Below, piece by piece: positions 1 to 64,000 of a stretch of 64,000 bases of DNA. The stretch is from assembly GCA_001724855.1 (NCBI GenBank), contig MEED01000032.1:1-64000 (forward strand), given 5' to 3'. A program made the position numbers and the translations under genes. The notes below the pieces were generated by a model. The model was not told the DNA's origin. It saw only the letters and a program-made list of their open reading frames with translations, and searched no databases. This DNA comes from Lautropia sp. SCN 69-89. GTDB taxonomy: Bacteria > Pseudomonadota > Gammaproteobacteria > Burkholderiales > Burkholderiaceae_E. Positions within the stretch are counted from its first letter, which is position 1. Each line of letters starts with the position of its first letter.

Positions 1-624
<624 letters not shown>

Positions 625-698
625 GGTTGCGTTGCCTGCTGCGACCGGCCGCTCCCCTTCCGCGCCGCCGGCGGCCGCGGAAGGGAAGCCGGCAGCGA

Positions 699-1937
699 TC
701 ACCAGCCGAGCCACTCCGGCTTGCGCGGGATCACCGACTCGCCGATCTTCTCGATGCTCTGGGCACCGCCCTTCGAGTTGGCCCGGTAGATGAACACCGT
801 CGTCGTGCCGCGGTGGTCTTCCGGAGTCCACGTGGAAGGAATGCACACGCCCTGCAGTTCGGCCGGGACGTGGTCCTTCATCTGCTCCATCGCCTTCTTG
901 ATGTTCGGGCCGGTGACGCCGCCCGCCTTGTCGGCCACGGCCATCGCGTCGCGCATGTAGTAGACCGAGCAGATGCCGCGCATGTAGTGCACCGGCCGGT
1001 ACATGTTGCCCGAGGCATCGGAGACCTTCGAGATCTCGCGCACCGTCTTCATGCCCGGCGCAGTCGATTTCCAGTCGGCCGCACCCACGACGAACACCAC
1101 GCCGTTGGCAGCGTCGCCCGCGGCCTTCAGCGCGTTCTCGTCCATCGCCCAGACGTTGCCCAGGAACTGGGTGTCCACGCCGACCGTCTCGCACGACTTC
1201 AGCAGCGAGATCGTCGAGCCGCCGGTGTTGGCGAGGAACGCGTAGTTGGCGCCGGACTCCTTCAGGCTCAGGCACTGGGCCTTGAAGTCGCCGGGCTTGA
1301 GCGAGTACTGGATCGGCGGAACGATCGCGAAGCCCATCTCCTTGGCGTATTCGCCGCAGGCGGCCTTCGGCGCGTTCGGGTACGGGTGGTTGTCGCCCAT
1401 GTGCACGAACTTCGGCGAGGCGATGTTCCTCTTCTTCGCGTCGCTTGCAGCCCACTGCACCAGCGCACGGCAGCCATCGGTGTACGACGGGCCGTAGAAG
1501 AAGTTGTACGGCGCCGGCTTCGAGCCGTGCGTGCCCTTGCCCGACGGATCGGTGAGGTGACCCGAATACGAGGCCGAAAAGTAGGGGATCTCGTCCTTGG
1601 CCACGAACGTGACCATCGCCTCGGTGTCGCCGGTGCCCCAGCCCTGGATCGCCGCGACCTTCTGCGAGCCGGTCCACTTCTTGTAGGTGGCGATCGCGCG
1701 CGGGATCTCGTAGCTGTAGTCGACCGTCTCGAAGTCGATCTTCTTGCCGTTCACGCCGCCATGGGAGTTCACGTAGGCGAGCGCGTCGGCCACGCCCTGG
1801 CCATAGGGTTTGCCGACGTCGGACGTGGCGCCGGTGTAGTCGGCGATGTGGCCGACGAAGATGCCCTGGGCGGCGGCCGGGCCGGCGCCGATCAGGACCG
1901 CCGCCGCAGCCGCGGCGGAAAACAGGGTGCCCTTCAT
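699..1937 (-). CDS. ABC transporter periplasmic substrate-binding protein (LivK-like)
   Basis: 412 aa, signal peptide, periplasmic-binding fold; between livF and livM. Confidence 0.9.
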   Translation of the reverse strand: MKGTLFSAAAAAAVLIGAGPAAAQGIFVGHIADYTGATSDVGKPYGQGVADALAYVNSHGGVNGKKIDFETVDYSYEIPRAIATYKKWTGSQKVAAIQGWGTGDTEAMVTFVAKDEIPYFSASYSGHLTDPSGKGTHGSKPAPYNFFYGPSYTDGCRALVQWAASDAKKRNIASPKFVHMGDNHPYPNAPKAACGEYAKEMGFAIVPPIQYSLKPGDFKAQCLSLKESGANYAFLANTGGSTISLLKSCETVGVDTQFLGNVWAMDENALKAAGDAANGVVFVVGAADWKSTAPGMKTVREISKVSDASGNMYRPVHYMRGICSVYYMRDAMAVADKAGGVTGPNIKKAMEQMKDHVPAELQGVCIPSTWTPEDHRGTTTVFIYRANSKGGAQSIEKIGESVIPRKPEWLGW

Positions 1938-1965
1938 TGCAGTGCTCCTCTCCTGGGGGTCGTGG

Positions 1966-3051
1966 CTAGTAAGAGAACGGGTACAGCTTCCAGTACGTCT
2001 TGACCATCTTCCAGCGATGCGCGAGCCCGTCGGGCTCGAACATCAGGAACAGGACGATCACGAGGCCGATCGCGCCCTCCTTCAGGAAGGCGAGCCCCTC
2101 GGTGAACGCCGGGAACACGCCGCCCATGCCGCGCGACAGCGCCCCGATGCCCTCGGGCAGCAGCACCATGAACGCCGTGCCGAGCAGCGTGCCCATCACG
2201 CTTCCAAGGCCGCCGATGATGATCATGCCGAGGAACTGGATCGACAGCAGGATGGTGAACGCCTCGGAGGACACGTAGCCGAGGTAGTGGCCGAACAGCG
2301 CGCCGCCGATGCCGGCGTAGAACGCCGAGATGCCGAACGACAGCACCCGGTAGCGGGTGAGGCCGATGCCCATCACCTCGGCCGACAGGTAGTGGTCGCG
2401 CACCGCGACGAACGCGCGCCCGTCGCGGCTGCGCAGCAGGTTGGTGCCGAGCAGGTACATCAGCACGACGTAGGCGAGCACCACGTAGAAGTAGCCGTGG
2501 TCGCCGGAGATTTCGTAACCGAAGATGCTGAACGGCTGCGCCAGCGTGCCGGCCGAACCGCCGGTGAACCACTTGGCGCGCGCGAAGAAGTCCTCGAGGA
2601 TGAACTGCGCCGCGAAGGTGGCGATCGCCAGGTAGAGCCCCTTGATCCGCGCGGCCGGGATGCCGAACAGCAGCCCGACCAGCGTGGTCAGCACGCCCGC
2701 CAGCGGAATCGCCCAGAACACCGGCACGCCGAACGAGTTGCTCAGCCACGCCGACGCGAACGCGCCGAAGCCGAAGAACGCCGCGTGCCCGAGCGAGATC
2801 TGCCCGGTGAAGCCGACGAGGATGTTGATGCCGAGCGCGGCGATGCCGTAGTAGCCGATCTGGATCAGCAGGTTGAGCTGGTACTTGCTGAGCAGTTCGA
2901 CGCCGCCGATCTTCAGCGGCGCCAGGCACAGCAGCACCACCGCCGCGATCGCCACCGCCCGGGTGACCGGCGTCGGGAAGATCGTGGTGTCCGTGCGGTA
3001 CGCGGTCTTGAACTGGCCGCAGGGAATCAGTGCGGACGAAGTGGTCGCCAA
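1966..3051 (-). CDS. livM: ABC transporter permease LivM
   Basis: 361 aa multi-TM, typical LivM motif (GYYGIAALGINILVGFTGQISLGHAAFFGFGAF). Confidence 0.92.
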   Translation of the reverse strand: MATTSSALIPCGQFKTAYRTDTTIFPTPVTRAVAIAAVVLLCLAPLKIGGVELLSKYQLNLLIQIGYYGIAALGINILVGFTGQISLGHAAFFGFGAFASAWLSNSFGVPVFWAIPLAGVLTTLVGLLFGIPAARIKGLYLAIATFAAQFILEDFFARAKWFTGGSAGTLAQPFSIFGYEISGDHGYFYVVLAYVVLMYLLGTNLLRSRDGRAFVAVRDHYLSAEVMGIGLTRYRVLSFGISAFYAGIGGALFGHYLGYVSSEAFTILLSIQFLGMIIIGGLGSVMGTLLGTAFMVLLPEGIGALSRGMGGVFPAFTEGLAFLKEGAIGLVIVLFLMFEPDGLAHRWKMVKTYWKLYPFSY

Positions 3052-3052
3052 C

Positions 3053-3946
3053 TCAAACCCTCTCGATCTGTTTCGTGCCGAACAGCCCGTACGGCTTGAT
3101 CATCAGGATGACGATCAGCGCGTAGAACGGCGCGACGGTGTACAGGTTGCCCACGTTCAGGTACTGGCTGTCGACGAACTCGGCCACGTTCTCGAGCACG
3201 CCGATGATCAGCCCGCCCAGGATCGCGCCGACGATCGAGTCGAGCCCGCCCAGGATCACCACCGGGAACACCTTGATGCCGAAGAACGACAGCGCCGAGG
3301 ACACGCCGTTGACCATGCCCACGACCACGCCGGCCAGCGCCGAGACCATCGCCGAGATCGCCCAGGCCATCGCGAACACCGACTTCACCGAGATGCCCAG
3401 GCTCTGCGCGACCTGCTGGTTGAACGCGGTGGCGCGCATCGCCAGGCCCAGCCGCGAGAACTTGAAGAACCATGCGAAGCCCGCCATGATCAGCAGCGAG
3501 ATCACCATCGACATCACGTACGGCGTCTGCACGTTCAGCCCGAGGATGTTGACCGCCTTGGTGCCGAACACCTCCGGGTAGGGCTTGGCCCAGACGCCGA
3601 AGATCCACTTCATCATCGCCGAGAAGAAGATCGACAGGCCGATCGTGACCATGATCACCGAGATGATCGGCTCGCCGATCATCGGCCTGAGCACGATCAC
3701 CTGCAGCAGCACCCCGAACACCATCATGAACGCGAGCGTGACCGGAAAACCGATCCAGAACGGCAGCTGCCAGTAGGTGAGCATCCACCAGCAGACCCAG
3801 GCGCCGATCAGCAGGAACTCGCCCTGCGCGAAGTTGACGATCTGGGTCGACTTGTAGATCAGCACGAAGCACATCGCCACCACGCCGTAGAGCGTGCCGA
3901 TGATGAGGCCGTTGACGATCAGCTGGACCAGCAGGTCGGTGTTCAT
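3053..3946 (-). CDS. livH: ABC transporter permease LivH
   Basis: MNTDLLVQLIVNGLIIGTLYGVVAMCFVLIYKSTQIVNFAQGEFLLIGAW; C-terminal part of the 1235-aa open frame. Confidence 0.92.
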   Translation of the reverse strand: MNTDLLVQLIVNGLIIGTLYGVVAMCFVLIYKSTQIVNFAQGEFLLIGAWVCWWMLTYWQLPFWIGFPVTLAFMMVFGVLLQVIVLRPMIGEPIISVIMVTIGLSIFFSAMMKWIFGVWAKPYPEVFGTKAVNILGLNVQTPYVMSMVISLLIMAGFAWFFKFSRLGLAMRATAFNQQVAQSLGISVKSVFAMAWAISAMVSALAGVVVGMVNGVSSALSFFGIKVFPVVILGGLDSIVGAILGGLIIGVLENVAEFVDSQYLNVGNLYTVAPFYALIVILMIKPYGLFGTKQIERV

Positions 3947-5904
3947 CGCGCCTCCAGTGCCGCGGGTTCGGCCGGTGCCGGCTTCGACGGCCGCGGCGGC
4001 TCGATCAGGGTCTCGAGCACCAGGTCGGTGCGGATCCGCGACGTGGTGCCGTCCTGGAAGGTGATCGTCGTGTCGACGTGCACCGTCTTCCGGTCGGAGT
4101 AGATCGCGTCGATGATGTCGGCGTACTTCTCGTTGATGACGCCGCGGCGCACCTTGCGGGTGCGCGTGAGCTCGCCGTCGTCGGCGTCGAGCTCCTTGTA
4201 GAGCAGCACCAGCTTGTGGATGCGCTGCGGCTCGGGCAGCGAGGCGTTGACCTTCTCGACCTCTTCGCGCAGCAGCCGGTAGACGCGCGGCTGCGCCGCG
4301 AGGCTGGTGTAGTTGGTGAACGCGATGCCGCGCTGCTCGGCCCACTTGGAGACGATCGAGTAGCGGATGCAGATGATCGCGGTGAGGTACGGCTTGTCGT
4401 GGCCGAGGATCACCGCTTCGGCGATGAACGGCGAGAACTTGAGCTTGTTCTCGATGAACATCGGCGAGAAGCGCGTGCCGACGGACGTGGTGGCGAGGTC
4501 CTTGATGCGGTCGATGACCACCAGGTGGCCGTTTTCCTTCTTGATGTAGCCGGCGTCGCCGGTGTGCATCCAGCCGTCGCGCAGGTCGGCGCGGGTGGCC
4601 TCCTCGTTCCCGTAGAAGCCGAGGAAGGTGCCGGCACTGCGCGCGACGATCTCGCCGACGCCGTTGGCGTCGGGGTTGTCGATGCGCACTTCGGAGGTGT
4701 CGAACGGCACGCCCACGCTGTCGAAGTCGACGTCGTCGGGCCGGTGGATCGTGTACGCGCCCGACAGTTCGGTCTGTCCGTAGATCTGGCGCAGCGGCAC
4801 GCCCATCGCCTGGAAGAAGCGGAACGTGTCGGGGCCGAGCGCCGCGCCGCCGGTGGCCGCCGACTTCAGGTAGGTGAAGCCGAGCCGGTCGCGCAGCGCC
4901 TTGAAGAGGATGAGGTCGGCGAGCTTCGAGCGCCGGCGCTGGTCGAGCGCGGCCAGTCCGAGCTTCATGCCCCAGGCGAACATCTTCTGCTTGAACGGCG
5001 TGGCGTCCATGACGCGGGCGCGCACGTCGGCGGCGATCTGCTCCCAGACGCGCGGCGCGAGCAGCACGAAAGTGGGGCCGATCTCGCGCAGGTCGGCCAT
5101 CATCGTCTCGGGCTCCTCGACGAAGTTCACCGTGATGCGCGAGATCAGCGCCTGCGCCACCGCGTAGACCTGCTCCATGATCCACGGCAGCGGCAGCACC
5201 GAGACGTAGTTGTCGGTGGGCAGCTTCGGGTCGGCGCGCAGGTACGACAGGCAGTGCGCGAGGAACGGTCCCGACTGCAGCATCGCCATCTTCGGGTTGG
5301 AGACGGTGCCCGAGGTGGTGCACAGCACGGCGACGTCCTCGCCCTTGCCCAGCGCCACCTCGGCCGCGAAGCGCCCGGGATCGGCAGCCTCGACCTTCGC
5401 CGCCACTGCCTTGAGCTCGTCCCAGCTCATCAGCCGCGGATCGTCGTACTTGCGCATGCCGCGCGGGTCGAAGTAGATGATCCGCTCGATCTTCGTGGCC
5501 GAGGTTTCGGCGACTTCGAGCAGCTTGTCGACCTGCTCTTCGTCTTCGGCCAGCACGATGCGCACCTGCGCGTGGTCGAGCAGGTAGGCGACTTCCTGGT
5601 TCAGCGCGTCGTGGTAGATGCCCAGCGTCATGCAGCCGATCGCGTGCGCCGCGATCTCGCCCCAGAGCATCTCGGGCCGGTTCTTGCCGATGAGGCTCAC
5701 CGTCTCGCCGCGCCGCACGCCCAGCCCGTGAAGGCCGAGCGCGATCTCCTTCACCCGGGCCAGGTAGTCCGACCAGGTGAACTCGTTCCAGATGCCGAAT
5801 TCCTTCTCGCGCAGCGCAACCTCGCCGGGCCAGTGCGTCGCGTTGTGCACCAGCAGCTTCGGGAAGGTGTCGTGCAGGACGACGTCGCCGTACTCGGGCT
5901 GCAT
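3943..5904 (-). CDS. AMP-dependent acyl-CoA synthetase/ligase (long-chain-like)
   Basis: 653 aa; AMP-binding motif region VLCTTSGTVSNPKMAM, GWMHTGDAGYI. Confidence 0.9.
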   Translation of the reverse strand: MQPEYGDVVLHDTFPKLLVHNATHWPGEVALREKEFGIWNEFTWSDYLARVKEIALGLHGLGVRRGETVSLIGKNRPEMLWGEIAAHAIGCMTLGIYHDALNQEVAYLLDHAQVRIVLAEDEEQVDKLLEVAETSATKIERIIYFDPRGMRKYDDPRLMSWDELKAVAAKVEAADPGRFAAEVALGKGEDVAVLCTTSGTVSNPKMAMLQSGPFLAHCLSYLRADPKLPTDNYVSVLPLPWIMEQVYAVAQALISRITVNFVEEPETMMADLREIGPTFVLLAPRVWEQIAADVRARVMDATPFKQKMFAWGMKLGLAALDQRRRSKLADLILFKALRDRLGFTYLKSAATGGAALGPDTFRFFQAMGVPLRQIYGQTELSGAYTIHRPDDVDFDSVGVPFDTSEVRIDNPDANGVGEIVARSAGTFLGFYGNEEATRADLRDGWMHTGDAGYIKKENGHLVVIDRIKDLATTSVGTRFSPMFIENKLKFSPFIAEAVILGHDKPYLTAIICIRYSIVSKWAEQRGIAFTNYTSLAAQPRVYRLLREEVEKVNASLPEPQRIHKLVLLYKELDADDGELTRTRKVRRGVINEKYADIIDAIYSDRKTVHVDTTITFQDGTTSRIRTDLVLETLIEPPRPSKPAPAEPAALEAR

Positions 5905-6765
5905 TCAGGCGGCTCCCGCTTCGTCCTCGACGCCGAGGTAGGCGCGCTTGACGTGCTCGTTGTCCATGATCTCGTGCGGCAGGCCGTCGGCGATGACCCG
6001 CCCGAAGTCGAGCACCATCACGCGATGAGAGATGTCCATGACCACGCCCATGTCGTGCTCGATCATGATCACCGTCATGCCCCATTCCTCGTTGAGGTCG
6101 ACGACATAGCGCGCCATGTCCTCTTTCTCCTCGAGGTTCATGCCGGCCATCGGCTCGTCGAGCAGGATCAGGTCGGGCTTGACCGCGATCGCGCGGGCGA
6201 GCTCGACGCGCTTGCGCAGGCCGTAGGAGAGCGTGCCGGCCACCGCCTTGCGGATGTGGCTGATCTCGAGGAAGTCGATGATGTCCTCGACGTGGCGCCG
6301 GTGCTCGAGCTCTTCCTTCTGCGCGCCGCCGAACCAGTACAGCGCGCCGCTGAGAAAGTTGTTCTTCAGCAGGTGATGGCGCCCGACCATGATGTTGTCG
6401 AGCACGGTCATGTGGCTGAACAGCGCGAGGTTCTGGAACGTGCGCCCCAGGCCGAGCGGCGCCCGCTGGTTCGGCGTGAGGCGCGTGATGTCGCGGCCCT
6501 TGAAGACGATCTGGCCGGCGGTGGGCGAGTAGCGACCCGAGATGCAGTTGAGCATCGAGGTCTTGCCCGCGCCGTTCGGTCCGATGATGGAGAACAGTTC
6601 GCCCTGGCGCACGTGGAAGCTCACGTCGCTCAACGCCTTCACGCCGCCGAACTGCAGCGAGATGGCCTTTGCCTCGAGTATCGGAGTCCCTTCGCCCTGC
6701 AAGTGTCTGCCTCCCGAACCGTCGTCGCGGTCTGCATCGCGCGCGCCGTCGCACCGGCACCGCAC
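5905..6765 (-). CDS. livG: ABC transporter ATP-binding protein LivG (true start probably downstream of 6765)
   Basis: Walker [13 protein letters not shown], long loop typical of LivG, Walker B LILLDEPMAGMN. Confidence 0.9.
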   Translation of the reverse strand: MRCRCDGARDADRDDGSGGRHLQGEGTPILEAKAISLQFGGVKALSDVSFHVRQGELFSIIGPNGAGKTSMLNCISGRYSPTAGQIVFKGRDITRLTPNQRAPLGLGRTFQNLALFSHMTVLDNIMVGRHHLLKNNFLSGALYWFGGAQKEELEHRRHVEDIIDFLEISHIRKAVAGTLSYGLRKRVELARAIAVKPDLILLDEPMAGMNLEEKEDMARYVVDLNEEWGMTVIMIEHDMGVVMDISHRVMVLDFGRVIADGLPHEIMDNEHVKRAYLGVEDEAGAA

Positions 6766-6801
6766 TGCACCGGGCAGTCTAAGTCAGCCCGCGCAGTATA
6801 G

Positions 6802-6819
6802 TTGTCGTCCGTCCGACAA
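6802..6819. promoter_or_regulatory. 18-bp inverted repeat TTGTCG-N6-CGACAA in the liv / Crp-Fnr divergent intergenic region
   Basis: ttgtcgtccgtccgacaa; perfect 6-bp arms. Confidence 0.6.
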
Positions 6820-6847
6820 ACTCAGGGAAAACAGGGGGATCCGACCA

Positions 6848-7522
6848 TTGAGCGCCTTCGACGACATGCTCGAACTGTCGCCGTGGATGCGTGCGCTTGA
6901 TGCGACGCAACATGCGCGGATGCGCGAGGATCTCGTCGAACGCCGCGTCGCGTGCGGGGGCTTCGTCTGCCGCAAGGGCGAGCCGGTCGAGCACTGGATA
7001 GGCGTCATCGAGGGCCTGGTCAAGATCAGCAGCGTCTCGGCCGGCGGCAAGCCGGTCACTTTCACCGGCGTCGCACCCGGCGGCTGGTTCGGCGAAGGCT
7101 CGATGCTCAAGGACGAGCCGCGCCGCTACGACGGCGTGGCATTGCGCGAAAGCCGCATCGCCTACCTTCCGCGCACCACCTTCCAGTGGCTGCTCGACAC
7201 CAGCATCGCGTTCAACCGCTACCTGCTGATCCAGCTGAACGAGCGGCTCGGACAGTTCATCGGCACCGTGGAGATCGACCGCCTGCTCGGTCCCGATGCG
7301 CGCGTGGCGCGCTGCCTGGCGCAGCTGTTCAACCCGCTGCTGTATCCCGGGCTGGGCCGCAAGCTGGAAATCTCGCAGGGCGAGATCGGCTACCTCACCG
7401 GCCTGTCGCGCCAGCGCGTGAACCAGGCGCTGCGCCGCCTGGAAGGCATCGGCCTGCTGAAGGTCGACTACGGCGGCGTGACCGTGCTGTCGGTCGACGG
7501 GCTGCGCGAGTTCGAGGATTAG
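6848..7522 (+). CDS. Crp/Fnr family transcriptional regulator (TTG start proposed)
   Basis: cNMP-binding-like N-terminus plus Crp-type HTH (EISQGEIGYLTGLSRQRVNQALRRLEGIGLLKV). Confidence 0.85.
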   Translation: MSAFDDMLELSPWMRALDATQHARMREDLVERRVACGGFVCRKGEPVEHWIGVIEGLVKISSVSAGGKPVTFTGVAPGGWFGEGSMLKDEPRRYDGVALRESRIAYLPRTTFQWLLDTSIAFNRYLLIQLNERLGQFIGTVEIDRLLGPDARVARCLAQLFNPLLYPGLGRKLEISQGEIGYLTGLSRQRVNQALRRLEGIGLLKVDYGGVTVLSVDGLREFED

Positions 7523-7534
7523 GGCGTGTTCACA

Positions 7535-8194
7535 CTACGATCGTCCCCGCGTGAGCACCAGTTGCAGCTCGGCGAACCCGGCAGGGTGTGCGTGCCGCGG
7601 ATACGGGGGCCGCGGCCATTGCCAGAGCTCGCCGGGAAACAGCGCGCGCACCGCGTTGACGTCGCAGTGATACGGCGGCCCTTCGATGCGGCCCTCGAGC
7701 CGGCCCGCGCGCTCGGCCTGCACCGCCAGCAGGATCATCGTGCCCGCGGGCCGCAGCCATGCCGCCAGGCGCCGGGCGTAGGCAACCCACAGGTCGGGAT
7801 GCAGCGCGCACAGGCAGGCCTGGTCCCAGATCGCGTCGAACGGCGCGGCCGGCGTCCAGTCGAGCAGGTCGGCCTGGACCACCTCGGCGGCGAGCCCCGC
7901 CTGCGCCAGGCGCGCGCGCGTGAGCTCGACCGCCGCCGGCGCGTAGTCCACGCCCACCGGGCGCAGGCCGCTCGCCGCGAGTTGCAGCACCTCGTAGCCG
8001 GCGCCGCACCCCGGCACCAGCACCCTCGCCCCGGGTGCGAGCACCCCGCTCGCCACCAGTGGCGCGAGCGCGGGATTCACCGCCCCGCGATCCCAGGGCG
8101 TGCGCTGCGACTCGAAGCGCTGCTGCCAGAAGGCGAGCGTCGGGCCGGCCGGCTGCGCCGCGGGCGCGTTCGCCTGCGCCGCAGGCGGGCTCAT
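7535..8194 (-). CDS. Thiopurine S-methyltransferase-like SAM-dependent methyltransferase
   Basis: FWQQRFESQRTPWDRGAVNPAL...VLVPGCGAGYEV; TPMT family pattern. Confidence 0.82.
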   Translation of the reverse strand: MSPPAAQANAPAAQPAGPTLAFWQQRFESQRTPWDRGAVNPALAPLVASGVLAPGARVLVPGCGAGYEVLQLAASGLRPVGVDYAPAAVELTRARLAQAGLAAEVVQADLLDWTPAAPFDAIWDQACLCALHPDLWVAYARRLAAWLRPAGTMILLAVQAERAGRLEGRIEGPPYHCDVNAVRALFPGELWQWPRPPYPRHAHPAGFAELQLVLTRGRS

Positions 8195-9045
8195 TTGTCG
8201 TAGCGGTAGAAGCCCCGGCCGGTCTTGCGGCCGAGCAGGCCGGCGTCGACCATCTCGCGCAGCAGCGGGGCCGGCCGGTACTTCGGGTCGTTGAAGCCGC
8301 CGTAGAGCACTTCCATCACCGCAAGCTGCACGTCCAGCCCGATGAGATCGCACAGCGCGAGCGGGCCGATCGGATGGTTGCAGCCGAGCTTCATACCGGC
8401 GTCGATCTCCTCGGCGCTCGCCAGCCCCTCCTGCAGCGCGAAGATCGCCTCGTTGATCATCGGGCAGAGGATCCGGTTGACCACGAAGCCGGCGCTGTTC
8501 TTCACGCCGATCGGCGTCTTGCCCAGCCGCTGTGCCAGCTCGGTGACCGCGGCCACCGTCTCGTCCGACGTGCGCAGTCCGCGAATGATCTCGACCAGCG
8601 CCATCACCGGCACCGGGTTGAAGAAATGCATGCCGACGAAACGTTCGGGCCGATGCGTCGAGGCGGCCAGCCGCGTGATCGAGATCGACGAGGTGTTCGT
8701 CGCGACGATCGTCGACGGCTTCACGATGCCTTCGAGGTTCTTCAGGATCCGTATCTTCAGTTCCTCGTTCTCGGTGGCCGCCTCGATGACCAGGTCGGCC
8801 GCAGCGAGGTCCTCGGGCCGGGCGGTCGTGCGGATCCTCGACAGGATCTCGAGCTTGCGCGCGTCGTCGATCGAGCCCTTCTTCACCAGACGGTCGAGCG
8901 AACCCGACACCGTCTTCAGGCCGCGCTCGAGCGCGGCCTCGCTGACGTCCTGCATCACGGCGTCGATGCCGGATGCGGCGCAGGCCTGGGCAATACCGTT
9001 GCCCATCGTGCCGGCGCCGATGATTCCCACGGTCTGGATGGTCAT
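8191..9045 (-). CDS. 3-hydroxybutyryl-CoA dehydrogenase
   Basis: MTIQTVGIIGAGTMGNGIAQACA...HFFNPVPVMALVEII. Confidence 0.93.
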   Translation of the reverse strand: MTIQTVGIIGAGTMGNGIAQACAASGIDAVMQDVSEAALERGLKTVSGSLDRLVKKGSIDDARKLEILSRIRTTARPEDLAAADLVIEAATENEELKIRILKNLEGIVKPSTIVATNTSSISITRLAASTHRPERFVGMHFFNPVPVMALVEIIRGLRTSDETVAAVTELAQRLGKTPIGVKNSAGFVVNRILCPMINEAIFALQEGLASAEEIDAGMKLGCNHPIGPLALCDLIGLDVQLAVMEVLYGGFNDPKYRPAPLLREMVDAGLLGRKTGRGFYRYDK

Positions 9046-9111
9046 GGCTGGAGTCCTCGAAGCTGCCGCGAAAGCCGGCATTCTATCGGGCCGGCCGCCC
9101 GCCGCCACGGC

Positions 9112-9261
9112 TCAGACCTGCGCCAGGATCACGGCCGCGCAGGCGGCGACCATCACGGCCATCAGCGGCACGATCAACGGCACGAAGCGCATCGTGCGGC
9201 GGCGTCGCGCAGCGACGTCGCTGGCTGGTTCGGAACGCAGGGTTTCGTTTACGGTATCCAT
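9112..9261 (-). CDS. Small single-TM protein (49 aa)
   Basis: MDTVNETLRSEPASDVAARRRRTMRFVPLIVPLMAVMVAACAAVILAQV; absent from the ORF track because of its length. Confidence 0.45.
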   Translation of the reverse strand: MDTVNETLRSEPASDVAARRRRTMRFVPLIVPLMAVMVAACAAVILAQV

Positions 9262-9333
9262 GGCGACCTCCTGCCCGGATCCAACCGCGCTGCAAGCGCC
9301 GCGACGATCGCAGCGCGAAGCGGAGCCGCCGAC

Positions 9334-10545
9334 TCAGCCCGTGCGGGCCGAGAACCCCGCGCCGGCCAGCCGGGCGAGAAGTGCCGACACGTGCGCCGGA
9401 CCACGCGCCTGGACGACGATCTCGACCTCGACGCGCTGCGCGCCGATGCTGCCGAACGCGCGCTCGTGCCGGATCTCCTCGATGTTGGCCTGTTCGTCGG
9501 CCAGCAGCGCGGTGACTTGCGCAAGCGCGCCCGGAACGTCGCGAATGTCGACGTAGAGCCGGGCCAACCGGCCCGAGCGGACCATGCCGCGCTCGATGAT
9601 CGAGGCGAGCAGCAGCGGATCGATGTTGCCCCCCGACAGCACCAGGCCGACGCGCCGGCCGCGAAAGTGCTCCGGGTGCCGAAGCAGCGCCGCCAGCGGC
9701 ACCGCGCCGGCTCCTTCGGCTACGGTCTTCTCGATTTCGAGCAGCATCAGCACCGCCTGCTCGACGTCGCCTTCGTCGACCAGCAGCACCCGGTCGACGC
9801 GCTGCCGGATCACCGGCAGCGTGCGCTCGCCCAGCCGGTCGACCGCGATGCCTTCGGCGATCGAACTGGCGCCCAGCGGATGCTGCCCGCCCTCGATTGC
9901 ATCGTGCACCAGCGCGAAGCGCTCGACCTGCACGCCGGTGACCCGGATGCCGGGTTTGAGGTGCTTCGCGGCGGTGGCGATCCCGGCGATGAGTCCGCCT
10001 CCGCCGATCGGCACCACCAGGTCGTCCAGGTCGGGCCGGGCGGCCAGCATCTCGACGCCGATCGTCCCCTGGCCGGCCATGACCGCATCGTCGTCGAACG
10101 GGTCGATCATCGTCAGCCCGCGCTCGGCGGCCAGCGCCAGGCCGTGCGCGCGCGCCTGGTCGAAACGCTCGCCGTGCAGCACCACCTCGGCGCCGAATTC
10201 GCGGGTGCGCTCGACCTTCACCGACGGCGTGAAGCGCGGCATCACGATCGTCGCCGGGATGCCGAGCCGGCTCGCGTGCCAGGCCACGCCCTGCGCGTGG
10301 TTGCCGGCCGAGACCGCGACGACGCCGCGCCTGCACTCGTCCGCACCGAGCAACGCCAACCGGTTCAGCGCGCCGCGCTCCTTGAACGAGGCGGTGAACT
10401 GGAGGTTCTCGAACTTCAGGAACACCTCGGCCCCGGTGATCTGCGACAGCGTGCGGGAAGCCAGGCAGGGCGTGTCCTGCACCTGGCCGGCAAGGCGCCG
10501 GGCGGCGGACTCGATGTCGGCGAATCGCAGAACGGGTGCGTCCAT
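9334..10545 (-). CDS. ilvA: Threonine dehydratase (PLP, C-terminal ACT domain)
   Basis: FENLQFTASFKERGALN PLP-Lys motif; C-terminal ACT-like region. Confidence 0.9.
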   Translation of the reverse strand: MDAPVLRFADIESAARRLAGQVQDTPCLASRTLSQITGAEVFLKFENLQFTASFKERGALNRLALLGADECRRGVVAVSAGNHAQGVAWHASRLGIPATIVMPRFTPSVKVERTREFGAEVVLHGERFDQARAHGLALAAERGLTMIDPFDDDAVMAGQGTIGVEMLAARPDLDDLVVPIGGGGLIAGIATAAKHLKPGIRVTGVQVERFALVHDAIEGGQHPLGASSIAEGIAVDRLGERTLPVIRQRVDRVLLVDEGDVEQAVLMLLEIEKTVAEGAGAVPLAALLRHPEHFRGRRVGLVLSGGNIDPLLLASIIERGMVRSGRLARLYVDIRDVPGALAQVTALLADEQANIEEIRHERAFGSIGAQRVEVEIVVQARGPAHVSALLARLAGAGFSARTG

Positions 10546-10564
10546 GACAGTCTCCGGGCGGGTT

Positions 10565-10582
10565 AGGGCGTGTTCACGCCCT
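10565..10582. repeat. Perfect hairpin AGGGCGTG-TT-CACGCCCT between ilvA and the DUF2189 gene
   Basis: agggcgtgttcacgccct. Confidence 0.6.
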
Positions 10583-10649
10583 GGCGCCGCACGAGCAAGG
10601 TCGGGACGCTGCCGGCATAATGCGCCGATCCGAGGCGACAACCGATCCG

Positions 10650-11438
10650 ATGACTCCCGAAGCCCCATCGCCGTTGCGCCCCGGCCTCGCCCCGGTGGCC
10701 GCGCAGGTGGCGCCGTGGGCGCCGCTGCGCTGGCTGGCGCTCGGCTGGGAAGACCTGCGCGCGACGCAATTCCGCGGGCTCTTCTACGGCGTGCTCTTCG
10801 CGCTGATGGGCACCGCGATCCGCTCGATCTACGAGACGCAGTGGCAGCTGACGATGGGGCTGACCGCCGGCTTCTTCCTGCTCGGGCCCTTCGTCTGCAC
10901 CGGCCTCTACGAGCTGTCGCGCCAGCGCGAGCGCGGCGAGCCTGCCAGCCTGGCGAAGTCGCTGGTCTGCTGGCGGCGCAACCCCGGTGCGATCGCGTTC
11001 TTCGCGGCGATCCTCACTTTCGCGATGATCGTCTGGGCGCGCGTCTCGGTGGTGCTGTTCGCGCTCGCCTCGACCACCGAATTCCCGACCGTGCGCGGCA
11101 TGCTCGCGCAGATCGTGTCGCTGGCGAACCTCGAGTTCCTCGCGCTGTGGACCGCGGTCGGCTTCGTGTTCGCATCGCTGGTGTTCGCGATCTCGGTGGT
11201 GTCGGTGCCGCTGATGCTCGACCGCCGCGCCGACACGATGATGGCGGTCTTCTCGAGCGCCCGTGCGCTGGCCACGCACCCAGGGCCGGTCTACCTGTGG
11301 GCCTTGCTGATCGTGGCGCTGGTCGGCACGAGCCTCGTGCTGTGGCTCGGCCTGCTGACGGTCACCGCCCCGCTGGCGGGCCACGCGACCTGGCACGCCT
11401 ACCGCACGCTGATTCGGGACGAGCCGGCCGGAGGCTGA
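10650..11438 (+). CDS. DUF2189-family integral membrane protein
   Basis: WLALGWEDLRATQFRGLFYGVLFALMG, multi-TM. Confidence 0.75.
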   Translation: MTPEAPSPLRPGLAPVAAQVAPWAPLRWLALGWEDLRATQFRGLFYGVLFALMGTAIRSIYETQWQLTMGLTAGFFLLGPFVCTGLYELSRQRERGEPASLAKSLVCWRRNPGAIAFFAAILTFAMIVWARVSVVLFALASTTEFPTVRGMLAQIVSLANLEFLALWTAVGFVFASLVFAISVVSVPLMLDRRADTMMAVFSSARALATHPGPVYLWALLIVALVGTSLVLWLGLLTVTAPLAGHATWHAYRTLIRDEPAGG

Positions 11439-11463
11439 GCGCGCTGCACCGCTGCGTGCTAAG

Positions 11464-12459
11464 TTGTCGCAGACGCATCGCCCATCGGGGCCGCACATGC
11501 GACGAGTGCCGCTCTACAGCAGTTCGGGCCGATCCGGACTCCCCGGTTCGCCGGGCGCAGCGCCTGCGCCCGGCGAGTCCGAGGCTCGGCCGGCGTACGC
11601 GTCGCGGGCGTCCGGCGCACGCCAGCCACCCGCGACGCTGCGGGCGCCGCGTCGCGCGGCGACGCTGTTCGCATCGGCCGCGCGCCATCGCCGCGCGCTG
11701 ATCGCTGCCGTCGCGCTGGCTGCCGCGGCATCGGTCGCGCTGCGTCTGGCCGCTCCTCACTGGCCGGCGCGCATCGCCCAGGAAGACATCGACGCAGCGG
11801 TGCTTCAGTCGCTGCAGACGGCTTCGCTGCCCTCGCCCGCGGCGCGGGCCTACGAAATCATCCGGCCGGCAGTGGTGCGCGTGCGCGCGCTCGAAGCGCC
11901 GCGGGCCGGCCACGCCGAGGTCGAGCGCAGCGTCGGCACCGGCGTGGTGATCGTCGACACCGGCACGATCCTGACCAACCTGCACGTGGTGGCCGGCGCG
12001 CCGCGCGTTCGCGTGGAGTTCGCCGACGGCCTGGAGTCCGACGCATCGATCGTCGCGCTCGAGCCCGACCAGGACCTCGCCGTGCTGCAGGCGAAATCGA
12101 TCCCCGACGACCTCGCCGCGGCGACGATGCGCTCGACGCGCGACCTCGCGGTCGGCGACCACGTGGCGGCGGTCGGCTTTCCGTTCGGCATCGGCCCCTC
12201 GGCGAGCGCCGGCGTCGTCTCGGGCCTGCGCCGCGAGTTCCGCTCGCCCGAGGGCGAGCGGCTGCTCACCGACCTGATCCAGTTCGACGCGGCGGCCAAT
12301 CCCGGCAACTCGGGCGGGCCGCTGGTGACTGCCGACGGCGAAGTGGTCGGCATCGTCACCGCGATCATGAACCCGACCGACCAGCGCGTCTTCATCGGCA
12401 TCGGCTTCGCGGTGCCGATCGAGACGGCGGCCCGCTCGGCCGGCATGTCGCCGTTCTGA
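11464..12459 (+). CDS. Trypsin-like serine protease (HtrA-type protease domain, no PDZ)
   Basis: NLHVV, DQDLAV, NPGNSGGPL catalytic motifs. Confidence 0.85.
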   Translation: MSQTHRPSGPHMRRVPLYSSSGRSGLPGSPGAAPAPGESEARPAYASRASGARQPPATLRAPRRAATLFASAARHRRALIAAVALAAAASVALRLAAPHWPARIAQEDIDAAVLQSLQTASLPSPAARAYEIIRPAVVRVRALEAPRAGHAEVERSVGTGVVIVDTGTILTNLHVVAGAPRVRVEFADGLESDASIVALEPDQDLAVLQAKSIPDDLAAATMRSTRDLAVGDHVAAVGFPFGIGPSASAGVVSGLRREFRSPEGERLLTDLIQFDAAANPGNSGGPLVTADGEVVGIVTAIMNPTDQRVFIGIGFAVPIETAARSAGMSPF

Positions 12460-12484
12460 AGCCCCACGCAACCGGGAGCCACCC

Positions 12485-13516
12485 GTGGACGACACAGACA
12501 TGAGCACCGGAATCGACGGCGCGCCCGACGTGGCCGCGCTGATGCAGCGCATCCTCTACGAAGTCAAGCGCGTGGTCGTCGGCCAGGACCGCTTCCTCGA
12601 GCGCGTGCTGGTGGCCATGCTGGCGCAGGGCCACCTGCTGGTGGAAGGCGTGCCCGGCCTCGCGAAGACGCTGACGGTGAAGACGCTGGCGCGCACGATC
12701 CGCGGCAGCTTCCGGCGCATCCAGTTCACGCCCGACCTGGTACCGGCCGACCTGGTGGGCACGCGCATCTACAACCAGAAGACCGGCGAGTTCACCACTT
12801 CGCTCGGGCCGGTCTTCACCCACCTGCTGCTCGCCGACGAGATCAACCGCGCGCCCGCGAAGGTGCAGAGCGCGCTGCTCGAAGTCATGCAGGAGCGGCA
12901 GGTGACGATCGCCGGCGAAACGCACGCGGTGCCCGAGCCCTTCCTGGTGATGGCCACGCAGAACCCGATCGAGACCGAAGGCACTTATCCGCTTCCCGAG
13001 GCGCAGGTCGACCGCTTCATGATGAAGGTGGTGGTCGGCTACCCGAGCGAGGAGGAGGAGTTCGTCATCGTCGAGCGCGTCACCGGCCCGCAGGTGCCGG
13101 TTGCCGCGGTCGCCACCACCGCGCAACTGCAGGCGCTGCAGCGCGAGTGCCGCACCGTTTACGTCGACCCGTCGCTCGCGCAGTACGCGGTGCGGCTGGT
13201 GGCCGCCACCCGGGATCCCGCGCGCTGCGGCCTCGCCGAGTTGTCGCGCTTCGTCACGTTCGGCGCGAGCCCGCGCGCCACGATCCACCTCGTCGAGGGT
13301 GCGCGGGCGCTGGCCTGCCTTCGCGGCAGGCGCTACGCATTGCCCGAAGACCTGCTCGACCTGGCGCCCGACGTGCTGCGACACCGGCTCGTCCTCTCTT
13401 ACGAAGCGCTCGCCGAATCGATCGGCGCCGACCGGCTGATCCAGCGGATCATCGAAGCGGTGCCCGCGCCCGAATCACCGCTGCGCAGCCATGGCGAGCT
13501 CGTCGCGAACGCCTGA
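12485..13516 (+). CDS. MoxR-family AAA+ ATPase
   Basis: VEGVPGLAKTLTVKTLA, LLLADEINRAPAKVQSALLEVMQE. Confidence 0.93.
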   Translation: MDDTDMSTGIDGAPDVAALMQRILYEVKRVVVGQDRFLERVLVAMLAQGHLLVEGVPGLAKTLTVKTLARTIRGSFRRIQFTPDLVPADLVGTRIYNQKTGEFTTSLGPVFTHLLLADEINRAPAKVQSALLEVMQERQVTIAGETHAVPEPFLVMATQNPIETEGTYPLPEAQVDRFMMKVVVGYPSEEEEFVIVERVTGPQVPVAAVATTAQLQALQRECRTVYVDPSLAQYAVRLVAATRDPARCGLAELSRFVTFGASPRATIHLVEGARALACLRGRRYALPEDLLDLAPDVLRHRLVLSYEALAESIGADRLIQRIIEAVPAPESPLRSHGELVANA

Positions 13517-14441
13517 GCCCGCCGGCGCCGACGCGCTGCTGCGCCGGCTCGAGTGGACCGTGTTGCGCCGGCTCGACGGCGTGCTGCAGGGCGACTACCG
13601 GACGCTGTTCCGCGGCAGCGGGCTCGATCTCGCCGACCTGCGCGAATACCAGCATCACGACGACGTGCGCTACATCGACTGGAACGTGACCGCGCGGCTG
13701 CAGACGCCGTACGTGCGCGAGTACACCGAGGCGCGCGAGCTCGCCGCCTGGCTGCTGCTCGACCTGAGCGGCTCGGTCGACTTCGGATCGCAAGCGGTCA
13801 CCAAGCAGATGCTCGCCCGCGACTTCTGCGCGGTGCTTGCACGGCTGCTCACGCGTCGCGGCAACCGCGTGGGCGCGATCTTCTACGGCGCCGGAGTCGA
13901 GGCGGTGATCCCGGCGCGCAGCGGCCGTGCGCAGGTGCTGCAGATCCTGCACCGGATCGCGACCCGGCCGCCCGCGCCGCGATCGCCGGGCACCGACCTG
14001 GGCGCGCTGCTCGCGGCCGCGCAGCGCGTGATGGCGCGACGCTCGCTGGGCTTCGTCGTCTCCGATTTCCTCAGCCTGCCGCGCTGGGAGCAGCCGCTGG
14101 GCAGGCTCGCGCAGCGCCACGAGGTCGTCGCGGTGCGGCTGGTCGACCCGCTCGAGCGCACGCTGCCCGATCTCGGCCTGCTGGTGATGCAGGACGCCGA
14201 GACCGGCGAGCAGCTGTTCGTCGACACGCACGAGCACGCGCTGCGGCGGCGCTTCGGGCAGGCGGCGGAGCGCCGCGAGCAGGCGCTGCGCGCGAGCTTC
14301 TCGCGCGCCGGCGTGGATGCGCTCGAGTTGTCCACCGACGAAGACCTGGTCGACGCGATCCTACGCTTCGCCGACCTGCGCGCGCGACGCAGCCGCCTCG
14401 CCGCCGGCGGGTCGCCGGCGCACGCCGGAGCGTTGCGATGA
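13491..14441 (+). CDS. DUF58 domain protein
   Basis: GDYRTLFRGSGLDLADLREYQHHDDVRYIDWNVTAR; downstream of MoxR. Confidence 0.9.
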   Translation: MASSSRTPEPAGADALLRRLEWTVLRRLDGVLQGDYRTLFRGSGLDLADLREYQHHDDVRYIDWNVTARLQTPYVREYTEARELAAWLLLDLSGSVDFGSQAVTKQMLARDFCAVLARLLTRRGNRVGAIFYGAGVEAVIPARSGRAQVLQILHRIATRPPAPRSPGTDLGALLAAAQRVMARRSLGFVVSDFLSLPRWEQPLGRLAQRHEVVAVRLVDPLERTLPDLGLLVMQDAETGEQLFVDTHEHALRRRFGQAAERREQALRASFSRAGVDALELSTDEDLVDAILRFADLRARRSRLAAGGSPAHAGALR

Positions 14442-15481
14442 AGTTCCTCTGGCCGACGATGCTCTGGCTGCTGCTCGCAGTGCCGATGCTGGTCGCCGCC
14501 TATGGGTGGCTGTTGCGCCGGCGCAAGCGCACGGCGCTGCGCTATCCGGGCCTGGCGATCGTGCGCGAGGCGATGGGCCCGGGCCAGGCCGTGCGGCGCC
14601 ACCTGCCACCGGCGCTGTTCCTGCTCGCGCTCACCGCGATGCTCGTCGCCACCGCGCGGCCGACCGCAGTGGTGACGCTGCCGGCGCAGTACGAGACGGT
14701 GATCCTGGCGATGGACGTGTCGGGCAGCATGCGCGCGACCGACGTCGAGCCGACGCGTCTTGCCGCGGCGCAGGCTGCCGCGCGCGCCTTCGTCGCCGAG
14801 CAGCCCGGCAGTGCGCGCATCGGCGTGGTCGCGTTCGGCGGCAGTGCCACGCTGGTGCAGCCGCCGACGCACAGCCGCGAGGACATCGTGGCGGCGATCG
14901 ATCGCTTCGAACTGCAGCGCGGCACCGCGGTGGGCAACGGCATCCTGGTCTCGCTGAAGACGATCTTCCCCGACCAGGAGTTCGAACTTCCGTCGCAGGG
15001 CGCGCAACGCGCGCGCCGCAACGCGCCGCGCGAAGCGAGCCGGGGAACTGCGGCGCCGGCATCGCAGGAGCCTGCCACGGCCGGCTCGTACGCGTCGGCA
15101 GTGATCGTGCTGCTGTCGGACGGGCAGACCACCACCGGCCCCGATCCGATCGAGGCGGCGCGGCTGGCCGCCGAGCGCGGCGTGCGCATCTACACGGTGG
15201 GCATCGGCACGCCGAACGGCGAGATCCTGGTAGGCGACGGCTGGTCGATGCGCGTGCGCCTGGACGAGGAGGCGCTGCAGGCGATCGCGCAGGTGACGCG
15301 CGGCGACTATTTCTACGCCGGCACCGCCACCGAACTGAAGAACATCTACGCGACGATGAGCTCGAAGATGGTGCTCGAGAAACGCGAGAGCGAGATCACC
15401 GCGCTGTTCTCCGCCGCGGCCGCGCTGGCGGCAGTGCTCGCGGCCCTGCTGTCGATGCTCTGGTTCGGCCGCGTCTTCTGA
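14438..15481 (+). CDS. VWA-domain membrane protein (BatA-like)
   Basis: AMDVSGSMRATDVEPTRL MIDAS motif; overlaps DUF58 gene by 4 nt. Confidence 0.9.
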   Translation: MKFLWPTMLWLLLAVPMLVAAYGWLLRRRKRTALRYPGLAIVREAMGPGQAVRRHLPPALFLLALTAMLVATARPTAVVTLPAQYETVILAMDVSGSMRATDVEPTRLAAAQAAARAFVAEQPGSARIGVVAFGGSATLVQPPTHSREDIVAAIDRFELQRGTAVGNGILVSLKTIFPDQEFELPSQGAQRARRNAPREASRGTAAPASQEPATAGSYASAVIVLLSDGQTTTGPDPIEAARLAAERGVRIYTVGIGTPNGEILVGDGWSMRVRLDEEALQAIAQVTRGDYFYAGTATELKNIYATMSSKMVLEKRESEITALFSAAAALAAVLAALLSMLWFGRVF

Positions 15482-15500
15482 GCGCCGTCGGCGCGCCGCG

Positions 15501-15983
15501 CTACCAGCCCCACGCCAGGCGCCGTGCCACCCAGCCGACCCGGCCGCTCTCGCTGCGGATCCGGATCCAGTCGCCGCGACGCGCGAGGGTGCGCAGCACC
15601 TCGCCGTAGCTGGCCTTGCCGACGATGCGGCTGCGCGTGCCCGGCGCGCTGCGAATGTTGGCAACCTTCGCCTTCACGACCACATGCGGCGTCCTGTCGG
15701 TGAGCGAACGGTGAACCCAGCCCTCGTCGCTCTCGAAGTCGCGCACCTGCAGCCACTGGCCCTTGCGCGCCAGCACCTCGAGCGGATAGCCGCGTCCCAG
15801 GATCCAGATGACCTCGTGCCGGGTGCCGGGGCCGGTGCGCAGGTTGACGTCGGGACGCGCGATGCTGACCATTTCGCGCGCCTGGACCGCCTGCATGGGC
15901 ACAAGCATCAGGAGCGCCAGAACGAAGGCTGGCAATCGTCGTATCCCGGTCATCCCATCTCCCTGTAGAACGGCGAAGCGCAC
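15501..15983 (-). CDS. SH3-domain protein, exported
   Basis: two bacterial SH3-like repeats (VNLRTGPGTRHEVIWILGRGYPLEVL..., ANIRSAPGTRSRIVGKASYGEVL...). Confidence 0.8.
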   Translation of the reverse strand: MRFAVLQGDGMTGIRRLPAFVLALLMLVPMQAVQAREMVSIARPDVNLRTGPGTRHEVIWILGRGYPLEVLARKGQWLQVRDFESDEGWVHRSLTDRTPHVVVKAKVANIRSAPGTRSRIVGKASYGEVLRTLARRGDWIRIRSESGRVGWVARRLAWGW

Positions 15984-16088
15984 GACCCGGCCAACGACCG
16001 GGTCGGGTCGATTCTAGTGCGCATTCGCGGCGGGGGCCGGCGCCCGCGCCCGCTGCAGGGCAATTGGCGGCGAGGGCTCGAGGCCCTT

Positions 16089-17081
16089 TCAGGCTTCGAG
16101 TGCCGGCTCCTGCATCGCCGCGACCTGCTCGCGCAACTCGAGCACCCGGTCCTGCCAGTAGCGCTGCGTGCCGAACCACGGAAACGCGGCCGGGAACGCC
16201 GGGTCGTCCCAGCGCCGCGCGATCCACGCCGAGTAGTGGATCAGCCGCAGCGTGCGCAATGGCTCGATCAGCGGCAGCTCGCGCCGGTCGAGTTCGGCGA
16301 AATCCTCGTAGCCCGCCAGCACGTCCGAGAGCTGCCGCGTCATCGACGGGCGGTCGCCCGACAGCAGCATCCACAGGTCCTGCACCGCAGGCCCGTTGCG
16401 CGCGTCGTCGAAGTCGACGAAATGCGGACCGTCGTCGGTCCACAGCACGTTGCCCGCGTGGCAGTCGCCGTGCAGCTTCTGGATGCGCACGCCGGCCGCG
16501 CGATCGAACGCGCGGCGCACCGCGTCGATCGCCTGGTCGACGATGCTCGTCCATGCCGGCAGCAGGTCGGGCGGCACGAGCCGGTGCGCGAGAAGCCAGT
16601 CGCGCGGCTCCACGCCGAAGCTTTCGGCGTCGAGCGTCGGCCGGTGCTCGAAGCGCGCCACCGCCCCGACCGCGTGGATGCGGCCGATGAAGCGGCCGAT
16701 GCGCTCCAGCGTCGCCGGGTCGTCGAGCTCGGGCGCGCGCCCGCCACGTCTCGGATAGACCGCGAAGCGATAGCCGTCGTACTCGGCCAGCGTGGCGCGC
16801 GAGTCGTCGAGCGACAGCGGTGCGACCACCGGGATCTCGCGGGCGGCGAGGTCGGCGACGAAGTCGTGCTCCTCGCGGATCTGCGGCACGCTCCAGCGCC
16901 CGGGCCGGTAGAACTTCGCCACCAGCGTGCGCCCGTCCTCCAGGCTCACCTGGTAGACGCGGTTCTCGTAGCTGTTCAGCGCGAGGAACCGGCCGTCGCC
17001 GCGCAACCCGACCGACTCCAGCGCGTCGAGCATGCGATCGGGGGTGAGCCGCGCGAAGGGCGCTTCCTGGTCGGGCACCAT
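16089..17081 (-). CDS. srkA: Stress response Ser/Thr kinase SrkA/YihE-like
   Basis: LNSYENRVYQV, HGDCHAGNVLW, FVDFDDARNGPAVQDLWMLL. Confidence 0.88.
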   Translation of the reverse strand: MVPDQEAPFARLTPDRMLDALESVGLRGDGRFLALNSYENRVYQVSLEDGRTLVAKFYRPGRWSVPQIREEHDFVADLAAREIPVVAPLSLDDSRATLAEYDGYRFAVYPRRGGRAPELDDPATLERIGRFIGRIHAVGAVARFEHRPTLDAESFGVEPRDWLLAHRLVPPDLLPAWTSIVDQAIDAVRRAFDRAAGVRIQKLHGDCHAGNVLWTDDGPHFVDFDDARNGPAVQDLWMLLSGDRPSMTRQLSDVLAGYEDFAELDRRELPLIEPLRTLRLIHYSAWIARRWDDPAFPAAFPWFGTQRYWQDRVLELREQVAAMQEPALEA

Positions 17082-17209
17082 CGGGCGATTCTAAGGCAGG
17101 CCGAGCGTTGCACCCGCGGTCGCGCCCGCTTTGCACCGCGGCGCCGCTGCCCTACGATCTTCCGGAAATCCGGCAGCCCGCGGCGGGCGCCGGCGCGCCG
17201 GAGCATGCG

Positions 17210-18331
17210 ATGAAGGTAGGGGTCCCGAAGGAAATCAAGGTCCACGAGTATCGCGTCGGCCTGACGCCGGAGTCGGTGCGCGAATACGTGCACCATGGCC
17301 ACGAGGTACTGGTGCAGACGCAGGCGGGCGCGGCGATCGGCGCCGGCGACGACGCCTACCGGCAGGCGGGCGCGACGGTGCTGGCCGATGCGCGTGCGGT
17401 GTACGACGCCGCCGAGCTGATCGTCAAGGTGAAGGAGCCGCAGGCGGCCGAAATCGCGATGCTGCGGCCGCGACACCTGCTGTTCACCTACCTTCACCTC
17501 GCGCCCGATCCGCAACTCGCCCGCGGCCTGCTCGAATCGGGCTGCACCGCGATCGCCTACGAGACCGTGGCCGAGAGTGACGGCACGCTGCCGCTGCTCG
17601 CGCCGATGAGCGAAGTGGCCGGACGCCTGTCGATCACGATCGCCGGCCAGCTGCTGATGCGCGACGCCGGCGGTGCAGGGCTGCTGCTGGGCGGCGTCAC
17701 CGGCGTCTGTCCGGCGCGGGTGCTGGTGCTCGGCGCCGGCGTGGTCGGCGCGCAGGCGGTGCGGATGGCCGCCGGTGCCGGGGCCGAGGTGAGCGTGGTC
17801 GACCGTTCGCTTGCCAGGCTGCGTGCGCTCGATGCGCAGCTTCCCGGGCGCATCCGCACGCGGCCGTCGACGCGCGCCGCAATCGAGGAGGAGATCGCCA
17901 CCGCCGACGTGGTGATCGGCGCGGTGCTGGTGGCCGGCGCGAGCACGCCGCGCCTGGTCACGCGCGCGATGCTGCGCACGATGAAGCCACGCTCGGTGAT
18001 GGTCGACGTGTCGATCGACCAGGGCGGCTGCTTCGAGACCTCGCGCCCGACCACGCATGTCGCGCCGACGTACGAGGTCGACGGCATCGTCCACTATTGC
18101 GTCGCGAACATGCCGGGCGCGGTGCCGCGCACCTCGAGCCACGCGCTGAACCTGGCCACGCTGCCCTACGGGCTGGCGCTGGCCACCCAGGGAGTCGACG
18201 CGCTTCGGTCGGACCCGGCGCTGCGCGCCGGGCTCAACGTACGGGCCGGGCAGATCACCCACCCGATGGTGGCGCAGGCGCTGGGCCTGCCGTTCGTCGA
18301 CCCGGCGATCGCACTGCAGCGGACCGCCTGA
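17210..18331 (+). CDS. ald: Alanine dehydrogenase
   Basis: MKVGVPKEIKVHEYRVGLTPESV...; full-length Ald motifs. Confidence 0.95.
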   Translation: MKVGVPKEIKVHEYRVGLTPESVREYVHHGHEVLVQTQAGAAIGAGDDAYRQAGATVLADARAVYDAAELIVKVKEPQAAEIAMLRPRHLLFTYLHLAPDPQLARGLLESGCTAIAYETVAESDGTLPLLAPMSEVAGRLSITIAGQLLMRDAGGAGLLLGGVTGVCPARVLVLGAGVVGAQAVRMAAGAGAEVSVVDRSLARLRALDAQLPGRIRTRPSTRAAIEEEIATADVVIGAVLVAGASTPRLVTRAMLRTMKPRSVMVDVSIDQGGCFETSRPTTHVAPTYEVDGIVHYCVANMPGAVPRTSSHALNLATLPYGLALATQGVDALRSDPALRAGLNVRAGQITHPMVAQALGLPFVDPAIALQRTA

Positions 18332-18336
18332 GCGAC

Positions 18337-18354
18337 CCCGGCGGGCACGCCGGG
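18337..18354. terminator. Hairpin CCCGGCG-GGCA-CGCCGGG between convergent ald and fixX
   Basis: 7-bp perfect arms in a 27-nt convergent intergenic gap. Confidence 0.5.
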
Positions 18355-18358
18355 CCGC

Positions 18359-18649
18359 TCAGCCGAACTTGTAGAGCACCCCGTAGCCGCCGCGCGGGTA
18401 CGACCATTCGACGTTGTCGAACTCGCTGCAAAGCAGCCGGCAGGTGCCGCATTCGAGGCAACCGTCGGTGGACAGGACCACGCTGCCGTCCTCGGTCTTC
18501 GTGTAGCAACCGGCCGGGCAGCACCAGGTGCACGACGGCGTCTCGCAGCGGTCGCGGCAGATCTCCGGCGTCCTGATCGCGATATGCGCTCGGCCTTCGT
18601 CGACCCGGTAGCGGTTCTCGAACAGCTTCTCTTCGACCTTGACCGTCAT
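18359..18649 (-). CDS. fixX: FixX ferredoxin-like protein
   Basis: 96 aa, Cys-rich (CSTDGCLECGTCRLLC-type pattern: LSTDGCLECGTCRLLCSEF), overlaps fixC stop. Confidence 0.92.
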   Translation of the reverse strand: MTVKVEEKLFENRYRVDEGRAHIAIRTPEICRDRCETPSCTWCCPAGCYTKTEDGSVVLSTDGCLECGTCRLLCSEFDNVEWSYPRGGYGVLYKFG

Positions 18650-19922
18650 CGCAATGCCCTCATCAGCTTGATCGCGTCGCCGACCAGGCCGAAGCGCGAG
18701 CGCCTGGCCACGAAATCGCGCTTGATCTCTCTTTCCTTGGTGAGCTTGTCCACGCCGTCGACCTTCAGCATGGTGTGCGCCGCGCGCGTGAGCAGCTCCG
18801 GATAGGTGGTGAGGAACTGCCGGTTGCCGTGCAGGATCTCGGGCACGTCGCGGTATTTCTTCAGGTCCTTCATCACGAAGCTCTGCTCGAGCGCGCTGCG
18901 GTAGCCCTTCAGGTTCGCCGCGGTGTAGTCCTTGCCTTCGTCGCGCAGCCGGATGATCGTCTCGGCCGCCATCTTTCCGGTGGTCATCGCCAGGTTCGAG
19001 CCTTCGCGGTGCACCGAGTTGACGAAGCCGCCCGAGTCGCCGCAGATCACCCAGCCGTCGCCGTGCACCGTCGGGATCGCGTTGTAGCCGCCCTCGGGGA
19101 TCAGGTGCGCCGAGCGATCAGCGGCCTGATCGACGGGTGGCTCTTCAGCTCCTCGAGAAGCTGATAGGGGCTCACGCCGGTGGACTTGAAGTCCTCGACC
19201 ATGCAGCCGATGCCGAGCGAGACCGACTCCTTGTTCGTGTAGAGGAACCCGGTGCCGACCATGCCCCGGGTGATCTTGCCGAACATCTCGATCACCACGC
19301 CGTCGTTGCCCGAGATGTTGAAGCGCTCCTCGATCGTCTGCTTCGGCAGGAAGTGCATTTCCTTGACCGCCAGCGCGACGTCGTGCGCCTTCACCCGCGG
19401 CCTCAGCCCCGCCTTCGTCGCGACCAGCGAATTGACGCCGTCGGCCAGCACCACCACGTCGGCGAAGATGTCGCCGTTCACGCGGTCGGTGCGCACGCCG
19501 ACGACGCGCTCGCCGTTCTTCAGCAGGTCGACCACGGTGGTTTCGCAGATCAGCAGCGCGCCGGCGTCCTGTGCCTTGCCCGACAGCCACTTGTCCATGT
19601 TGGCGCGGATCACCGTGTAGCGGGTCGGCTGCTCGTCGGCGTCGACCGTGCCGCGGAAGTGCGACCCGACGTGCGAGCGCTCGTCCATCAGCCACATCCG
19701 CTGCTCGAGCACCGCGCGCTCGAACGGCGCCTGCCGGCGACAGTTCGGGATCACCGCCTCGAGTGCCTCGGCGTACATGATCGCGCCCTGCACGTTCTTC
19801 GAGCCCGGATACTCGCCGCGCTCGAGTTGCAGCACGTTCATTCCGGCTCTTGCCATCAGGTAGGCGGCGGCGTTGCCCGAGGGCCCCGCGCCCACCACGA
19901 TCGCGTCGAATTTCTCGGCCAT
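18646..19922 (-). pseudogene. fixC: FixC, electron-transfer flavoprotein-quinone oxidoreductase-like, frame-disrupted near 19113
   Basis: N-terminal frame [22 protein letters not shown]...[12 protein letters not shown] and C-terminal frame ...[26 protein letters not shown]... belong to one FixC; frames do not join. Confidence 0.88.
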
Positions 19923-19938
19923 CGGTCGCTCCTTCTCG

Positions 19939-21030
19939 TCAGGCGGCCACGCGGCGGCCGAGCCGTTCGCGCAACGCCTCGGTGAGCGCCGGCAGGATCT
20001 GCAGCGCGTCGCCGACCACCGCATAGGTGGCGAAGTCCATGATCGGCGCGTTCGGATCGCTGTTGATCGCGATGATCACGTCCGAGCCCTCGACGCCCAC
20101 CCGATGCTGGATCGCCCCGGAAATGCCCGCGGCGATGTACAGCTTCGGGCGGATCGTCTTGCCGGTCTGGCCGATCTGCCGATCGGCGCTCACCCAGCCT
20201 GCCTGCGCCACCGGCCGCGAGCCGCCGTAGTCGCCGCCGAGCAGCTCGGCCAGCTCGCGCACCAGCCGGAAGTTCTCGGGCTTGCCCAGGCCGCGACCGC
20301 CGGCAACGACCACGTCGGCATAGGCGAGCTGCGCCTTGTCGGCGTCGGCGTCGGGGATGTACGACAGGATCTTCGTGATCACGTCGTCCTCGGCGAGTGC
20401 GACGCGCTCCTCGAGCAGCCGGCCGGTGCGCTGCGCGTCGCGCCGCGGCATCGCCATCACGCGCGGGCGCACCGTGGCCATCTGCGGGCGATACTCGAGC
20501 GTGTGGATCGTGCACAGCAGCGTGCCGCCGAAGGTCGGCCGCGTGGCGGCGAGGCTGCGCGTCTCGTCGTCGATGCGCAACTCGGTGCAGTCGGCCGTGA
20601 GCCCCGTGCCCAGCGTGGTGGCGACGGCGCCCGCGAGGTCGCGGCCCAGCGTGGTCGCCCCCAGCAGCAGGATCTCGGGCTTGTTGCGCTCGACCAGTTC
20701 GGTGAGCGCCCGCGTGTACGGATCGGTGCGATAGTGCGCGAGCACCGCGTCGCGCACCACGTGCACCGCGTCGGCGCCGTGGCGGAACGCCTCGGCGCAG
20801 GCCTGCGCGGTCGCCGGGTCGTCCGGGCCCATGACCACGCCCGACAGCGGCACGCCCAGGTGGTCGGCCAGCTTGCGTCCCTCGCCGAGCAGCTCCCAGG
20901 AGACCGGATGCACGCGCCCGCGCTCGAGCTCGACGTAGACCCACACGCCGCGCCAGGCGCCGAGGTCGGCGCCGTCAGCGCGGCGCGGAGCGGCGGCCGA
21001 AGGCGCCGCGGCCTGATCGTCGCCGCTCAT
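19939..21030 (-). CDS. fixB: FixB (ETF alpha)
   Basis: [12 protein letters not shown]...; C-terminal ETF-alpha signature [37 protein letters not shown]. Confidence 0.93.
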
Positions 21031-21869
21031 CGGCCGATCTCCTCTTCGAGTTGCGGATGCTTCGCGAACACTTTCGCCAGCAACGCGTCGACGGCCTCGC
21101 GCGCCGGCTTGCCGCGCGCGTCGACCACCTCGGCCTTGTTGGCGCGCGGCGGCGGAGCGAAGACCTTCTTGACGACAGTGGGCGAGCCCTTGAGCCCGCA
21201 ACGCGCGACCTCGGGGATGCCGGCGGCCTTGTGGTCCCACTCGATCGGCTGATAGCGCGCCGCGCGGAACATCGAATCCATGTCGGCGAAGCGGATCGTG
21301 TTGGCGCCTTCCATCATCGTGACCAGGCACGGCAGCTTCGTCTTCATCACCTGCACCCCGCCCTCGGCGCGACGGTGCACCACGATCTCGCGCGCCTCGG
21401 GGTCGAGATGCTCGATGCGCGACACGTAAGTGAGCTGCTGCAGCCCGAGCCGGCGCGCGATGCCCGGGCCGACCTGCGCGGTGTCGCCGTCGATCGTCTG
21501 CTTGCCGCAGAACACCATGTCGACCGGCCGGTCGGCGCCGATCGTGCGGATCGCCGACGACAACGCATACGAGGTCGCGAGCGTGTCCGAACCGGCGAAC
21601 ACGCGGTCGGTGATCAGGATCGCGTCGTCGGCACCGAACGAAACACATTTCTTCAGGGCCTCGACCGCCATCTTCGGACCCATGCTGAGCACGGTGACCC
21701 GCGCCCCGAAGCGATCCTTGATGCGCAGCGCCTCCTCGAGCGAAACGAGGTCGTACGGATTGACGACCGCCGGCACGCCCTGCCGCATGATCGTGTTGGT
21801 GACGGGATGGACCCGTATCTGGCTCGAATCGGGCACCTGCTTGATGCAGACGACGATATGCATGACCAT
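21027..21869 (-). CDS. fixA: FixA (ETF beta)
   Basis: [49 protein letters not shown]. Confidence 0.93.
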
Positions 21870-21878
21870 GCCGCGACT

Positions 21879-21900
21879 CCGGTATTTCGGTACCGTTTTA
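21879..21900. promoter_or_regulatory. 22-bp imperfect palindrome GGTATTTCGGTACCGTTTTACC upstream of fixA (candidate operator; coordinates accurate to about 2 nt)
   Basis: GGTA-N3-CGGTACCG-N3-TACC just downstream of a GATAAT -10-like element (reverse strand). Confidence 0.5.
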
Positions 21901-21966
21901 CCATTATCGACTCGCGAGCCGCAAGGGGTGCGCGACCCCCATCCGGGCTACCCCACCCAGACCGGC

Positions 21967-21980
21967 TTGATCTGGATCAA
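21967..21980. promoter_or_regulatory. Consensus FNR/Anr box TTGATCTGGATCAA in fixA / ettA divergent intergenic region
   Basis: perfect TTGAT-N4-ATCAA. Confidence 0.85.
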
Positions 21981-22046
21981 GCGGAGCGCGCCGCAGGCAT
22001 AATCGGGGCCGGCTCCGGCCTCCCGATCAATCCTCAACGTTTCCTC

Positions 22047-23720
<1,674 letters not shown>

Positions 23721-23831
23721 GGTCGCACGGCGGCGCACGGCGGCGCACGGCCGCGCGCCTGCGCCGCACGCCAGGCGCCGCCGAGGTTGCGGGCCGCGAC
23801 GCGCTATCCTCGCGATCTGAGCGCAGTGGCC

Positions 23832-24509
23832 ATGAGAGTGCTTCTCGTCGAGGATGACCGGATGATCGGGCAGGCGGTGCAGACCGCGCTGCGACAGGAC
23901 GGCTATGCGGTCGACTGGGTGCGCGACGCCGAATCCGCCGATACCGCGCTCACCACCGCGAGCTTCGACCTGGTGCTGCTCGACCTGGGCCTGCCGGGGC
24001 GCGACGGCGTCTCGCTGCTGCGCACGATGCGCGGGCGCCATGATGCGACGCCGGTGCTGATCGTCACCGCCCGCGACGAAGTGCAGGACCGCGTCGGCGG
24101 GCTGGACGCCGGTGCCGACGATTACCTCGTGAAGCCCTTCGACCTCGACGAACTCGGCGCGCGGATGCGCGCGCTGCTGCGTCGCAGTGCCGGCCGCGGC
24201 GAGTCGGTGTTCGAGCATCGCGGCGTGCGCATCGACCCGGCCACGCGCGAAGTCACGCGCGACGGCGAGTCGGTCACCTTGTCGCCGCGCGAGTTCGCCG
24301 TGCTCGAGGCGCTGGTGCTGCGCCCCGGCGCGGTGCTGTCGCGCGCGCAGCTCGAAGACCGCCTCTACGGCTGGGGCGAGTCAGTCGAGAGCAACGCGGT
24401 CGAGGTCTACATCCATGGCCTGCGCCGCAAGCTCGGCCACGACTTCGTCCAGAACGTGCGCGGTGTCGGCTACTTCGTTCCCAAGGATGAATCGCAGGCC
24501 ACGGGATGA
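23832..24509 (+). CDS. OmpR-family response regulator (QseB/PmrA-like)
   Basis: MRVLLVEDDRMIGQAVQTALRQDGYAVDW; winged helix C-terminus. Confidence 0.9.
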   Translation: MRVLLVEDDRMIGQAVQTALRQDGYAVDWVRDAESADTALTTASFDLVLLDLGLPGRDGVSLLRTMRGRHDATPVLIVTARDEVQDRVGGLDAGADDYLVKPFDLDELGARMRALLRRSAGRGESVFEHRGVRIDPATREVTRDGESVTLSPREFAVLEALVLRPGAVLSRAQLEDRLYGWGESVESNAVEVYIHGLRRKLGHDFVQNVRGVGYFVPKDESQATG

Positions 24510-25834
24510 GCGCACCGTCGATCCGCGCCCGACTCCTGCTGTCGCTGCTGCCGCTGTTCATCCTCGCCGAGGCCGTCATCGGCACGGTCAGCTATCGATA
24601 CGTCCTGCGCGAGAGCCACGAGCTGTTCGACTACCACCTGCGCCAGATGGCGCTGTCGCTGCGCGACCAGGGCGCGGTGCTGCCGCCGCCGGGGCCGCCC
24701 GAAGACCGCGAGCAGTTCGACTTCGTGGTGCAGATCTGGAGCGCCGACGGTTCGAAGATCTACCTGTCGCACACGCGCTCGCGCGCGCGGCTGCCCGAAC
24801 GCGCGACGCTCGGCTTCGCCGACGTGGTCGCCGACGGCGAGCGCTGGCGCGTCTACAGTACGCTGGCGGGCGGGCGCGTGATCCAGGTCGGCCAGCCGTT
24901 CGAAGTGCGTGAGCGCATCGCGGCGGCGGCCGCGCTGCGCAGCCTCACCCCGCTGCTGATCTTCGCGCCGGTGGTGGCACTGGCGATCTGGTGGCTGGTC
25001 GGGCACTCGCTGCGGCCGGTCGAACGCATCGCGACCGAGCTGCGCCGACGCGATGCCCAGCGGCTCGACCCCGTCCCCGAGGAGCAGCTGCCGACCGAAG
25101 TCGAGCCGATGGTGCGCTCGCTGAACGGCCTGCTCGAACGGCTGCGCCGCGCCTTCGCCGCGCAACGCGCGTTCGTTGCCGACGCCGCGCACGAACTGCG
25201 CACGCCGATCGCGGCGCTGAAGCTGCAGGCCGGGCTGGTGGCGCGCGCGCGCGACGACGCTTCGCGCAGTGCGGCGCTGGTCGAACTGAACGCGGGCATC
25301 GACCGCTCCGCCCACCTGATCGACCAGCTTCTGACGCTGGCGCGCAGCGAGCCCGAGGCGCTCGCGGCCGCCGGAGCGAGCGTCGACCTGGCCCGCATCG
25401 CCGGCAACGCGGTCGCCGAAATGCTGCCGCTGGCGCAGGCGCGCGGATCGCGGATCGAGCTCTCGGCGGCGCAGCCGGCCGCCGTCCGCGGCGACGAGAA
25501 GGCGCTGCAGAGCCTGGTGCGCAACCTGGTCGACAACGCGCTCAGGCACACCCCCGGCGGCAGTCGTATCGAGGTCGAGGTGGCCGCCGACGGCGACGCG
25601 GTGCGCCTGAGCGTCGACGACGACGGGCCCGGCATTCCGGTGGAGGAACGCGATCGTGTCTTCGATCGCTTCTACGGACGCAGCGTGGGCGACGATGCGG
25701 GCAGCGGGCTCGGCCTGGCGATCGTCAAGGCGGTCGTCGAACGCCACGACGGCCGCATCGAGCTTGCGCAGTCCGCGCTCGGCGGGCTTCGCGTGGCGGT
25801 GCACCTGCCGCGTGCCGCCGGCGCGACTGCTTAA
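24506..25834 (+). CDS. Sensor histidine kinase
   Basis: FVADAAHELRTPIAALKLQ H-box, GSGLGLAIVKAVVERHDG. Confidence 0.92.
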   Translation: MSAPSIRARLLLSLLPLFILAEAVIGTVSYRYVLRESHELFDYHLRQMALSLRDQGAVLPPPGPPEDREQFDFVVQIWSADGSKIYLSHTRSRARLPERATLGFADVVADGERWRVYSTLAGGRVIQVGQPFEVRERIAAAAALRSLTPLLIFAPVVALAIWWLVGHSLRPVERIATELRRRDAQRLDPVPEEQLPTEVEPMVRSLNGLLERLRRAFAAQRAFVADAAHELRTPIAALKLQAGLVARARDDASRSAALVELNAGIDRSAHLIDQLLTLARSEPEALAAAGASVDLARIAGNAVAEMLPLAQARGSRIELSAAQPAAVRGDEKALQSLVRNLVDNALRHTPGGSRIEVEVAADGDAVRLSVDDDGPGIPVEERDRVFDRFYGRSVGDDAGSGLGLAIVKAVVERHDGRIELAQSALGGLRVAVHLPRAAGATA

Positions 25835-25846
25835 GGATGATCTAAG
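25830..25846 (+). promoter_or_regulatory. PmrA/QseB-like direct repeat CTTAAG-N5-TCTAAG upstream of degP
   Basis: cttaaggatgatctaag. Confidence 0.45.
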
Positions 25847-25906
25847 GCAGGCACCCTATCGTGGGGCAAACGGGCGCTGCCCGCCTCGCACGCCGGGAAT
25901 CCACGG

Positions 25907-27379
25907 ATGAATCGACACTCGCTGATTGCAGCATTGGCCGCTGCTGGCCTGGCCAGCGCCGGCACCGCCTGGGGCTGGAGCCTGAACCCGGCCGACTGGT
26001 TCGCGCGAACCTCTGCGCCGGCCGCGAGCGCATCGACGGCCCCCGCCGGCAACGCAGCCTCCAGTCTCGTCGCGCCGATCAGCGCGCCCGATTACCGGAC
26101 GATCTTCCAGCGTTTCGGCCCGGCCGTGGTCGGCATCACCGTCGAGGGCACGGTTCCCGCGTCGCGCCAGCGCGCCCCCGATCTCGACAACGATCCGTTC
26201 TTCCGCTTCTATCGCGGGCTGCCGATCCCGCCTTCGCCGCGCGGCGACGCGCCGATGTACGGCCAGGGGTCGGGATTCATCGTCAGCGACGACGGACTGA
26301 TCCTCACCAATGCGCACGTGGTGCGCGACGCGAGCAGCGTGTCGGTGAAGCTCGCCGACCGCCGCGAATTCGAGGCGAAAGTGCTCGGCGTCGACCCCGC
26401 AACCGACGTTGCGGTGCTGCGCATCGCGGCCAGCGGCCTGCCGGTGGTGCAACTGGGCGACCCCTCGCATCTCGCCGTCGGCGACTACGTGCTGGCGATC
26501 GGCTCGCCGTTCGGCTTCGAGCAGAGCGCGACCTCCGGCATCGTCAGCGCCAAGGGACGCTCGCTGCCGGGCGACACCTACGTGCCTTTCATCCAGACCG
26601 ACGTCGCGGTGAACCCGGGCAACTCGGGCGGGCCGCTGTTCGACGCGCGCGGCCGCGTGATCGGCATCAACTCGCAGATCTATTCGCGCACCGGCGGCTA
26701 CCAGGGCCTGTCTTTCGCGATCCCGATCGACGTGGCGGTTCGCGTCAAGGACCAGATCCTCGCCACCGGCAGCGTGCGGCACGCCCGGCTCGGCGTCACG
26801 GTGCAGGAGCTGAACCAGGGCCTGGCCGAGTCGTTCAAGCTCGACAGCCCGCGCGGCGCGCTGGTCTCCGGCGTGGCGCCTGGCAGCGCGGCCGAGAAGG
26901 CCGGACTGCGCGCGGGCGACGTGGTGCTCGCGCTCGATGGCGAGCGCATCGAGCGCTCGGGCGACCTCGCCGCGATCGTGGGCCGCTCGAAGCCGGGCGA
27001 CCGCGTGACGCTCGACGTGGTGCGCCAGGGCAAGCGCGAGACGCTCACCGCAGTGCTCGCCGAACTTCCGACCAGCACCGAGACGGTATCGCAGCAGTCG
27101 CCCGAGCGCAGCGAGCGGCGGCTCGGCGTCGCCGTGCGCCCGCTGGCGCCGCAGGAGCGGCAGGCCACGCGGCTGAACGTGGGACTGGTGGTCGAGGACG
27201 TCTCGGGCCCCGCGCAGCGGGCCGGCATCGAGCCCGGCGACGTGATCCTGTCGGTGAACGGCAAGCCGGTCGCAACCGTCGAGCAGCTGCGCGGGCTGGT
27301 CAACGGCGACGCGCGCCAGCTCGCGCTGCTGGTGCAGCGCGGCGACGTGCGAATCTTCGTGCCCGTGCGGCTCGGATGA
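25907..27379 (+). CDS. Periplasmic serine endoprotease DegP/MucD-like (protease + 2 PDZ)
   Basis: TNAHVV, DVAVL, NPGNSGGPLF; two PDZ modules. Confidence 0.93.
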   Translation: MNRHSLIAALAAAGLASAGTAWGWSLNPADWFARTSAPAASASTAPAGNAASSLVAPISAPDYRTIFQRFGPAVVGITVEGTVPASRQRAPDLDNDPFFRFYRGLPIPPSPRGDAPMYGQGSGFIVSDDGLILTNAHVVRDASSVSVKLADRREFEAKVLGVDPATDVAVLRIAASGLPVVQLGDPSHLAVGDYVLAIGSPFGFEQSATSGIVSAKGRSLPGDTYVPFIQTDVAVNPGNSGGPLFDARGRVIGINSQIYSRTGGYQGLSFAIPIDVAVRVKDQILATGSVRHARLGVTVQELNQGLAESFKLDSPRGALVSGVAPGSAAEKAGLRAGDVVLALDGERIERSGDLAAIVGRSKPGDRVTLDVVRQGKRETLTAVLAELPTSTETVSQQSPERSERRLGVAVRPLAPQERQATRLNVGLVVEDVSGPAQRAGIEPGDVILSVNGKPVATVEQLRGLVNGDARQLALLVQRGDVRIFVPVRLG

Positions 27380-27392
27380 GGGAGGGCGAGCC

Positions 27393-27617
27393 ATGCGAGA
27401 TCACCGACCGATCGTGCGTGCCCTGCTGATGACCACGGCGGCTGCCTGGTCGATCGGGACGCGCTGCGTCGACGACGCCCGTGAACAGTTGCCGGTGCAA
27501 TGGTCCGGCAGTGCAGACGCCCGTCCGCAGCCCGGCCCGGTCGTGCTGCCGTTTCGCCGCATCCCGGGGGCGGCGGCCGGCGCCGCGAGCACTACGGAGA
27601 AGCGCGGCACGGCATGA
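27393..27617 (+). CDS. Small hypothetical protein (74 aa)
   Basis: short ORF directly downstream of degP; no recognised domain. Confidence 0.3.
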   Translation: MRDHRPIVRALLMTTAAAWSIGTRCVDDAREQLPVQWSGSADARPQPGPVVLPFRRIPGAAAGAASTTEKRGTA

Positions 27618-27642
27618 ACCTCGCCGAAGGCGAGGCATCCGC

Positions 27643-29640
27643 CTAGTGCACCGCCCCGCGATGCGCGAAGCGTCGCTCGAGTTCGCCGGCCGGCATCGGC
27701 GGCGCGAACAGGAAGCCCTGCCCTTCGCCGCAACCGACGCCCTGCAGGAAGCGCAGCTGGTCTTCGGTCTCGATGCCTTCCGCGACCACGCGCAGTCCCA
27801 GGCTCGCCGCGAGTCCGGCAATCGCGCGCACGATCGTCGCGTCGTCGGCGTTGGCCGGCAATTCGCGCACGAACGAGCGGTCGATCTTCAGCAGGTGCAC
27901 CGGAAAGCGCTTGAGGTAGGACAGGCTCGAGTAACCGGTGCCGAAGTCGTCGATCGAGATGCGGATGCCGAGCGCGGCGAGCGCCTGCAGCGTCGCCAGC
28001 GCCTGGCCCCCGTCGTGCATCAGCGTCGACTCGGTGATCTCGATCTCGATCGTGCGCGGATCGACGCCCGCGTCTTCCACGATCCGCCTCACCGTATCGG
28101 CCAGCTCGGGGCTGCGGAACTGCCGCGCCGACAGGTTCACCGCGATCGATCCGGGAACGAAGCCGCGTTCGTGCCAATGCCGCTGCTGACGGCAGGCCTC
28201 GCCGAGCACCCATTCGCCGATCGGGTGGATCAGGCCGGTCTCTTCGGCCAGCGGAATGAACTCGGCCGGCCCGATCATGCCGCGCCGTGGATGCTGCCAG
28301 CGCACCAGCGCCTCGACCGCGACGAAGCCGCGGCGCGACAGGTCGAAGCGCGGCTGGTAATGCAGCACCAGCTCGCCGCGCATCACCGCCGCGTGCAGCT
28401 CGTTTTCGAGCTGCAGGCTCTGTGTCGACGCGCGCTCCACCCGTTCGGTGAAGAACCGGAAGCACTGGCGTCCTTCGGCCTTGGCGTGATACATCGCTGC
28501 GTCGGCGCGGCTGAGCAGCGTCTCGGCATCCTCGCCGTCGCGCGGATAGACGCTGATGCCGATCGATGGCGTCACGCGCAGCGAGTAGCCGGTGATCTCG
28601 TACGGCTGCGACAGGCACTCGAGCAGCCTGCCCGACACCGCGGTCGCCTCGTCGGCGCCCGTCGCGTCGCCCGGCACCACCACGAACTCGTCGCCGCCGA
28701 CGCGCGCGACGGTATCCGCGGGACCGAGCGCGTCGGTCAGGCGCAGCGCCACCGCGCGCAGCAGGGTGTCGCCGACGGCATGCCCGAGCGAATCGTTGAT
28801 CGTCTTGAACCGGTCGAGGTCAATGAAGATCACCGCGGCGCTTCGCCCGCCGTCGCGCGCCGACACGACCGCCTGCTCGAGCCGCTTGTGCAACAGCCGC
28901 CGGTTCGGCAGTCCGGTGAGCACGTCGTGGTGCGCGAGGTGCCGGATCCGGCGCTCGGCGCTCTCGCGCTCGGCGATCTCGTCGCGCAGGCGCGCGTTGG
29001 CTTCGGCCAGCGCCGCGGTGCTCTCGCGCACGCGGATCTCCAGCTCGTCGTGCGCGCGGCGCAGCGCTTCGACCGAGCGCCGCTCCTCGGTGATGTCCTC
29101 GACGATCCAGATCGTGCCGCCACGCGTCGGATGCGTCGGGTCGGCCGACTTCGCGCGGATCCGGGCAAGGAAGGCGCTGCCGTCGCGACGCGCGATCTCG
29201 TGCTCGAAGTCCGCCGACTGGCCGCGCGCCAGCAGCGGCCCGACGAAGGCGCTGATCGCCGTGTGTTCCTGCCGCGACCTCCAGACGACGTGGACGGGCT
29301 GGCCGGCGAGCGCTCCGCGAGGCCAGCCGAGCAGCTCCTCGAAGCGCGGGTTCGCATGCTCGAAACGCTGGTCGCGGGTGAACGCGATGCCGATCGAGGC
29401 GTTCTCGAGGATCTCCTCGTACTTCAGCAGCCGCTGGCGCAGCGAGCGCTCCTCACGCAGGCGCGTCTCCTGCGTGTTCTTCGCCAGCAATTCGAGCGGT
29501 GCGTAAGCCACTTTGCGCAGCTGCGTCGTGGACGGTTGGGGTTCGGGCTCCCCCCACAGTACAGGCCCGGACCCCTGCGCGGCCCATGCGGCGGCCGACG
29601 GGTGGCCGGCCGCGGGCGCCCGCCGGTCAGCCCAGCCGTG
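27643..29640 (-). CDS. PAS-GGDEF-EAL protein (start approximate)
   Basis: VARVGGDEFVVV and VEALVRWQHP both intact; PAS region EILENASIGIAFTRDQRFEHANPRFEELLGW. Confidence 0.88.
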   Translation of the reverse strand, partial: HGWADRRAPAAGHPSAAAWAAQGSGPVLWGEPEPQPSTTQLRKVAYAPLELLAKNTQETRLREERSLRQRLLKYEEILENASIGIAFTRDQRFEHANPRFEELLGWPRGALAGQPVHVVWRSRQEHTAISAFVGPLLARGQSADFEHEIARRDGSAFLARIRAKSADPTHPTRGGTIWIVEDITEERRSVEALRRAHDELEIRVRESTAALAEANARLRDEIAERESAERRIRHLAHHDVLTGLPNRRLLHKRLEQAVVSARDGGRSAAVIFIDLDRFKTINDSLGHAVGDTLLRAVALRLTDALGPADTVARVGGDEFVVVPGDATGADEATAVSGRLLECLSQPYEITGYSLRVTPSIGISVYPRDGEDAETLLSRADAAMYHAKAEGRQCFRFFTERVERASTQSLQLENELHAAVMRGELVLHYQPRFDLSRRGFVAVEALVRWQHPRRGMIGPAEFIPLAEETGLIHPIGEWVLGEACRQQRHWHERGFVPGSIAVNLSARQFRSPELADTVRRIVEDAGVDPRTIEIEITESTLMHDGGQALATLQALAALGIRISIDDFGTGYSSLSYLKRFPVHLLKIDRSFVRELPANADDATIVRAIAGLAASLGLRVVAEGIETEDQLRFLQGVGCGEGQGFLFAPPMPAGELERRFAHRGAVH

Positions 29641-31708
29641 TCGGCGAGGCCACGGTGAAGCCGACTTCCACCCCGCCGGCGATGTCGCGAGCGAAGGCAT
29701 GTCCTCCGTGGAACTCGGCCACGAGCCGCACCAGGTACAGCCCCAGGCCCAGGTGCGCGTCACCGGCGCTGCGACGCTCGCGAATCGACACCATCGAGTC
29801 GAACAGGTTGTCGCGCATCGCGCTCGGCAGCGACGGGCCCTGGTTGCGCACCGAGAACAACCATCGCTCGTCGCGCGCACCGTCGGCGTCGTCGTCGTGC
29901 CGCAGCGACAGCACGATCGGCGAGCCCGGCGACGCGAAATCGACCGCATTGGAGACCAGCTTGTCGAGCGCCTGCACGATCGCCTCGGGAACGACGGGGC
30001 AAGGAGCGGCGCCGGCCGCGCAATCGACCGCGAACTCGCGCGCCGCGAAGGCGCTGCGATACCCGTCGGCGCAGGCACCGAGCAGCGCAGCCAGGTCCAC
30101 CGTTTCGAGCCTGCTTTGCGCGAGCATCGCCTCCAGGCTCGAAGCCTCGCCCATGCTCGCGACGATGCGCTCCAGGCGCTGCGCGCCGTCGCGCGCGCGG
30201 CCGAGGTAGGCCTCGCGATCGCCGGGGTCCGACTCGCCGGCCAGGTTGTCCAGCGACGAGCGCACCACCATGATCGGCGTGCGCAATTCGTGGACCAGGC
30301 GTCCGCGCAGGTTGCCCACGTATTGCTGGTGCTGGCGCAGGCGCTCGAGCACGTTGGCGTGGCTCTCGGCGAGCGCACCGATCTCGTCGTGGATCAGCGG
30401 CGCGCGGATGCCGCCCACCACGCGCCCGCGCGAATCGATCGCCTGCTCGGCCTGGCGACGCAGCCGGACGACTCGCGCCACGGTCACCGATCCGACCGCC
30501 AGCAGGGCCAGCGCACTGGCCGCCATCGCCGCCGCGGTGAGCAGCGCGAGGTGTTCGATCGCCTCGCGCGCCACACCGAGCCGCGAGCCGGTGTTCTCCT
30601 CGAGCACCAGTGCGCCGACGACGCGGTCGCCGACCCACAGCGGCTGCGCGCTCGTGAGCATCCAGACCGGCAGCCCGGCCTGGATCGCGATCCGTTCGGA
30701 CTGCTGGGCCGCCACGCCGGACAGCGCCCGGGTCAGCGGCGGGATCGGAGACACGCCGCCGGCGGGAGATTCGTCCAGGAAGCGCTCGGGACGCAGGCTC
30801 AGCGTGGCCGCCAGCAACCGGCGCGCGAGGCGCGACTTCCAGTCTTCGGCCGGCGGTGGCCCGGCGGACACGTTGCCCGACTGGGCCAGCAGCGCGCCGC
30901 TCGCGTCGAACACCGAGATGCGGCCGCTGGCGCGCGCCAGGCCGCGCACCGCATCGGCCCACAGCGCAGGGCGCCGATCCCTTCGGGTCGCCGCCGCGAA
31001 CGGGCGCACCGGCGCGAGCAGGCCCGAATCGGCCTGGCCCTCGATGCGGCGCGAGCCGAGGTAGTCGACGTCGGTGATCCGTACCCGCAGCAGCGCCGGT
31101 TCGGTGTCGAAGCCGATCTCCGCGATCCAGCCGCCTGGCCGCTCGACCGGCTGCACGCGCCGCGTCTGCATCGCCCCCGGTGCGGCGCCGAAGTCCACCT
31201 GCAACTCGTCGCCCGGCAGGCTGACGCCGTCGCGGATCTCCGGCACGACCAGCCGCTCGTCGTCGGCGTCGACCAGCAGGAAGAACTTGCCCGGCTGCTC
31301 CTGCGAGCGGGCCGCCGCCAGGCGCACCCGCAGCACCGAAGCGACCGTGCCGTCGGGCGCGCGCATCGGCAGCGCGCGGCCGGGCACTTCGAGCCATTCG
31401 CCCGCATGCTGGTCGACGACCACGTCGGCCAGCAATTCGACCGGAAGCGGTTCGGCGCCGGAGCGGCGGTCGACGGCGGGCGACGCGGCCTCGAACAGCT
31501 CGCGGCGTTCGTGCAGCGAGGCCGCGAGGTTGCGCGCTGCCTGCGCCTGGTTCTCCAGCCGCTCGTTGCGCGCGAGTTCGGTCATCACCTCGGCAAAACG
31601 CAGGCCGACCAGCGGCAGCACCAGCATCGGCAACATCGCGAGCGCGAGCGTGAGCCGCAGGCCCAGCGGCAGGCGCCAGCGACGCGCGCTACGCCGCGGC
31701 TGCGCCAT
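29627..31708 (-). CDS. Large sensor histidine kinase, PDSS (proteobacterial dedicated sortase system)-like
   Basis: 693 aa; HAMP-like region, GRLVHELRTPIMVVRSSLDNLAGE, partner of PDSS-like response regulator. Confidence 0.75.
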   Translation of the reverse strand: MAQPRRSARRWRLPLGLRLTLALAMLPMLVLPLVGLRFAEVMTELARNERLENQAQAARNLAASLHERRELFEAASPAVDRRSGAEPLPVELLADVVVDQHAGEWLEVPGRALPMRAPDGTVASVLRVRLAAARSQEQPGKFFLLVDADDERLVVPEIRDGVSLPGDELQVDFGAAPGAMQTRRVQPVERPGGWIAEIGFDTEPALLRVRITDVDYLGSRRIEGQADSGLLAPVRPFAAATRRDRRPALWADAVRGLARASGRISVFDASGALLAQSGNVSAGPPPAEDWKSRLARRLLAATLSLRPERFLDESPAGGVSPIPPLTRALSGVAAQQSERIAIQAGLPVWMLTSAQPLWVGDRVVGALVLEENTGSRLGVAREAIEHLALLTAAAMAASALALLAVGSVTVARVVRLRRQAEQAIDSRGRVVGGIRAPLIHDEIGALAESHANVLERLRQHQQYVGNLRGRLVHELRTPIMVVRSSLDNLAGESDPGDREAYLGRARDGAQRLERIVASMGEASSLEAMLAQSRLETVDLAALLGACADGYRSAFAAREFAVDCAAGAAPCPVVPEAIVQALDKLVSNAVDFASPGSPIVLSLRHDDDADGARDERWLFSVRNQGPSLPSAMRDNLFDSMVSIRERRSAGDAHLGLGLYLVRLVAEFHGGHAFARDIAGGVEVGFTVASPTRLG

Positions 31709-32399
31709 TGCGCTCGACGAAGCGATAGCCCAGTCCGTAGACGGTTTCGATCGCGTCGAAGGCGGGATCGACCGCCTCGAACTTGCGGCGGATCCGCTTG
31801 ACGTAGGAGGTGACCGTCTGGTCGTCGACCGTCAGGTTCGCTTCGCGCATCAGCGCATCGCGGTCTTTCACGTGACCCGGATGCCGCGCCAGCGCGTGCA
31901 GCATCCAGAACTCGGTCACTGTCAGCTCGATCGGGTGCTCGCGCCAATGGGCCTCGAAGCGCGGAACGTCGAGCCGCAACGCGCCGCGCACCAGCTGTTC
32001 GGCCGCCCCCTGGGGTTGCGCGAGCGCATCGACGCGACGAAACAGGGCGGTGACGCGCGCCAGCAGGTGAGGCAGGCTCACGTTCTTCGTCAGGTAGTCG
32101 TCGGCGCCCAGCCGCAGCCCCGAGACGATGTCGATCTCGGAGTCGCGAGCCGAGAGGATCAGGATCGGCAACGCCGGGGCGCGCTCGCGCAGCCAGCGGC
32201 ACAGCTCGAAGCCACCGTCGGGCTCGTCGCCCAGCCCGATGTCGATGATCGCCATGTCGGGAAGCCGCGATCCGAACGCCGCCTGCACCTCGCGTCGCTC
32301 GGCGAAGCCCTGGACCTCGAACCCTTGGCGAACCAGCGCATCGCGCAGGTTCTCGCGGATGGCGGGTTCATCCTCGACGATGGCGATGCGTCGGCTCAT
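31689..32399 (-). CDS. Response regulator, PDSS-like
   Basis: MSRRIAIVEDEPAIRENLRDALVRQGFEVQGF...LIDIGLGDEPDGGFELCR...LTVTEFWMLHALARHPGHVKDRDALM. Confidence 0.8.
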   Translation of the reverse strand: MSRRIAIVEDEPAIRENLRDALVRQGFEVQGFAERREVQAAFGSRLPDMAIIDIGLGDEPDGGFELCRWLRERAPALPILILSARDSEIDIVSGLRLGADDYLTKNVSLPHLLARVTALFRRVDALAQPQGAAEQLVRGALRLDVPRFEAHWREHPIELTVTEFWMLHALARHPGHVKDRDALMREANLTVDDQTVTSYVKRIRRKFEAVDPAFDAIETVYGLGYRFVERNGAAAA

Positions 32400-32572
32400 G
32401 CGCGCAATGTAGCGCAAAGGCCCGCGTGCCCTGCACGGCCCCGGGACCGTGTCGGCGAAATGCCCGAATCGCGCCGGCTTCGGTCCGATTCGCGCCCGCG
32501 CTCTTGCCTGCCCGGGGCGCGCAATCGATCCTGTCGCGGCGCGCTGCCGCAGTTGTACAGGAGAAGCCGGAC

Positions 32573-32740
32573 ATGTCCCGCAACGTCGCCACCGAACCGG
32601 TTCCCGCAACCCACGCCGTGCCGCACTTCGACTGGCGCGAATGGCTGGCCTTCGCCGGTAGCGTGGTCGGAACCGCGCTGTTCGTCTCGGTCGTGCTGGG
32701 CGCGCTGGTGCTGGTGATCAACAGCAACGCGATCGGCTGA
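32573..32740 (+). CDS. Small single-TM protein (55 aa)
   Basis: MSRNVATEPVPATHAVPHFDWREWLAFAGSVVGTALFVSVVLGALVLVINSNAIG; RBS-like aggagaag upstream. Confidence 0.5.
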   Translation: MSRNVATEPVPATHAVPHFDWREWLAFAGSVVGTALFVSVVLGALVLVINSNAIG

Positions 32741-32752
32741 CGCCTGTTCGCG

Positions 32753-33469
32753 CTAAGGCGTGCGCCCGCAGCAGGCCTTGAACTTGCGCCCGCTACCGCA
32801 GGGGCAGGGGTCGTTTCGACCGACCTTCGGCTGCTCGCGGCGCACCGTGGCCACGCGCAGCGCCTGCGGAGTCGTACCCGCCTGCCGGTAGGGGCGGAAA
32901 AACTCGTGGATGTCGCCGACGTCGGCGATCATCGCGTCGATCAGCGCCTCGCGTTCGCGCCGCGGCAAGGGCCGCGCGCCGGGCTCGTCGTCGAGGGTCG
33001 CGGCCAGCGCCTCGACCGCGTCGAGCACGTCGCCGAACTCCTTCTCGGCGAGCATCGCATCCCAGCTCTGCGGCGCCATTTCGACCGCACGCAGGAAGCC
33101 CACGGCCCAGGCGCTGCCGTCGGGTACACCGTTTTCGTCGTAGGCCAGCACCGGCGCGAAGTCGCCCGCCCCGAGCGCCGCGGCCACCGTCTGCGCGTGG
33201 CGCCGTACCAGCGACGCCAGTTCGTCGGGCGCCGCCTTGCCGCGCGGTGGCTCGACGGCACCGCGTTCGAAGCCCAGGACCACCGGAAGGTAGTCGTCGG
33301 CGCCGATCGGCTCGGGCGCGCATGCGAGCGCCGCGAGAAATCCGTCGAGTTCCTCGACGATCATCGCGTCGTCGTTGTCGAGTTCGCCGAGCAGGCGGTC
33401 GAGACGGTCGAAATCGGCTTCGCCGAGCGGAGCGCGCTCGGCGTCGGAGGCAGCGGCATCGGTGATCAT
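32753..33469 (-). CDS. UPF0149 family protein with C-terminal SEC-C zinc motif
   Basis: [20 protein letters not shown] at C-terminus. Confidence 0.85.
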
Positions 33470-33495
33470 GCCGCGATCTTACGCGCGCGCCAGGC

Positions 33496-34041
33496 TCAGG
33501 CGTGCGCCCGCAGCACGACCGGCTCGAAGGCGACCTGGCCGTCGTCGGAGCCGAAGAGCACCTGGCGCTCCTGGATCGAGCAGTGCAGCTGCAGCGCGCG
33601 CCGCGCGAGTGCCGCGAGCGCGGCCGCCGCATCGGCCGGCACTTCGAGCACCTCGAGGTTGTCGCAGCGCGCGAGCGCCGGTCCGACCTGGCGCCACCAG
33701 GCCTCGGCCTTCGCGCCGCCGTAGGTCACGACCAGCACCTCTCGCGCCCGCGAGCAGGCGCGCCGCACGCGTCGCTCGTCGGGCCAGCCGACGTCGATCC
33801 AGAAGTCGATCGCCCCGGTCAAGTCGGTGCGCAGCAGGTCGGGATCGTCTTCGGTGGACAGCCCGCGACCGAACGCGAGCGCCTCGTCGGCGCGCAGCGC
33901 GAACGCGAGGATGCGGATCATCATCCGCTCCTCGGTTTCGGACGGGTGCTTCGCGATCGTCAGCGTGTAGTCGGCGTAGCGGCCGCGGTCGATGTCGGCG
34001 ACCGACAGCTCGGCCTTGTAGATCGTTGCCCTGAGTGCCAT
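33496..34041 (-). CDS. YaeQ family protein
   Basis: MALRATIYKAELSVADIDRGRYADYTLTIAKHPSETEERMMIRILAFAL. Confidence 0.9.
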   Translation of the reverse strand: MALRATIYKAELSVADIDRGRYADYTLTIAKHPSETEERMMIRILAFALRADEALAFGRGLSTEDDPDLLRTDLTGAIDFWIDVGWPDERRVRRACSRAREVLVVTYGGAKAEAWWRQVGPALARCDNLEVLEVPADAAAALAALARRALQLHCSIQERQVLFGSDDGQVAFEPVVLRAHA

Positions 34042-34049
34042 GCGGCACT

Positions 34050-34553
34050 TTAACGGAAGCCACGCGGCCCGCGTTGCTCCCAGCGCGCCTGGCGCTCGAT
34101 CACCTTCGCCTGCTGCTCGGGGGTGAGCACGCGGAAGATCTCGTTCATTGCGCGCGTACGCAGCTGCGCCATCGTGCTCATTGCCTGCGCGCTGCGATCG
34201 GTGAGCGCCCTGGCCTTCGTCTCGTCGTAGTCGTTCGACAGGGCGAGCTTCGACAGTTCGACCCGCGTGGCGCGCAGGATCTTGCCCTGTTCGCGCATCG
34301 CCGGCTCGCTGGCGTGCCGCACCGCGAAGATCTTGTCGCGCTGCGCTTCGGTGAGGTCGAGCCCGCGCAGGAACGCGCCGCCCGTCATCCCGCCCTCGCC
34401 GAAGCCGCCGTGCCGCGCGTGCACGTGGCGGAACCCGCCGTCCCGCATGCCCGGACCGTCGCCGCCGGGCGCCCCCTGCGCCGATACGAGGAACGGGACG
34501 GCAAACGCGATGCCTGCAGCGGCAGCGATGGCCGCGATTCGTGCTTTCTTCAT
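34050..34553 (-). CDS. Spy/CpxP-family periplasmic protein
   Basis: signal peptide MKKARIAAIAAAAGIAFAVPFLVSAQG; LTEAQRDKIFAVRHASEPAMREQGKILRATRVEL. Confidence 0.8.
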   Translation of the reverse strand: MKKARIAAIAAAAGIAFAVPFLVSAQGAPGGDGPGMRDGGFRHVHARHGGFGEGGMTGGAFLRGLDLTEAQRDKIFAVRHASEPAMREQGKILRATRVELSKLALSNDYDETKARALTDRSAQAMSTMAQLRTRAMNEIFRVLTPEQQAKVIERQARWEQRGPRGFR

Positions 34554-34684
34554 CGTGAACTCCTTCGGACGGGCCTCGGCCCGGATGGTCGGTGGATCGG
34601 CCGGGCGGCGGCCCGGCTGGCCGGGAACTGCCTCGGCACGCATGCAGGATGCGCGCGCGGCGCGTTAACCGTCGTTGGCCAGGT

Positions 34685-34699
34685 GTAAACGTTGGTAAA
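34685..34699 (+). promoter_or_regulatory. CpxR box GTAAA-N5-GTAAA
   Basis: gtaaacgttggtaaa between spy-like gene and cpxR. Confidence 0.7.
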
Positions 34700-34784
34700 G
34701 AAGCGCACCGTCTCGCGCGGCGCGGGTTCCGGTGCGGGTATGGCGCCGATATGATCGGGCCGATGTGCACGAGCCCGGCCCGCC

Positions 34785-35474
34785 ATGTCGAAGGTCCTTC
34801 TGGTCGATGACGACGTCGAGCTGACCGAGCTGCTGCGCGAGTACCTGCAGCGCGAGGGCTTCGACACCGACGCCGTGCACGACGGAGAGGCGGGTGTCGC
34901 GCGCGCGCTCGACGGCGGCTACGACATCGTGGTGCTCGACGTCATGATGCCGAGGCTCGACGGCGTCGAGGCGCTGCGCCGGATCCGGACGGCGAGCCGC
35001 GTGCCGGTGCTGATGCTCACCGCCAGGGGCGACGACGTCGACCGGATCGTCGGGCTCGAGCTGGGTGCCGACGACTACGTGCCCAAGCCGTGCACGCCGC
35101 GCGAACTCGCCGCCCGGCTGCGCGCGATCCTGCGCCGCGCGCGTCCGGCCGGCGAGGCCGGCGTCGCCGACGAGCCGCTCGCCGCCGGGCCGCTGTCGTT
35201 GTGGCCCGGCCGGCGCCTCGCGCACTGGCACGGCGAAGCACTGGCGCTGACCAGCACCGAGTTCAGCCTGCTCGAGGCCCTCGTGCGCCAGGCCGGTCGT
35301 GTCGTGGGCAAGGCCGAGCTTTCCGAACAGGCGCTGGGACGGCCGCTTGCACGTTTCGATCGCAGCATCGACGTTCACGTCAGCAGCCTGCGCCAGAAGC
35401 TCGGCCAGCGCGACGACGGACGCTCATGGATCGAGACCGTGCGCGGACGCGGCTACCAGTTCCTGCTCGACTGA
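34785..35474 (+). CDS. cpxR: CpxR-like response regulator
   Basis: MSKVLLVDDDVELTELLREYLQREGFDTDAVHDGE; adjacent CpxA-like kinase and Spy-like protein. Confidence 0.88.
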   Translation: MSKVLLVDDDVELTELLREYLQREGFDTDAVHDGEAGVARALDGGYDIVVLDVMMPRLDGVEALRRIRTASRVPVLMLTARGDDVDRIVGLELGADDYVPKPCTPRELAARLRAILRRARPAGEAGVADEPLAAGPLSLWPGRRLAHWHGEALALTSTEFSLLEALVRQAGRVVGKAELSEQALGRPLARFDRSIDVHVSSLRQKLGQRDDGRSWIETVRGRGYQFLLD

Positions 35475-35491
35475 CCCGGGCGCCGACGACG

Positions 35492-36898
35492 ATGGGCCGG
35501 CTGTTCTGGAAGTTCTTCCTCGCGTTCTGGCTGGCGCTGCTGCTGGCCGGCGCCGCGGTCGGCACTCTCGTCTGGCTGCACCAGCAGCGCAGCGCGCGCG
35601 AGGAGCCGGTGCTGGCGGCCGGCCCGCGCGCGGCGCTCGCGTTGCAGGCGGCGGCGGCGACGCTGCGCCATGGCGGCGTGCCCGCGCTTCGCACGCTGCT
35701 CGACGACACCGCGCCGCCGTGGAACGCAACGATCGTCTATGCGGTCGACCGCGAGGGGCGCGACCTGCTCGGCCGCGAGGTACCACCCGATGCGCTGGCG
35801 CGGGCGCGGCTGCTGGCCGCCGGCCCCGCCACGCCGCGCACAGCACGCGTCGTGCGCGTCGACGAGGCGAGCGGGCTGTTGCTGTTCGTGCCGTTCGCGG
35901 CCGACGGCACGATCCGGCCGATGCCGCGTCCCGTCCGGCTTGCGCGGGCGCCGGAACGGTTTCCGCCGCTGTTGCTCGCAGCGATCGGCCTGCTCGCCAG
36001 CGTCGCGTTCAGCGCCCTGCTCGCATGGTCGCTGAGCCGGCCGATCCGCCACCTGCGTCGCGCCGTCGCCGCAGTGTCCGCGGGCCGGCTGGAGACTCGC
36101 GTCGCGCCGCTGGTCGGAAGGCGCGCCGACGAACTGGCCGAGCTGGGGCGCGACTTCGACCAGATGGCGCAGCAGTTGCAGCAGTTGCTGGCGTCGCAGC
36201 GCCGCCTGCTGCACGACGTCTCGCACGAACTGCGCTCGCCGCTGGCGCGCCTGCAGGCCGCGGTGGGGCTGGCCCGGCAGAGCCCCGATCGGGTGCCGGC
36301 GATGCTCGAGCGAATCGAGCGCGAGGCGAGCCGGCTCGACGGGCTGGTCGGCGAGCTGCTCGCGCTGGCGCGTCTCGAAGCCGGCCGCGCACTTCCCGAA
36401 CCGCAGTCCGTCGACCTGGTCGACCTGGTGGCGGCGATCGTCGAGGACGCGCGCTTCGAGGCGCGCACCAGCGGACGCGACGTGGCGTTCACCTCCGCCG
36501 GCCCGGCGGTCTCGAGCGCCCGCGCCGAACTGCTGCACCGCGCATTCGAAAACGTGATCCGCAACGCAATCCGGCACACGGGCGAAGGAAGCGTCGTCGA
36601 AGTCGCGGCAGGGCCGACGCCCACCGGCGAGGCCTTCGTGCTGACGGTGGCCGACCGGGGGCCCGGGGTGCCGGCCGCCGACCTCGAGGCGATCTTCGAG
36701 CCGTTCCATCGTGCGCGCAACAGCGCAACCGGGGGCGGCTTCGGGCTGGGCCTGGCGATCGCCCGTCGCGCGATCGAGGCGCACGGTGGGCGCATCGTCG
36801 CGCGCAACCGCGACGGCGGCGGACTGGTCGTCGAGGTCGAACTGCCCCTCGCTCGCCCGCGCGCGAACGGCGGCGCGCAACGCGGCGCCGGTGCCTGA
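35492..36898 (+). CDS. cpxA: CpxA-like sensor histidine kinase
   Basis: MGRLFWKFFLAFWLALLL...LLHDVSHELRSPLARLQAAVGLAR. Confidence 0.88.
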   Translation: MGRLFWKFFLAFWLALLLAGAAVGTLVWLHQQRSAREEPVLAAGPRAALALQAAAATLRHGGVPALRTLLDDTAPPWNATIVYAVDREGRDLLGREVPPDALARARLLAAGPATPRTARVVRVDEASGLLLFVPFAADGTIRPMPRPVRLARAPERFPPLLLAAIGLLASVAFSALLAWSLSRPIRHLRRAVAAVSAGRLETRVAPLVGRRADELAELGRDFDQMAQQLQQLLASQRRLLHDVSHELRSPLARLQAAVGLARQSPDRVPAMLERIEREASRLDGLVGELLALARLEAGRALPEPQSVDLVDLVAAIVEDARFEARTSGRDVAFTSAGPAVSSARAELLHRAFENVIRNAIRHTGEGSVVEVAAGPTPTGEAFVLTVADRGPGVPAADLEAIFEPFHRARNSATGGGFGLGLAIARRAIEAHGGRIVARNRDGGGLVVEVELPLARPRANGGAQRGAGA

Positions 36899-36914
36899 AA
36901 CGCCAGCCGAGGCG

Positions 36915-36960
36915 CCGTCCGAAGCGGCCGTCCGAAGCGACCGTCCGAAGCGGCCGCTTC
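36915..36960. repeat. 13-bp tandem repeat (CCGTCCGAAGCGG x3) ending in GAAGCGGCCGCTTC palindrome
   Basis: direct reading of 36915-36960. Confidence 0.75.
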
Positions 36961-38302
36961 AGGCGAGCGCGGCCGGCCGCAGCGCCGGCCCGCGGCGCAC
37001 GCGCCCGAGCAGCCACAGCGCGATCGACACGTTCAGCAGGTTCCACCCGATGCCGTTCACGAACGCGGCGTCGTACGAGCCGCTCAGGTCGAAGATCACA
37101 CCCGACATCCAGCCGCCGAGTGCCATGCCGAACAGCGTCGCGGTCAGCACCGTTCCGACGCGCATCGCGGCGTCTTTCGGGGCGAAGTACTCGCGCACGA
37201 TGATCGCGTACGACGGCACGATACCGCCCTGGAACAGGCCGAACAGCGCCGAGACGACGTACAGCGACGCGAGCGAATCGAAGGGCAGGTAGAGCAGCAG
37301 CGCCACGCCCTGCAGCGTCGAACCGAGCAGCAGCGTGCGCAGCCCGCCGATGCGGTCGCAGATCATGCCCGAGACGAGCCGGCTGACGATGCCGAAGCCG
37401 AACATCAGCGACAGCATCTGCGCGCCGCGCGCCGGCCCGTAGCCGAGGTCGCCGCAGTACGCGACGATGTGAACCTGCGGCATCGACATCGCCACGCAGC
37501 AGGCGACGCCGGCAATGCACAGCAGCGTCTGCAGCGCGGCGGGCGACAACCCCAGCGCGGTGCGCGAGCCCGCACCCGCGGCCACGGCGCCGGTCGGCGC
37601 GAGCGCAGCCGGCGCGGCTGCCGCCTTGCCCGACGCGGCTGCCAACGCGGCGGCACCGGACACCGTCTCGCGCGGCTCGGCGCCCTCGGTCTGCGCCCGC
37701 GGCGCCTGCACCCCTGGCGCAGGCCCCTTGCGCCGCCTCAGCAGCGCGGCCAGCGGCAGCATCGTCGCCAGGCAGAACAGGCCGATGCCCATGTAGGTCT
37801 GGCGCCAGCCGATCGTTCCGACGAAGTGCTCGACGACCGGCGGCCACAGGGTGCCCGCCAGATAGTTGCCGCTGGCGCAGATCGCCACCGCGATGCCGCG
37901 CCGGCGCACGAACCAGAACGAGATGTCGGCAACCAGCGGGCTGAAGGTCGCCGAACTGCCCAGCATGCCGATCAGCAGTCCGTGCGCGATCGCGAAGCCG
38001 GTGAGGGTCTGCGCCGAGGCCGCAGCAAAGCAGCCGAGCGCCAGCGACACCGCGCCGATCGCGACCGGGACAGCGACCCCGTATCGATCGGTGAGCCGCC
38101 CCATCAGGATGCCGCCGATGCCGAAGCCGATCAGCGTGGCCATGTACGGCAGCGAGGCACCGCCGCGCGCGAGCCCGAAATCGGCCTGCACCGCGGGCAG
38201 CACGACCACCACGATGTACATGCCGCAGCCGCCGATCGTCGCCAGCGCGAGACTCACCCAGAGACGGAACCAGGCGTAGCGGGAATCGGGGTCGTGGGTC
38301 AT
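36959..38302 (-). CDS. MFS transporter (oxalate/formate antiporter-like)
   Basis: 447 aa, 12-TM-like pattern, GRLTDRYG motif. Confidence 0.85.
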   Translation of the reverse strand: MTHDPDSRYAWFRLWVSLALATIGGCGMYIVVVVLPAVQADFGLARGGASLPYMATLIGFGIGGILMGRLTDRYGVAVPVAIGAVSLALGCFAAASAQTLTGFAIAHGLLIGMLGSSATFSPLVADISFWFVRRRGIAVAICASGNYLAGTLWPPVVEHFVGTIGWRQTYMGIGLFCLATMLPLAALLRRRKGPAPGVQAPRAQTEGAEPRETVSGAAALAAASGKAAAAPAALAPTGAVAAGAGSRTALGLSPAALQTLLCIAGVACCVAMSMPQVHIVAYCGDLGYGPARGAQMLSLMFGFGIVSRLVSGMICDRIGGLRTLLLGSTLQGVALLLYLPFDSLASLYVVSALFGLFQGGIVPSYAIIVREYFAPKDAAMRVGTVLTATLFGMALGGWMSGVIFDLSGSYDAAFVNGIGWNLLNVSIALWLLGRVRRGPALRPAALA

Positions 38303-38306
38303 GAAG

Positions 38307-38340
38307 AGACTGTCCGTCGCGGCGATGCGGCGGACAGTCT
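38307..38340. promoter_or_regulatory. Strong inverted repeat AGACTGTCCGTCGC-N6-GCGGCGGACAGTCT abutting the MFS start codon
   Basis: 13/14 arm match; 4 nt from ATG at 38302 (reverse strand). Confidence 0.6.
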
Positions 38341-38364
38341 ATCGTGGCGCGCGGCGCCGGCGTT

Positions 38365-39243
38365 TCAGCGCAGCGTCGACAGGAACTGCCAGAGCGCGGT
38401 CAGCTCGACGTCGTTCATCTTCCCCAGCACCGCCACCGGCATCGGGGCCCGTAGCGCGTGCCCGTCGAGCGCCGAGCGACCCTCGCGCATCGTGCGCATG
38501 AACCCGGCGAGATCCCAGCGCGAGTCGGCGCCCAGCCGCAGCGACGCAGCCGCGGCCCAGTCGGGCGGCGCACCCGGAATCGGCCCGCCACGGAATTCGC
38601 TGCCATGACAGCCGCTGCACGAGGCCGAGGCCAGGTAGCGACCGAACGCCGCGGTCGGCGCCTCGTGCGGCTTCTCGTCGAACCCGCGCGATACGTCGAT
38701 CGTCTCGACCGGCAGCAGCGTCGGGAACTTGCCGAACGCGTAGAGCACGCGCGGCAGCGGCCCGACTTCGACCGGCGGCACCTTGCGCTCGATGGCGGGC
38801 AGGCTGCGCAGGTAGGCGATCACCGCCGCGAGATCGTCACGGCCGAGATGCTGGAACTCGTGCGACGGCATGATCACCAGCGCGCGGCCATCGGGCCGGA
38901 TGCCGGTGCGGATCGCCGCGGCGATCTGGTCGTCGGTCCAGCTGCCGAGCCCTGCCGGCGTCAGGTTCGGTGCGTAGACCTTGCCGACGACCGGGCTGTC
39001 GACCACCCGGGCGCCCGCGAGGTCCTTGCCATGACAGTCGGGGCAGCCGTTGCGCACGCGGACGATCCGCTCGCCGGCAGCGAGCGGCGCGTCGCGCACG
39101 TCCTGCGCGATGCCGATCGACGGCGGTGCGTGCCGGCGCGCCAGCGCTGCGTCGGTGTATTTCCAGGCCCAGAGCACGGTCGCCACTGCGGCCACGAAGG
39201 CCAGCGCGAACGCCGCTCCGAGCAGTTTCAGAAACCGTTTCAT
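38365..39243 (-). CDS. Di-heme cytochrome c, membrane-anchored
   Basis: two CxxCH motifs (CPDCH, CSGCH), N-terminal TM. Confidence 0.9.
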   Translation of the reverse strand: MKRFLKLLGAAFALAFVAAVATVLWAWKYTDAALARRHAPPSIGIAQDVRDAPLAAGERIVRVRNGCPDCHGKDLAGARVVDSPVVGKVYAPNLTPAGLGSWTDDQIAAAIRTGIRPDGRALVIMPSHEFQHLGRDDLAAVIAYLRSLPAIERKVPPVEVGPLPRVLYAFGKFPTLLPVETIDVSRGFDEKPHEAPTAAFGRYLASASCSGCHGSEFRGGPIPGAPPDWAAAASLRLGADSRWDLAGFMRTMREGRSALDGHALRAPMPVAVLGKMNDVELTALWQFLSTLR

Positions 39244-39347
39244 CCCCGCCTCCTCAACGAAAGCCCGTTCGAGGCTTCGCAGGCTATCGGGCCGGCGCGA
39301 GGCCAGCAATGGCTCGGAGGGGCATGGCTCCATCGAGCCATGCGCAT

Positions 39348-41474
39348 TCACCACATCTGGCGAATGCGGGCGGCGACGTCGACTTTCGGGGCTGAAACAG
39401 CGCGCTCGGCAGGACCGTCGACCGCGGCAGGCGGCGGCCCGATCCGGTCGAAGCGCTCGAGCAGCGCATGGGTGAGGAAGCGGCTGCGCGCGCCGTGCAC
39501 GTAGCCGTCTCCGTGGCGCGGCTGCTGCGTGACGAAATAGCGTTGCGGCTCGATCAGGTAAAGCGAATCGCGGGCGCGCGTGAGCGCCACGTAGAGCAGC
39601 CGGCGTTCCTCGTCGATCGACTCGGCGCGCCCGGTCGCGTACTCGTTCGGGAAGTTGCCGTCGTTCACGTTGATGACGAACACCGCGTCCCACTCCTGTC
39701 CCTTGGCCGAATGCACGGTGGAGAGCACCAGGTAGTCTTCGTCGCGCAGCGGGTCGCCGGCGAGGTCGCCACTGGCCTGCGGCGGATCGAGCGCCAGCTC
39801 GGTCAGAAACCGCTCGCGCGTGCCGAAGCCGGCGGCGATCGACTGCAGCATGTCGAGATCGGCGGCGCGGACCGCCGCGTCGTCGTGGCGGCGTTCGAGC
39901 AGCGGCCGGTACCAGCGGCGCACCGGCTCGAGTTGCGCCGGCCAGCGCGCCGACGGGTCGAGCAGGACCGCCATCACCTCGACGAAGCCGCTCCACTCCT
40001 CGCGTGCCGCTGGCGGCGCCGCGAAGTCGCGCAGCACCTCCGGCAGGCGCGACGCCGCGCCCCCGATCGCGTCGAGGCAGCGCTGCGCGGTTGTCGGGCC
40101 CACGCCGCTCATCAGCTGCAGCGCGCGGAATCCGGCGATCGCGTTGCGCGGGTTCTCGGCCCAGCGCAGCACCGAGAGCAGGTCCTTGACGTGCGCCGCC
40201 TCGAGGAACTTCAGGCCGCCGTGCTTGACGAACGGGATGTTGCGCCGTGCGAGTTCGATCTCCAGCGTCGCGCCGTGATGCGAGCTGCGAAACAGCACGG
40301 CCTGATGTTTCAGCGGCACCGCGGCCTCGTGGTGCCGCAGCACCGCGTCGATCACCCAGTCGGCCTGCGCGCGCTCGTCGACCACGGTGACGAGTTGCGG
40401 ACGCGCGCCGCCGCCGCGCTGCGCGCGCAGCACTTTCGGATGCTGGCGGCTCGCCTGCGCGATCAGCGCGTTGGCCGCGTCGAGCACCGGCTGCACCGAC
40501 CGGTAATTCGTTTCGAGCGTGATGCGCCGCGCCGGCGGCTCGAACTTCGCCGGGAAGTCGAGAATGTTGCCGACGTCGGCCGCACGGAACGCGTAGATCG
40601 ACTGCGCGTCGTCGCCGACCACTGCAAGCCCGCGGCCATCGGGCTTCATCGCCAGCAGGATCTGCGCCTGCAGCGCGTTCGTGTCCTGGTACTCGTCGAC
40701 CAGCACGTGGTCGAAGCGCGCGCCGATCTCCGCGGCCAGCGACGGATCCGACACCGCCGCGTGCCACCACAGCAGCAGGTCGTCGTAGTCGAGCACGCCG
40801 TTGGCCTGCTTGCGCTCGACGTAGCCGCGAAACAGCGCCGACAGTTCGTCGCGCCATTCGGAGCACCACGGGAAGACCTCTTGCAGCACGCGTTCGAGCG
40901 GCCAGCCGCTGTTGACCCGCTGCGAGTAGATCGCCAGGCAGGTGTCCTTGCGCGGGAAGCGCCGGCGCGTGGCCGACAGGCCGAGTTCGTGGCGCACGAC
41001 GTCGATCAGGTCGGCCGCATCGCCGCGATCGAGGATGCCGAACGACGCGTCGAGGCCGACGCGGTCGGCGTACTCGCGCAACAGCCGCGCGCCGATCGAG
41101 TGGAAGGTGCCGGCCCAGGGCAGCCGGACCGGGCCGGGGCGCGCCGCGGCCACCAGTCGCTCGGCACGCCGGGTCATCTCCCGGGCCGCGCGCCGGCTGA
41201 AGGTGAGCAGCAGGATCCGCATCGGATCGACGCCCTGCATCACCAGGTGCGCGACGCGATGCGCCAGCGTGGCCGTCTTGCCGGTGCCGGCACCGGCGAC
41301 GACGAGCAGCGGCGCCGACCGGAAGCGGCCGTCGGCGCCGCGCTCGCCGAAGGCGGCCGCAGCGCGCTGCTCGGGGTTCAGCGAATCGAGCGGGTCGGGG
41401 CGAATGGCGGTGCGCCGGTTTGCGACACCGGTGTCGGGGGCAAGCGCTACAGCGATCGCGGGATCGGCGGACAT
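39348..41474 (-). CDS. UvrD/Rep-type ATP-dependent DNA helicase
   Basis: LLVVAGAGTGKTATLAHRVAHL; DHVLVDEYQDTNALQ; VVGDDAQSIYAFRAA. Confidence 0.92.
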   Translation of the reverse strand: MSADPAIAVALAPDTGVANRRTAIRPDPLDSLNPEQRAAAAFGERGADGRFRSAPLLVVAGAGTGKTATLAHRVAHLVMQGVDPMRILLLTFSRRAAREMTRRAERLVAAARPGPVRLPWAGTFHSIGARLLREYADRVGLDASFGILDRGDAADLIDVVRHELGLSATRRRFPRKDTCLAIYSQRVNSGWPLERVLQEVFPWCSEWRDELSALFRGYVERKQANGVLDYDDLLLWWHAAVSDPSLAAEIGARFDHVLVDEYQDTNALQAQILLAMKPDGRGLAVVGDDAQSIYAFRAADVGNILDFPAKFEPPARRITLETNYRSVQPVLDAANALIAQASRQHPKVLRAQRGGGARPQLVTVVDERAQADWVIDAVLRHHEAAVPLKHQAVLFRSSHHGATLEIELARRNIPFVKHGGLKFLEAAHVKDLLSVLRWAENPRNAIAGFRALQLMSGVGPTTAQRCLDAIGGAASRLPEVLRDFAAPPAAREEWSGFVEVMAVLLDPSARWPAQLEPVRRWYRPLLERRHDDAAVRAADLDMLQSIAAGFGTRERFLTELALDPPQASGDLAGDPLRDEDYLVLSTVHSAKGQEWDAVFVINVNDGNFPNEYATGRAESIDEERRLLYVALTRARDSLYLIEPQRYFVTQQPRHGDGYVHGARSRFLTHALLERFDRIGPPPAAVDGPAERAVSAPKVDVAARIRQMW

Positions 41475-41500
41475 CCCCGCGAGTTTAGCTGGATATCCGT

Positions 41501-42610
41501 TCAGTACACCACCACGCTGCGGATCGACGCGCCGCGGTGCATCAGGTCGAACGCGTCGTTGATCCGCTCGAGCGGCATCGTGTGCGTGATGAGGCTGTCG
41601 ATGTCGATCCTGCCGTCCATGTACCAGTCGACGATCTTCGGCACGTCGGTGCGACCGCGCATGCCGCCGAACGCGGTGCCCTTCCAGACCCTGCCCGTCA
41701 CCAGCTGGAACGGCCGGGTGGAAATCTCCTGCCCGGCGCCGGCCACGCCGACGATCACCGACACGCCCCAGCCGCGATGGCAGCACTCGAGCGCCTGGCG
41801 CATCAACTGCACGTTGCCCACGCACTCGAAGCTGTAGTCGGCGCCGCCGTCGGTGAGCTCGACCAGGTGCGCGACCAGGTCGCCCTGCACGTCCTTCGGA
41901 TTCACGAAGTGCGTCAGTCCGAACCTTCGGGCCAGGGCTTCGCGCTCCGGATGCCGATCGACGCCGATGATCCTCGCGGCGCCGACCATCCGCGCGCCCT
42001 GCACCACGTTCAGCCCGATGCCGCCCAGGCCGAATACGACGACGTTGGCACCCGGCTCCACTTTCGCGGTGTTGATCACCGCACCCAGGCCGGTGGTGAC
42101 GCCGCAACCGATGTAGCAGACCTTGTCGAAGGGAGCATCCTCGCGGATCTTCGCGACCGCGATCTCGGGCAGAACCGTGTAGTTCGCGAAGGTGGAGCAG
42201 CCCATGTAGTGGTGGATCTTCTTTCCACCGATCGAGAAGCGGCTGGTGCCGTCGGGCATCACTCCCTTGCCCTGCGTGGCGCGAATCGCGGTGCACAGGT
42301 TCGTCTTGCGCGACAGGCACGACTTGCACTGCCGGCACTCGGGCGTGTAGAGCGGAATGACGTGATCGCCTTTCTTCACCGAAGTGACGCCCGGCCCGAC
42401 GTCGACGACCACGCCCGCACCCTCGTGCCCGAAGATCGCCGGGAAGAGCCCTTCCGGATCGGCCCCCGACCGGGTGAAGTCGTCGGTGTGGCACACGCCG
42501 CTGGCCCTGATCTCGACCAGCACCTCGAAGGCGCGCGGCCCGTCGAGCTGCACGGTTTCGATCGTCAGCGGCTGGCCGGCTTCGTGGCAGACTGCTGCGC
42601 GCACGTCCAT
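41501..42610 (-). CDS. frmA: S-(hydroxymethyl)glutathione dehydrogenase / class III alcohol dehydrogenase
   Basis: 369 aa; [37 protein letters not shown]. Confidence 0.93.
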
Positions 42611-42689
42611 CGGTCGTCTCCTCGCGGGACTCGGTCGCGACGATTATCGGGCATCATGACTCCCCCCGACCCAGCCGAGGAATTCCGCC

Positions 42690-43196
42690 ATGTCGATCTC
42701 GATGTACGACGCCAGCGTGCCCGTCTATACGCAGATGCTCGGAGCACTCGACAAGATCCTCGCTAAAGCCGACGGCTACGCGCAGGCACGCAAGATCGAC
42801 CCGAAGGTGCTCGGGCAGGTGCGCCTGTTCCCGGACATGCTTCCGCTGGTCTCCCAGGTGCGCATCGCCTGCGACACCGCGAAGCTCGGCCTGGCGCGCA
42901 TCACCGGCCTGGAGGCGCCGAAGTTCGAGGACAACGAGCAGACGATCCCCGAGCTGCGCGAGCGTATCGCGAAGACGCTCGACTTCATCGGCAGCGTGCC
43001 GCGCGAAAGCGTCGACGGCCAGGAAGACCGTGACGTCGTCGTGCCGTTGCGTGATCGCAAGCTGGAATTCAAGGGGCAGGCGTTTTTGCTGCAGTGGTCG
43101 CTGCCGAACTTCTTCTTCCACGTGACCACCGCCTACGCGCTGCTGCGGCACAACGGCCTGGAAATCGGCAAGTCGGACTACCTCGGGCGAAACTGA
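42690..43196 (+). CDS. DUF1993 family protein
   Basis: MSISMYDASVPVYTQMLGALDKILAKADGYAQARKID. Confidence 0.82.
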   Translation: MSISMYDASVPVYTQMLGALDKILAKADGYAQARKIDPKVLGQVRLFPDMLPLVSQVRIACDTAKLGLARITGLEAPKFEDNEQTIPELRERIAKTLDFIGSVPRESVDGQEDRDVVVPLRDRKLEFKGQAFLLQWSLPNFFFHVTTAYALLRHNGLEIGKSDYLGRN

Positions 43197-44113
43197 ATCC
43201 GGCGCGGCCGTGCGGCGCCCGGCTTGCCGGGCGACTGCGGCGAGGCCTCGCCCGAGGCGTCGATCGACCACCCCGCTGCGGCGTCCTGTGCCAGGGCATC
43301 GGCCAGCCACGGCAGCGCGTCGCGCAACGCAGGCTGCAATGTCCACGGCGGATTGACGATGAAAACGCCGCTGCCGTGCAGGCCGAGCCCGTCGGGAGAC
43401 GGGGTGCGCACCGTCAGGGTCGCGTGCAGCCAGCGCAGGCCCGGCATCCGCGTGAGCCGGCGAACCATCTCCGCAGGCTCGCGCCGCTGCACCTGCGGAT
43501 ACCAGATCGCGTAGCAGCCGGTCGCGAATCGCACGAGCGCGTCGCGCAGCGTCGCGACCACGCGCGCGTAATCGCGCTTGTCCTCGTACGACGGGTCGAT
43601 CAGCACCAGCGCGCGCCGCGGCGGCGGCGGCAGCAGCGCCTTCAGCCCGTCGAACCCGTCGCCGGCCTGCATCCGCGTGCGCCGGGCCGCCTCGCGGCCG
43701 GCCTCGGCGACATTGCCGGCGAGCACGCGGCTCTCGGTCGGATGCATCTCGAAGAGCCTGAGCCGGTCGTCCGCGCGCAGGTGCGCGAGCGCGATGAACG
43801 GCGACCCCGGGTAGTGACGCAACGCGCCGTCGGGGTTCGCCGCGCGCACCGTCTCCAGGTATTGCGCGACGGGCACGGGCGCATCGGCTCGCGACCACAG
43901 CCGTCCTATGCCGTCGACGAATTCGCCGCGCTTCGCGGCCCATTCACCCTCGAGCGAATACAGCCCGGCCCCGGCGTGCGTGTCGATCACCCAGAACGGC
44001 GTGTCCTTCGCCGCGAGGTGGCGCAGCAGCTGCACCAGCATGACATGCTTGAGCACGTCGGCGTGGTTGCCGGCATGGAAGGCGTGGCGATAGCTGAACA
44101 TGCCCTCGATCAT
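43178..44113 (-). CDS. rlmJ: 23S rRNA (adenine-2030-N6)-methyltransferase RlmJ
   Basis: MFSYRHAFHAGNHADVLKHVMLVQLLRHLAAKDTPFWVIDTHAGAGLY. Confidence 0.93.
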   Translation of the reverse strand: MIEGMFSYRHAFHAGNHADVLKHVMLVQLLRHLAAKDTPFWVIDTHAGAGLYSLEGEWAAKRGEFVDGIGRLWSRADAPVPVAQYLETVRAANPDGALRHYPGSPFIALAHLRADDRLRLFEMHPTESRVLAGNVAEAGREAARRTRMQAGDGFDGLKALLPPPPRRALVLIDPSYEDKRDYARVVATLRDALVRFATGCYAIWYPQVQRREPAEMVRRLTRMPGLRWLHATLTVRTPSPDGLGLHGSGVFIVNPPWTLQPALRDALPWLADALAQDAAAGWSIDASGEASPQSPGKPGAARPRRIQFRPR

Positions 44114-44177
44114 GCCGGATCACGGCGTCGGCGGCGAGGATGGACGCGGCCGGCTCCGGCCGGCGCGCGTGTCCGCT

Positions 44178-44252
44178 CAGGCGCCGGCGTGCCCTGTCAG
44201 GCGCCGGCGTGCCCTGTCAGGCGCCGGCGTGCCCTGTCAGGCGCCGGCGTGC
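44178..44252. repeat. 20-bp tandem repeat (TCAGGCGCCGGCGTGCCCTG), about 3.7 copies
   Basis: direct reading; last copy overlaps 3' end of the adjacent CDS. Confidence 0.9.
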
Positions 44253-44905
44253 TCGCCCAGGCTCGCGCGCTCGTCGCGCATCGTGCGCCACGCCGCCCAG
44301 GCGAGCCAGGCCACAGCCACCGCACCCGCCAGCCCGACCAGCGCCTGGCCGACGAACGCCTGCTCGTCGAGCCGATAGCTGTTGCACAGGCGCGCGGAGG
44401 CCTCCTGGTAGAGGACCCCGGCGACGGCCATCATCGGCAGCACGTTGCCGAGAAAAAAGCCCTGCACCACCAGCCCCGCGGGCCGCCACGACAGCCGCAG
44501 CGCGGCGCCGCACAGCAGCAGCGCAAGCCACTTGGCCGCGTCGATGCGCGGGTCGGCCAGCGCCAGGTCGAGCAGCCGCGGAATCATCGACAACGCGAGC
44601 ACTCCCGCGGCCGCCACCAGGCCGGCGATGCCCAGCGCGTTCCAGCGGGCGATGCGGCTGCGCAGCCAGTCGGGGCACGCTGCCGCAAGGAGCGCACCCG
44701 CCGTGACCAGCAACGGGAACTGCGCCAGCATGTGCGTGGCCATCCCCGCTTCCATCGGCTTGCGCACAACAGGCAGCGCGAGCAGCGCGATGGCCGCGGC
44801 ACCGGCCAGCGCCTGCAGCCGAGGCGAGCACGCCGCAGCCATCCAGCCCGCACCGGCACGGCGCCGCCCGGCTCCACGCTGCGTCGCGGCGACCGGCTTA
44901 TCCAT
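44237..44905 (-). CDS. Multi-TM protein in the oxidase operon (assembly-factor-like)
   Basis: multi-TM; overlaps the sco1-like gene start. Confidence 0.55.
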   Translation of the reverse strand: MDKPVAATQRGAGRRRAGAGWMAAACSPRLQALAGAAAIALLALPVVRKPMEAGMATHMLAQFPLLVTAGALLAAACPDWLRSRIARWNALGIAGLVAAAGVLALSMIPRLLDLALADPRIDAAKWLALLLCGAALRLSWRPAGLVVQGFFLGNVLPMMAVAGVLYQEASARLCNSYRLDEQAFVGQALVGLAGAVAVAWLAWAAWRTMRDERASLGEHAGA

Positions 44906-45551
44906 GCGTATCCGCCGCCGCAATGGCGCGAGCGAAGCCGAGCGCCTCGTCGATGCGGTCGTAGTCGAAGATCCTGACCAGCCGCCCGCGCGGATCGACC
45001 ACCAGCAGCGCCGCATTGTGTTCGTAGCCGCCCAGCCCGTCGGGGATCACGACCACGCGGAACTGCCGCAGCAGCGGCGCCAGTTCGCGCCCATCGGCCA
45101 CCGTGGCGAAACGCCAAGTGTCGCCGCGCGCCTTCATCGTGGCCGCGTAGCGCGTGAGCGTCGGCAGGTCGTCGCGCGCGGGATCGAAGCTGATCGAGAG
45201 CAGCCGCACCTGCCCGCGCGCTTCGTCGCCGCCGCGCGCGCTCTCTGCACGGACGCGTTCCTGCAACTGCTGGAACGCGGTGCCCAGCGCGGCGCAGGCC
45301 GACCGGCAGTCGGTGTAGATGAAATCGACGATGGTGGCGGCGCCGTCGGCGGCCAGCAGTTCGGGCAACGCGCGCGGGCCGAGCCCCGGCACGAGCATCG
45401 CGACCGCAGGAGCCGGCACCGGCTCGCGCGCGACCTCGTGGCGCCGCGCGCCTTCTTCGGTGAAGGTGCGGAAGCCGTGCGTCAGCCACGCCCCCGACGA
45501 GACGACGAGCAGCGCGATGGCGGCGCTCGCCGCGGCCGTGCGCAGCATCAC
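44898..45551 (-). CDS. SCO1/SenC-like copper chaperone
   Basis: FIYTDCRSACAALGTAFQQL; Cys pair and thioredoxin-like fold. Confidence 0.82.
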   Translation of the reverse strand: MMLRTAAASAAIALLVVSSGAWLTHGFRTFTEEGARRHEVAREPVPAPAVAMLVPGLGPRALPELLAADGAATIVDFIYTDCRSACAALGTAFQQLQERVRAESARGGDEARGQVRLLSISFDPARDDLPTLTRYAATMKARGDTWRFATVADGRELAPLLRQFRVVVIPDGLGGYEHNAALLVVDPRGRLVRIFDYDRIDEALGFARAIAAADTHG

Positions 45552-45564
45552 ACGGCCCGCGCGC

Positions 45565-46032
45565 TCAGGCTGCGCGCGCCTTGCCCATGCGGGTCAGCGG
45601 GCGCGCGCGAAGGGTGCCGGCCTCGCTTCCGCTGCCCGGCGGGACGATGTCGGCGAGCGTGTGCGAGTCGAACGCCTTCAGGAAGCCCTGCAGCGCCTCC
45701 TGGACGATGCCGGTGAGCCTGCAGCTGCCGGTGAGCGAGCACTGGTTGCCGGTGCCGAAGCACTCGGTCAGCTGGAAGTCGGACTCCATGCTGCGCACCA
45801 CCGCGCCCAGGTTGATCTTGTCGGGCGGATGCGCGAGCCGCATGCCCCCGCCCTTGCCGCGCACCGTCTCGATCCAGCCGTTGAGCCCCAGCTGGTGCGT
45901 CACCTTCATCAGATGGGCCTCGGAAACGTCGTAGACGCGCGCGACCTCGGCGATGGTGCACAGGCGGTCGGGATGCTGCGCCACGTACATCAGCAGCCGC
46001 ATCGCGTAGTCGGTCATCATGGTCAGGCGCAT
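45565..46032 (-). CDS. nsrR: Rrf2-family regulator, NsrR-like
   Basis: MRLTMMTDYAMRLLMYVAQHPDRLCTIAEVARVYDVSEAHLMKVTHQL; Cys set ECFGTGNQCSLTGSC. Confidence 0.85.
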   Translation of the reverse strand: MRLTMMTDYAMRLLMYVAQHPDRLCTIAEVARVYDVSEAHLMKVTHQLGLNGWIETVRGKGGGMRLAHPPDKINLGAVVRSMESDFQLTECFGTGNQCSLTGSCRLTGIVQEALQGFLKAFDSHTLADIVPPGSGSEAGTLRARPLTRMGKARAA

Positions 46033-46059
46033 CTGGATTCTCCTGTCGCGTGGTGCCAG

Positions 46060-46665
46060 CTAGCGCGACTGCGAAGCCAGCGCCTTCAGCTCGGCGCCAC
46101 CCGCGAAGGGCGTGCTGCGCGCGCCGGCCCTGCGCTCGCGCTCGAACGACGCCGCATCGATCGCCGGCGCCTTGTTCGACCACTGGCTGCGAACCCAGCT
46201 CGCGATTGCCGCCAGTTCCGCGTCGGCCAGCTTGTCGAACGCGGGCATCGCACCGTTGTACTTCGCACCCGCCACCTCGATCTCGCCGGTGACACCGTGC
46301 AACAGGATATTCGAAACGACGCGTTCGTCGCCATTCACCCATTCCGATCCGTCGAGCGGCGGAAAGACGCCGGGCAACCCTTTGCCGGTCGGCTGGTGGC
46401 AGGCCGCGCAGTGCGCGGCGTAGAGCGCCTTGCCGTCGGCACCCTTCGTCGACACCGCGGGCGCGCCGGCCAGGTCGGCGACCGTGCGCCGGTCGCCCAG
46501 TTCGGGGCTGCCGAAAGACTCGGACAGCAGGAGGTACACCACGCCGAACAGCACCATCGCCAGGGTCACCGCTACAGCCGCCAACGGTATCGGACGAATG
46601 TATTCCGACGGCTCGGCATTCTCGCGCTGCTGGGCGCCGGTGGAGGCGCCCGGATCGTTCAGCAT
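46060..46665 (-). CDS. Membrane-anchored monoheme cytochrome c
   Basis: YAAHCAACHQPTGKGLPGVFPPL; single N-terminal TM. Confidence 0.87.
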   Translation of the reverse strand: MLNDPGASTGAQQRENAEPSEYIRPIPLAAVAVTLAMVLFGVVYLLLSESFGSPELGDRRTVADLAGAPAVSTKGADGKALYAAHCAACHQPTGKGLPGVFPPLDGSEWVNGDERVVSNILLHGVTGEIEVAGAKYNGAMPAFDKLADAELAAIASWVRSQWSNKAPAIDAASFERERRAGARSTPFAGGAELKALASQSR

Positions 46666-46708
46666 CTGCTTCCTCCGGATGCGCGCCGCGGGGGCACGGG
46701 CTGCCGGC

Positions 46709-47302
46709 TCATCGCGCCGCGGCTGCCGCGGGCAGCGCCGGGTAGGTCCGGTCGAGCGACTGCAGGTACCGGACCAGGTCGAGGGCTTCACGGGTGGCCA
46801 CCGTGACCTTGCCCGGCTCGCCGTAGCCCGGCGGCAGGTTCACCACGTGGTCGCCCTCTTCGGCCGCGTCCTTGTGCACGAACAGGTACCGGTAGGCGGG
46901 CATGTTCGATCCCTGCACGTAGGCGCGCGGCTGGTAGAGGTGGCCGAGATGCCAGTCCTGGCTCGGCTGGCGCGCCCCGATGTTCAGCAGGTCGGGGCCG
47001 GTGCGCATGGTGCCGAGCAGGTGCGGGTTGTCGTAGTAGTAGTCGGAGGGCACCGATGCGCGGCCCCAGCCGCGCTCGAAATCGGGCCCGAAATTGCGGT
47101 CGCGCGGCTGCTGGCTATGGCAGTAGACGCAGCCGTTGGCGATGTACAGCTGCCGGCCGCGCAACTGCTGCTCGGTATACGGCTTCAGCCCCTTGGCGGG
47201 CTCGAGGTCGCGCACCTGCAGGTACGGCAGCACCACGAGCGCCGCGGTGGCGATGCCGAGCGATGCGAGCGCGCCCCCGCCCAGCTTGAGTTCATTTTCC
47301 AT
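46709..47302 (-). CDS. cbb3 oxidase subunit II (CcoO)-like cytochrome c
   Basis: GRQLYIANGCVYCHSQQPRDRNFGPDFERGWGRASVPSDYYYDNPHLLGTMRTGPDL. Confidence 0.9.
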   Translation of the reverse strand: MENELKLGGGALASLGIATAALVVLPYLQVRDLEPAKGLKPYTEQQLRGRQLYIANGCVYCHSQQPRDRNFGPDFERGWGRASVPSDYYYDNPHLLGTMRTGPDLLNIGARQPSQDWHLGHLYQPRAYVQGSNMPAYRYLFVHKDAAEEGDHVVNLPPGYGEPGKVTVATREALDLVRYLQSLDRTYPALPAAAAAR

Positions 47303-48944
47303 GCGCGATCGCCCCGTCGGACGCATTCCAGAACAGCGCAGCTCCCGCGCGATGCGGCCCGAAGCGCAGCGCCATCGCGAAGAAGTGGCCGACGAACACC
47401 AGGTGGCCGAGCGTGAGCATCGCGCCGCCGATGCTGCGCCATTCGAGATACGGCATCGTGACCGCCACCGAGTCGATGAAGGGACGCGAGCCATCGAGCA
47501 TCGCGAGCCCCTGCAGCCAGCCTCCGACCGACAGCGGGATCACGTAGACGAGGCTGCCGATCACGGCCAGCCAGAAATGCGCGGTGATCAGCCGCGGGTA
47601 CGGCCACTCCCAGGCGAGCACGCGCGGCAGCATGAAGTAGACCGCGCCGAACATCACCATCGTGACGAACGAGTAGGCGCCGAGGTGCGCGTGCGCGACG
47701 GTGAAATGCGTGAAGTGCGCGACCTGGTTGACGCTGCGCAGGGCCTCGATCGAGCCCTCGACCGAGGACGCGAAGTACATCAGGCCGCCGAACATCATGA
47801 AGCGCAGCGTCGGCGAGTAGATCGCCAGGCCCATCCGCCCCCAGAGCGTTCCGCCCTGGTTGATGCTGAACGCGACCACCGGGATCACCATCATCACGCT
47901 CTGGACGATCGACAGCGTGGTGAGCCAGCCGGGCACCGGCCCGCCGATCAGGTGGTGGCCGCCGACCTGCGGATAGAAGAAGGCGAGCGTCCAGAACCCG
48001 AGCAGCGACAGGTTGTACGAGACGACCGGCCTGCCGAGCACCTTGGGCAGGAAGTAGTAGATCGCGCCCACGCTCACCGGCGTGAACCACAGGCCCAGCA
48101 CGTTGTGGCCGAACCACCAGTTGGTGGTCGCCTGCTGCACGCCCACGTGCACGCCGGGCAGGTTGGCCACCAGGAACAGCACCGCGACCCACAGCAGCGA
48201 CGCGACGAAGTACCAGACGCTGACGTACAGATGCTCGACCTTGCGGTTGGCCAGCGTATAGAGCGCAGGCAGGATGACCAGCGCGAAGCCGCCGAAAATG
48301 AAGACGTCGATCTGCCACGGAATCTCGAGGAACTCCATGCCGTCCGACCAGCCCGAGGCGATCGCGCCGATGCCGGCGGCCACGCCGGCGTTGAGGAAGG
48401 TGCCGCCGAGCATCGCCCAGCCGGCTCCGGCCAGCCGCGTGCGCAGCAGGCGTGGCAGCAACCACAGGATGACCGCGATACAGGCGTTCGAGACCCAGCC
48501 GTAGAACACGGCGTTCGTGTGCACCGCACGCAGGCGGCCGAAGGTGAGCCAGGCGTCGTCGGTGAGCCAGTCGGGCGCATGCAGCTTGATCGACGCGGTC
48601 AGCCCGGCGGCCGACCCGACGAGCAGCCACAGACAGGCGAAGGCCACGAACATGAAGACCGGGAACGCGCTCGAGCGGTCGGACTCGATGCGGTCGCGTA
48701 CCTCGCCGACGTCTGCGCCCCGGGGCGCGCCCAGCTGCGCGGTGGACGCGTCCTGCATCGCGTGGCGCGCCTCGTCGGTGAGCGCCGGGTCATCGACCTG
48801 GCCGATCTCTCCGCGCGCGAAGATGACACCGGCGCCTGCCGGGTTCTCGACCAGCAGCCCCTTGCGCAGCGACCATATGAACGCGAACAGCCCGAGGATC
48901 GACAGCAGGAAGGCCCCGAGCAGGCTCAGGATCGCGCTGTCCAT
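47292..48944 (-). CDS. cbb3-type oxidase subunit I (CcoN)-like with N-terminal CcoS-like segment
   Basis: N-term MDSAILSLLGAFLLSILGLFAFIWSLRKGLLVENP..GVIFARGEIGQVDD resembles CcoS; then CcoN-like core with RAVHTNAV, WWFGHNVLG, FFYPQVGGHHL, SSVEGSI, VAHAHLGA. Confidence 0.88.
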   Translation of the reverse strand: MDSAILSLLGAFLLSILGLFAFIWSLRKGLLVENPAGAGVIFARGEIGQVDDPALTDEARHAMQDASTAQLGAPRGADVGEVRDRIESDRSSAFPVFMFVAFACLWLLVGSAAGLTASIKLHAPDWLTDDAWLTFGRLRAVHTNAVFYGWVSNACIAVILWLLPRLLRTRLAGAGWAMLGGTFLNAGVAAGIGAIASGWSDGMEFLEIPWQIDVFIFGGFALVILPALYTLANRKVEHLYVSVWYFVASLLWVAVLFLVANLPGVHVGVQQATTNWWFGHNVLGLWFTPVSVGAIYYFLPKVLGRPVVSYNLSLLGFWTLAFFYPQVGGHHLIGGPVPGWLTTLSIVQSVMMVIPVVAFSINQGGTLWGRMGLAIYSPTLRFMMFGGLMYFASSVEGSIEALRSVNQVAHFTHFTVAHAHLGAYSFVTMVMFGAVYFMLPRVLAWEWPYPRLITAHFWLAVIGSLVYVIPLSVGGWLQGLAMLDGSRPFIDSVAVTMPYLEWRSIGGAMLTLGHLVFVGHFFAMALRFGPHRAGAALFWNASDGAIAHGK

Positions 48945-48977
48945 CAGCGCGGCCCGTATCGAAAGACCGACATCCGC

Positions 48978-49322
48978 TCAGGACTCATCGTTTTCTCCCC
49001 TCTTGTCGAGCAGTTCTTTCTTGTCTTCGACCTTCGCCCATTCGTCGGCGTCGGGCAGCGAGGCCTTGGTCTTCGTGATCGTCGGCCACTTCTTCGCCAG
49101 GGTCGCGTTCAGCCCGATGTAATCGAGCTGCGACTGCGGCACGTCTTCCTCGGTGGTGATCGCGTTGACCGGGCACTCGGGGATGCAGACCCCGCAGTCG
49201 ATGCACTCGTCCGGATCGATGACGAGCATGTTCTTGCCCTCGCGGAACGCGTCGACCGGACACACGTCGACGCAATCCGTGTATTTGCACTTGATGCAGG
49301 CTTCGCCGACGACGTGGGTCAT
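48978..49322 (-). CDS. fdxA: FdxA-like 7Fe ferredoxin
   Basis: [55 protein letters not shown]. Confidence 0.93.
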
Positions 49323-49386
49323 GGCGTGAAGAATGGGCGAAAAGAAGGGGGAGACCGGAAGGCCGGAACTATGAGACGCCGGAATT

Positions 49387-49409
49387 AAGATCGATACGTT
49401 GTATATCTT
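49387..49409. promoter_or_regulatory. NsrR-like 23-bp inverted repeat AAGATCGATACGTTGTATATCTT upstream of fdxA
   Basis: AAGAT-N13-ATCTT, same overall length as NsrR consensus. Confidence 0.55.
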
Positions 49410-49564
49410 ATAAACCCGCCGCCCGCCTGTCAAATCGACTCGCGCACTCCCCTCCGGCAGTCGCCCCCCCCCCGTGGCACGCGACGCCTGGCCGGCGCCA
49501 GCGCGCGTGCCCCACCCGCAGTGGCGGTAAAGTCTCGCGATCGACCCCCACCGAGGAGACCACC

Positions 49565-50578
49565 GTGCGCGTCCACCAGATCGAAGGCGACTGGGGCATC
49601 GAGCACCTGCGCATGTCGACCCGCCCCGACCCCGTGCCCGGGCCGGGCCAGGTGCTGCTCAGGATGCTCGCCTCGTCGCTGAACTACCGCGACCTGGTGG
49701 TGCTCGGGCGCGGCTACGGCAACTTCACCGGAACGCTGCCGCTGGTGCCGCTGTCCGACGGCGTGGGCGAGGTCGTCGCGGTCGGTGCCGGCGTCGAGCG
49801 CGTCGCGGTGGGCGATCGTGTCTGCCCGATGTTCTTTCCCGACTGGATCGCCGGCGATCCCGACCTGTCGCGGCTCACCCAGTCCCTGGGCGGACCGCTC
49901 GACGGCACGATGAGCGATTTCATGGTGCTGCCCGCAACCGGCGTGGCGCGCGTGCCGGCCGCGCTCGACGACGAACAGGCGGCTTGCCTGCCCTGCGCCG
50001 GCCTGACTGCCTGGCGCGCGCTGGCCGTGCTGGGCACGACGCGGCCCGGCGAGCAGGTGCTGATCCAGGGATCGGGGGGCGTGGCGCTGTTCGCACTGCA
50101 GTTCGCCAAGCTGTTCGGTGCGCACGTGACCGTCATCTCGTCGAGCGACGAGAAGATCGAGCGCCTGGTCGCGATGGGCGCCGACGCCACCGTCAACTAC
50201 TCGCGCACGCCCGACTGGGCGCGCGCCACGCGCGAGATCACCGGCGGGCGCGGCTACGACCAGGTCGTCGAGGTCGGCGGCGAGAAGACGCTGCCGCAAT
50301 CGCTGCGCTGCATCCGCCCGGGCGGCACGATCTCGATGATCGGCGTGCTCTCGGGCGCCGCGATGCAGGCCTCGCTCGGCCACGTCGTGACGCGCCAGGT
50401 GCGGCTGCAGGGCGTCACGGTGGGCACCCGCGACGACTTCGAGCAGATGTGCCGCGCGATCGCGCAGCACGGCGTCGCTCCGGTCGTCGACCGGGCCTTC
50501 GCCTTCGACGAACTGGTGCCGGCGTTCGAGCGGCTGAAGAGCGGCGCGCAGTTCGGCAAGATCTGCATCCGCCACTGA
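49565..50578 (+). CDS. Zinc-type NAD(P)-dependent alcohol dehydrogenase/quinone oxidoreductase-like
   Basis: MDR fold; [40 protein letters not shown]. Confidence 0.88.
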
Positions 50579-50611
50579 CGCGCACGCGCGGCGAGCGCGC
50601 GGCCGCGCCCG

Positions 50612-51733
50612 TCAGGCGTCGCCCCAGACCTCGCGCGCCGTCTCGATCACCAGCGCCAGCTTCGCGCGCTGCGCCTCGACCTGGATCACGTTGCCGTGCA
50701 CGGTCGACGAGAAGCCGCACTGCGGCGACAGGGCCAGCTGGTCGAGCGGCGCGTAGCGCGCAGCCTCGTCGATGCGCCGCTTCAGGTCGTCCTTCTTCTC
50801 GAGTTCGCCCAGCTTGGTGGTCACCAGGCCGAGCACGACGATCTTGTTCTTCGGCAGGAAGCGCAGTGGCGCGAAGTCGCCCGAGCGCGCGTCGTCGTAC
50901 TCGAGGAAGTAGGCGTCGACGTTCATTTCGGAGAGCAGCGCCTGCGCCACCGGCTCGTAGCCGCCCTGCGCCGCCCAGGTGCTCTTGAAGTTGCCGCGGC
51001 ACAGGTGGATCGCCAGCGTCATGCCCGCCGGCTTGTGCGCGGCGACGCGATTGATGAACTTCGCATAGCGGTGCGGCAGCTCGTCGGGGTCGTCGCCGCG
51101 CTGGCGCGCCGCCTCGCGCATCCTGTCGTCGCACAGGTAGGCGAGGTTCGTGTCGTCCATCTGCACGTAGCGGCAGCCCGCCTCGTGCAGCGAGCGCAGC
51201 TCGTCGCCGTAGGCGCGCGCCACGTCCTCGTAGAAACCGGGCTCGAGTTCGGGATAGTGCTCGCGGCTGATGCCGGCGCGCCCCCCGCGGAAGTGCAGCA
51301 TCGTCGGCGACGGGATCGTCACCTTCGGGGTCCGCCCCGCCGAGACCTGGCTCTTCAGGTACTCGAAGTCGGCGCGCTGGATGTCCTTCACGTGGCGCAC
51401 CTTGTCGACCACGCGGATCACCGGCGGCGCCAGCTCCTCGGTGCCGTCGGGCTTGCGCACCGTGACCGGGATGTCGGTCTTTACGCCACCGAGCTGCTGC
51501 AGGAAGTCGATATGGAAGTAGGTGCGCCGGAACTCGCCGTCGGTGATGCTCTTCAGGCCCACGTCCTCCTGGAACTTCACGATCTCGGCGATTGCGCGGT
51601 CCTCGACCTCGCGCAGGTGCGCCGGCGTGATCTCGCCCCTGGCCGCCTGCTCGCGCGCATCGAGCAGGTAGCGCGGACGAAGGAAGCTGCCGACGTGGTC
51701 GGCGCGGAAGGGCGGGGCGGTGCGGGCGGTCAT
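50612..51733 (-). CDS. MetE-like / 5-methyltetrahydropteroyltriglutamate-homocysteine methyltransferase family protein
   Basis: FRADHVGSFLRPRYLLDAR; GLVTTKLGELEKKDDLKRRI; LALSPQCGFSST. Confidence 0.87.
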   Translation of the reverse strand: MTARTAPPFRADHVGSFLRPRYLLDAREQAARGEITPAHLREVEDRAIAEIVKFQEDVGLKSITDGEFRRTYFHIDFLQQLGGVKTDIPVTVRKPDGTEELAPPVIRVVDKVRHVKDIQRADFEYLKSQVSAGRTPKVTIPSPTMLHFRGGRAGISREHYPELEPGFYEDVARAYGDELRSLHEAGCRYVQMDDTNLAYLCDDRMREAARQRGDDPDELPHRYAKFINRVAAHKPAGMTLAIHLCRGNFKSTWAAQGGYEPVAQALLSEMNVDAYFLEYDDARSGDFAPLRFLPKNKIVVLGLVTTKLGELEKKDDLKRRIDEAARYAPLDQLALSPQCGFSSTVHGNVIQVEAQRAKLALVIETAREVWGDA

Positions 51734-51873
51734 GGCATGTTCCCTGGCATGGGCGACTGAAAGCACGAAGCCTAGCGCAAACCGCCCGCACGAGCCCCCG
51801 CCTGCACGGGCGACCGGCGCGCCGGTACACTTGCGCGTCAGGCGCGACGGGGATCGGTCAGGGTCCGCGAAAG

Positions 51874-53583
51874 ATGGCAGCAGCGAAGAACGGCGGACAT
51901 CACGTCTGGCGGCGATTCGCCGTCATCGCCAGGCCGTACTGGCTGTCCGAGGAGAAGTGGAGGGCACGCGGCCTGCTCGCGCTCGCGGTGCTGCTGCTGC
52001 TCGGCCAGACGGCCTTCAACGTGCTGCTCAACGAGCAGACCGGCGAGTTCACCTCGGCGCTGGCGGCGCGCGACGCCGACCGCTTCTGGCTGTCGATCCG
52101 CCAGTCGGTGGCCATCGTCGTGCTCGCGGTACCGGCCTATGCGCTCTACTACTACGTGCGCGACACGCTGGGAATCTTCTGGCGCCGCTGGCTCACCAAT
52201 CGCTTCCTCGACCGCTACTTCACCGATCGCGCCTACTACGAGCTCAACGCCGCCGGCACGATCGACAACCCCGACCAGCGGATCTCGGAGGACATCAACG
52301 CGTTCACCCAGCAGTCGCTGTACTTCCTGATGATTGCGCTCGGCGCGCTCATCCAGCTGGCCGCGTTCACCGGCGTGCTGTGGTCGATCTCCCGCGAGCT
52401 GGTCTACTTCCTGGTGGTCTACGCGATCGTCGGCACCGCGGTGACGATGCTGGTCTTCGGTCGGGTGCTGATCGGCATCAACTTCCTGCAACTGCGACGG
52501 GAGGCCGACTTCCGCTTCAGCCTGGTGCGCATCCGCGAGCACGCCGAGGCCATCGCGCTGCATCGCGGCGAGGAGCAGGAGTCGTACCAGGCAAAGCAGT
52601 TCTTCGGCGCCGCGTTCACCAACTACCGCAAGCTGCTCAGGGCGCAGCTGAACCTCAACCTGTTCCAGTACGCGTACAGCTTCCTCACGATCGTCCTGCC
52701 CAGCGCGATCATCGCGTCGCGCGTCATCTCCGGCGAACTCGAAGTCGGCCGCGCGGTCCAGGCTGCCGGCGCGTTCGCGGCGATCCTCGGCGCGGTGGCG
52801 GTGATCGTCGATCATTTCGAGGGACTGAGCCGCTTCGCGGCCGGCATCGACCGCCTGGGCTCGTTCTCCAAGGTGCTCGCCGGCAAGGAAGGCGGCAAGC
52901 CCGACTCCGCGGGACGCATCGAGTCCGTCTGGGGCCCCTACCTCGCGCTCGAGCACCTCACGCTGCTCACGCCGGGCCGCGAGCGCACGCTGATCGTCGA
53001 CCTGTCGGTATCGGCCGAGCCGGGACAGGGGCTGATGATCGTGGGCGAAAGCGGCGGCGGCAAAAGCTCGCTGCTGCGCGCGATCGCCGGGCTGTGGGGC
53101 GCCGGCTCGGGGCGCATCGTGCGCCCGGGACCCGAGGAGACGATGTTCCTGCCGCAGCAGCCATACATGGTGCTGGGCAGCCTGCGCAGCCAGCTGCTCT
53201 ACCCCGACCACGGCCGCCTCGTGCCCGACCAGGAACTGCTGCGGCTGCTCGAGCGCGTGAACCTCGGCGACCTGGCGGGGCGCTTCGGCGGGCTCGACGC
53301 CGAGCTCGACTGGGGCAAGGTGCTGTCGATCGGCGAGCAGCAGCGCCTGGCCTTCGCGCGCGTGCTGCTGCGCCGACCCCGCTTCGTGATGCTCGACGAA
53401 GCCACCAGCGCGCTGGACGCCGGCAACGAGGAGATCCTGTATCGCGAGCTCGCCGCGACCGCGACGACGCCGCTCAGCGTCAGTCACCACGCCGCGCTGC
53501 TGAAGTTCCACCGGCAGGTGCTCGAGCTGACCGGCAGCGGCGCCTGGCGACTGCACCGCGCGGACGACTACCGGTTTCGCTGA
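51874..53583 (+). CDS. SbmA/BacA-like ABC transporter permease/ATP-binding protein
   Basis: 569 aa; FNVLLNEQTGEFTSALAARDADRFW; C-terminal ABC ATPase. Confidence 0.88.
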   Translation: MAAAKNGGHHVWRRFAVIARPYWLSEEKWRARGLLALAVLLLLGQTAFNVLLNEQTGEFTSALAARDADRFWLSIRQSVAIVVLAVPAYALYYYVRDTLGIFWRRWLTNRFLDRYFTDRAYYELNAAGTIDNPDQRISEDINAFTQQSLYFLMIALGALIQLAAFTGVLWSISRELVYFLVVYAIVGTAVTMLVFGRVLIGINFLQLRREADFRFSLVRIREHAEAIALHRGEEQESYQAKQFFGAAFTNYRKLLRAQLNLNLFQYAYSFLTIVLPSAIIASRVISGELEVGRAVQAAGAFAAILGAVAVIVDHFEGLSRFAAGIDRLGSFSKVLAGKEGGKPDSAGRIESVWGPYLALEHLTLLTPGRERTLIVDLSVSAEPGQGLMIVGESGGGKSSLLRAIAGLWGAGSGRIVRPGPEETMFLPQQPYMVLGSLRSQLLYPDHGRLVPDQELLRLLERVNLGDLAGRFGGLDAELDWGKVLSIGEQQRLAFARVLLRRPRFVMLDEATSALDAGNEEILYRELAATATTPLSVSHHAALLKFHRQVLELTGSGAWRLHRADDYRFR

Positions 53584-53771
53584 TCGCGCCGCCACCGGCG
53601 GCGGGATGCCGAAGTCGCCCCCACGGGAGCAGGGTTATCGCCCCGGACATATACTGCCCCAGAGTATCCGGCCACCCGCCGTCGAGCGGTCAGGCGCGCG
53701 CGTCCCGGGGTCGAGCCCCGGCGTCGCGGCCCCGGATTTCCCACCCGCAAGCATCCAGGAAGGAGACCCCC

Positions 53772-54179
53772 ATGTACGGACCCATCACGATCCCCTTCGG
53801 CGCGAAAATGCTGTTCAACGCCGTCAAGCTCAAGCCGGGGGTGACCATCGACGACGTCGAGCTCGCGGTCGGAGAAATGTGCAACGTCGTCAAGGAGACC
53901 TACGGCGGCGACAAGGGCGGCTTCATCGGCGGCCAGGTGTTCCGCTTCTCGGGTTTCGCGTCCGAGGAAGGCTCGATGGGCAGCGCCCGCGACTCCGACC
54001 ACGACCTGGCGATCGTCACCTACTGGCGCTCGTTCGAAGAGCACGAGCGCTCGCACGCCGACTCGGTCTTCAAGGCCAAGTTCGCGGCGGTGGGCCAGAT
54101 GTGCACCGACAGCAAGGAACTCGGCTACGACATGCTCTGGCAGGGCGTGCCCGAAACCGAGGGCATCGCCACGGCCTGA
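53772..54179 (+). CDS. Conserved hypothetical protein, possible dimeric alpha-beta barrel (ABM-like)
   Basis: 135 aa MYGPITIPFGAKMLFNAVKLKPGVTIDDVELAVGEMCNVVKETYGGDKGG. Confidence 0.6.
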   Translation: MYGPITIPFGAKMLFNAVKLKPGVTIDDVELAVGEMCNVVKETYGGDKGGFIGGQVFRFSGFASEEGSMGSARDSDHDLAIVTYWRSFEEHERSHADSVFKAKFAAVGQMCTDSKELGYDMLWQGVPETEGIATA

Positions 54180-54186
54180 GCGCCGC

Positions 54187-55104
54187 TTGGCTGCCGCGCG
54201 TTCGCCGGCGATCTGGCTCGCGGCCACCCGGCCGCAGTTCCTGAGCGTCACCCTCGTCTCGGTGCTGGTCGGGCTGGCCGGCTCCGCCGGCGACGGCGTG
54301 CCGCCCCACTGGGGCATCGGCGCGGCCACGATGGTCGGCGCATTGCTGGTGCACGCGGGCGCCAACCTGGTCAACGACTTTCACGACCGCGACGCCGACG
54401 CGGCGAACGACGAGCGGCTGACTCCGTTCACCGGCGGCAGCCGCATGATCCAGGACGGCCTGATGCGCGCGCACACGGTCGCGCTGTACGGCTACGCGCT
54501 GCTCGCGCTGGCAGCCGCGCTGGGCGCCGGGCTCGCGCTGCAAGTGCGCCCGCAACTCTGGTGGATCGGCGCGCTCGGCCTTGCGCTGGCGATCGCCTAT
54601 TCGGCGCCGCCGCTGCGGCTGTCGGCCCGCGGGATCGGCGAGCCGGTGATCGCCGCCGCCTGGCTGCTGGTGGCGGTCGGCTCCGACCTCGCGCAGCGCG
54701 GCAGCTGGTCGATCGTGCCGGTGGCAGCGGGCGCACCGATGGCGCTGCTGGTTGCGGCGATCCTGCTCGCCAATGGCTTCCCCGACCGCAAGGCCGACGC
54801 GGCGGCGGGCAAGAACACCCTCGTCGTGCGACTCGGCCCGCGAATCGCTGCGCGCGCCTACCTGATGCTCGTCGCAGCGGCCTACCTCGTGCTGGTCGCC
54901 GCCACCGTCGGCGGCGTGCTTCCGCGGGCCGCGCTCGTCGGCCTTCTCGCCGCGCCGGCGTCGCTGTTCGCGGCACGCCTGCTGGCGCTCGAGGGCGAGG
55001 AGACGCCGGGCCCGCGGCTGCTGCCGGCGATCGGTGCCACGATCGCCGCGGCCCACCTCTACGGACTGTCGGTGGCAGCTGCGCTGCTGCTGGCGCGCCA
55101 CTGA
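54187..55104 (+). CDS. UbiA/MenA-family prenyltransferase
   Basis: LVNDFHDRDADAANDERLTPFTGGSRMIQDG Asp-rich motif; multi-TM. Confidence 0.88.
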   Translation: MAAARSPAIWLAATRPQFLSVTLVSVLVGLAGSAGDGVPPHWGIGAATMVGALLVHAGANLVNDFHDRDADAANDERLTPFTGGSRMIQDGLMRAHTVALYGYALLALAAALGAGLALQVRPQLWWIGALGLALAIAYSAPPLRLSARGIGEPVIAAAWLLVAVGSDLAQRGSWSIVPVAAGAPMALLVAAILLANGFPDRKADAAAGKNTLVVRLGPRIAARAYLMLVAAAYLVLVAATVGGVLPRAALVGLLAAPASLFAARLLALEGEETPGPRLLPAIGATIAAAHLYGLSVAAALLLARH

Positions 55105-55123
55105 GCGCTGCGGCGCGCCCGGG

Positions 55124-56287
55124 TCACTGTCCGGGCAGTCCCGCGCCCTGCTCGTCGGGGCCGATCGACTCCTCGATCCACTCGCGCCAGACCGCCATCA
55201 GCACCGCGAGGATCACCGGCCCGATGAACAGGCCGACCAGCCCGAATGCCGCGAGCCCGCCGAGCACGCCGAACATCACCAGCAGGAACGAGATGCGCGT
55301 GGCGCTGCTGATCACCATCGGGCGCACCAGGTTGTCGACCCAGCTCACCACGAGCGTGCCCCAGAGCAGCAGGCCGATGCCGTCGACGGTCTGGCCGTTG
55401 GCGATCAGCCAGGCGCCTGCGCTTCCCCAGACGAACGGCGTGCCGAACGGCAGCAGCGCGATGACGGTCGTGATCGCGCCCAGCAGCACCGGCGCCTCCA
55501 GGCCGAACCACCAGTAGCCGATTCCCGCAACGAGCCCCTGGCCGAGCGCGGTCGCCACCAGCCCCCAGACGACCGCCATCGTCATGCTGCCCACCGCCGC
55601 CAGGTAGCGGTCGACGCGCCCGCCGAGGAAGCGGTGCAGCACACGCTGTGCCTGCGCGAGCACGTGCTCGCCGTCGCGGTACAGGAAGAACACGGTGATC
55701 AGCGCAAAGCCCAGCTTCGCCGCGTTGCGGCCCAGCCCGCCGATGATCCCCAGCAGCTCGGCCGCGCGCGTGTCCACCCAGCGGGCAAGCTGGTGACGGA
55801 TCGCGTCGGGATCGCCGGTGAACTGGTCAAGCAGCCCCTGCAGCCATCCGCCGAGCACGGGCACCCCGGCCACCACGTCCGGCAGCCGGTAAGGACCCTT
55901 CGCCAGCAGCGCGGCGACCGCCGCATAGGCATCGGCCATTTCGGCGCGCAGCAGCATCGCGAGCCACAACGCCGGCAGCGCGAAGGCCGCGGTGAGCAGC
56001 GCAGTCATCAGCGCGGCAGCCAGCGTGCGCCGGCCGCCGAGCACGCGCCGGATCCACGCCAGCAGCGGCCAGGTCGTGTACGCAAGAATGATCGCCCACG
56101 CGACCGGCACCACGAACGGGCGCACCACCACATAGGTGAGCAGCAGCAGCCCGCCCAGCAGCAGCCCGAGCACCACCCGGTTCGAGAGCTTCTCGGTGTC
56201 CCCGTCGTCCTTCATCGCGGCTCGCGAGACGTCGATCCGCGCGAGCATACCGGTATCCGGCCCGGACGGCGCCCGCATGGCCCGCAC
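55124..56287 (-). CDS. AI-2E/PerM family transporter (start may be internal)
   Basis: multi-TM; VLGLLLGGLLLLTYVVVRPFVVPVAWAIILAYTTWPL. Confidence 0.87.
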   Translation of the reverse strand: MRAMRAPSGPDTGMLARIDVSRAAMKDDGDTEKLSNRVVLGLLLGGLLLLTYVVVRPFVVPVAWAIILAYTTWPLLAWIRRVLGGRRTLAAALMTALLTAAFALPALWLAMLLRAEMADAYAAVAALLAKGPYRLPDVVAGVPVLGGWLQGLLDQFTGDPDAIRHQLARWVDTRAAELLGIIGGLGRNAAKLGFALITVFFLYRDGEHVLAQAQRVLHRFLGGRVDRYLAAVGSMTMAVVWGLVATALGQGLVAGIGYWWFGLEAPVLLGAITTVIALLPFGTPFVWGSAGAWLIANGQTVDGIGLLLWGTLVVSWVDNLVRPMVISSATRISFLLVMFGVLGGLAAFGLVGLFIGPVILAVLMAVWREWIEESIGPDEQGAGLPGQ

Positions 56288-56311
56288 GCGAGCGCTTCAT
56301 CGTTCACTCTT

Positions 56312-56366
56312 CCTCCTTCCGGCCTCGGCGCATCGGCCGCCGTGCGGCCGATGCGCCGGAAGGAGG
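56312..56366 (-). terminator. Long imperfect hairpin at 3' end of the bzd-ferredoxin-hemerythrin operon
   Basis: CCTCCTTCC-(6-nt bulge)-GGCGCATCGGCCG ... CGGCCGATGCGCC-GGAAGGAGG; no U tract. Confidence 0.5.
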
Positions 56367-56375
56367 CCAACCCCT

Positions 56376-56819
56376 TTACGCGGCCATCTCCTTCACTTCG
56401 GCCAGCAGCGCCCCCGCATCCGGCCCCATCGCATCATCGAGCATCGGATACATCATCTGCTCTTCCTTCAGGTTGTGGGGCACCAGCACCTCGAGCAGCG
56501 CCTGCGATGCGCGCTGCCAGCCGGCCGCGTCCTTCGCCGCGATCGCGTCCCGCATCTGCTGCAGGATGCCCTGCATCTGCTCGTGCTCGGCGCGCATCTG
56601 CACGCTCGGACCGGCCGCGGTCATGCCGGTGCGTTCCTCGAACGCGGGGAACAGCAGGTTCTCCTCCATCTCGATGTGGCGCTCGAGCCGCTGCAGGAAC
56701 AGCGCTCCGTCGCGCTCCATGCCGGCCAGGTCGCCGGCGGCGGCGGCCGCGGCAGCGCGCTCGGCGATGCCGTCGATGAGGTCGTGGTCCTGCTGCATGT
56801 AGTCGGTGATCGATTCCAT
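56376..56819 (-). CDS. Hemerythrin HHE-domain protein
   Basis: QQDHDLIDGI...RHIEMEENLLFPAFEE...HEQMQ...HNLKEEQMMYPM. Confidence 0.9.
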   Translation of the reverse strand: MESITDYMQQDHDLIDGIAERAAAAAAAGDLAGMERDGALFLQRLERHIEMEENLLFPAFEERTGMTAAGPSVQMRAEHEQMQGILQQMRDAIAAKDAAGWQRASQALLEVLVPHNLKEEQMMYPMLDDAMGPDAGALLAEVKEMAA

Positions 56820-56854
56820 CGTGAATCTCCTCGAAGTGAGTGTCGGGCGCCCGT

Positions 56855-57181
56855 TCAGGGCTGCCGGAGCTGGTCGAACTTGTCCTTCACCGTGGCCCAG
56901 TGGCCGGCATCGGGCAGCGCCTCGCGCTTCTTCGAGATGCCCGGCCAGTCGCGGGACAGCTCGGCGTTCAGCGGAATGAACTTCTTCATGGTCGACGGAA
57001 CGTCGGCGTCCGCGTAGATGGCCTCGACCGGGCACTCGGCCACGCAGGCGGCGCAGTCGATGCAGGCGTCGGGGTCGATCACGAGGAAGTTCGGCCCTTC
57101 GTGGAACGCGTCCACCGGGCACGCTTCGACGCAGTCGGTGTGCTTGCAGTTGATGCAGGCTTCGGTGACGACGTAGGTCAT
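56855..57181 (-). CDS. Ferredoxin (FdxA-like 7Fe type) next to benzoyl-CoA reductase; occupies the bzdM position
   Basis: MTYVVTEACINCKHTDCVEACPVDAFHEGPNFLVIDPDACIDCAACVAECPVEAI. Confidence 0.9.
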   Translation of the reverse strand: MTYVVTEACINCKHTDCVEACPVDAFHEGPNFLVIDPDACIDCAACVAECPVEAIYADADVPSTMKKFIPLNAELSRDWPGISKKREALPDAGHWATVKDKFDQLRQP

Positions 57182-57249
57182 GGCAACCTCCGTGGTTGAT
57201 GCCGTGGATCCTGGTGCCGGCGATCGCCGGCGCGTGCCTCGGGCGGCCC

Positions 57250-58230
57250 TCAGGCGGCCGCCTGCTCCGCCTTGCCGGCCGGACGCTTGACGACCACGAC
57301 CGGGCATCCGCCCGTGTCGCTGCAGGGCTCGAAGCGCTTGCGGGTGGCGGCCATCGCCGACCAGCGGCGCACCGCCTTGGCCTGCACCTGCCCCTGCTGC
57401 GCGGCGGTCGGCGGAATCGGCCTGCCCTCGGCCAGCAGCTTCTCGACGCGCCGCAGCCCGAGGTAGGCCGCGCCGTAGGCGCCGTTGAGCTGTCCCAGTC
57501 CGTTCGGCGCCACGTGGAAGCGCTCGCCGAGCGCGGCCTCGAGCGCCGAGACCATCGCCTCGTTGCGCGTCATGCCGCCGGTGAGCATGTAACCCGGCTC
57601 CAGGCCCACGCGGCGCATCAGCTGGATCGCGCGCCCGCCCAGCGAGATCATCGCTCCCATCATGATGTCTTCGGCGGCGATGCCGTTGGACAGGTGGTTG
57701 ATCACCTCGGACTCGGCGAACACCGCGCAGACACTGCTGATCGCCTTGGGCGACTTCGCGCGCATCGCGTAGGGGCCGATGTCCTCGGTGGTCAGGCCGA
57801 GATAGCGGGCGGTTTTCTCGAGGAACGCGCCGGTGCCGGCGGCGCACTTGTCGTTCAGGCGGAACGCCTTCACGCGGCCTTCGGCGTCGACCTTGATCGC
57901 CTTGATGTCCTGGCCGCCGATGTCGAGGATCGTGCGCGTGTCGGGAAACAGGTGCACCGCCGCCTGCGCGTGCGCGGTCAGCTCGGTGATCTGCGCGTGG
58001 CGAAACGGCACCGTGTAGCGGCCGTAGCCGGTGGCTCCGACGTAGACGACCTGCGAGCGCTCGAGCCCGCAGTTCTTCATCAGGTCGTCGAAGACCGCCT
58101 CGGAGGCCTGAGCCAGCTTGAAGCCGGTGCGGCGCACCGCGGTGCCCACCACCTTGCGCTCGCTGTCGAGCGCGATCGCCTTGGTGTAGGTCGATCCGAT
58201 GTCGAGTCCAGCAACGTAGAGCATTTTCAT
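57250..58230 (-). CDS. bzdQ: Benzoyl-CoA reductase activator/ATPase subunit (BzdQ-like)
   Basis: [44 protein letters not shown]-terminal extension. Confidence 0.85.
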   Translation of the reverse strand: MKMLYVAGLDIGSTYTKAIALDSERKVVGTAVRRTGFKLAQASEAVFDDLMKNCGLERSQVVYVGATGYGRYTVPFRHAQITELTAHAQAAVHLFPDTRTILDIGGQDIKAIKVDAEGRVKAFRLNDKCAAGTGAFLEKTARYLGLTTEDIGPYAMRAKSPKAISSVCAVFAESEVINHLSNGIAAEDIMMGAMISLGGRAIQLMRRVGLEPGYMLTGGMTRNEAMVSALEAALGERFHVAPNGLGQLNGAYGAAYLGLRRVEKLLAEGRPIPPTAAQQGQVQAKAVRRWSAMAATRKRFEPCSDTGGCPVVVVKRPAGKAEQAAA

Positions 58231-58234
58231 CCTC

Positions 58235-59047
58235 CTACGCCAGCGCTTCGGCCGGCAGGGGCGTGGTTCCGAAGGCGTGCTCGCGTGCGACCAGCGCCGC
58301 GCCGAGCGCGCCGCAGAAGTGCGCGTCGGGACTCACGTTGATCTTCATGCCCACCGCCTCCTCGATCAGCTTCACCATCGCCACGTTGCGGCTCACGCCA
58401 CCGGTGAAGGTGACCTCCGAATGCACGCCGACGCGCCGCGCGAGCGACACGCAGCGGCTGGTGATCGCCTGGTGCACGCCCATCAGCACGTCCTCGGGAA
58501 GGATTCCCTTGGAGAGGTGGCTGATGATCTCGGACTCCGCGAACACCGTGCAGGTGGTGGTGATGCGCACCGGGTTCTGCGACTGCATCGCCAGCGGCCC
58601 GAGCTCGCCGAGCGACATCTCGAGCGCGTACGAGGCTGCGCCGAGGAAGCGCCCGGTGCCGGCGGCGCACTTGTCGTTCATCGTGAAGTCGGCCACCTGT
58701 CCGTCGGGCTTGACCGCGATCGCCTTGGTGTCCTGCCCACCGATGTCGATCACCGTGCGCGTGTTCGGAAACAGCGCCACCGCGCCGCGCGCGTGGCAGC
58801 TGATCTCGGTCACCTGCTCGTGGCCGAACGACACGTTGTAGCGTCCATAGCCGGTGCTGGCGACCCGCTCGACCTGTGCCTCCTCGATGCCGGCGTCGGC
58901 CAGTGCCGCCTTGAATGCGTCCTGCGCGATCGTGACCATGCTGGTTTCCATGTCGAGCAGCGCGCGCCCGACCACCTTGCCGTTCTCGTCGAGGATCACC
59001 GCCTTGGTCTGCGTGGATCCGACGTCGACTCCGCCGACATACCTCAT
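58235..59047 (-). CDS. bzdP: Benzoyl-CoA reductase ATPase subunit (BzdP-like)
   Basis: [62 protein letters not shown]. Confidence 0.85.
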
Positions 59048-60408
59048 GATTGGCTCTCCTTCGTGGTGGACGCATGCTTGCCGCCCCCGGGCGCTGCGCC
59101 GCCGCGCTGCTGCAGCGACTCGAAGAATGCGTCGACGCGGTTCTTGATCTGCGCGTCCGACCAGTAGCGCGGGTCGATCAGGTCCGACTCGATGTACAGG
59201 CTCGGCATGTTCAGTCGCTTGTTCAGGTAGTTGCGCGTGTCGGCCATGCCCGAGGACACGAAGCGGCAGCTCTTGATGCCGTGGAACACGATGCCGTCGA
59301 CGTCGTAGTCGCGGATCTGCTGGGCCAGCCGTTCGTGCGCGAAGAACTGGTTCGACAGTCCGCGCTGAGCGGCCAGCGCGGTGATCTCGGCCAGGCTCTC
59401 GAGCGGACGCGAGGTGTCGTAGACCATCTCGCCTGCGTCCATGCCGCCGGCTGCGAACGTCAGGTAGTCGGAGTACGCGAACACGCCGCCCCAGCTCTCG
59501 AACAACTCGACCAGCCGGCGCATCGACACGTAGCAGGGCGTGCCCGAGAACAGCAGGCGGAAGCGTTCCTCGGCGACCCGGCCTTCGCCACGTGCCACCT
59601 TCGCGCGCAGCTGCTCCTCGAGGCGGCGCATGTACTCGACGCCCTCCTCGGTGCCGCGGTAGACGTTCATGATGCCGATGTAGGTGAGGCCGTCGAGCAT
59701 CGCGTTGTACGGCGCGGGGCACTGGCGGTTGAGCGCCATCACGTTGTTCCAGTGGAACACCATTCGGTTGACGCGATCCTGCACCTCGGCCAGCCGGTCG
59801 AAGTCGAAGCGCCGCCCGGTGATCTTCTCGCAGCGCTCGATCAGGTGGCGGAACTGCGCCTCGACCCACTGTGCGTCGGCCATGTGCTGCGCGTCGCCGC
59901 GGCGCACCTGCCAGTTGCCCGCGCGCTGGCCCGGCAGGTCGAGCACGAAGGTGGGGGTCTTGAGCATGCGCTCCCAGATCTCGCCCCACTTGATGAAGGT
60001 GCTGCACATGTTCGACGCGATCGCGATGTCGGCCTTCGGGATCGTGCCGGCGGGATGCTGCTGCTCGCGCAGGATCAGGCCGACGTCGGCCTTCACGTAC
60101 GAGCAGACGTCGGGCGAGTAGCCGTAGTCTTCCGACTCGCGCAGGTACTCCTCGGAGACCTTGCGCACGCCGGTCTGCAGCGAATTGATCTCCGGGAACA
60201 CCAGCTGGAAGTCGAAGGTGCGCAGGATCTCGACCGCGTTGCCCATCACGAAGACGTTGGCGACGTTCTGGCCGCGCTCGCGCGCCAGCGCGAGGTTCGC
60301 GTACCAGGCCTTCATCATCTGCTGGCCTTCGAGGTGCGGATTGAATTCGGCGCTGGCCGGCGCGGCCGCGGCGGCCGAGGCGGGTTTTTCTGCGGTGGCT
60401 GTGGTCAT
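59044..60408 (-). CDS. bzdO: Benzoyl-CoA reductase catalytic-module subunit (BzdO-like)
   Basis: 454 aa HgdB/C-family; [60 protein letters not shown]. Confidence 0.87.
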
Positions 60409-60421
60409 CTCGTGTCTCCGG

Positions 60422-61600
60422 TCAGGCGGTGGCGAACAGCAGCGACTCGGCGAAGGTTTCGAGCTGCATCGCCATCTGCTCGAAGGAAGTCATCTTTTCT
60501 TCGAACTCGAGCACCAGGTACTGCACGCCCACCTGGTCGAGGTGCTTCGACCAGGCGACCTGCTCGTCCAGTCCGGGCTCGCAGAACTTGGCGGCGGTGA
60601 CGATCGCCGCGTCGGCCCTGGAGGTGCCGAGCATCTCCATCAGGTAGCCCTCCTTGGTCTTGCGCTCGTCGTGCTGGACCGGGCTGGCGGCCGAACGCTC
60701 GACGAAGCTCTCGGCGAGCGCCCAGACCGGGTCGCCGGTCTCGGGCACGTCCCCGGTGATCCAGCGCAGGCCGATGAGCAGGTCGTCGTCGACCACGTAG
60801 CAGTTGTCGTCGATTGCCTCGAGCATCTCGAGCGGCGGCTGCTCGCAGAAGCCGCCGACGAAGACCACGCGCGGCTTGTCCTGCGCCGCGCGGTTGCGAG
60901 CGCGGATTCCGGCGATCGCCCTCTCGAGCAGCGCGTTGTGCTCCTCGCAGGGAATTCGCGTGCGCGCCCTGAGCAGCAGGTACGACTCGGTGCAGCTGAG
61001 CTTCCACGGCTCGTCGCGCCGGATCGCGTAGAGCTCGCGCAGCAGCTGCCGGTTGCGGTTGTAGGCGCGGATGCTGGCACGCAGGCTCTCGTCGTCGGTC
61101 GACCGCCCGGCCTTCTTCTCCATCTCGGCGCGCAGGCGCTGGTACTCGGCAGCGATGTAGCGCACCGCGCCCGGGGTGTTGACGTTCTGCGGCAGGTACA
61201 GGATCTGCGACAGCTGCTCGGGGAAGTTGCGCGCCCAGATTCCGCCCAGGTGCTTGGCCGCGTCGCAGATCGGGTGCGTGACGAAGCCCGACAGGTTGCC
61301 GAGCGCGCCGTTCAGGCCCATCTCGGTGGTGGAGCGGCAAATCGAACAGATGAACGAGCCCATGTGGGCATCGGCGTGCTTCAGTTCGAGCTTGTTGCCG
61401 CCGCCGAGGATGCCCACCGGCAGCAGGCCCGCCGCATGCGCGATCTCCTCGGGGAAATACACCGGGAAGTGCCCGATCGTGCCGGTGAAACCCTCAGGCA
61501 GCGAGTCGTTGCCGGGCACCGGCGCCTGGCGCAGGGTGTTGCAGTACTCGAGAATCTCGTCGAGTTCACTCTCGGGAACGTAGGGGGCTTCGGTCGCCAT
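60422..61600 (-). CDS. bzdN: Benzoyl-CoA reductase catalytic-module subunit (BzdN-like)
   Basis: 392 aa HgdB/C-family; SFICSICRSTTEMGLNG, KFCEPGLDEQVAWSKHLDQVGVQYLVLEFEEKMTSFEQM. Confidence 0.87.
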   Translation of the reverse strand: MATEAPYVPESELDEILEYCNTLRQAPVPGNDSLPEGFTGTIGHFPVYFPEEIAHAAGLLPVGILGGGNKLELKHADAHMGSFICSICRSTTEMGLNGALGNLSGFVTHPICDAAKHLGGIWARNFPEQLSQILYLPQNVNTPGAVRYIAAEYQRLRAEMEKKAGRSTDDESLRASIRAYNRNRQLLRELYAIRRDEPWKLSCTESYLLLRARTRIPCEEHNALLERAIAGIRARNRAAQDKPRVVFVGGFCEQPPLEMLEAIDDNCYVVDDDLLIGLRWITGDVPETGDPVWALAESFVERSAASPVQHDERKTKEGYLMEMLGTSRADAAIVTAAKFCEPGLDEQVAWSKHLDQVGVQYLVLEFEEKMTSFEQMAMQLETFAESLLFATA

Positions 61601-61625
61601 CGCTTTCTCCTCGCGTCAAATACGC

Positions 61626-61641
61626 ATTCCGGTACCGGAAT
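61626..61641. promoter_or_regulatory. 16-bp perfect palindrome ATTCCGGTACCGGAAT at the predicted bzdN transcription start (candidate repressor operator)
   Basis: direct reading; overlaps +1 predicted from the FNR class II geometry. Confidence 0.6.
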
Positions 61642-61672
61642 ACATAATTGAGCCGTGAGGCCCCCTGGATCC

Positions 61673-61686
61673 TTGATCTGGATCAA
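61673..61686. promoter_or_regulatory. Consensus FNR/Anr/AcpR box TTGATCTGGATCAA upstream of bzdN
   Basis: perfect TTGAT-N4-ATCAA; AT-rich -10 (CAATTA) at class II spacing. Confidence 0.88.
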
Positions 61687-61709
61687 AGATCGATGTTTTG
61701 GCGATCTTT
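61685..61709. promoter_or_regulatory. Inverted repeat AAAGATCG-N9-CGATCTTT upstream of bzdN (NsrR-like spacing)
   Basis: 8-bp perfect arms; AAGAT-N13-ATCTT. Confidence 0.55.
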
Positions 61710-61717
61710 CAGGAAAT

Positions 61718-61747
61718 ATTGCGGCGCACATATTGCAACGCCGCAAT
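61718..61747. terminator. Inverted repeat ATTGCGGCG-N12-CGCCGCAAT downstream of the HPF gene (terminator or operator)
   Basis: 9-bp perfect arms between HPF stop and bzdN promoter. Confidence 0.4.
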
Positions 61748-61765
61748 CAGACGGGCGCGCCGTCC

Positions 61766-62317
61766 TCAACCGGGGGAATGCCTGCCCACCGACACGCGCT
61801 TGGCCTGCGGCCCTTCTTCGGCGCCGTAGTCCTCGATGAACTGGACCTTCATGCCGGGTTCGAGCGCGTCGAAGTCGGGATCGACCACGTTGTCGGCCGA
61901 GAAATAGAGTTCACTGCCATCGGCCTTCTCGATGAAGCCGAAGCGCTCGTCGGCGACCAGGCGCACGACGGTGCCGCGCTGCGGGGTGTCGTGCACCTTC
62001 ACCTTGCCGCGCTGCTGGCGCACCACGTCCTCGAGCCACCGCTTGGCGACGTCGAAAGCTTCGCGGATCGCAATGTCGAAGTCTTCGTGGTGCTCGCGGG
62101 TGGTGGCGAACTCGTGGCCGGGCACGCGCAGGTCGAGCCGGACGTTGAAGCGCTGACCCTGCTGGTGGTGCAGCGCCTCCTTCTCGATCACGACCCGGCA
62201 GCTGATCAGCGCCGGATAGAACTCCTCGAGCTTGTCGACCTTGTCGCGCACGAGTGTCTCCACCGCATCCGAAGGCGGCATGTGGCGCACCGTGAGTTGC
62301 AGCGGTACCTGTGGCAT
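61766..62317 (-). CDS. HPF/RaiA (S30AE) domain fused to a cold-shock domain
   Basis: N-term LQLTVRHMPPSDAVETLVRDKVDKLEEFYP; C-term RGTVVRLVADERFGFIEKADGSELYFSADNV. Confidence 0.87.
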   Translation of the reverse strand: MPQVPLQLTVRHMPPSDAVETLVRDKVDKLEEFYPALISCRVVIEKEALHHQQGQRFNVRLDLRVPGHEFATTREHHEDFDIAIREAFDVAKRWLEDVVRQQRGKVKVHDTPQRGTVVRLVADERFGFIEKADGSELYFSADNVVDPDFDALEPGMKVQFIEDYGAEEGPQAKRVSVGRHSPG

Positions 62318-62339
62318 GGGCTTCTCCGTGGGCGCGGCC

Positions 62340-62843
62340 TCAGTGCTCGCGCGTCCAGCGCGCGCGCACGAGTTCCTGCTGCTTGTCGTAGTGCAGGTCG
62401 AGCGTGCCTTTCCAGGCCTCGTGCAGGCCATCGGCAATGCGGCGCGCGAGGCGGGTGGAAGTGGTGGTCGTGATCGATGTTCCGTCGGGCTGCTCTTCGA
62501 TGGCGATGATCCGTTCCATCGGATGCTCGGCCTTCGCGCGCGCCTCGCAGTTCTTCACGAAATTCAATACTTCATCGCGATGCTGCGCGAAGAAGCCGCC
62601 ACCGATGGTCACGTGGCCGGCCGGATAGCGGTCGTGCGTGCGCCGGCAGGCCGGGCAGCGGGTGCGGTGCGCCCCCTCGGGCGCGCTGGCCCAGACCCAG
62701 CGACCCTGCCGGTAGACCGCTCCGCAGTCCGGGCAGACGGTGGGCTCGGGAAGTTTCTCGCGGACCTTGTAGGCATCGTGGACCTGCTCGGTGGGCACCT
62801 CGTCGCGGTGCGCCGACCTGCCGGACCCTGTGTGCGTCTTCAT
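62340..62843 (-). CDS. Zinc-ribbon protein resembling the BCAM0308 family
   Basis: VCPDCGAVYRQGRWVWASAPEGAHRTRCPACRRTHDRYPAGHV. Confidence 0.65.
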   Translation of the reverse strand: MKTHTGSGRSAHRDEVPTEQVHDAYKVREKLPEPTVCPDCGAVYRQGRWVWASAPEGAHRTRCPACRRTHDRYPAGHVTIGGGFFAQHRDEVLNFVKNCEARAKAEHPMERIIAIEEQPDGTSITTTTSTRLARRIADGLHEAWKGTLDLHYDKQQELVRARWTREH

Positions 62844-62943
62844 CGGGGCGAACTCCTGCAAACGCGGCGAAACGCTCCACACAGAGGAGAGGCCCTGCGC
62901 ATTTCGCCGCAAGCCAGCATAGGCGCGCAGCCGGCGATCCGTC

Positions 62944-62957
62944 TTGCCCGCGATCAA
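62944..62957. promoter_or_regulatory. Degenerate FNR-like site TTGCCCGCGATCAA upstream of the zinc-ribbon/HPF genes
   Basis: 8 of 10 defined bases of TTGAT-N4-ATCAA. Confidence 0.3.
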
Positions 62958-62985
62958 CGCCTCTTGCGCTCGGTCCGCCAGGCTT

Positions 62986-63525
62986 TCAGGGGCACAGCGA
63001 GTAGCGGTGCGCGCCGGGGCGCAATGACGCGAGGCGCCGTGCCGCATCGAGCATCACCCTGGCGGCGAAGGTCGCCACGTCGAAGCGCGCCTCGAACAGC
63101 AGGTTCTGGTGGGCGCCGCCGCGCGCGGTGCCGAGCCGTTCGAGGACGACGCCGCGCGCCGCGTGTTCCAGCGACTCGACGCTTTCGACCGGAAACGGGT
63201 CGCGCGCGAATGCCTCGCGCACCGGATCGATCGCCGCCCCCTTCGCCAGTTCGACGTACACGTAGCGCCTGAGCGCGCCCGAGGCGTCGCGGGCCTCGGT
63301 GGCCAGCGCGTCGGCCACGCCGGGCACGAGGCGCGCGGCCTCGGTGTGGTGCAGGCTGGCGCCCGGCCGGTCGCGGACCTCGGTCCGACCCTCTGGAATC
63401 AGCATCTCGAAGGCCTGGCGCAGCACTGCGCCGACCAGCTCGAGGTCATGAGCATGCAGGGCCGCGTCGGCGCAGGCGCGCCCGAGGCGGCCGAAGCCGA
63501 CGATCGCGAGCCGCAGGCGCTTCAC
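62986..63525 (-). pseudogene. Diaminopimelate dehydrogenase-like gene with internal in-frame deletion (179 aa remain)
   Basis: N-term MKRLRLAIVGFGRLGRACADAALHAHDLELVGAV joins directly to C-terminal domain LRQAFEMLIPEG...RPGASLHHTEAARLVPGVADALATE...YVYVEL. Confidence 0.65.
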
Positions 63526-63572
63526 GCGATCGCCGCTGTCGACGATGAGCCGGTTCGCCGCAACCCGGACTC

Positions 63573-63863
63573 CTACATCCTGCCGACGATGTCGGCCATC
63601 TCCTCGCGCGAGAATGCGCGCAGCGTCTGGGTGCGCACGTTGCCGGCCGAACCGATGGCCATCGCGAACGCGGTGGCCGCTGCCTCGTCCTGCGCGTCGA
63701 TGATCGTGACCAGGTCATAGGCGCCGAGCGTCCAGTAGATCTGCGACATCTCGCAGCCGTACTTGCGTGCCGCCTCGCGCACCGCGTCGGCGCGCTTCAC
63801 GGTCTCCTTGACGTTGCGGATGCCCTGGTCGGTGAAGCTTGCGAGCGCAATGTACTTCGCCAT
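63573..63863 (-). CDS. GYD domain protein
   Basis: MAKYIALASFTDQGIRNVKETVKRADAVREAARKYGCEMSQIYWTLGAYDLVTIID. Confidence 0.9.
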   Translation of the reverse strand: MAKYIALASFTDQGIRNVKETVKRADAVREAARKYGCEMSQIYWTLGAYDLVTIIDAQDEAAATAFAMAIGSAGNVRTQTLRAFSREEMADIVGRM

Positions 63864-64000
63864 GATCGAACTCCTTGCGAAGTGGGGCCGCATGGGGTTT
63901 CCGGGCGCCGGCGCCGGCCCCGTGACGCCGGCCGGAACGGACTCCGGTGACAGGGCGGGAAACTGCCTACTTTCCGCCGGCATCCAGCCGCCGTCAATCG

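Follow-up and report, generated by a model that had tools for sequence, protein, structure and literature searches.

Here, we describe a compact gene cassette that, with a probability of roughly 0.7, encodes a self-contained C-family cbb3-type O2 reductase, predicted to operate at low O2 with NO present. By sequence, subunit I of this enzyme has its CcoS biogenesis domain fused to the N-terminus via a flexible linker. In the window, i.e., the whole 64,000-nucleotide stretch analysed here, the cassette comprises six genes on the minus strand (48944-44237), running from subunit I through the CcoO-like protein, cytochrome c, an Rrf2-family protein and Sco to a multi-TM protein denoted 5-TM; the coordinates, frames and motifs quoted in an earlier, sequence-only reading of this DNA are all present. 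The features are as follows.

47292..48944, minus strand: subunit I, fused CcoS-CcoN-like heme-copper enzyme, 550 aa (Pfam COX1 match over residues 96-509, 271.9 bits)
48786..48944, minus strand: CcoS-like N-terminal domain of subunit I, residues 1-53, one TM helix and tail (FixS, PF03597)
48675..48785, minus strand: variable linker, residues 54-90 (dN/dS 0.16-0.78; length varies, frame kept)
47295..48674, minus strand: CcoN-like catalytic core, residues 91-550 (ligand residues, 3MK7 alignment)
46709..47299, minus strand: CcoO-like monoheme cytochrome c, 196 aa (FixO, PF02433, 118 bits)
46060..46665, minus strand: membrane-anchored monoheme cytochrome c, CcoP-like with one heme, 201 aa (PF00034/PF13442)
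45565..46032, minus strand: Rrf2-family regulator, NsrR/RirA-like, with Cys x6 Cys x5 Cys (PF02082, 118 bits)
44898..45551, minus strand: Sco (SenC) copper-chaperone-like protein with CxxxC (PF02630, 38.4 bits)
44237..44905, minus strand: multi-TM protein (5-TM), Orf1 homologue of norSY-senC-orf1 (profile A3)
48978..49322, minus strand: FdxA 7Fe ferredoxin, directly upstream of subunit I (NF045490, 159 bits)

Pfam confirms the CcoO-like, cytochrome c, Rrf2 and SCO1-SenC proteins; the multi-TM protein, also noted in the earlier reading, has no Pfam family above cut-off. A five-gene order was found again in nearly all complete loci (80 contigs), and this recurrence indicates an association beyond chance. 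The core, which includes the downstream Sco and 5-TM genes, is kept across Burkholderiales and Nitrosomonas eutropha. What emerges is a cbb3-type oxidase apparently pared down to a portable cassette, with the heme-site assembly helper CcoS inside the catalytic chain.

Judging from sequence comparison, the N-terminus of subunit I is a genuine CcoS fusion, as the sequence-only reading had proposed. This conclusion draws on matches to the FixS model at the N-terminus, on the separate CcoS-like ORF found upstream of the subunit I gene in unfused sister genomes, and on purifying selection. The window segment itself scores below the FixS cut-off (14.6 bits, E 0.13; cut-off 23.1 bits), and Pfam and NCBIfam scans detected no CcoS in the window protein; the model exceeds the cut-off in fused relatives (G356, 27.3 bits; G158, 24.1 bits) and in separate ORFs of unfused ones (G370, 28.2 bits; G025, 25.3 bits). 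When whole genomes of relatives were scanned with FixS, the next-best matches after canonical ccoS included either this separate ORF or, in fused genes, the N-terminus. An annotation artefact, in which an ordinary CcoN would be translated from a start codon downstream of the CcoS-like segment, appears extremely improbable: the low score of the window segment taken alone and the lack of a visible strong ribosome-binding site 5′ of the ATG at 48944 speak for such a late start, which the earlier reading had named as a potential refutation, whereas the segment is in frame in 91/91 relatives and evolves under purifying selection as strong as that on the core (dN/dS 0.00-0.13), the sisters encode its counterpart separately, and the tree places subunit I outside ordinary CcoN. 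No description of a CcoS-CcoN fusion was found in the titles and abstract openings of the literature searched.

Subunit I is a divergent C-family protein, scoring 258 bits against the CcoN model TIGR00780 (cut-off 583), for which canonical sequences reach at least 592. In the phylogeny, the fused clade is monophyletic (support 99/96) and lies outside ordinary CcoN, contrary to the placement inside it that the earlier reading had named as a second potential refutation, the deep branch order of the C family not being settled by the tree, and the NOR rows separate with 100/100. The AlphaFold model of subunit I is nearest to cbb3 CcoN (TM 0.87-0.89 of target; E 5e-23), the match to cNOR being much weaker (E 3e-12). 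The enzyme shares with canonical cbb3 (CcoNOQP, P. stutzeri 3MK7) the fold, the heme b/b3 and CuB ligands, the helix-VII Tyr, the K-channel residues and a CcoO-like subunit; however, identity is only about 33%, and the fused enzyme differs in the incorporation of CcoS, in the possession of its own Sco and 5-TM genes, in a third subunit with one heme instead of the diheme CcoP, and in the lack of CcoQ. Also non-canonical within the C family is the "distal" cbb3 subtree (Ducluzeau et al. 2008), which is applied to Zetaproteobacteria and Gallionellaceae (PMC7029218, PMC8788666, PMC10734462) and reported to differ in subunit composition. The iron-oxidiser-type sequences in our set resemble the fused clade in having Gln at the E323 position but form their own clade, in which CcoS is not fused and the S240 position is occupied by Gly.

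Alignment to 3MK7, from which the numbering of the core residues was derived, identifies the ligands of heme b (H142/H420), heme b3 (H418) and CuB (H280/H330/H331), and, in line with the earlier claim that the ligands are retained, all six His are invariant in 91/91 fused sequences. The Tyr at the cross-link position, likewise claimed to persist, corresponds to Y324 in helix VII, six residues ahead of the HH pair, and occurs in 90/91 sequences, the exception being a MAG (L069) with Ser; the window subunit I has both this Tyr and the WWFGHN motif. The K-channel residues Y296/Y297/S313, equivalent to Y223/Y224/S240 in P. stutzeri numbering, are kept in the fused clade, S313 in 90/91 sequences. 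Given that all ligands, the Tyr and the three K-channel residues are kept, O2 reduction is the predicted activity, in agreement with the earlier prediction drawn from the Tyr. Under the published rule, oxygen reductases keep this Tyr, which is replaced by E in cNOR/qNOR, N in sNOR, Q in eNOR and D in gNOR (PMC8756737). Membership in an NO reductase sequence class was ruled out by the Tyr, the K-channel residues and the phylogeny: cNOR and qNOR share the superfamily fold but have Glu for Tyr, FeB for CuB and no K-channel residues.

Other parts of the active-site region have changed. The Glu that the sequence-only reading noted in SSVEGS is real in the window, where it occupies the E323 position, but is not clade-wide: it is shared with 8 relatives, whereas Gln is found in 82/91 fused sequences and Glu in all 68 canonical ones. 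It was accordingly dropped as a catalytic clue. The H243 position is Gly in the fused clade, and the loop after the HH pair is remodelled (HHLHY to HHLIG). With E323 replaced by Gln in most relatives and H243 by Gly, proton coupling may differ from that of canonical enzymes; these changes, like the Ser of L069, count against the O2 reading.

The complement of c-type cytochromes fits the streamlined three-subunit C-family enzyme envisaged earlier, in which subunit I is accompanied by two monoheme c-type proteins, one CcoO-like and the other membrane-anchored. In 84/84 loci, the CcoO-like gene, the start of which overlaps the end of the subunit I gene, encodes a single CxxCH. The third subunit likewise has one in 81/82 loci and scores below the cut-off for ccoP (TIGR00782, 46.7 bits). 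Thus, diheme CcoP is absent from the cassette, and no gap in the operon is large enough to hold CcoQ. Electrons would pass from the bc1/cytochrome c pool via the two c hemes and heme b to heme b3-CuB, where O2 would bind and the fourth electron and a proton would come from the conserved Tyr; further protons would enter through the K-channel, with energy conserved.

The two downstream genes connect the cassette with another heme-copper class. The Sco and 5-TM genes are the senC-orf1 pair of sNOR clusters (norSY-senC-orf1) in the same order, and profile A3 of the 5-TM protein matched in two settings only: fused cassettes and, downstream of Sco, clusters of sNOR type. This identity, recognised by sequence comparison, is new here, as is the presence of the cassette in two N. 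eutropha genomes without canonical ccoN, ccoS or ccoG. The predicted 5-TM model (pLDDT 90) had no fold match in the PDB. Assignment of the protein to Caa3_CtaG was rejected, the Pfam matches being weak (5/37 members, best E 0.029) and a PDB fold match lacking. The conservation of the pair downstream of the enzyme genes implies a copper site, and the pair appears to stand in for the usual ccoGHIS genes; CuB would be delivered by Sco and the 5-TM protein, and the fused CcoS domain would aid cofactor insertion in cis. Unlike the fused enzyme, the catalytic subunit of sNOR is B-type, with Asn for Tyr (FGHVxIN), and Asn indeed occupies this position in the sNOR-type genes examined here. That the copper module is common to sNOR, a predicted NO reductase, counts against the O2 reading.

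The genomic neighbourhood supports the connection to NO suggested by the sequence-only reading. NO-related genes (counted as Rrf2/NsrR-like, globin, NnrS and norEFCBQ, with NorB matches inside subunit I left out as homology noise) flank 30/76 cassette loci as against 0/39 control ccoN loci (p = 6e-7, the loci not being independent); after collapsing at 85% identity, 15/29 clusters have such a neighbour. In four loci (L078, L088, L095, L105), norE, norF and cNOR genes adjoin the cassette, which counts against the O2 reading. The regulator, previously named NsrR, is an Rrf2 protein with three Cys, but the name is insecure, RirA (125 bits) and NsrR (121 bits) scoring about equally and both under their cut-offs (182 for NsrR). 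The regulator being optional (23/76 loci) and of uncertain subfamily, the idea of NsrR as a constant member of the operon was rejected. Where present, the regulator probably ties expression to NO or Fe-S stress; against the O2 reading with NO present count its absence near most loci and a ligand that could be NO or iron. FdxA, an occasional neighbour lying upstream of the cassette in only about 9 of 80 loci, is probably no core gene and was rejected as such.

These observations bear on whether the enzyme might be mainly an electrogenic NO reductase, that is, a C-family enzyme with CuB that converts NO to N2O in vivo and has metallation genes in common with sNOR. The Sco and 5-TM pair, the NsrR-like, globin, NnrS and norEFCBQ neighbours, the change of E323 to Gln with the remodelled loop, and the NO reductase activity of ordinary P. 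stutzeri cbb3 (Forte 2001, as cited in PMC6967387) are compatible with this possibility. We nevertheless consider it unlikely, given that the Tyr lost in every recognised NOR class (PMC8756737) is kept in 90/91 sequences, that the K-channel residues are retained, and that the window's host has nirS, cNorB and qNor, hence a separate NO reductase already. Moreover, no match to nirS or nirK was found in the carriers G836, G837, G842, G843, G224 and G356, which speaks against a role confined to denitrification. Even in an O2 reductase, some turnover of NO at the heme b3-CuB site is plausible. An improbable variant is that a C-family enzyme with the cross-link Tyr, CuB and K-channel, metallated by the Sco and Orf1 pair of sNOR, acts physiologically as a proton-coupled NO reductase or as a true O2/NO dual enzyme; if so, the rule that Tyr loss marks NO reductases would be broken. 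The rule is directly testable here, where the same accessory genes serve two enzymes with opposite predictions.

Very unlikely, in our view, is a detoxification or O2-scavenging device that conserves little energy and shields Fe-S enzymes without forming a respiratory branch. The Rrf2 (possibly RirA-like), FdxA and globin neighbours and the replacement of E323 in most relatives would suit such a role, but the complete c-heme electron input, the conserved K-channel residues and the fact that searches of two N. eutropha-type genomes turned up no C-family gene other than the fused one point the other way. A respiratory O2 reductase would instead keep the host's O2 sink working amid denitrification intermediates.

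N. eutropha also provides precedent. A "cbb3-type (C type)" oxidase has been reported in this species (PMC6967387) and is very probably the same enzyme as the fused cassette, which in N. eutropha-type genomes shows 67-68% identity, so that the gene is less novel than the earlier reading implied; neither the fusion nor the accessory pair of the N. eutropha oxidase is described in the papers searched. Annotation pipelines may label the fused gene plain ccoN, and the O2 and NO capacities of denitrifying and nitrifying Betaproteobacteria may therefore be misassigned. In both N. eutropha-type genomes, the cassette is present and canonical ccoN, ccoS and ccoG were not found, which makes them a natural test of minimal C-family oxidase assembly.

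The operon lies on the minus strand, and its genes and coordinates bear out the sequence-only reading.

Genes of the operon and its upstream neighbour (Pfam scores in brackets)
49322-48978, FdxA, upstream of the operon
48944-47292, minus strand, subunit I (COX1, 271.9 bits)
47299-46709, minus strand, CcoO-like subunit (FixO, 118 bits)
46665-46060, minus strand, cytochrome c
46032-45565, minus strand, Rrf2 (Rrf2, 118 bits)
45551-44898, minus strand, Sco (SCO1-SenC, 38 bits)
44905-44237, minus strand, multi-TM protein (5-TM)

The order subunit I, CcoO, cytochrome c, Sco, 5-TM, hereafter the cassette, was found in almost every locus of sufficient length. FdxA lies upstream of subunit I in other loci too and, in two Oxalobacteraceae loci (L127 and L133), between the CcoO and cytochrome c genes, so that it recurs with the cassette at differing positions. 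The 20-base unit acgccggcgcctgacagggc is repeated in tandem about three times at 44180-44240, a tract that lies at the operon's 3′ end and overlaps the end of the 5-TM gene.

Subunit I had been proposed to be a fusion of CcoS and CcoN, and comparison with relatives sustains this view. N-terminally extended orthologues were found in 9 of 200 Burkholderiales genomes, the window's own included, and in 80 named contigs (61-97% identity), the carriers being mainly Comamonadaceae and Oxalobacteraceae, plus Nitrosomonas eutropha. The N-terminal segment is kept in 91 of 91 relatives, with L8, F12, A38 and I41 invariant. The extension is absent from a sister clade (L047, L048, L185 and L186); in the three members whose upstream DNA was read (L047, L048 and L186), a small ORF encoding a TM segment and tail overlaps or abuts the gene start. 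Against the FixS/CcoS model (cut-off 23.1 bits), separate ORFs of unfused relatives score 28.2, 25.3, 22.4 and 20.9 bits, and fused N-termini 27.3, 24.1, 20.0, 19.1, 15.6, 15.6, 14.6 (the window) and 13.6 bits, with canonical ccoS of the same genomes at 48-86 bits. Thus, the window's own segment matches the model weakly, and its CcoS identification rests on the relatives. When the window is compared with six relatives, the dN/dS ratios are 0.00-0.13 in residues 1-53, 0.06-0.25 in the core (91-550) and 0.16-0.78 in the linker (54-90): the CcoS part and the core are both under selection, with a loose linker between them. A translation start downstream of the CcoS part is unsupported, given the low ratio in that part. 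On this comparative evidence, we consider the fusion genuine.

The fused protein stands apart from ordinary CcoN. Its ccoN equivalog score is 258 bits (cut-off 583), compared to at least 592 for canonical CcoN in a survey of 80 Pseudomonadota genomes, where scores near 240-258 were confined to the window and a single iron-oxidiser-type group. A tree of 62 rows, with NOR sequences as its root, places the fused rows in a single clade (99/96), joined by the unfused sister clade (98/98 for the two together); ordinary CcoN forms a separate one (100/100). The iron-oxidiser type, represented by L218 (probably Zetaproteobacteria) and L136, is also separate, the order of the deep branches being left unsettled by the tree. 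The AlphaFold model of subunit I (pLDDT 82, pTM 0.87; N-terminal helix of low confidence) is nearest to cbb3 CcoN (E 5e-23, TM 0.87-0.89 of target), with cNOR far behind (E 3e-12). The iron-oxidiser-type loci (L136, L141 and L218-L224), with probable Zetaproteobacteria and Burkholderiales members such as genome G042, constitute a second deep non-canonical clade that keeps the Tyr and carries Gln at E323 and Gly at the K-channel Ser240 position; it probably corresponds to the published 'distal' cbb3 subtree (Ducluzeau 2008, cited in PMC7029218, PMC8788666 and PMC10734462). A lone, long-branched C-family subunit I (L049:5318-6727; 39% identity to the window) is accompanied by genes for CcoO and cytochrome c, but neither a CcoS-like part nor a Sco/5-TM pair was found at that locus.

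Residues mapped through the alignment to P. stutzeri CcoN (3MK7) confirm most of the active-site features originally noticed. The 91 fused sequences show no variation at H60, H207, H257, H258 or either His of the AHAH motif; the cross-link position, Tyr251, is Tyr in 90 of 91; and the His of the SIVHFW motif, H243, is Gly throughout. The Glu of SSVEGS (E323) is present in the window and eight others, but 82 relatives carry Gln. Of the K-channel residues, Y223 and Y224 never vary, and all but one of the 91 sequences have Ser at S240. The one sequence with Ser for the Tyr, from a Polaromonas sp. KJH.2 MAG (L069), shows Ala in place of the K-channel Ser as well, which may reflect decay of the gene copy or an error in sequencing. 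Oxygen reductases keep the Tyr, the NO reductases carrying instead Glu (cNOR/qNOR), Asn (sNOR), Gln (eNOR) or Asp (gNOR) (PMC8756737). By this rule, the fused enzyme is predicted to be an oxygen reductase that has a single proton channel. Electrons would enter via the two single-heme c subunits and pass through heme b to b3-CuB, where O2 would be reduced with Tyr chemistry, the protons presumably being taken in by the K-channel.

The 5-TM family is unnamed in Pfam, and its fold has no PDB match. In a profile search of 150 Burkholderiales genomes, it occurs, one short contig-end match (L294) aside, in only two settings: fused cassettes, and directly behind Sco in clusters whose subunit I is B-type and, where readable, has FGHVxIN instead of the Tyr motif. 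The latter arrangement has been named norSY-senC-orf1 (sNOR, a predicted NO reductase class; PMC4940428). The two share the Sco/5-TM pair, but the sNOR subunit I is B-type with Asn for Tyr; one accessory pair thus serves two heme-copper classes. Two fused loci outside Burkholderiales (L183 and L184) show no Sco or 5-TM gene, so that the pair was probably acquired later. Two N. eutropha-type genomes (G063 and G107) carry the cassette, and canonical ccoN, ccoS and ccoG were not found in either; we infer that the role of the ccoGHIS assembly genes is taken over by the fused CcoS domain together with the Sco/5-TM pair. Non-canonical cbb3 lineages were already known, and a C-type oxidase has been reported from N. 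eutropha (PMC6967387), but the open-access literature searched yielded no account of the CcoS-CcoN fusion or of the pair in common with sNOR. An sNOR-like subunit I of B-type, in which FGHTIIN has Asn for Tyr, is encoded in the window's own genome (L006, C6:4588-5898), but no second 5-TM copy was found in that genome.

The suspected tie to NO is supported by the neighbourhood. An NO-related gene (Rrf2/NsrR-like, globin PF01152, NnrS PF05940 or NorB) lies within 5 kb of 30 of 76 fused loci vs 0 of 39 Burkholderiales C-family control loci (Fisher p = 6e-7, which is optimistic because the fused loci are related; the neighbour probes, derived from fused loci, somewhat favour these in the count). 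The controls were used as canonical, and two (L136 and L141) turned out to be of the iron-oxidiser type. When loci are collapsed at 85% identity, 15 of 29 fused clusters have such a gene. In four loci (L078, L088, L095 and L105), a putative norE lies directly upstream of the cassette in the same direction, together with a putative norF except in L088, where none was called; norC and norB are divergent, and norQ was also called in three. In the window's genome, nirS, cNorB and qNor are all present; in some cassette carriers, the models used find neither nirS nor nirK. This genomic setting suggests an enzyme used at low O2 with NO around, which would either tolerate NO or also turn it over; ordinary cbb3 has some NO reductase activity (Forte 2001, as cited in PMC6967387). 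Sco/5-TM pairs also occur in five sNOR-type clusters (L296, L297, L298, L299 and L300), and an oppositely oriented Rrf2/NsrR-like gene in L297 suggests that this cluster, too, is NO-controlled.
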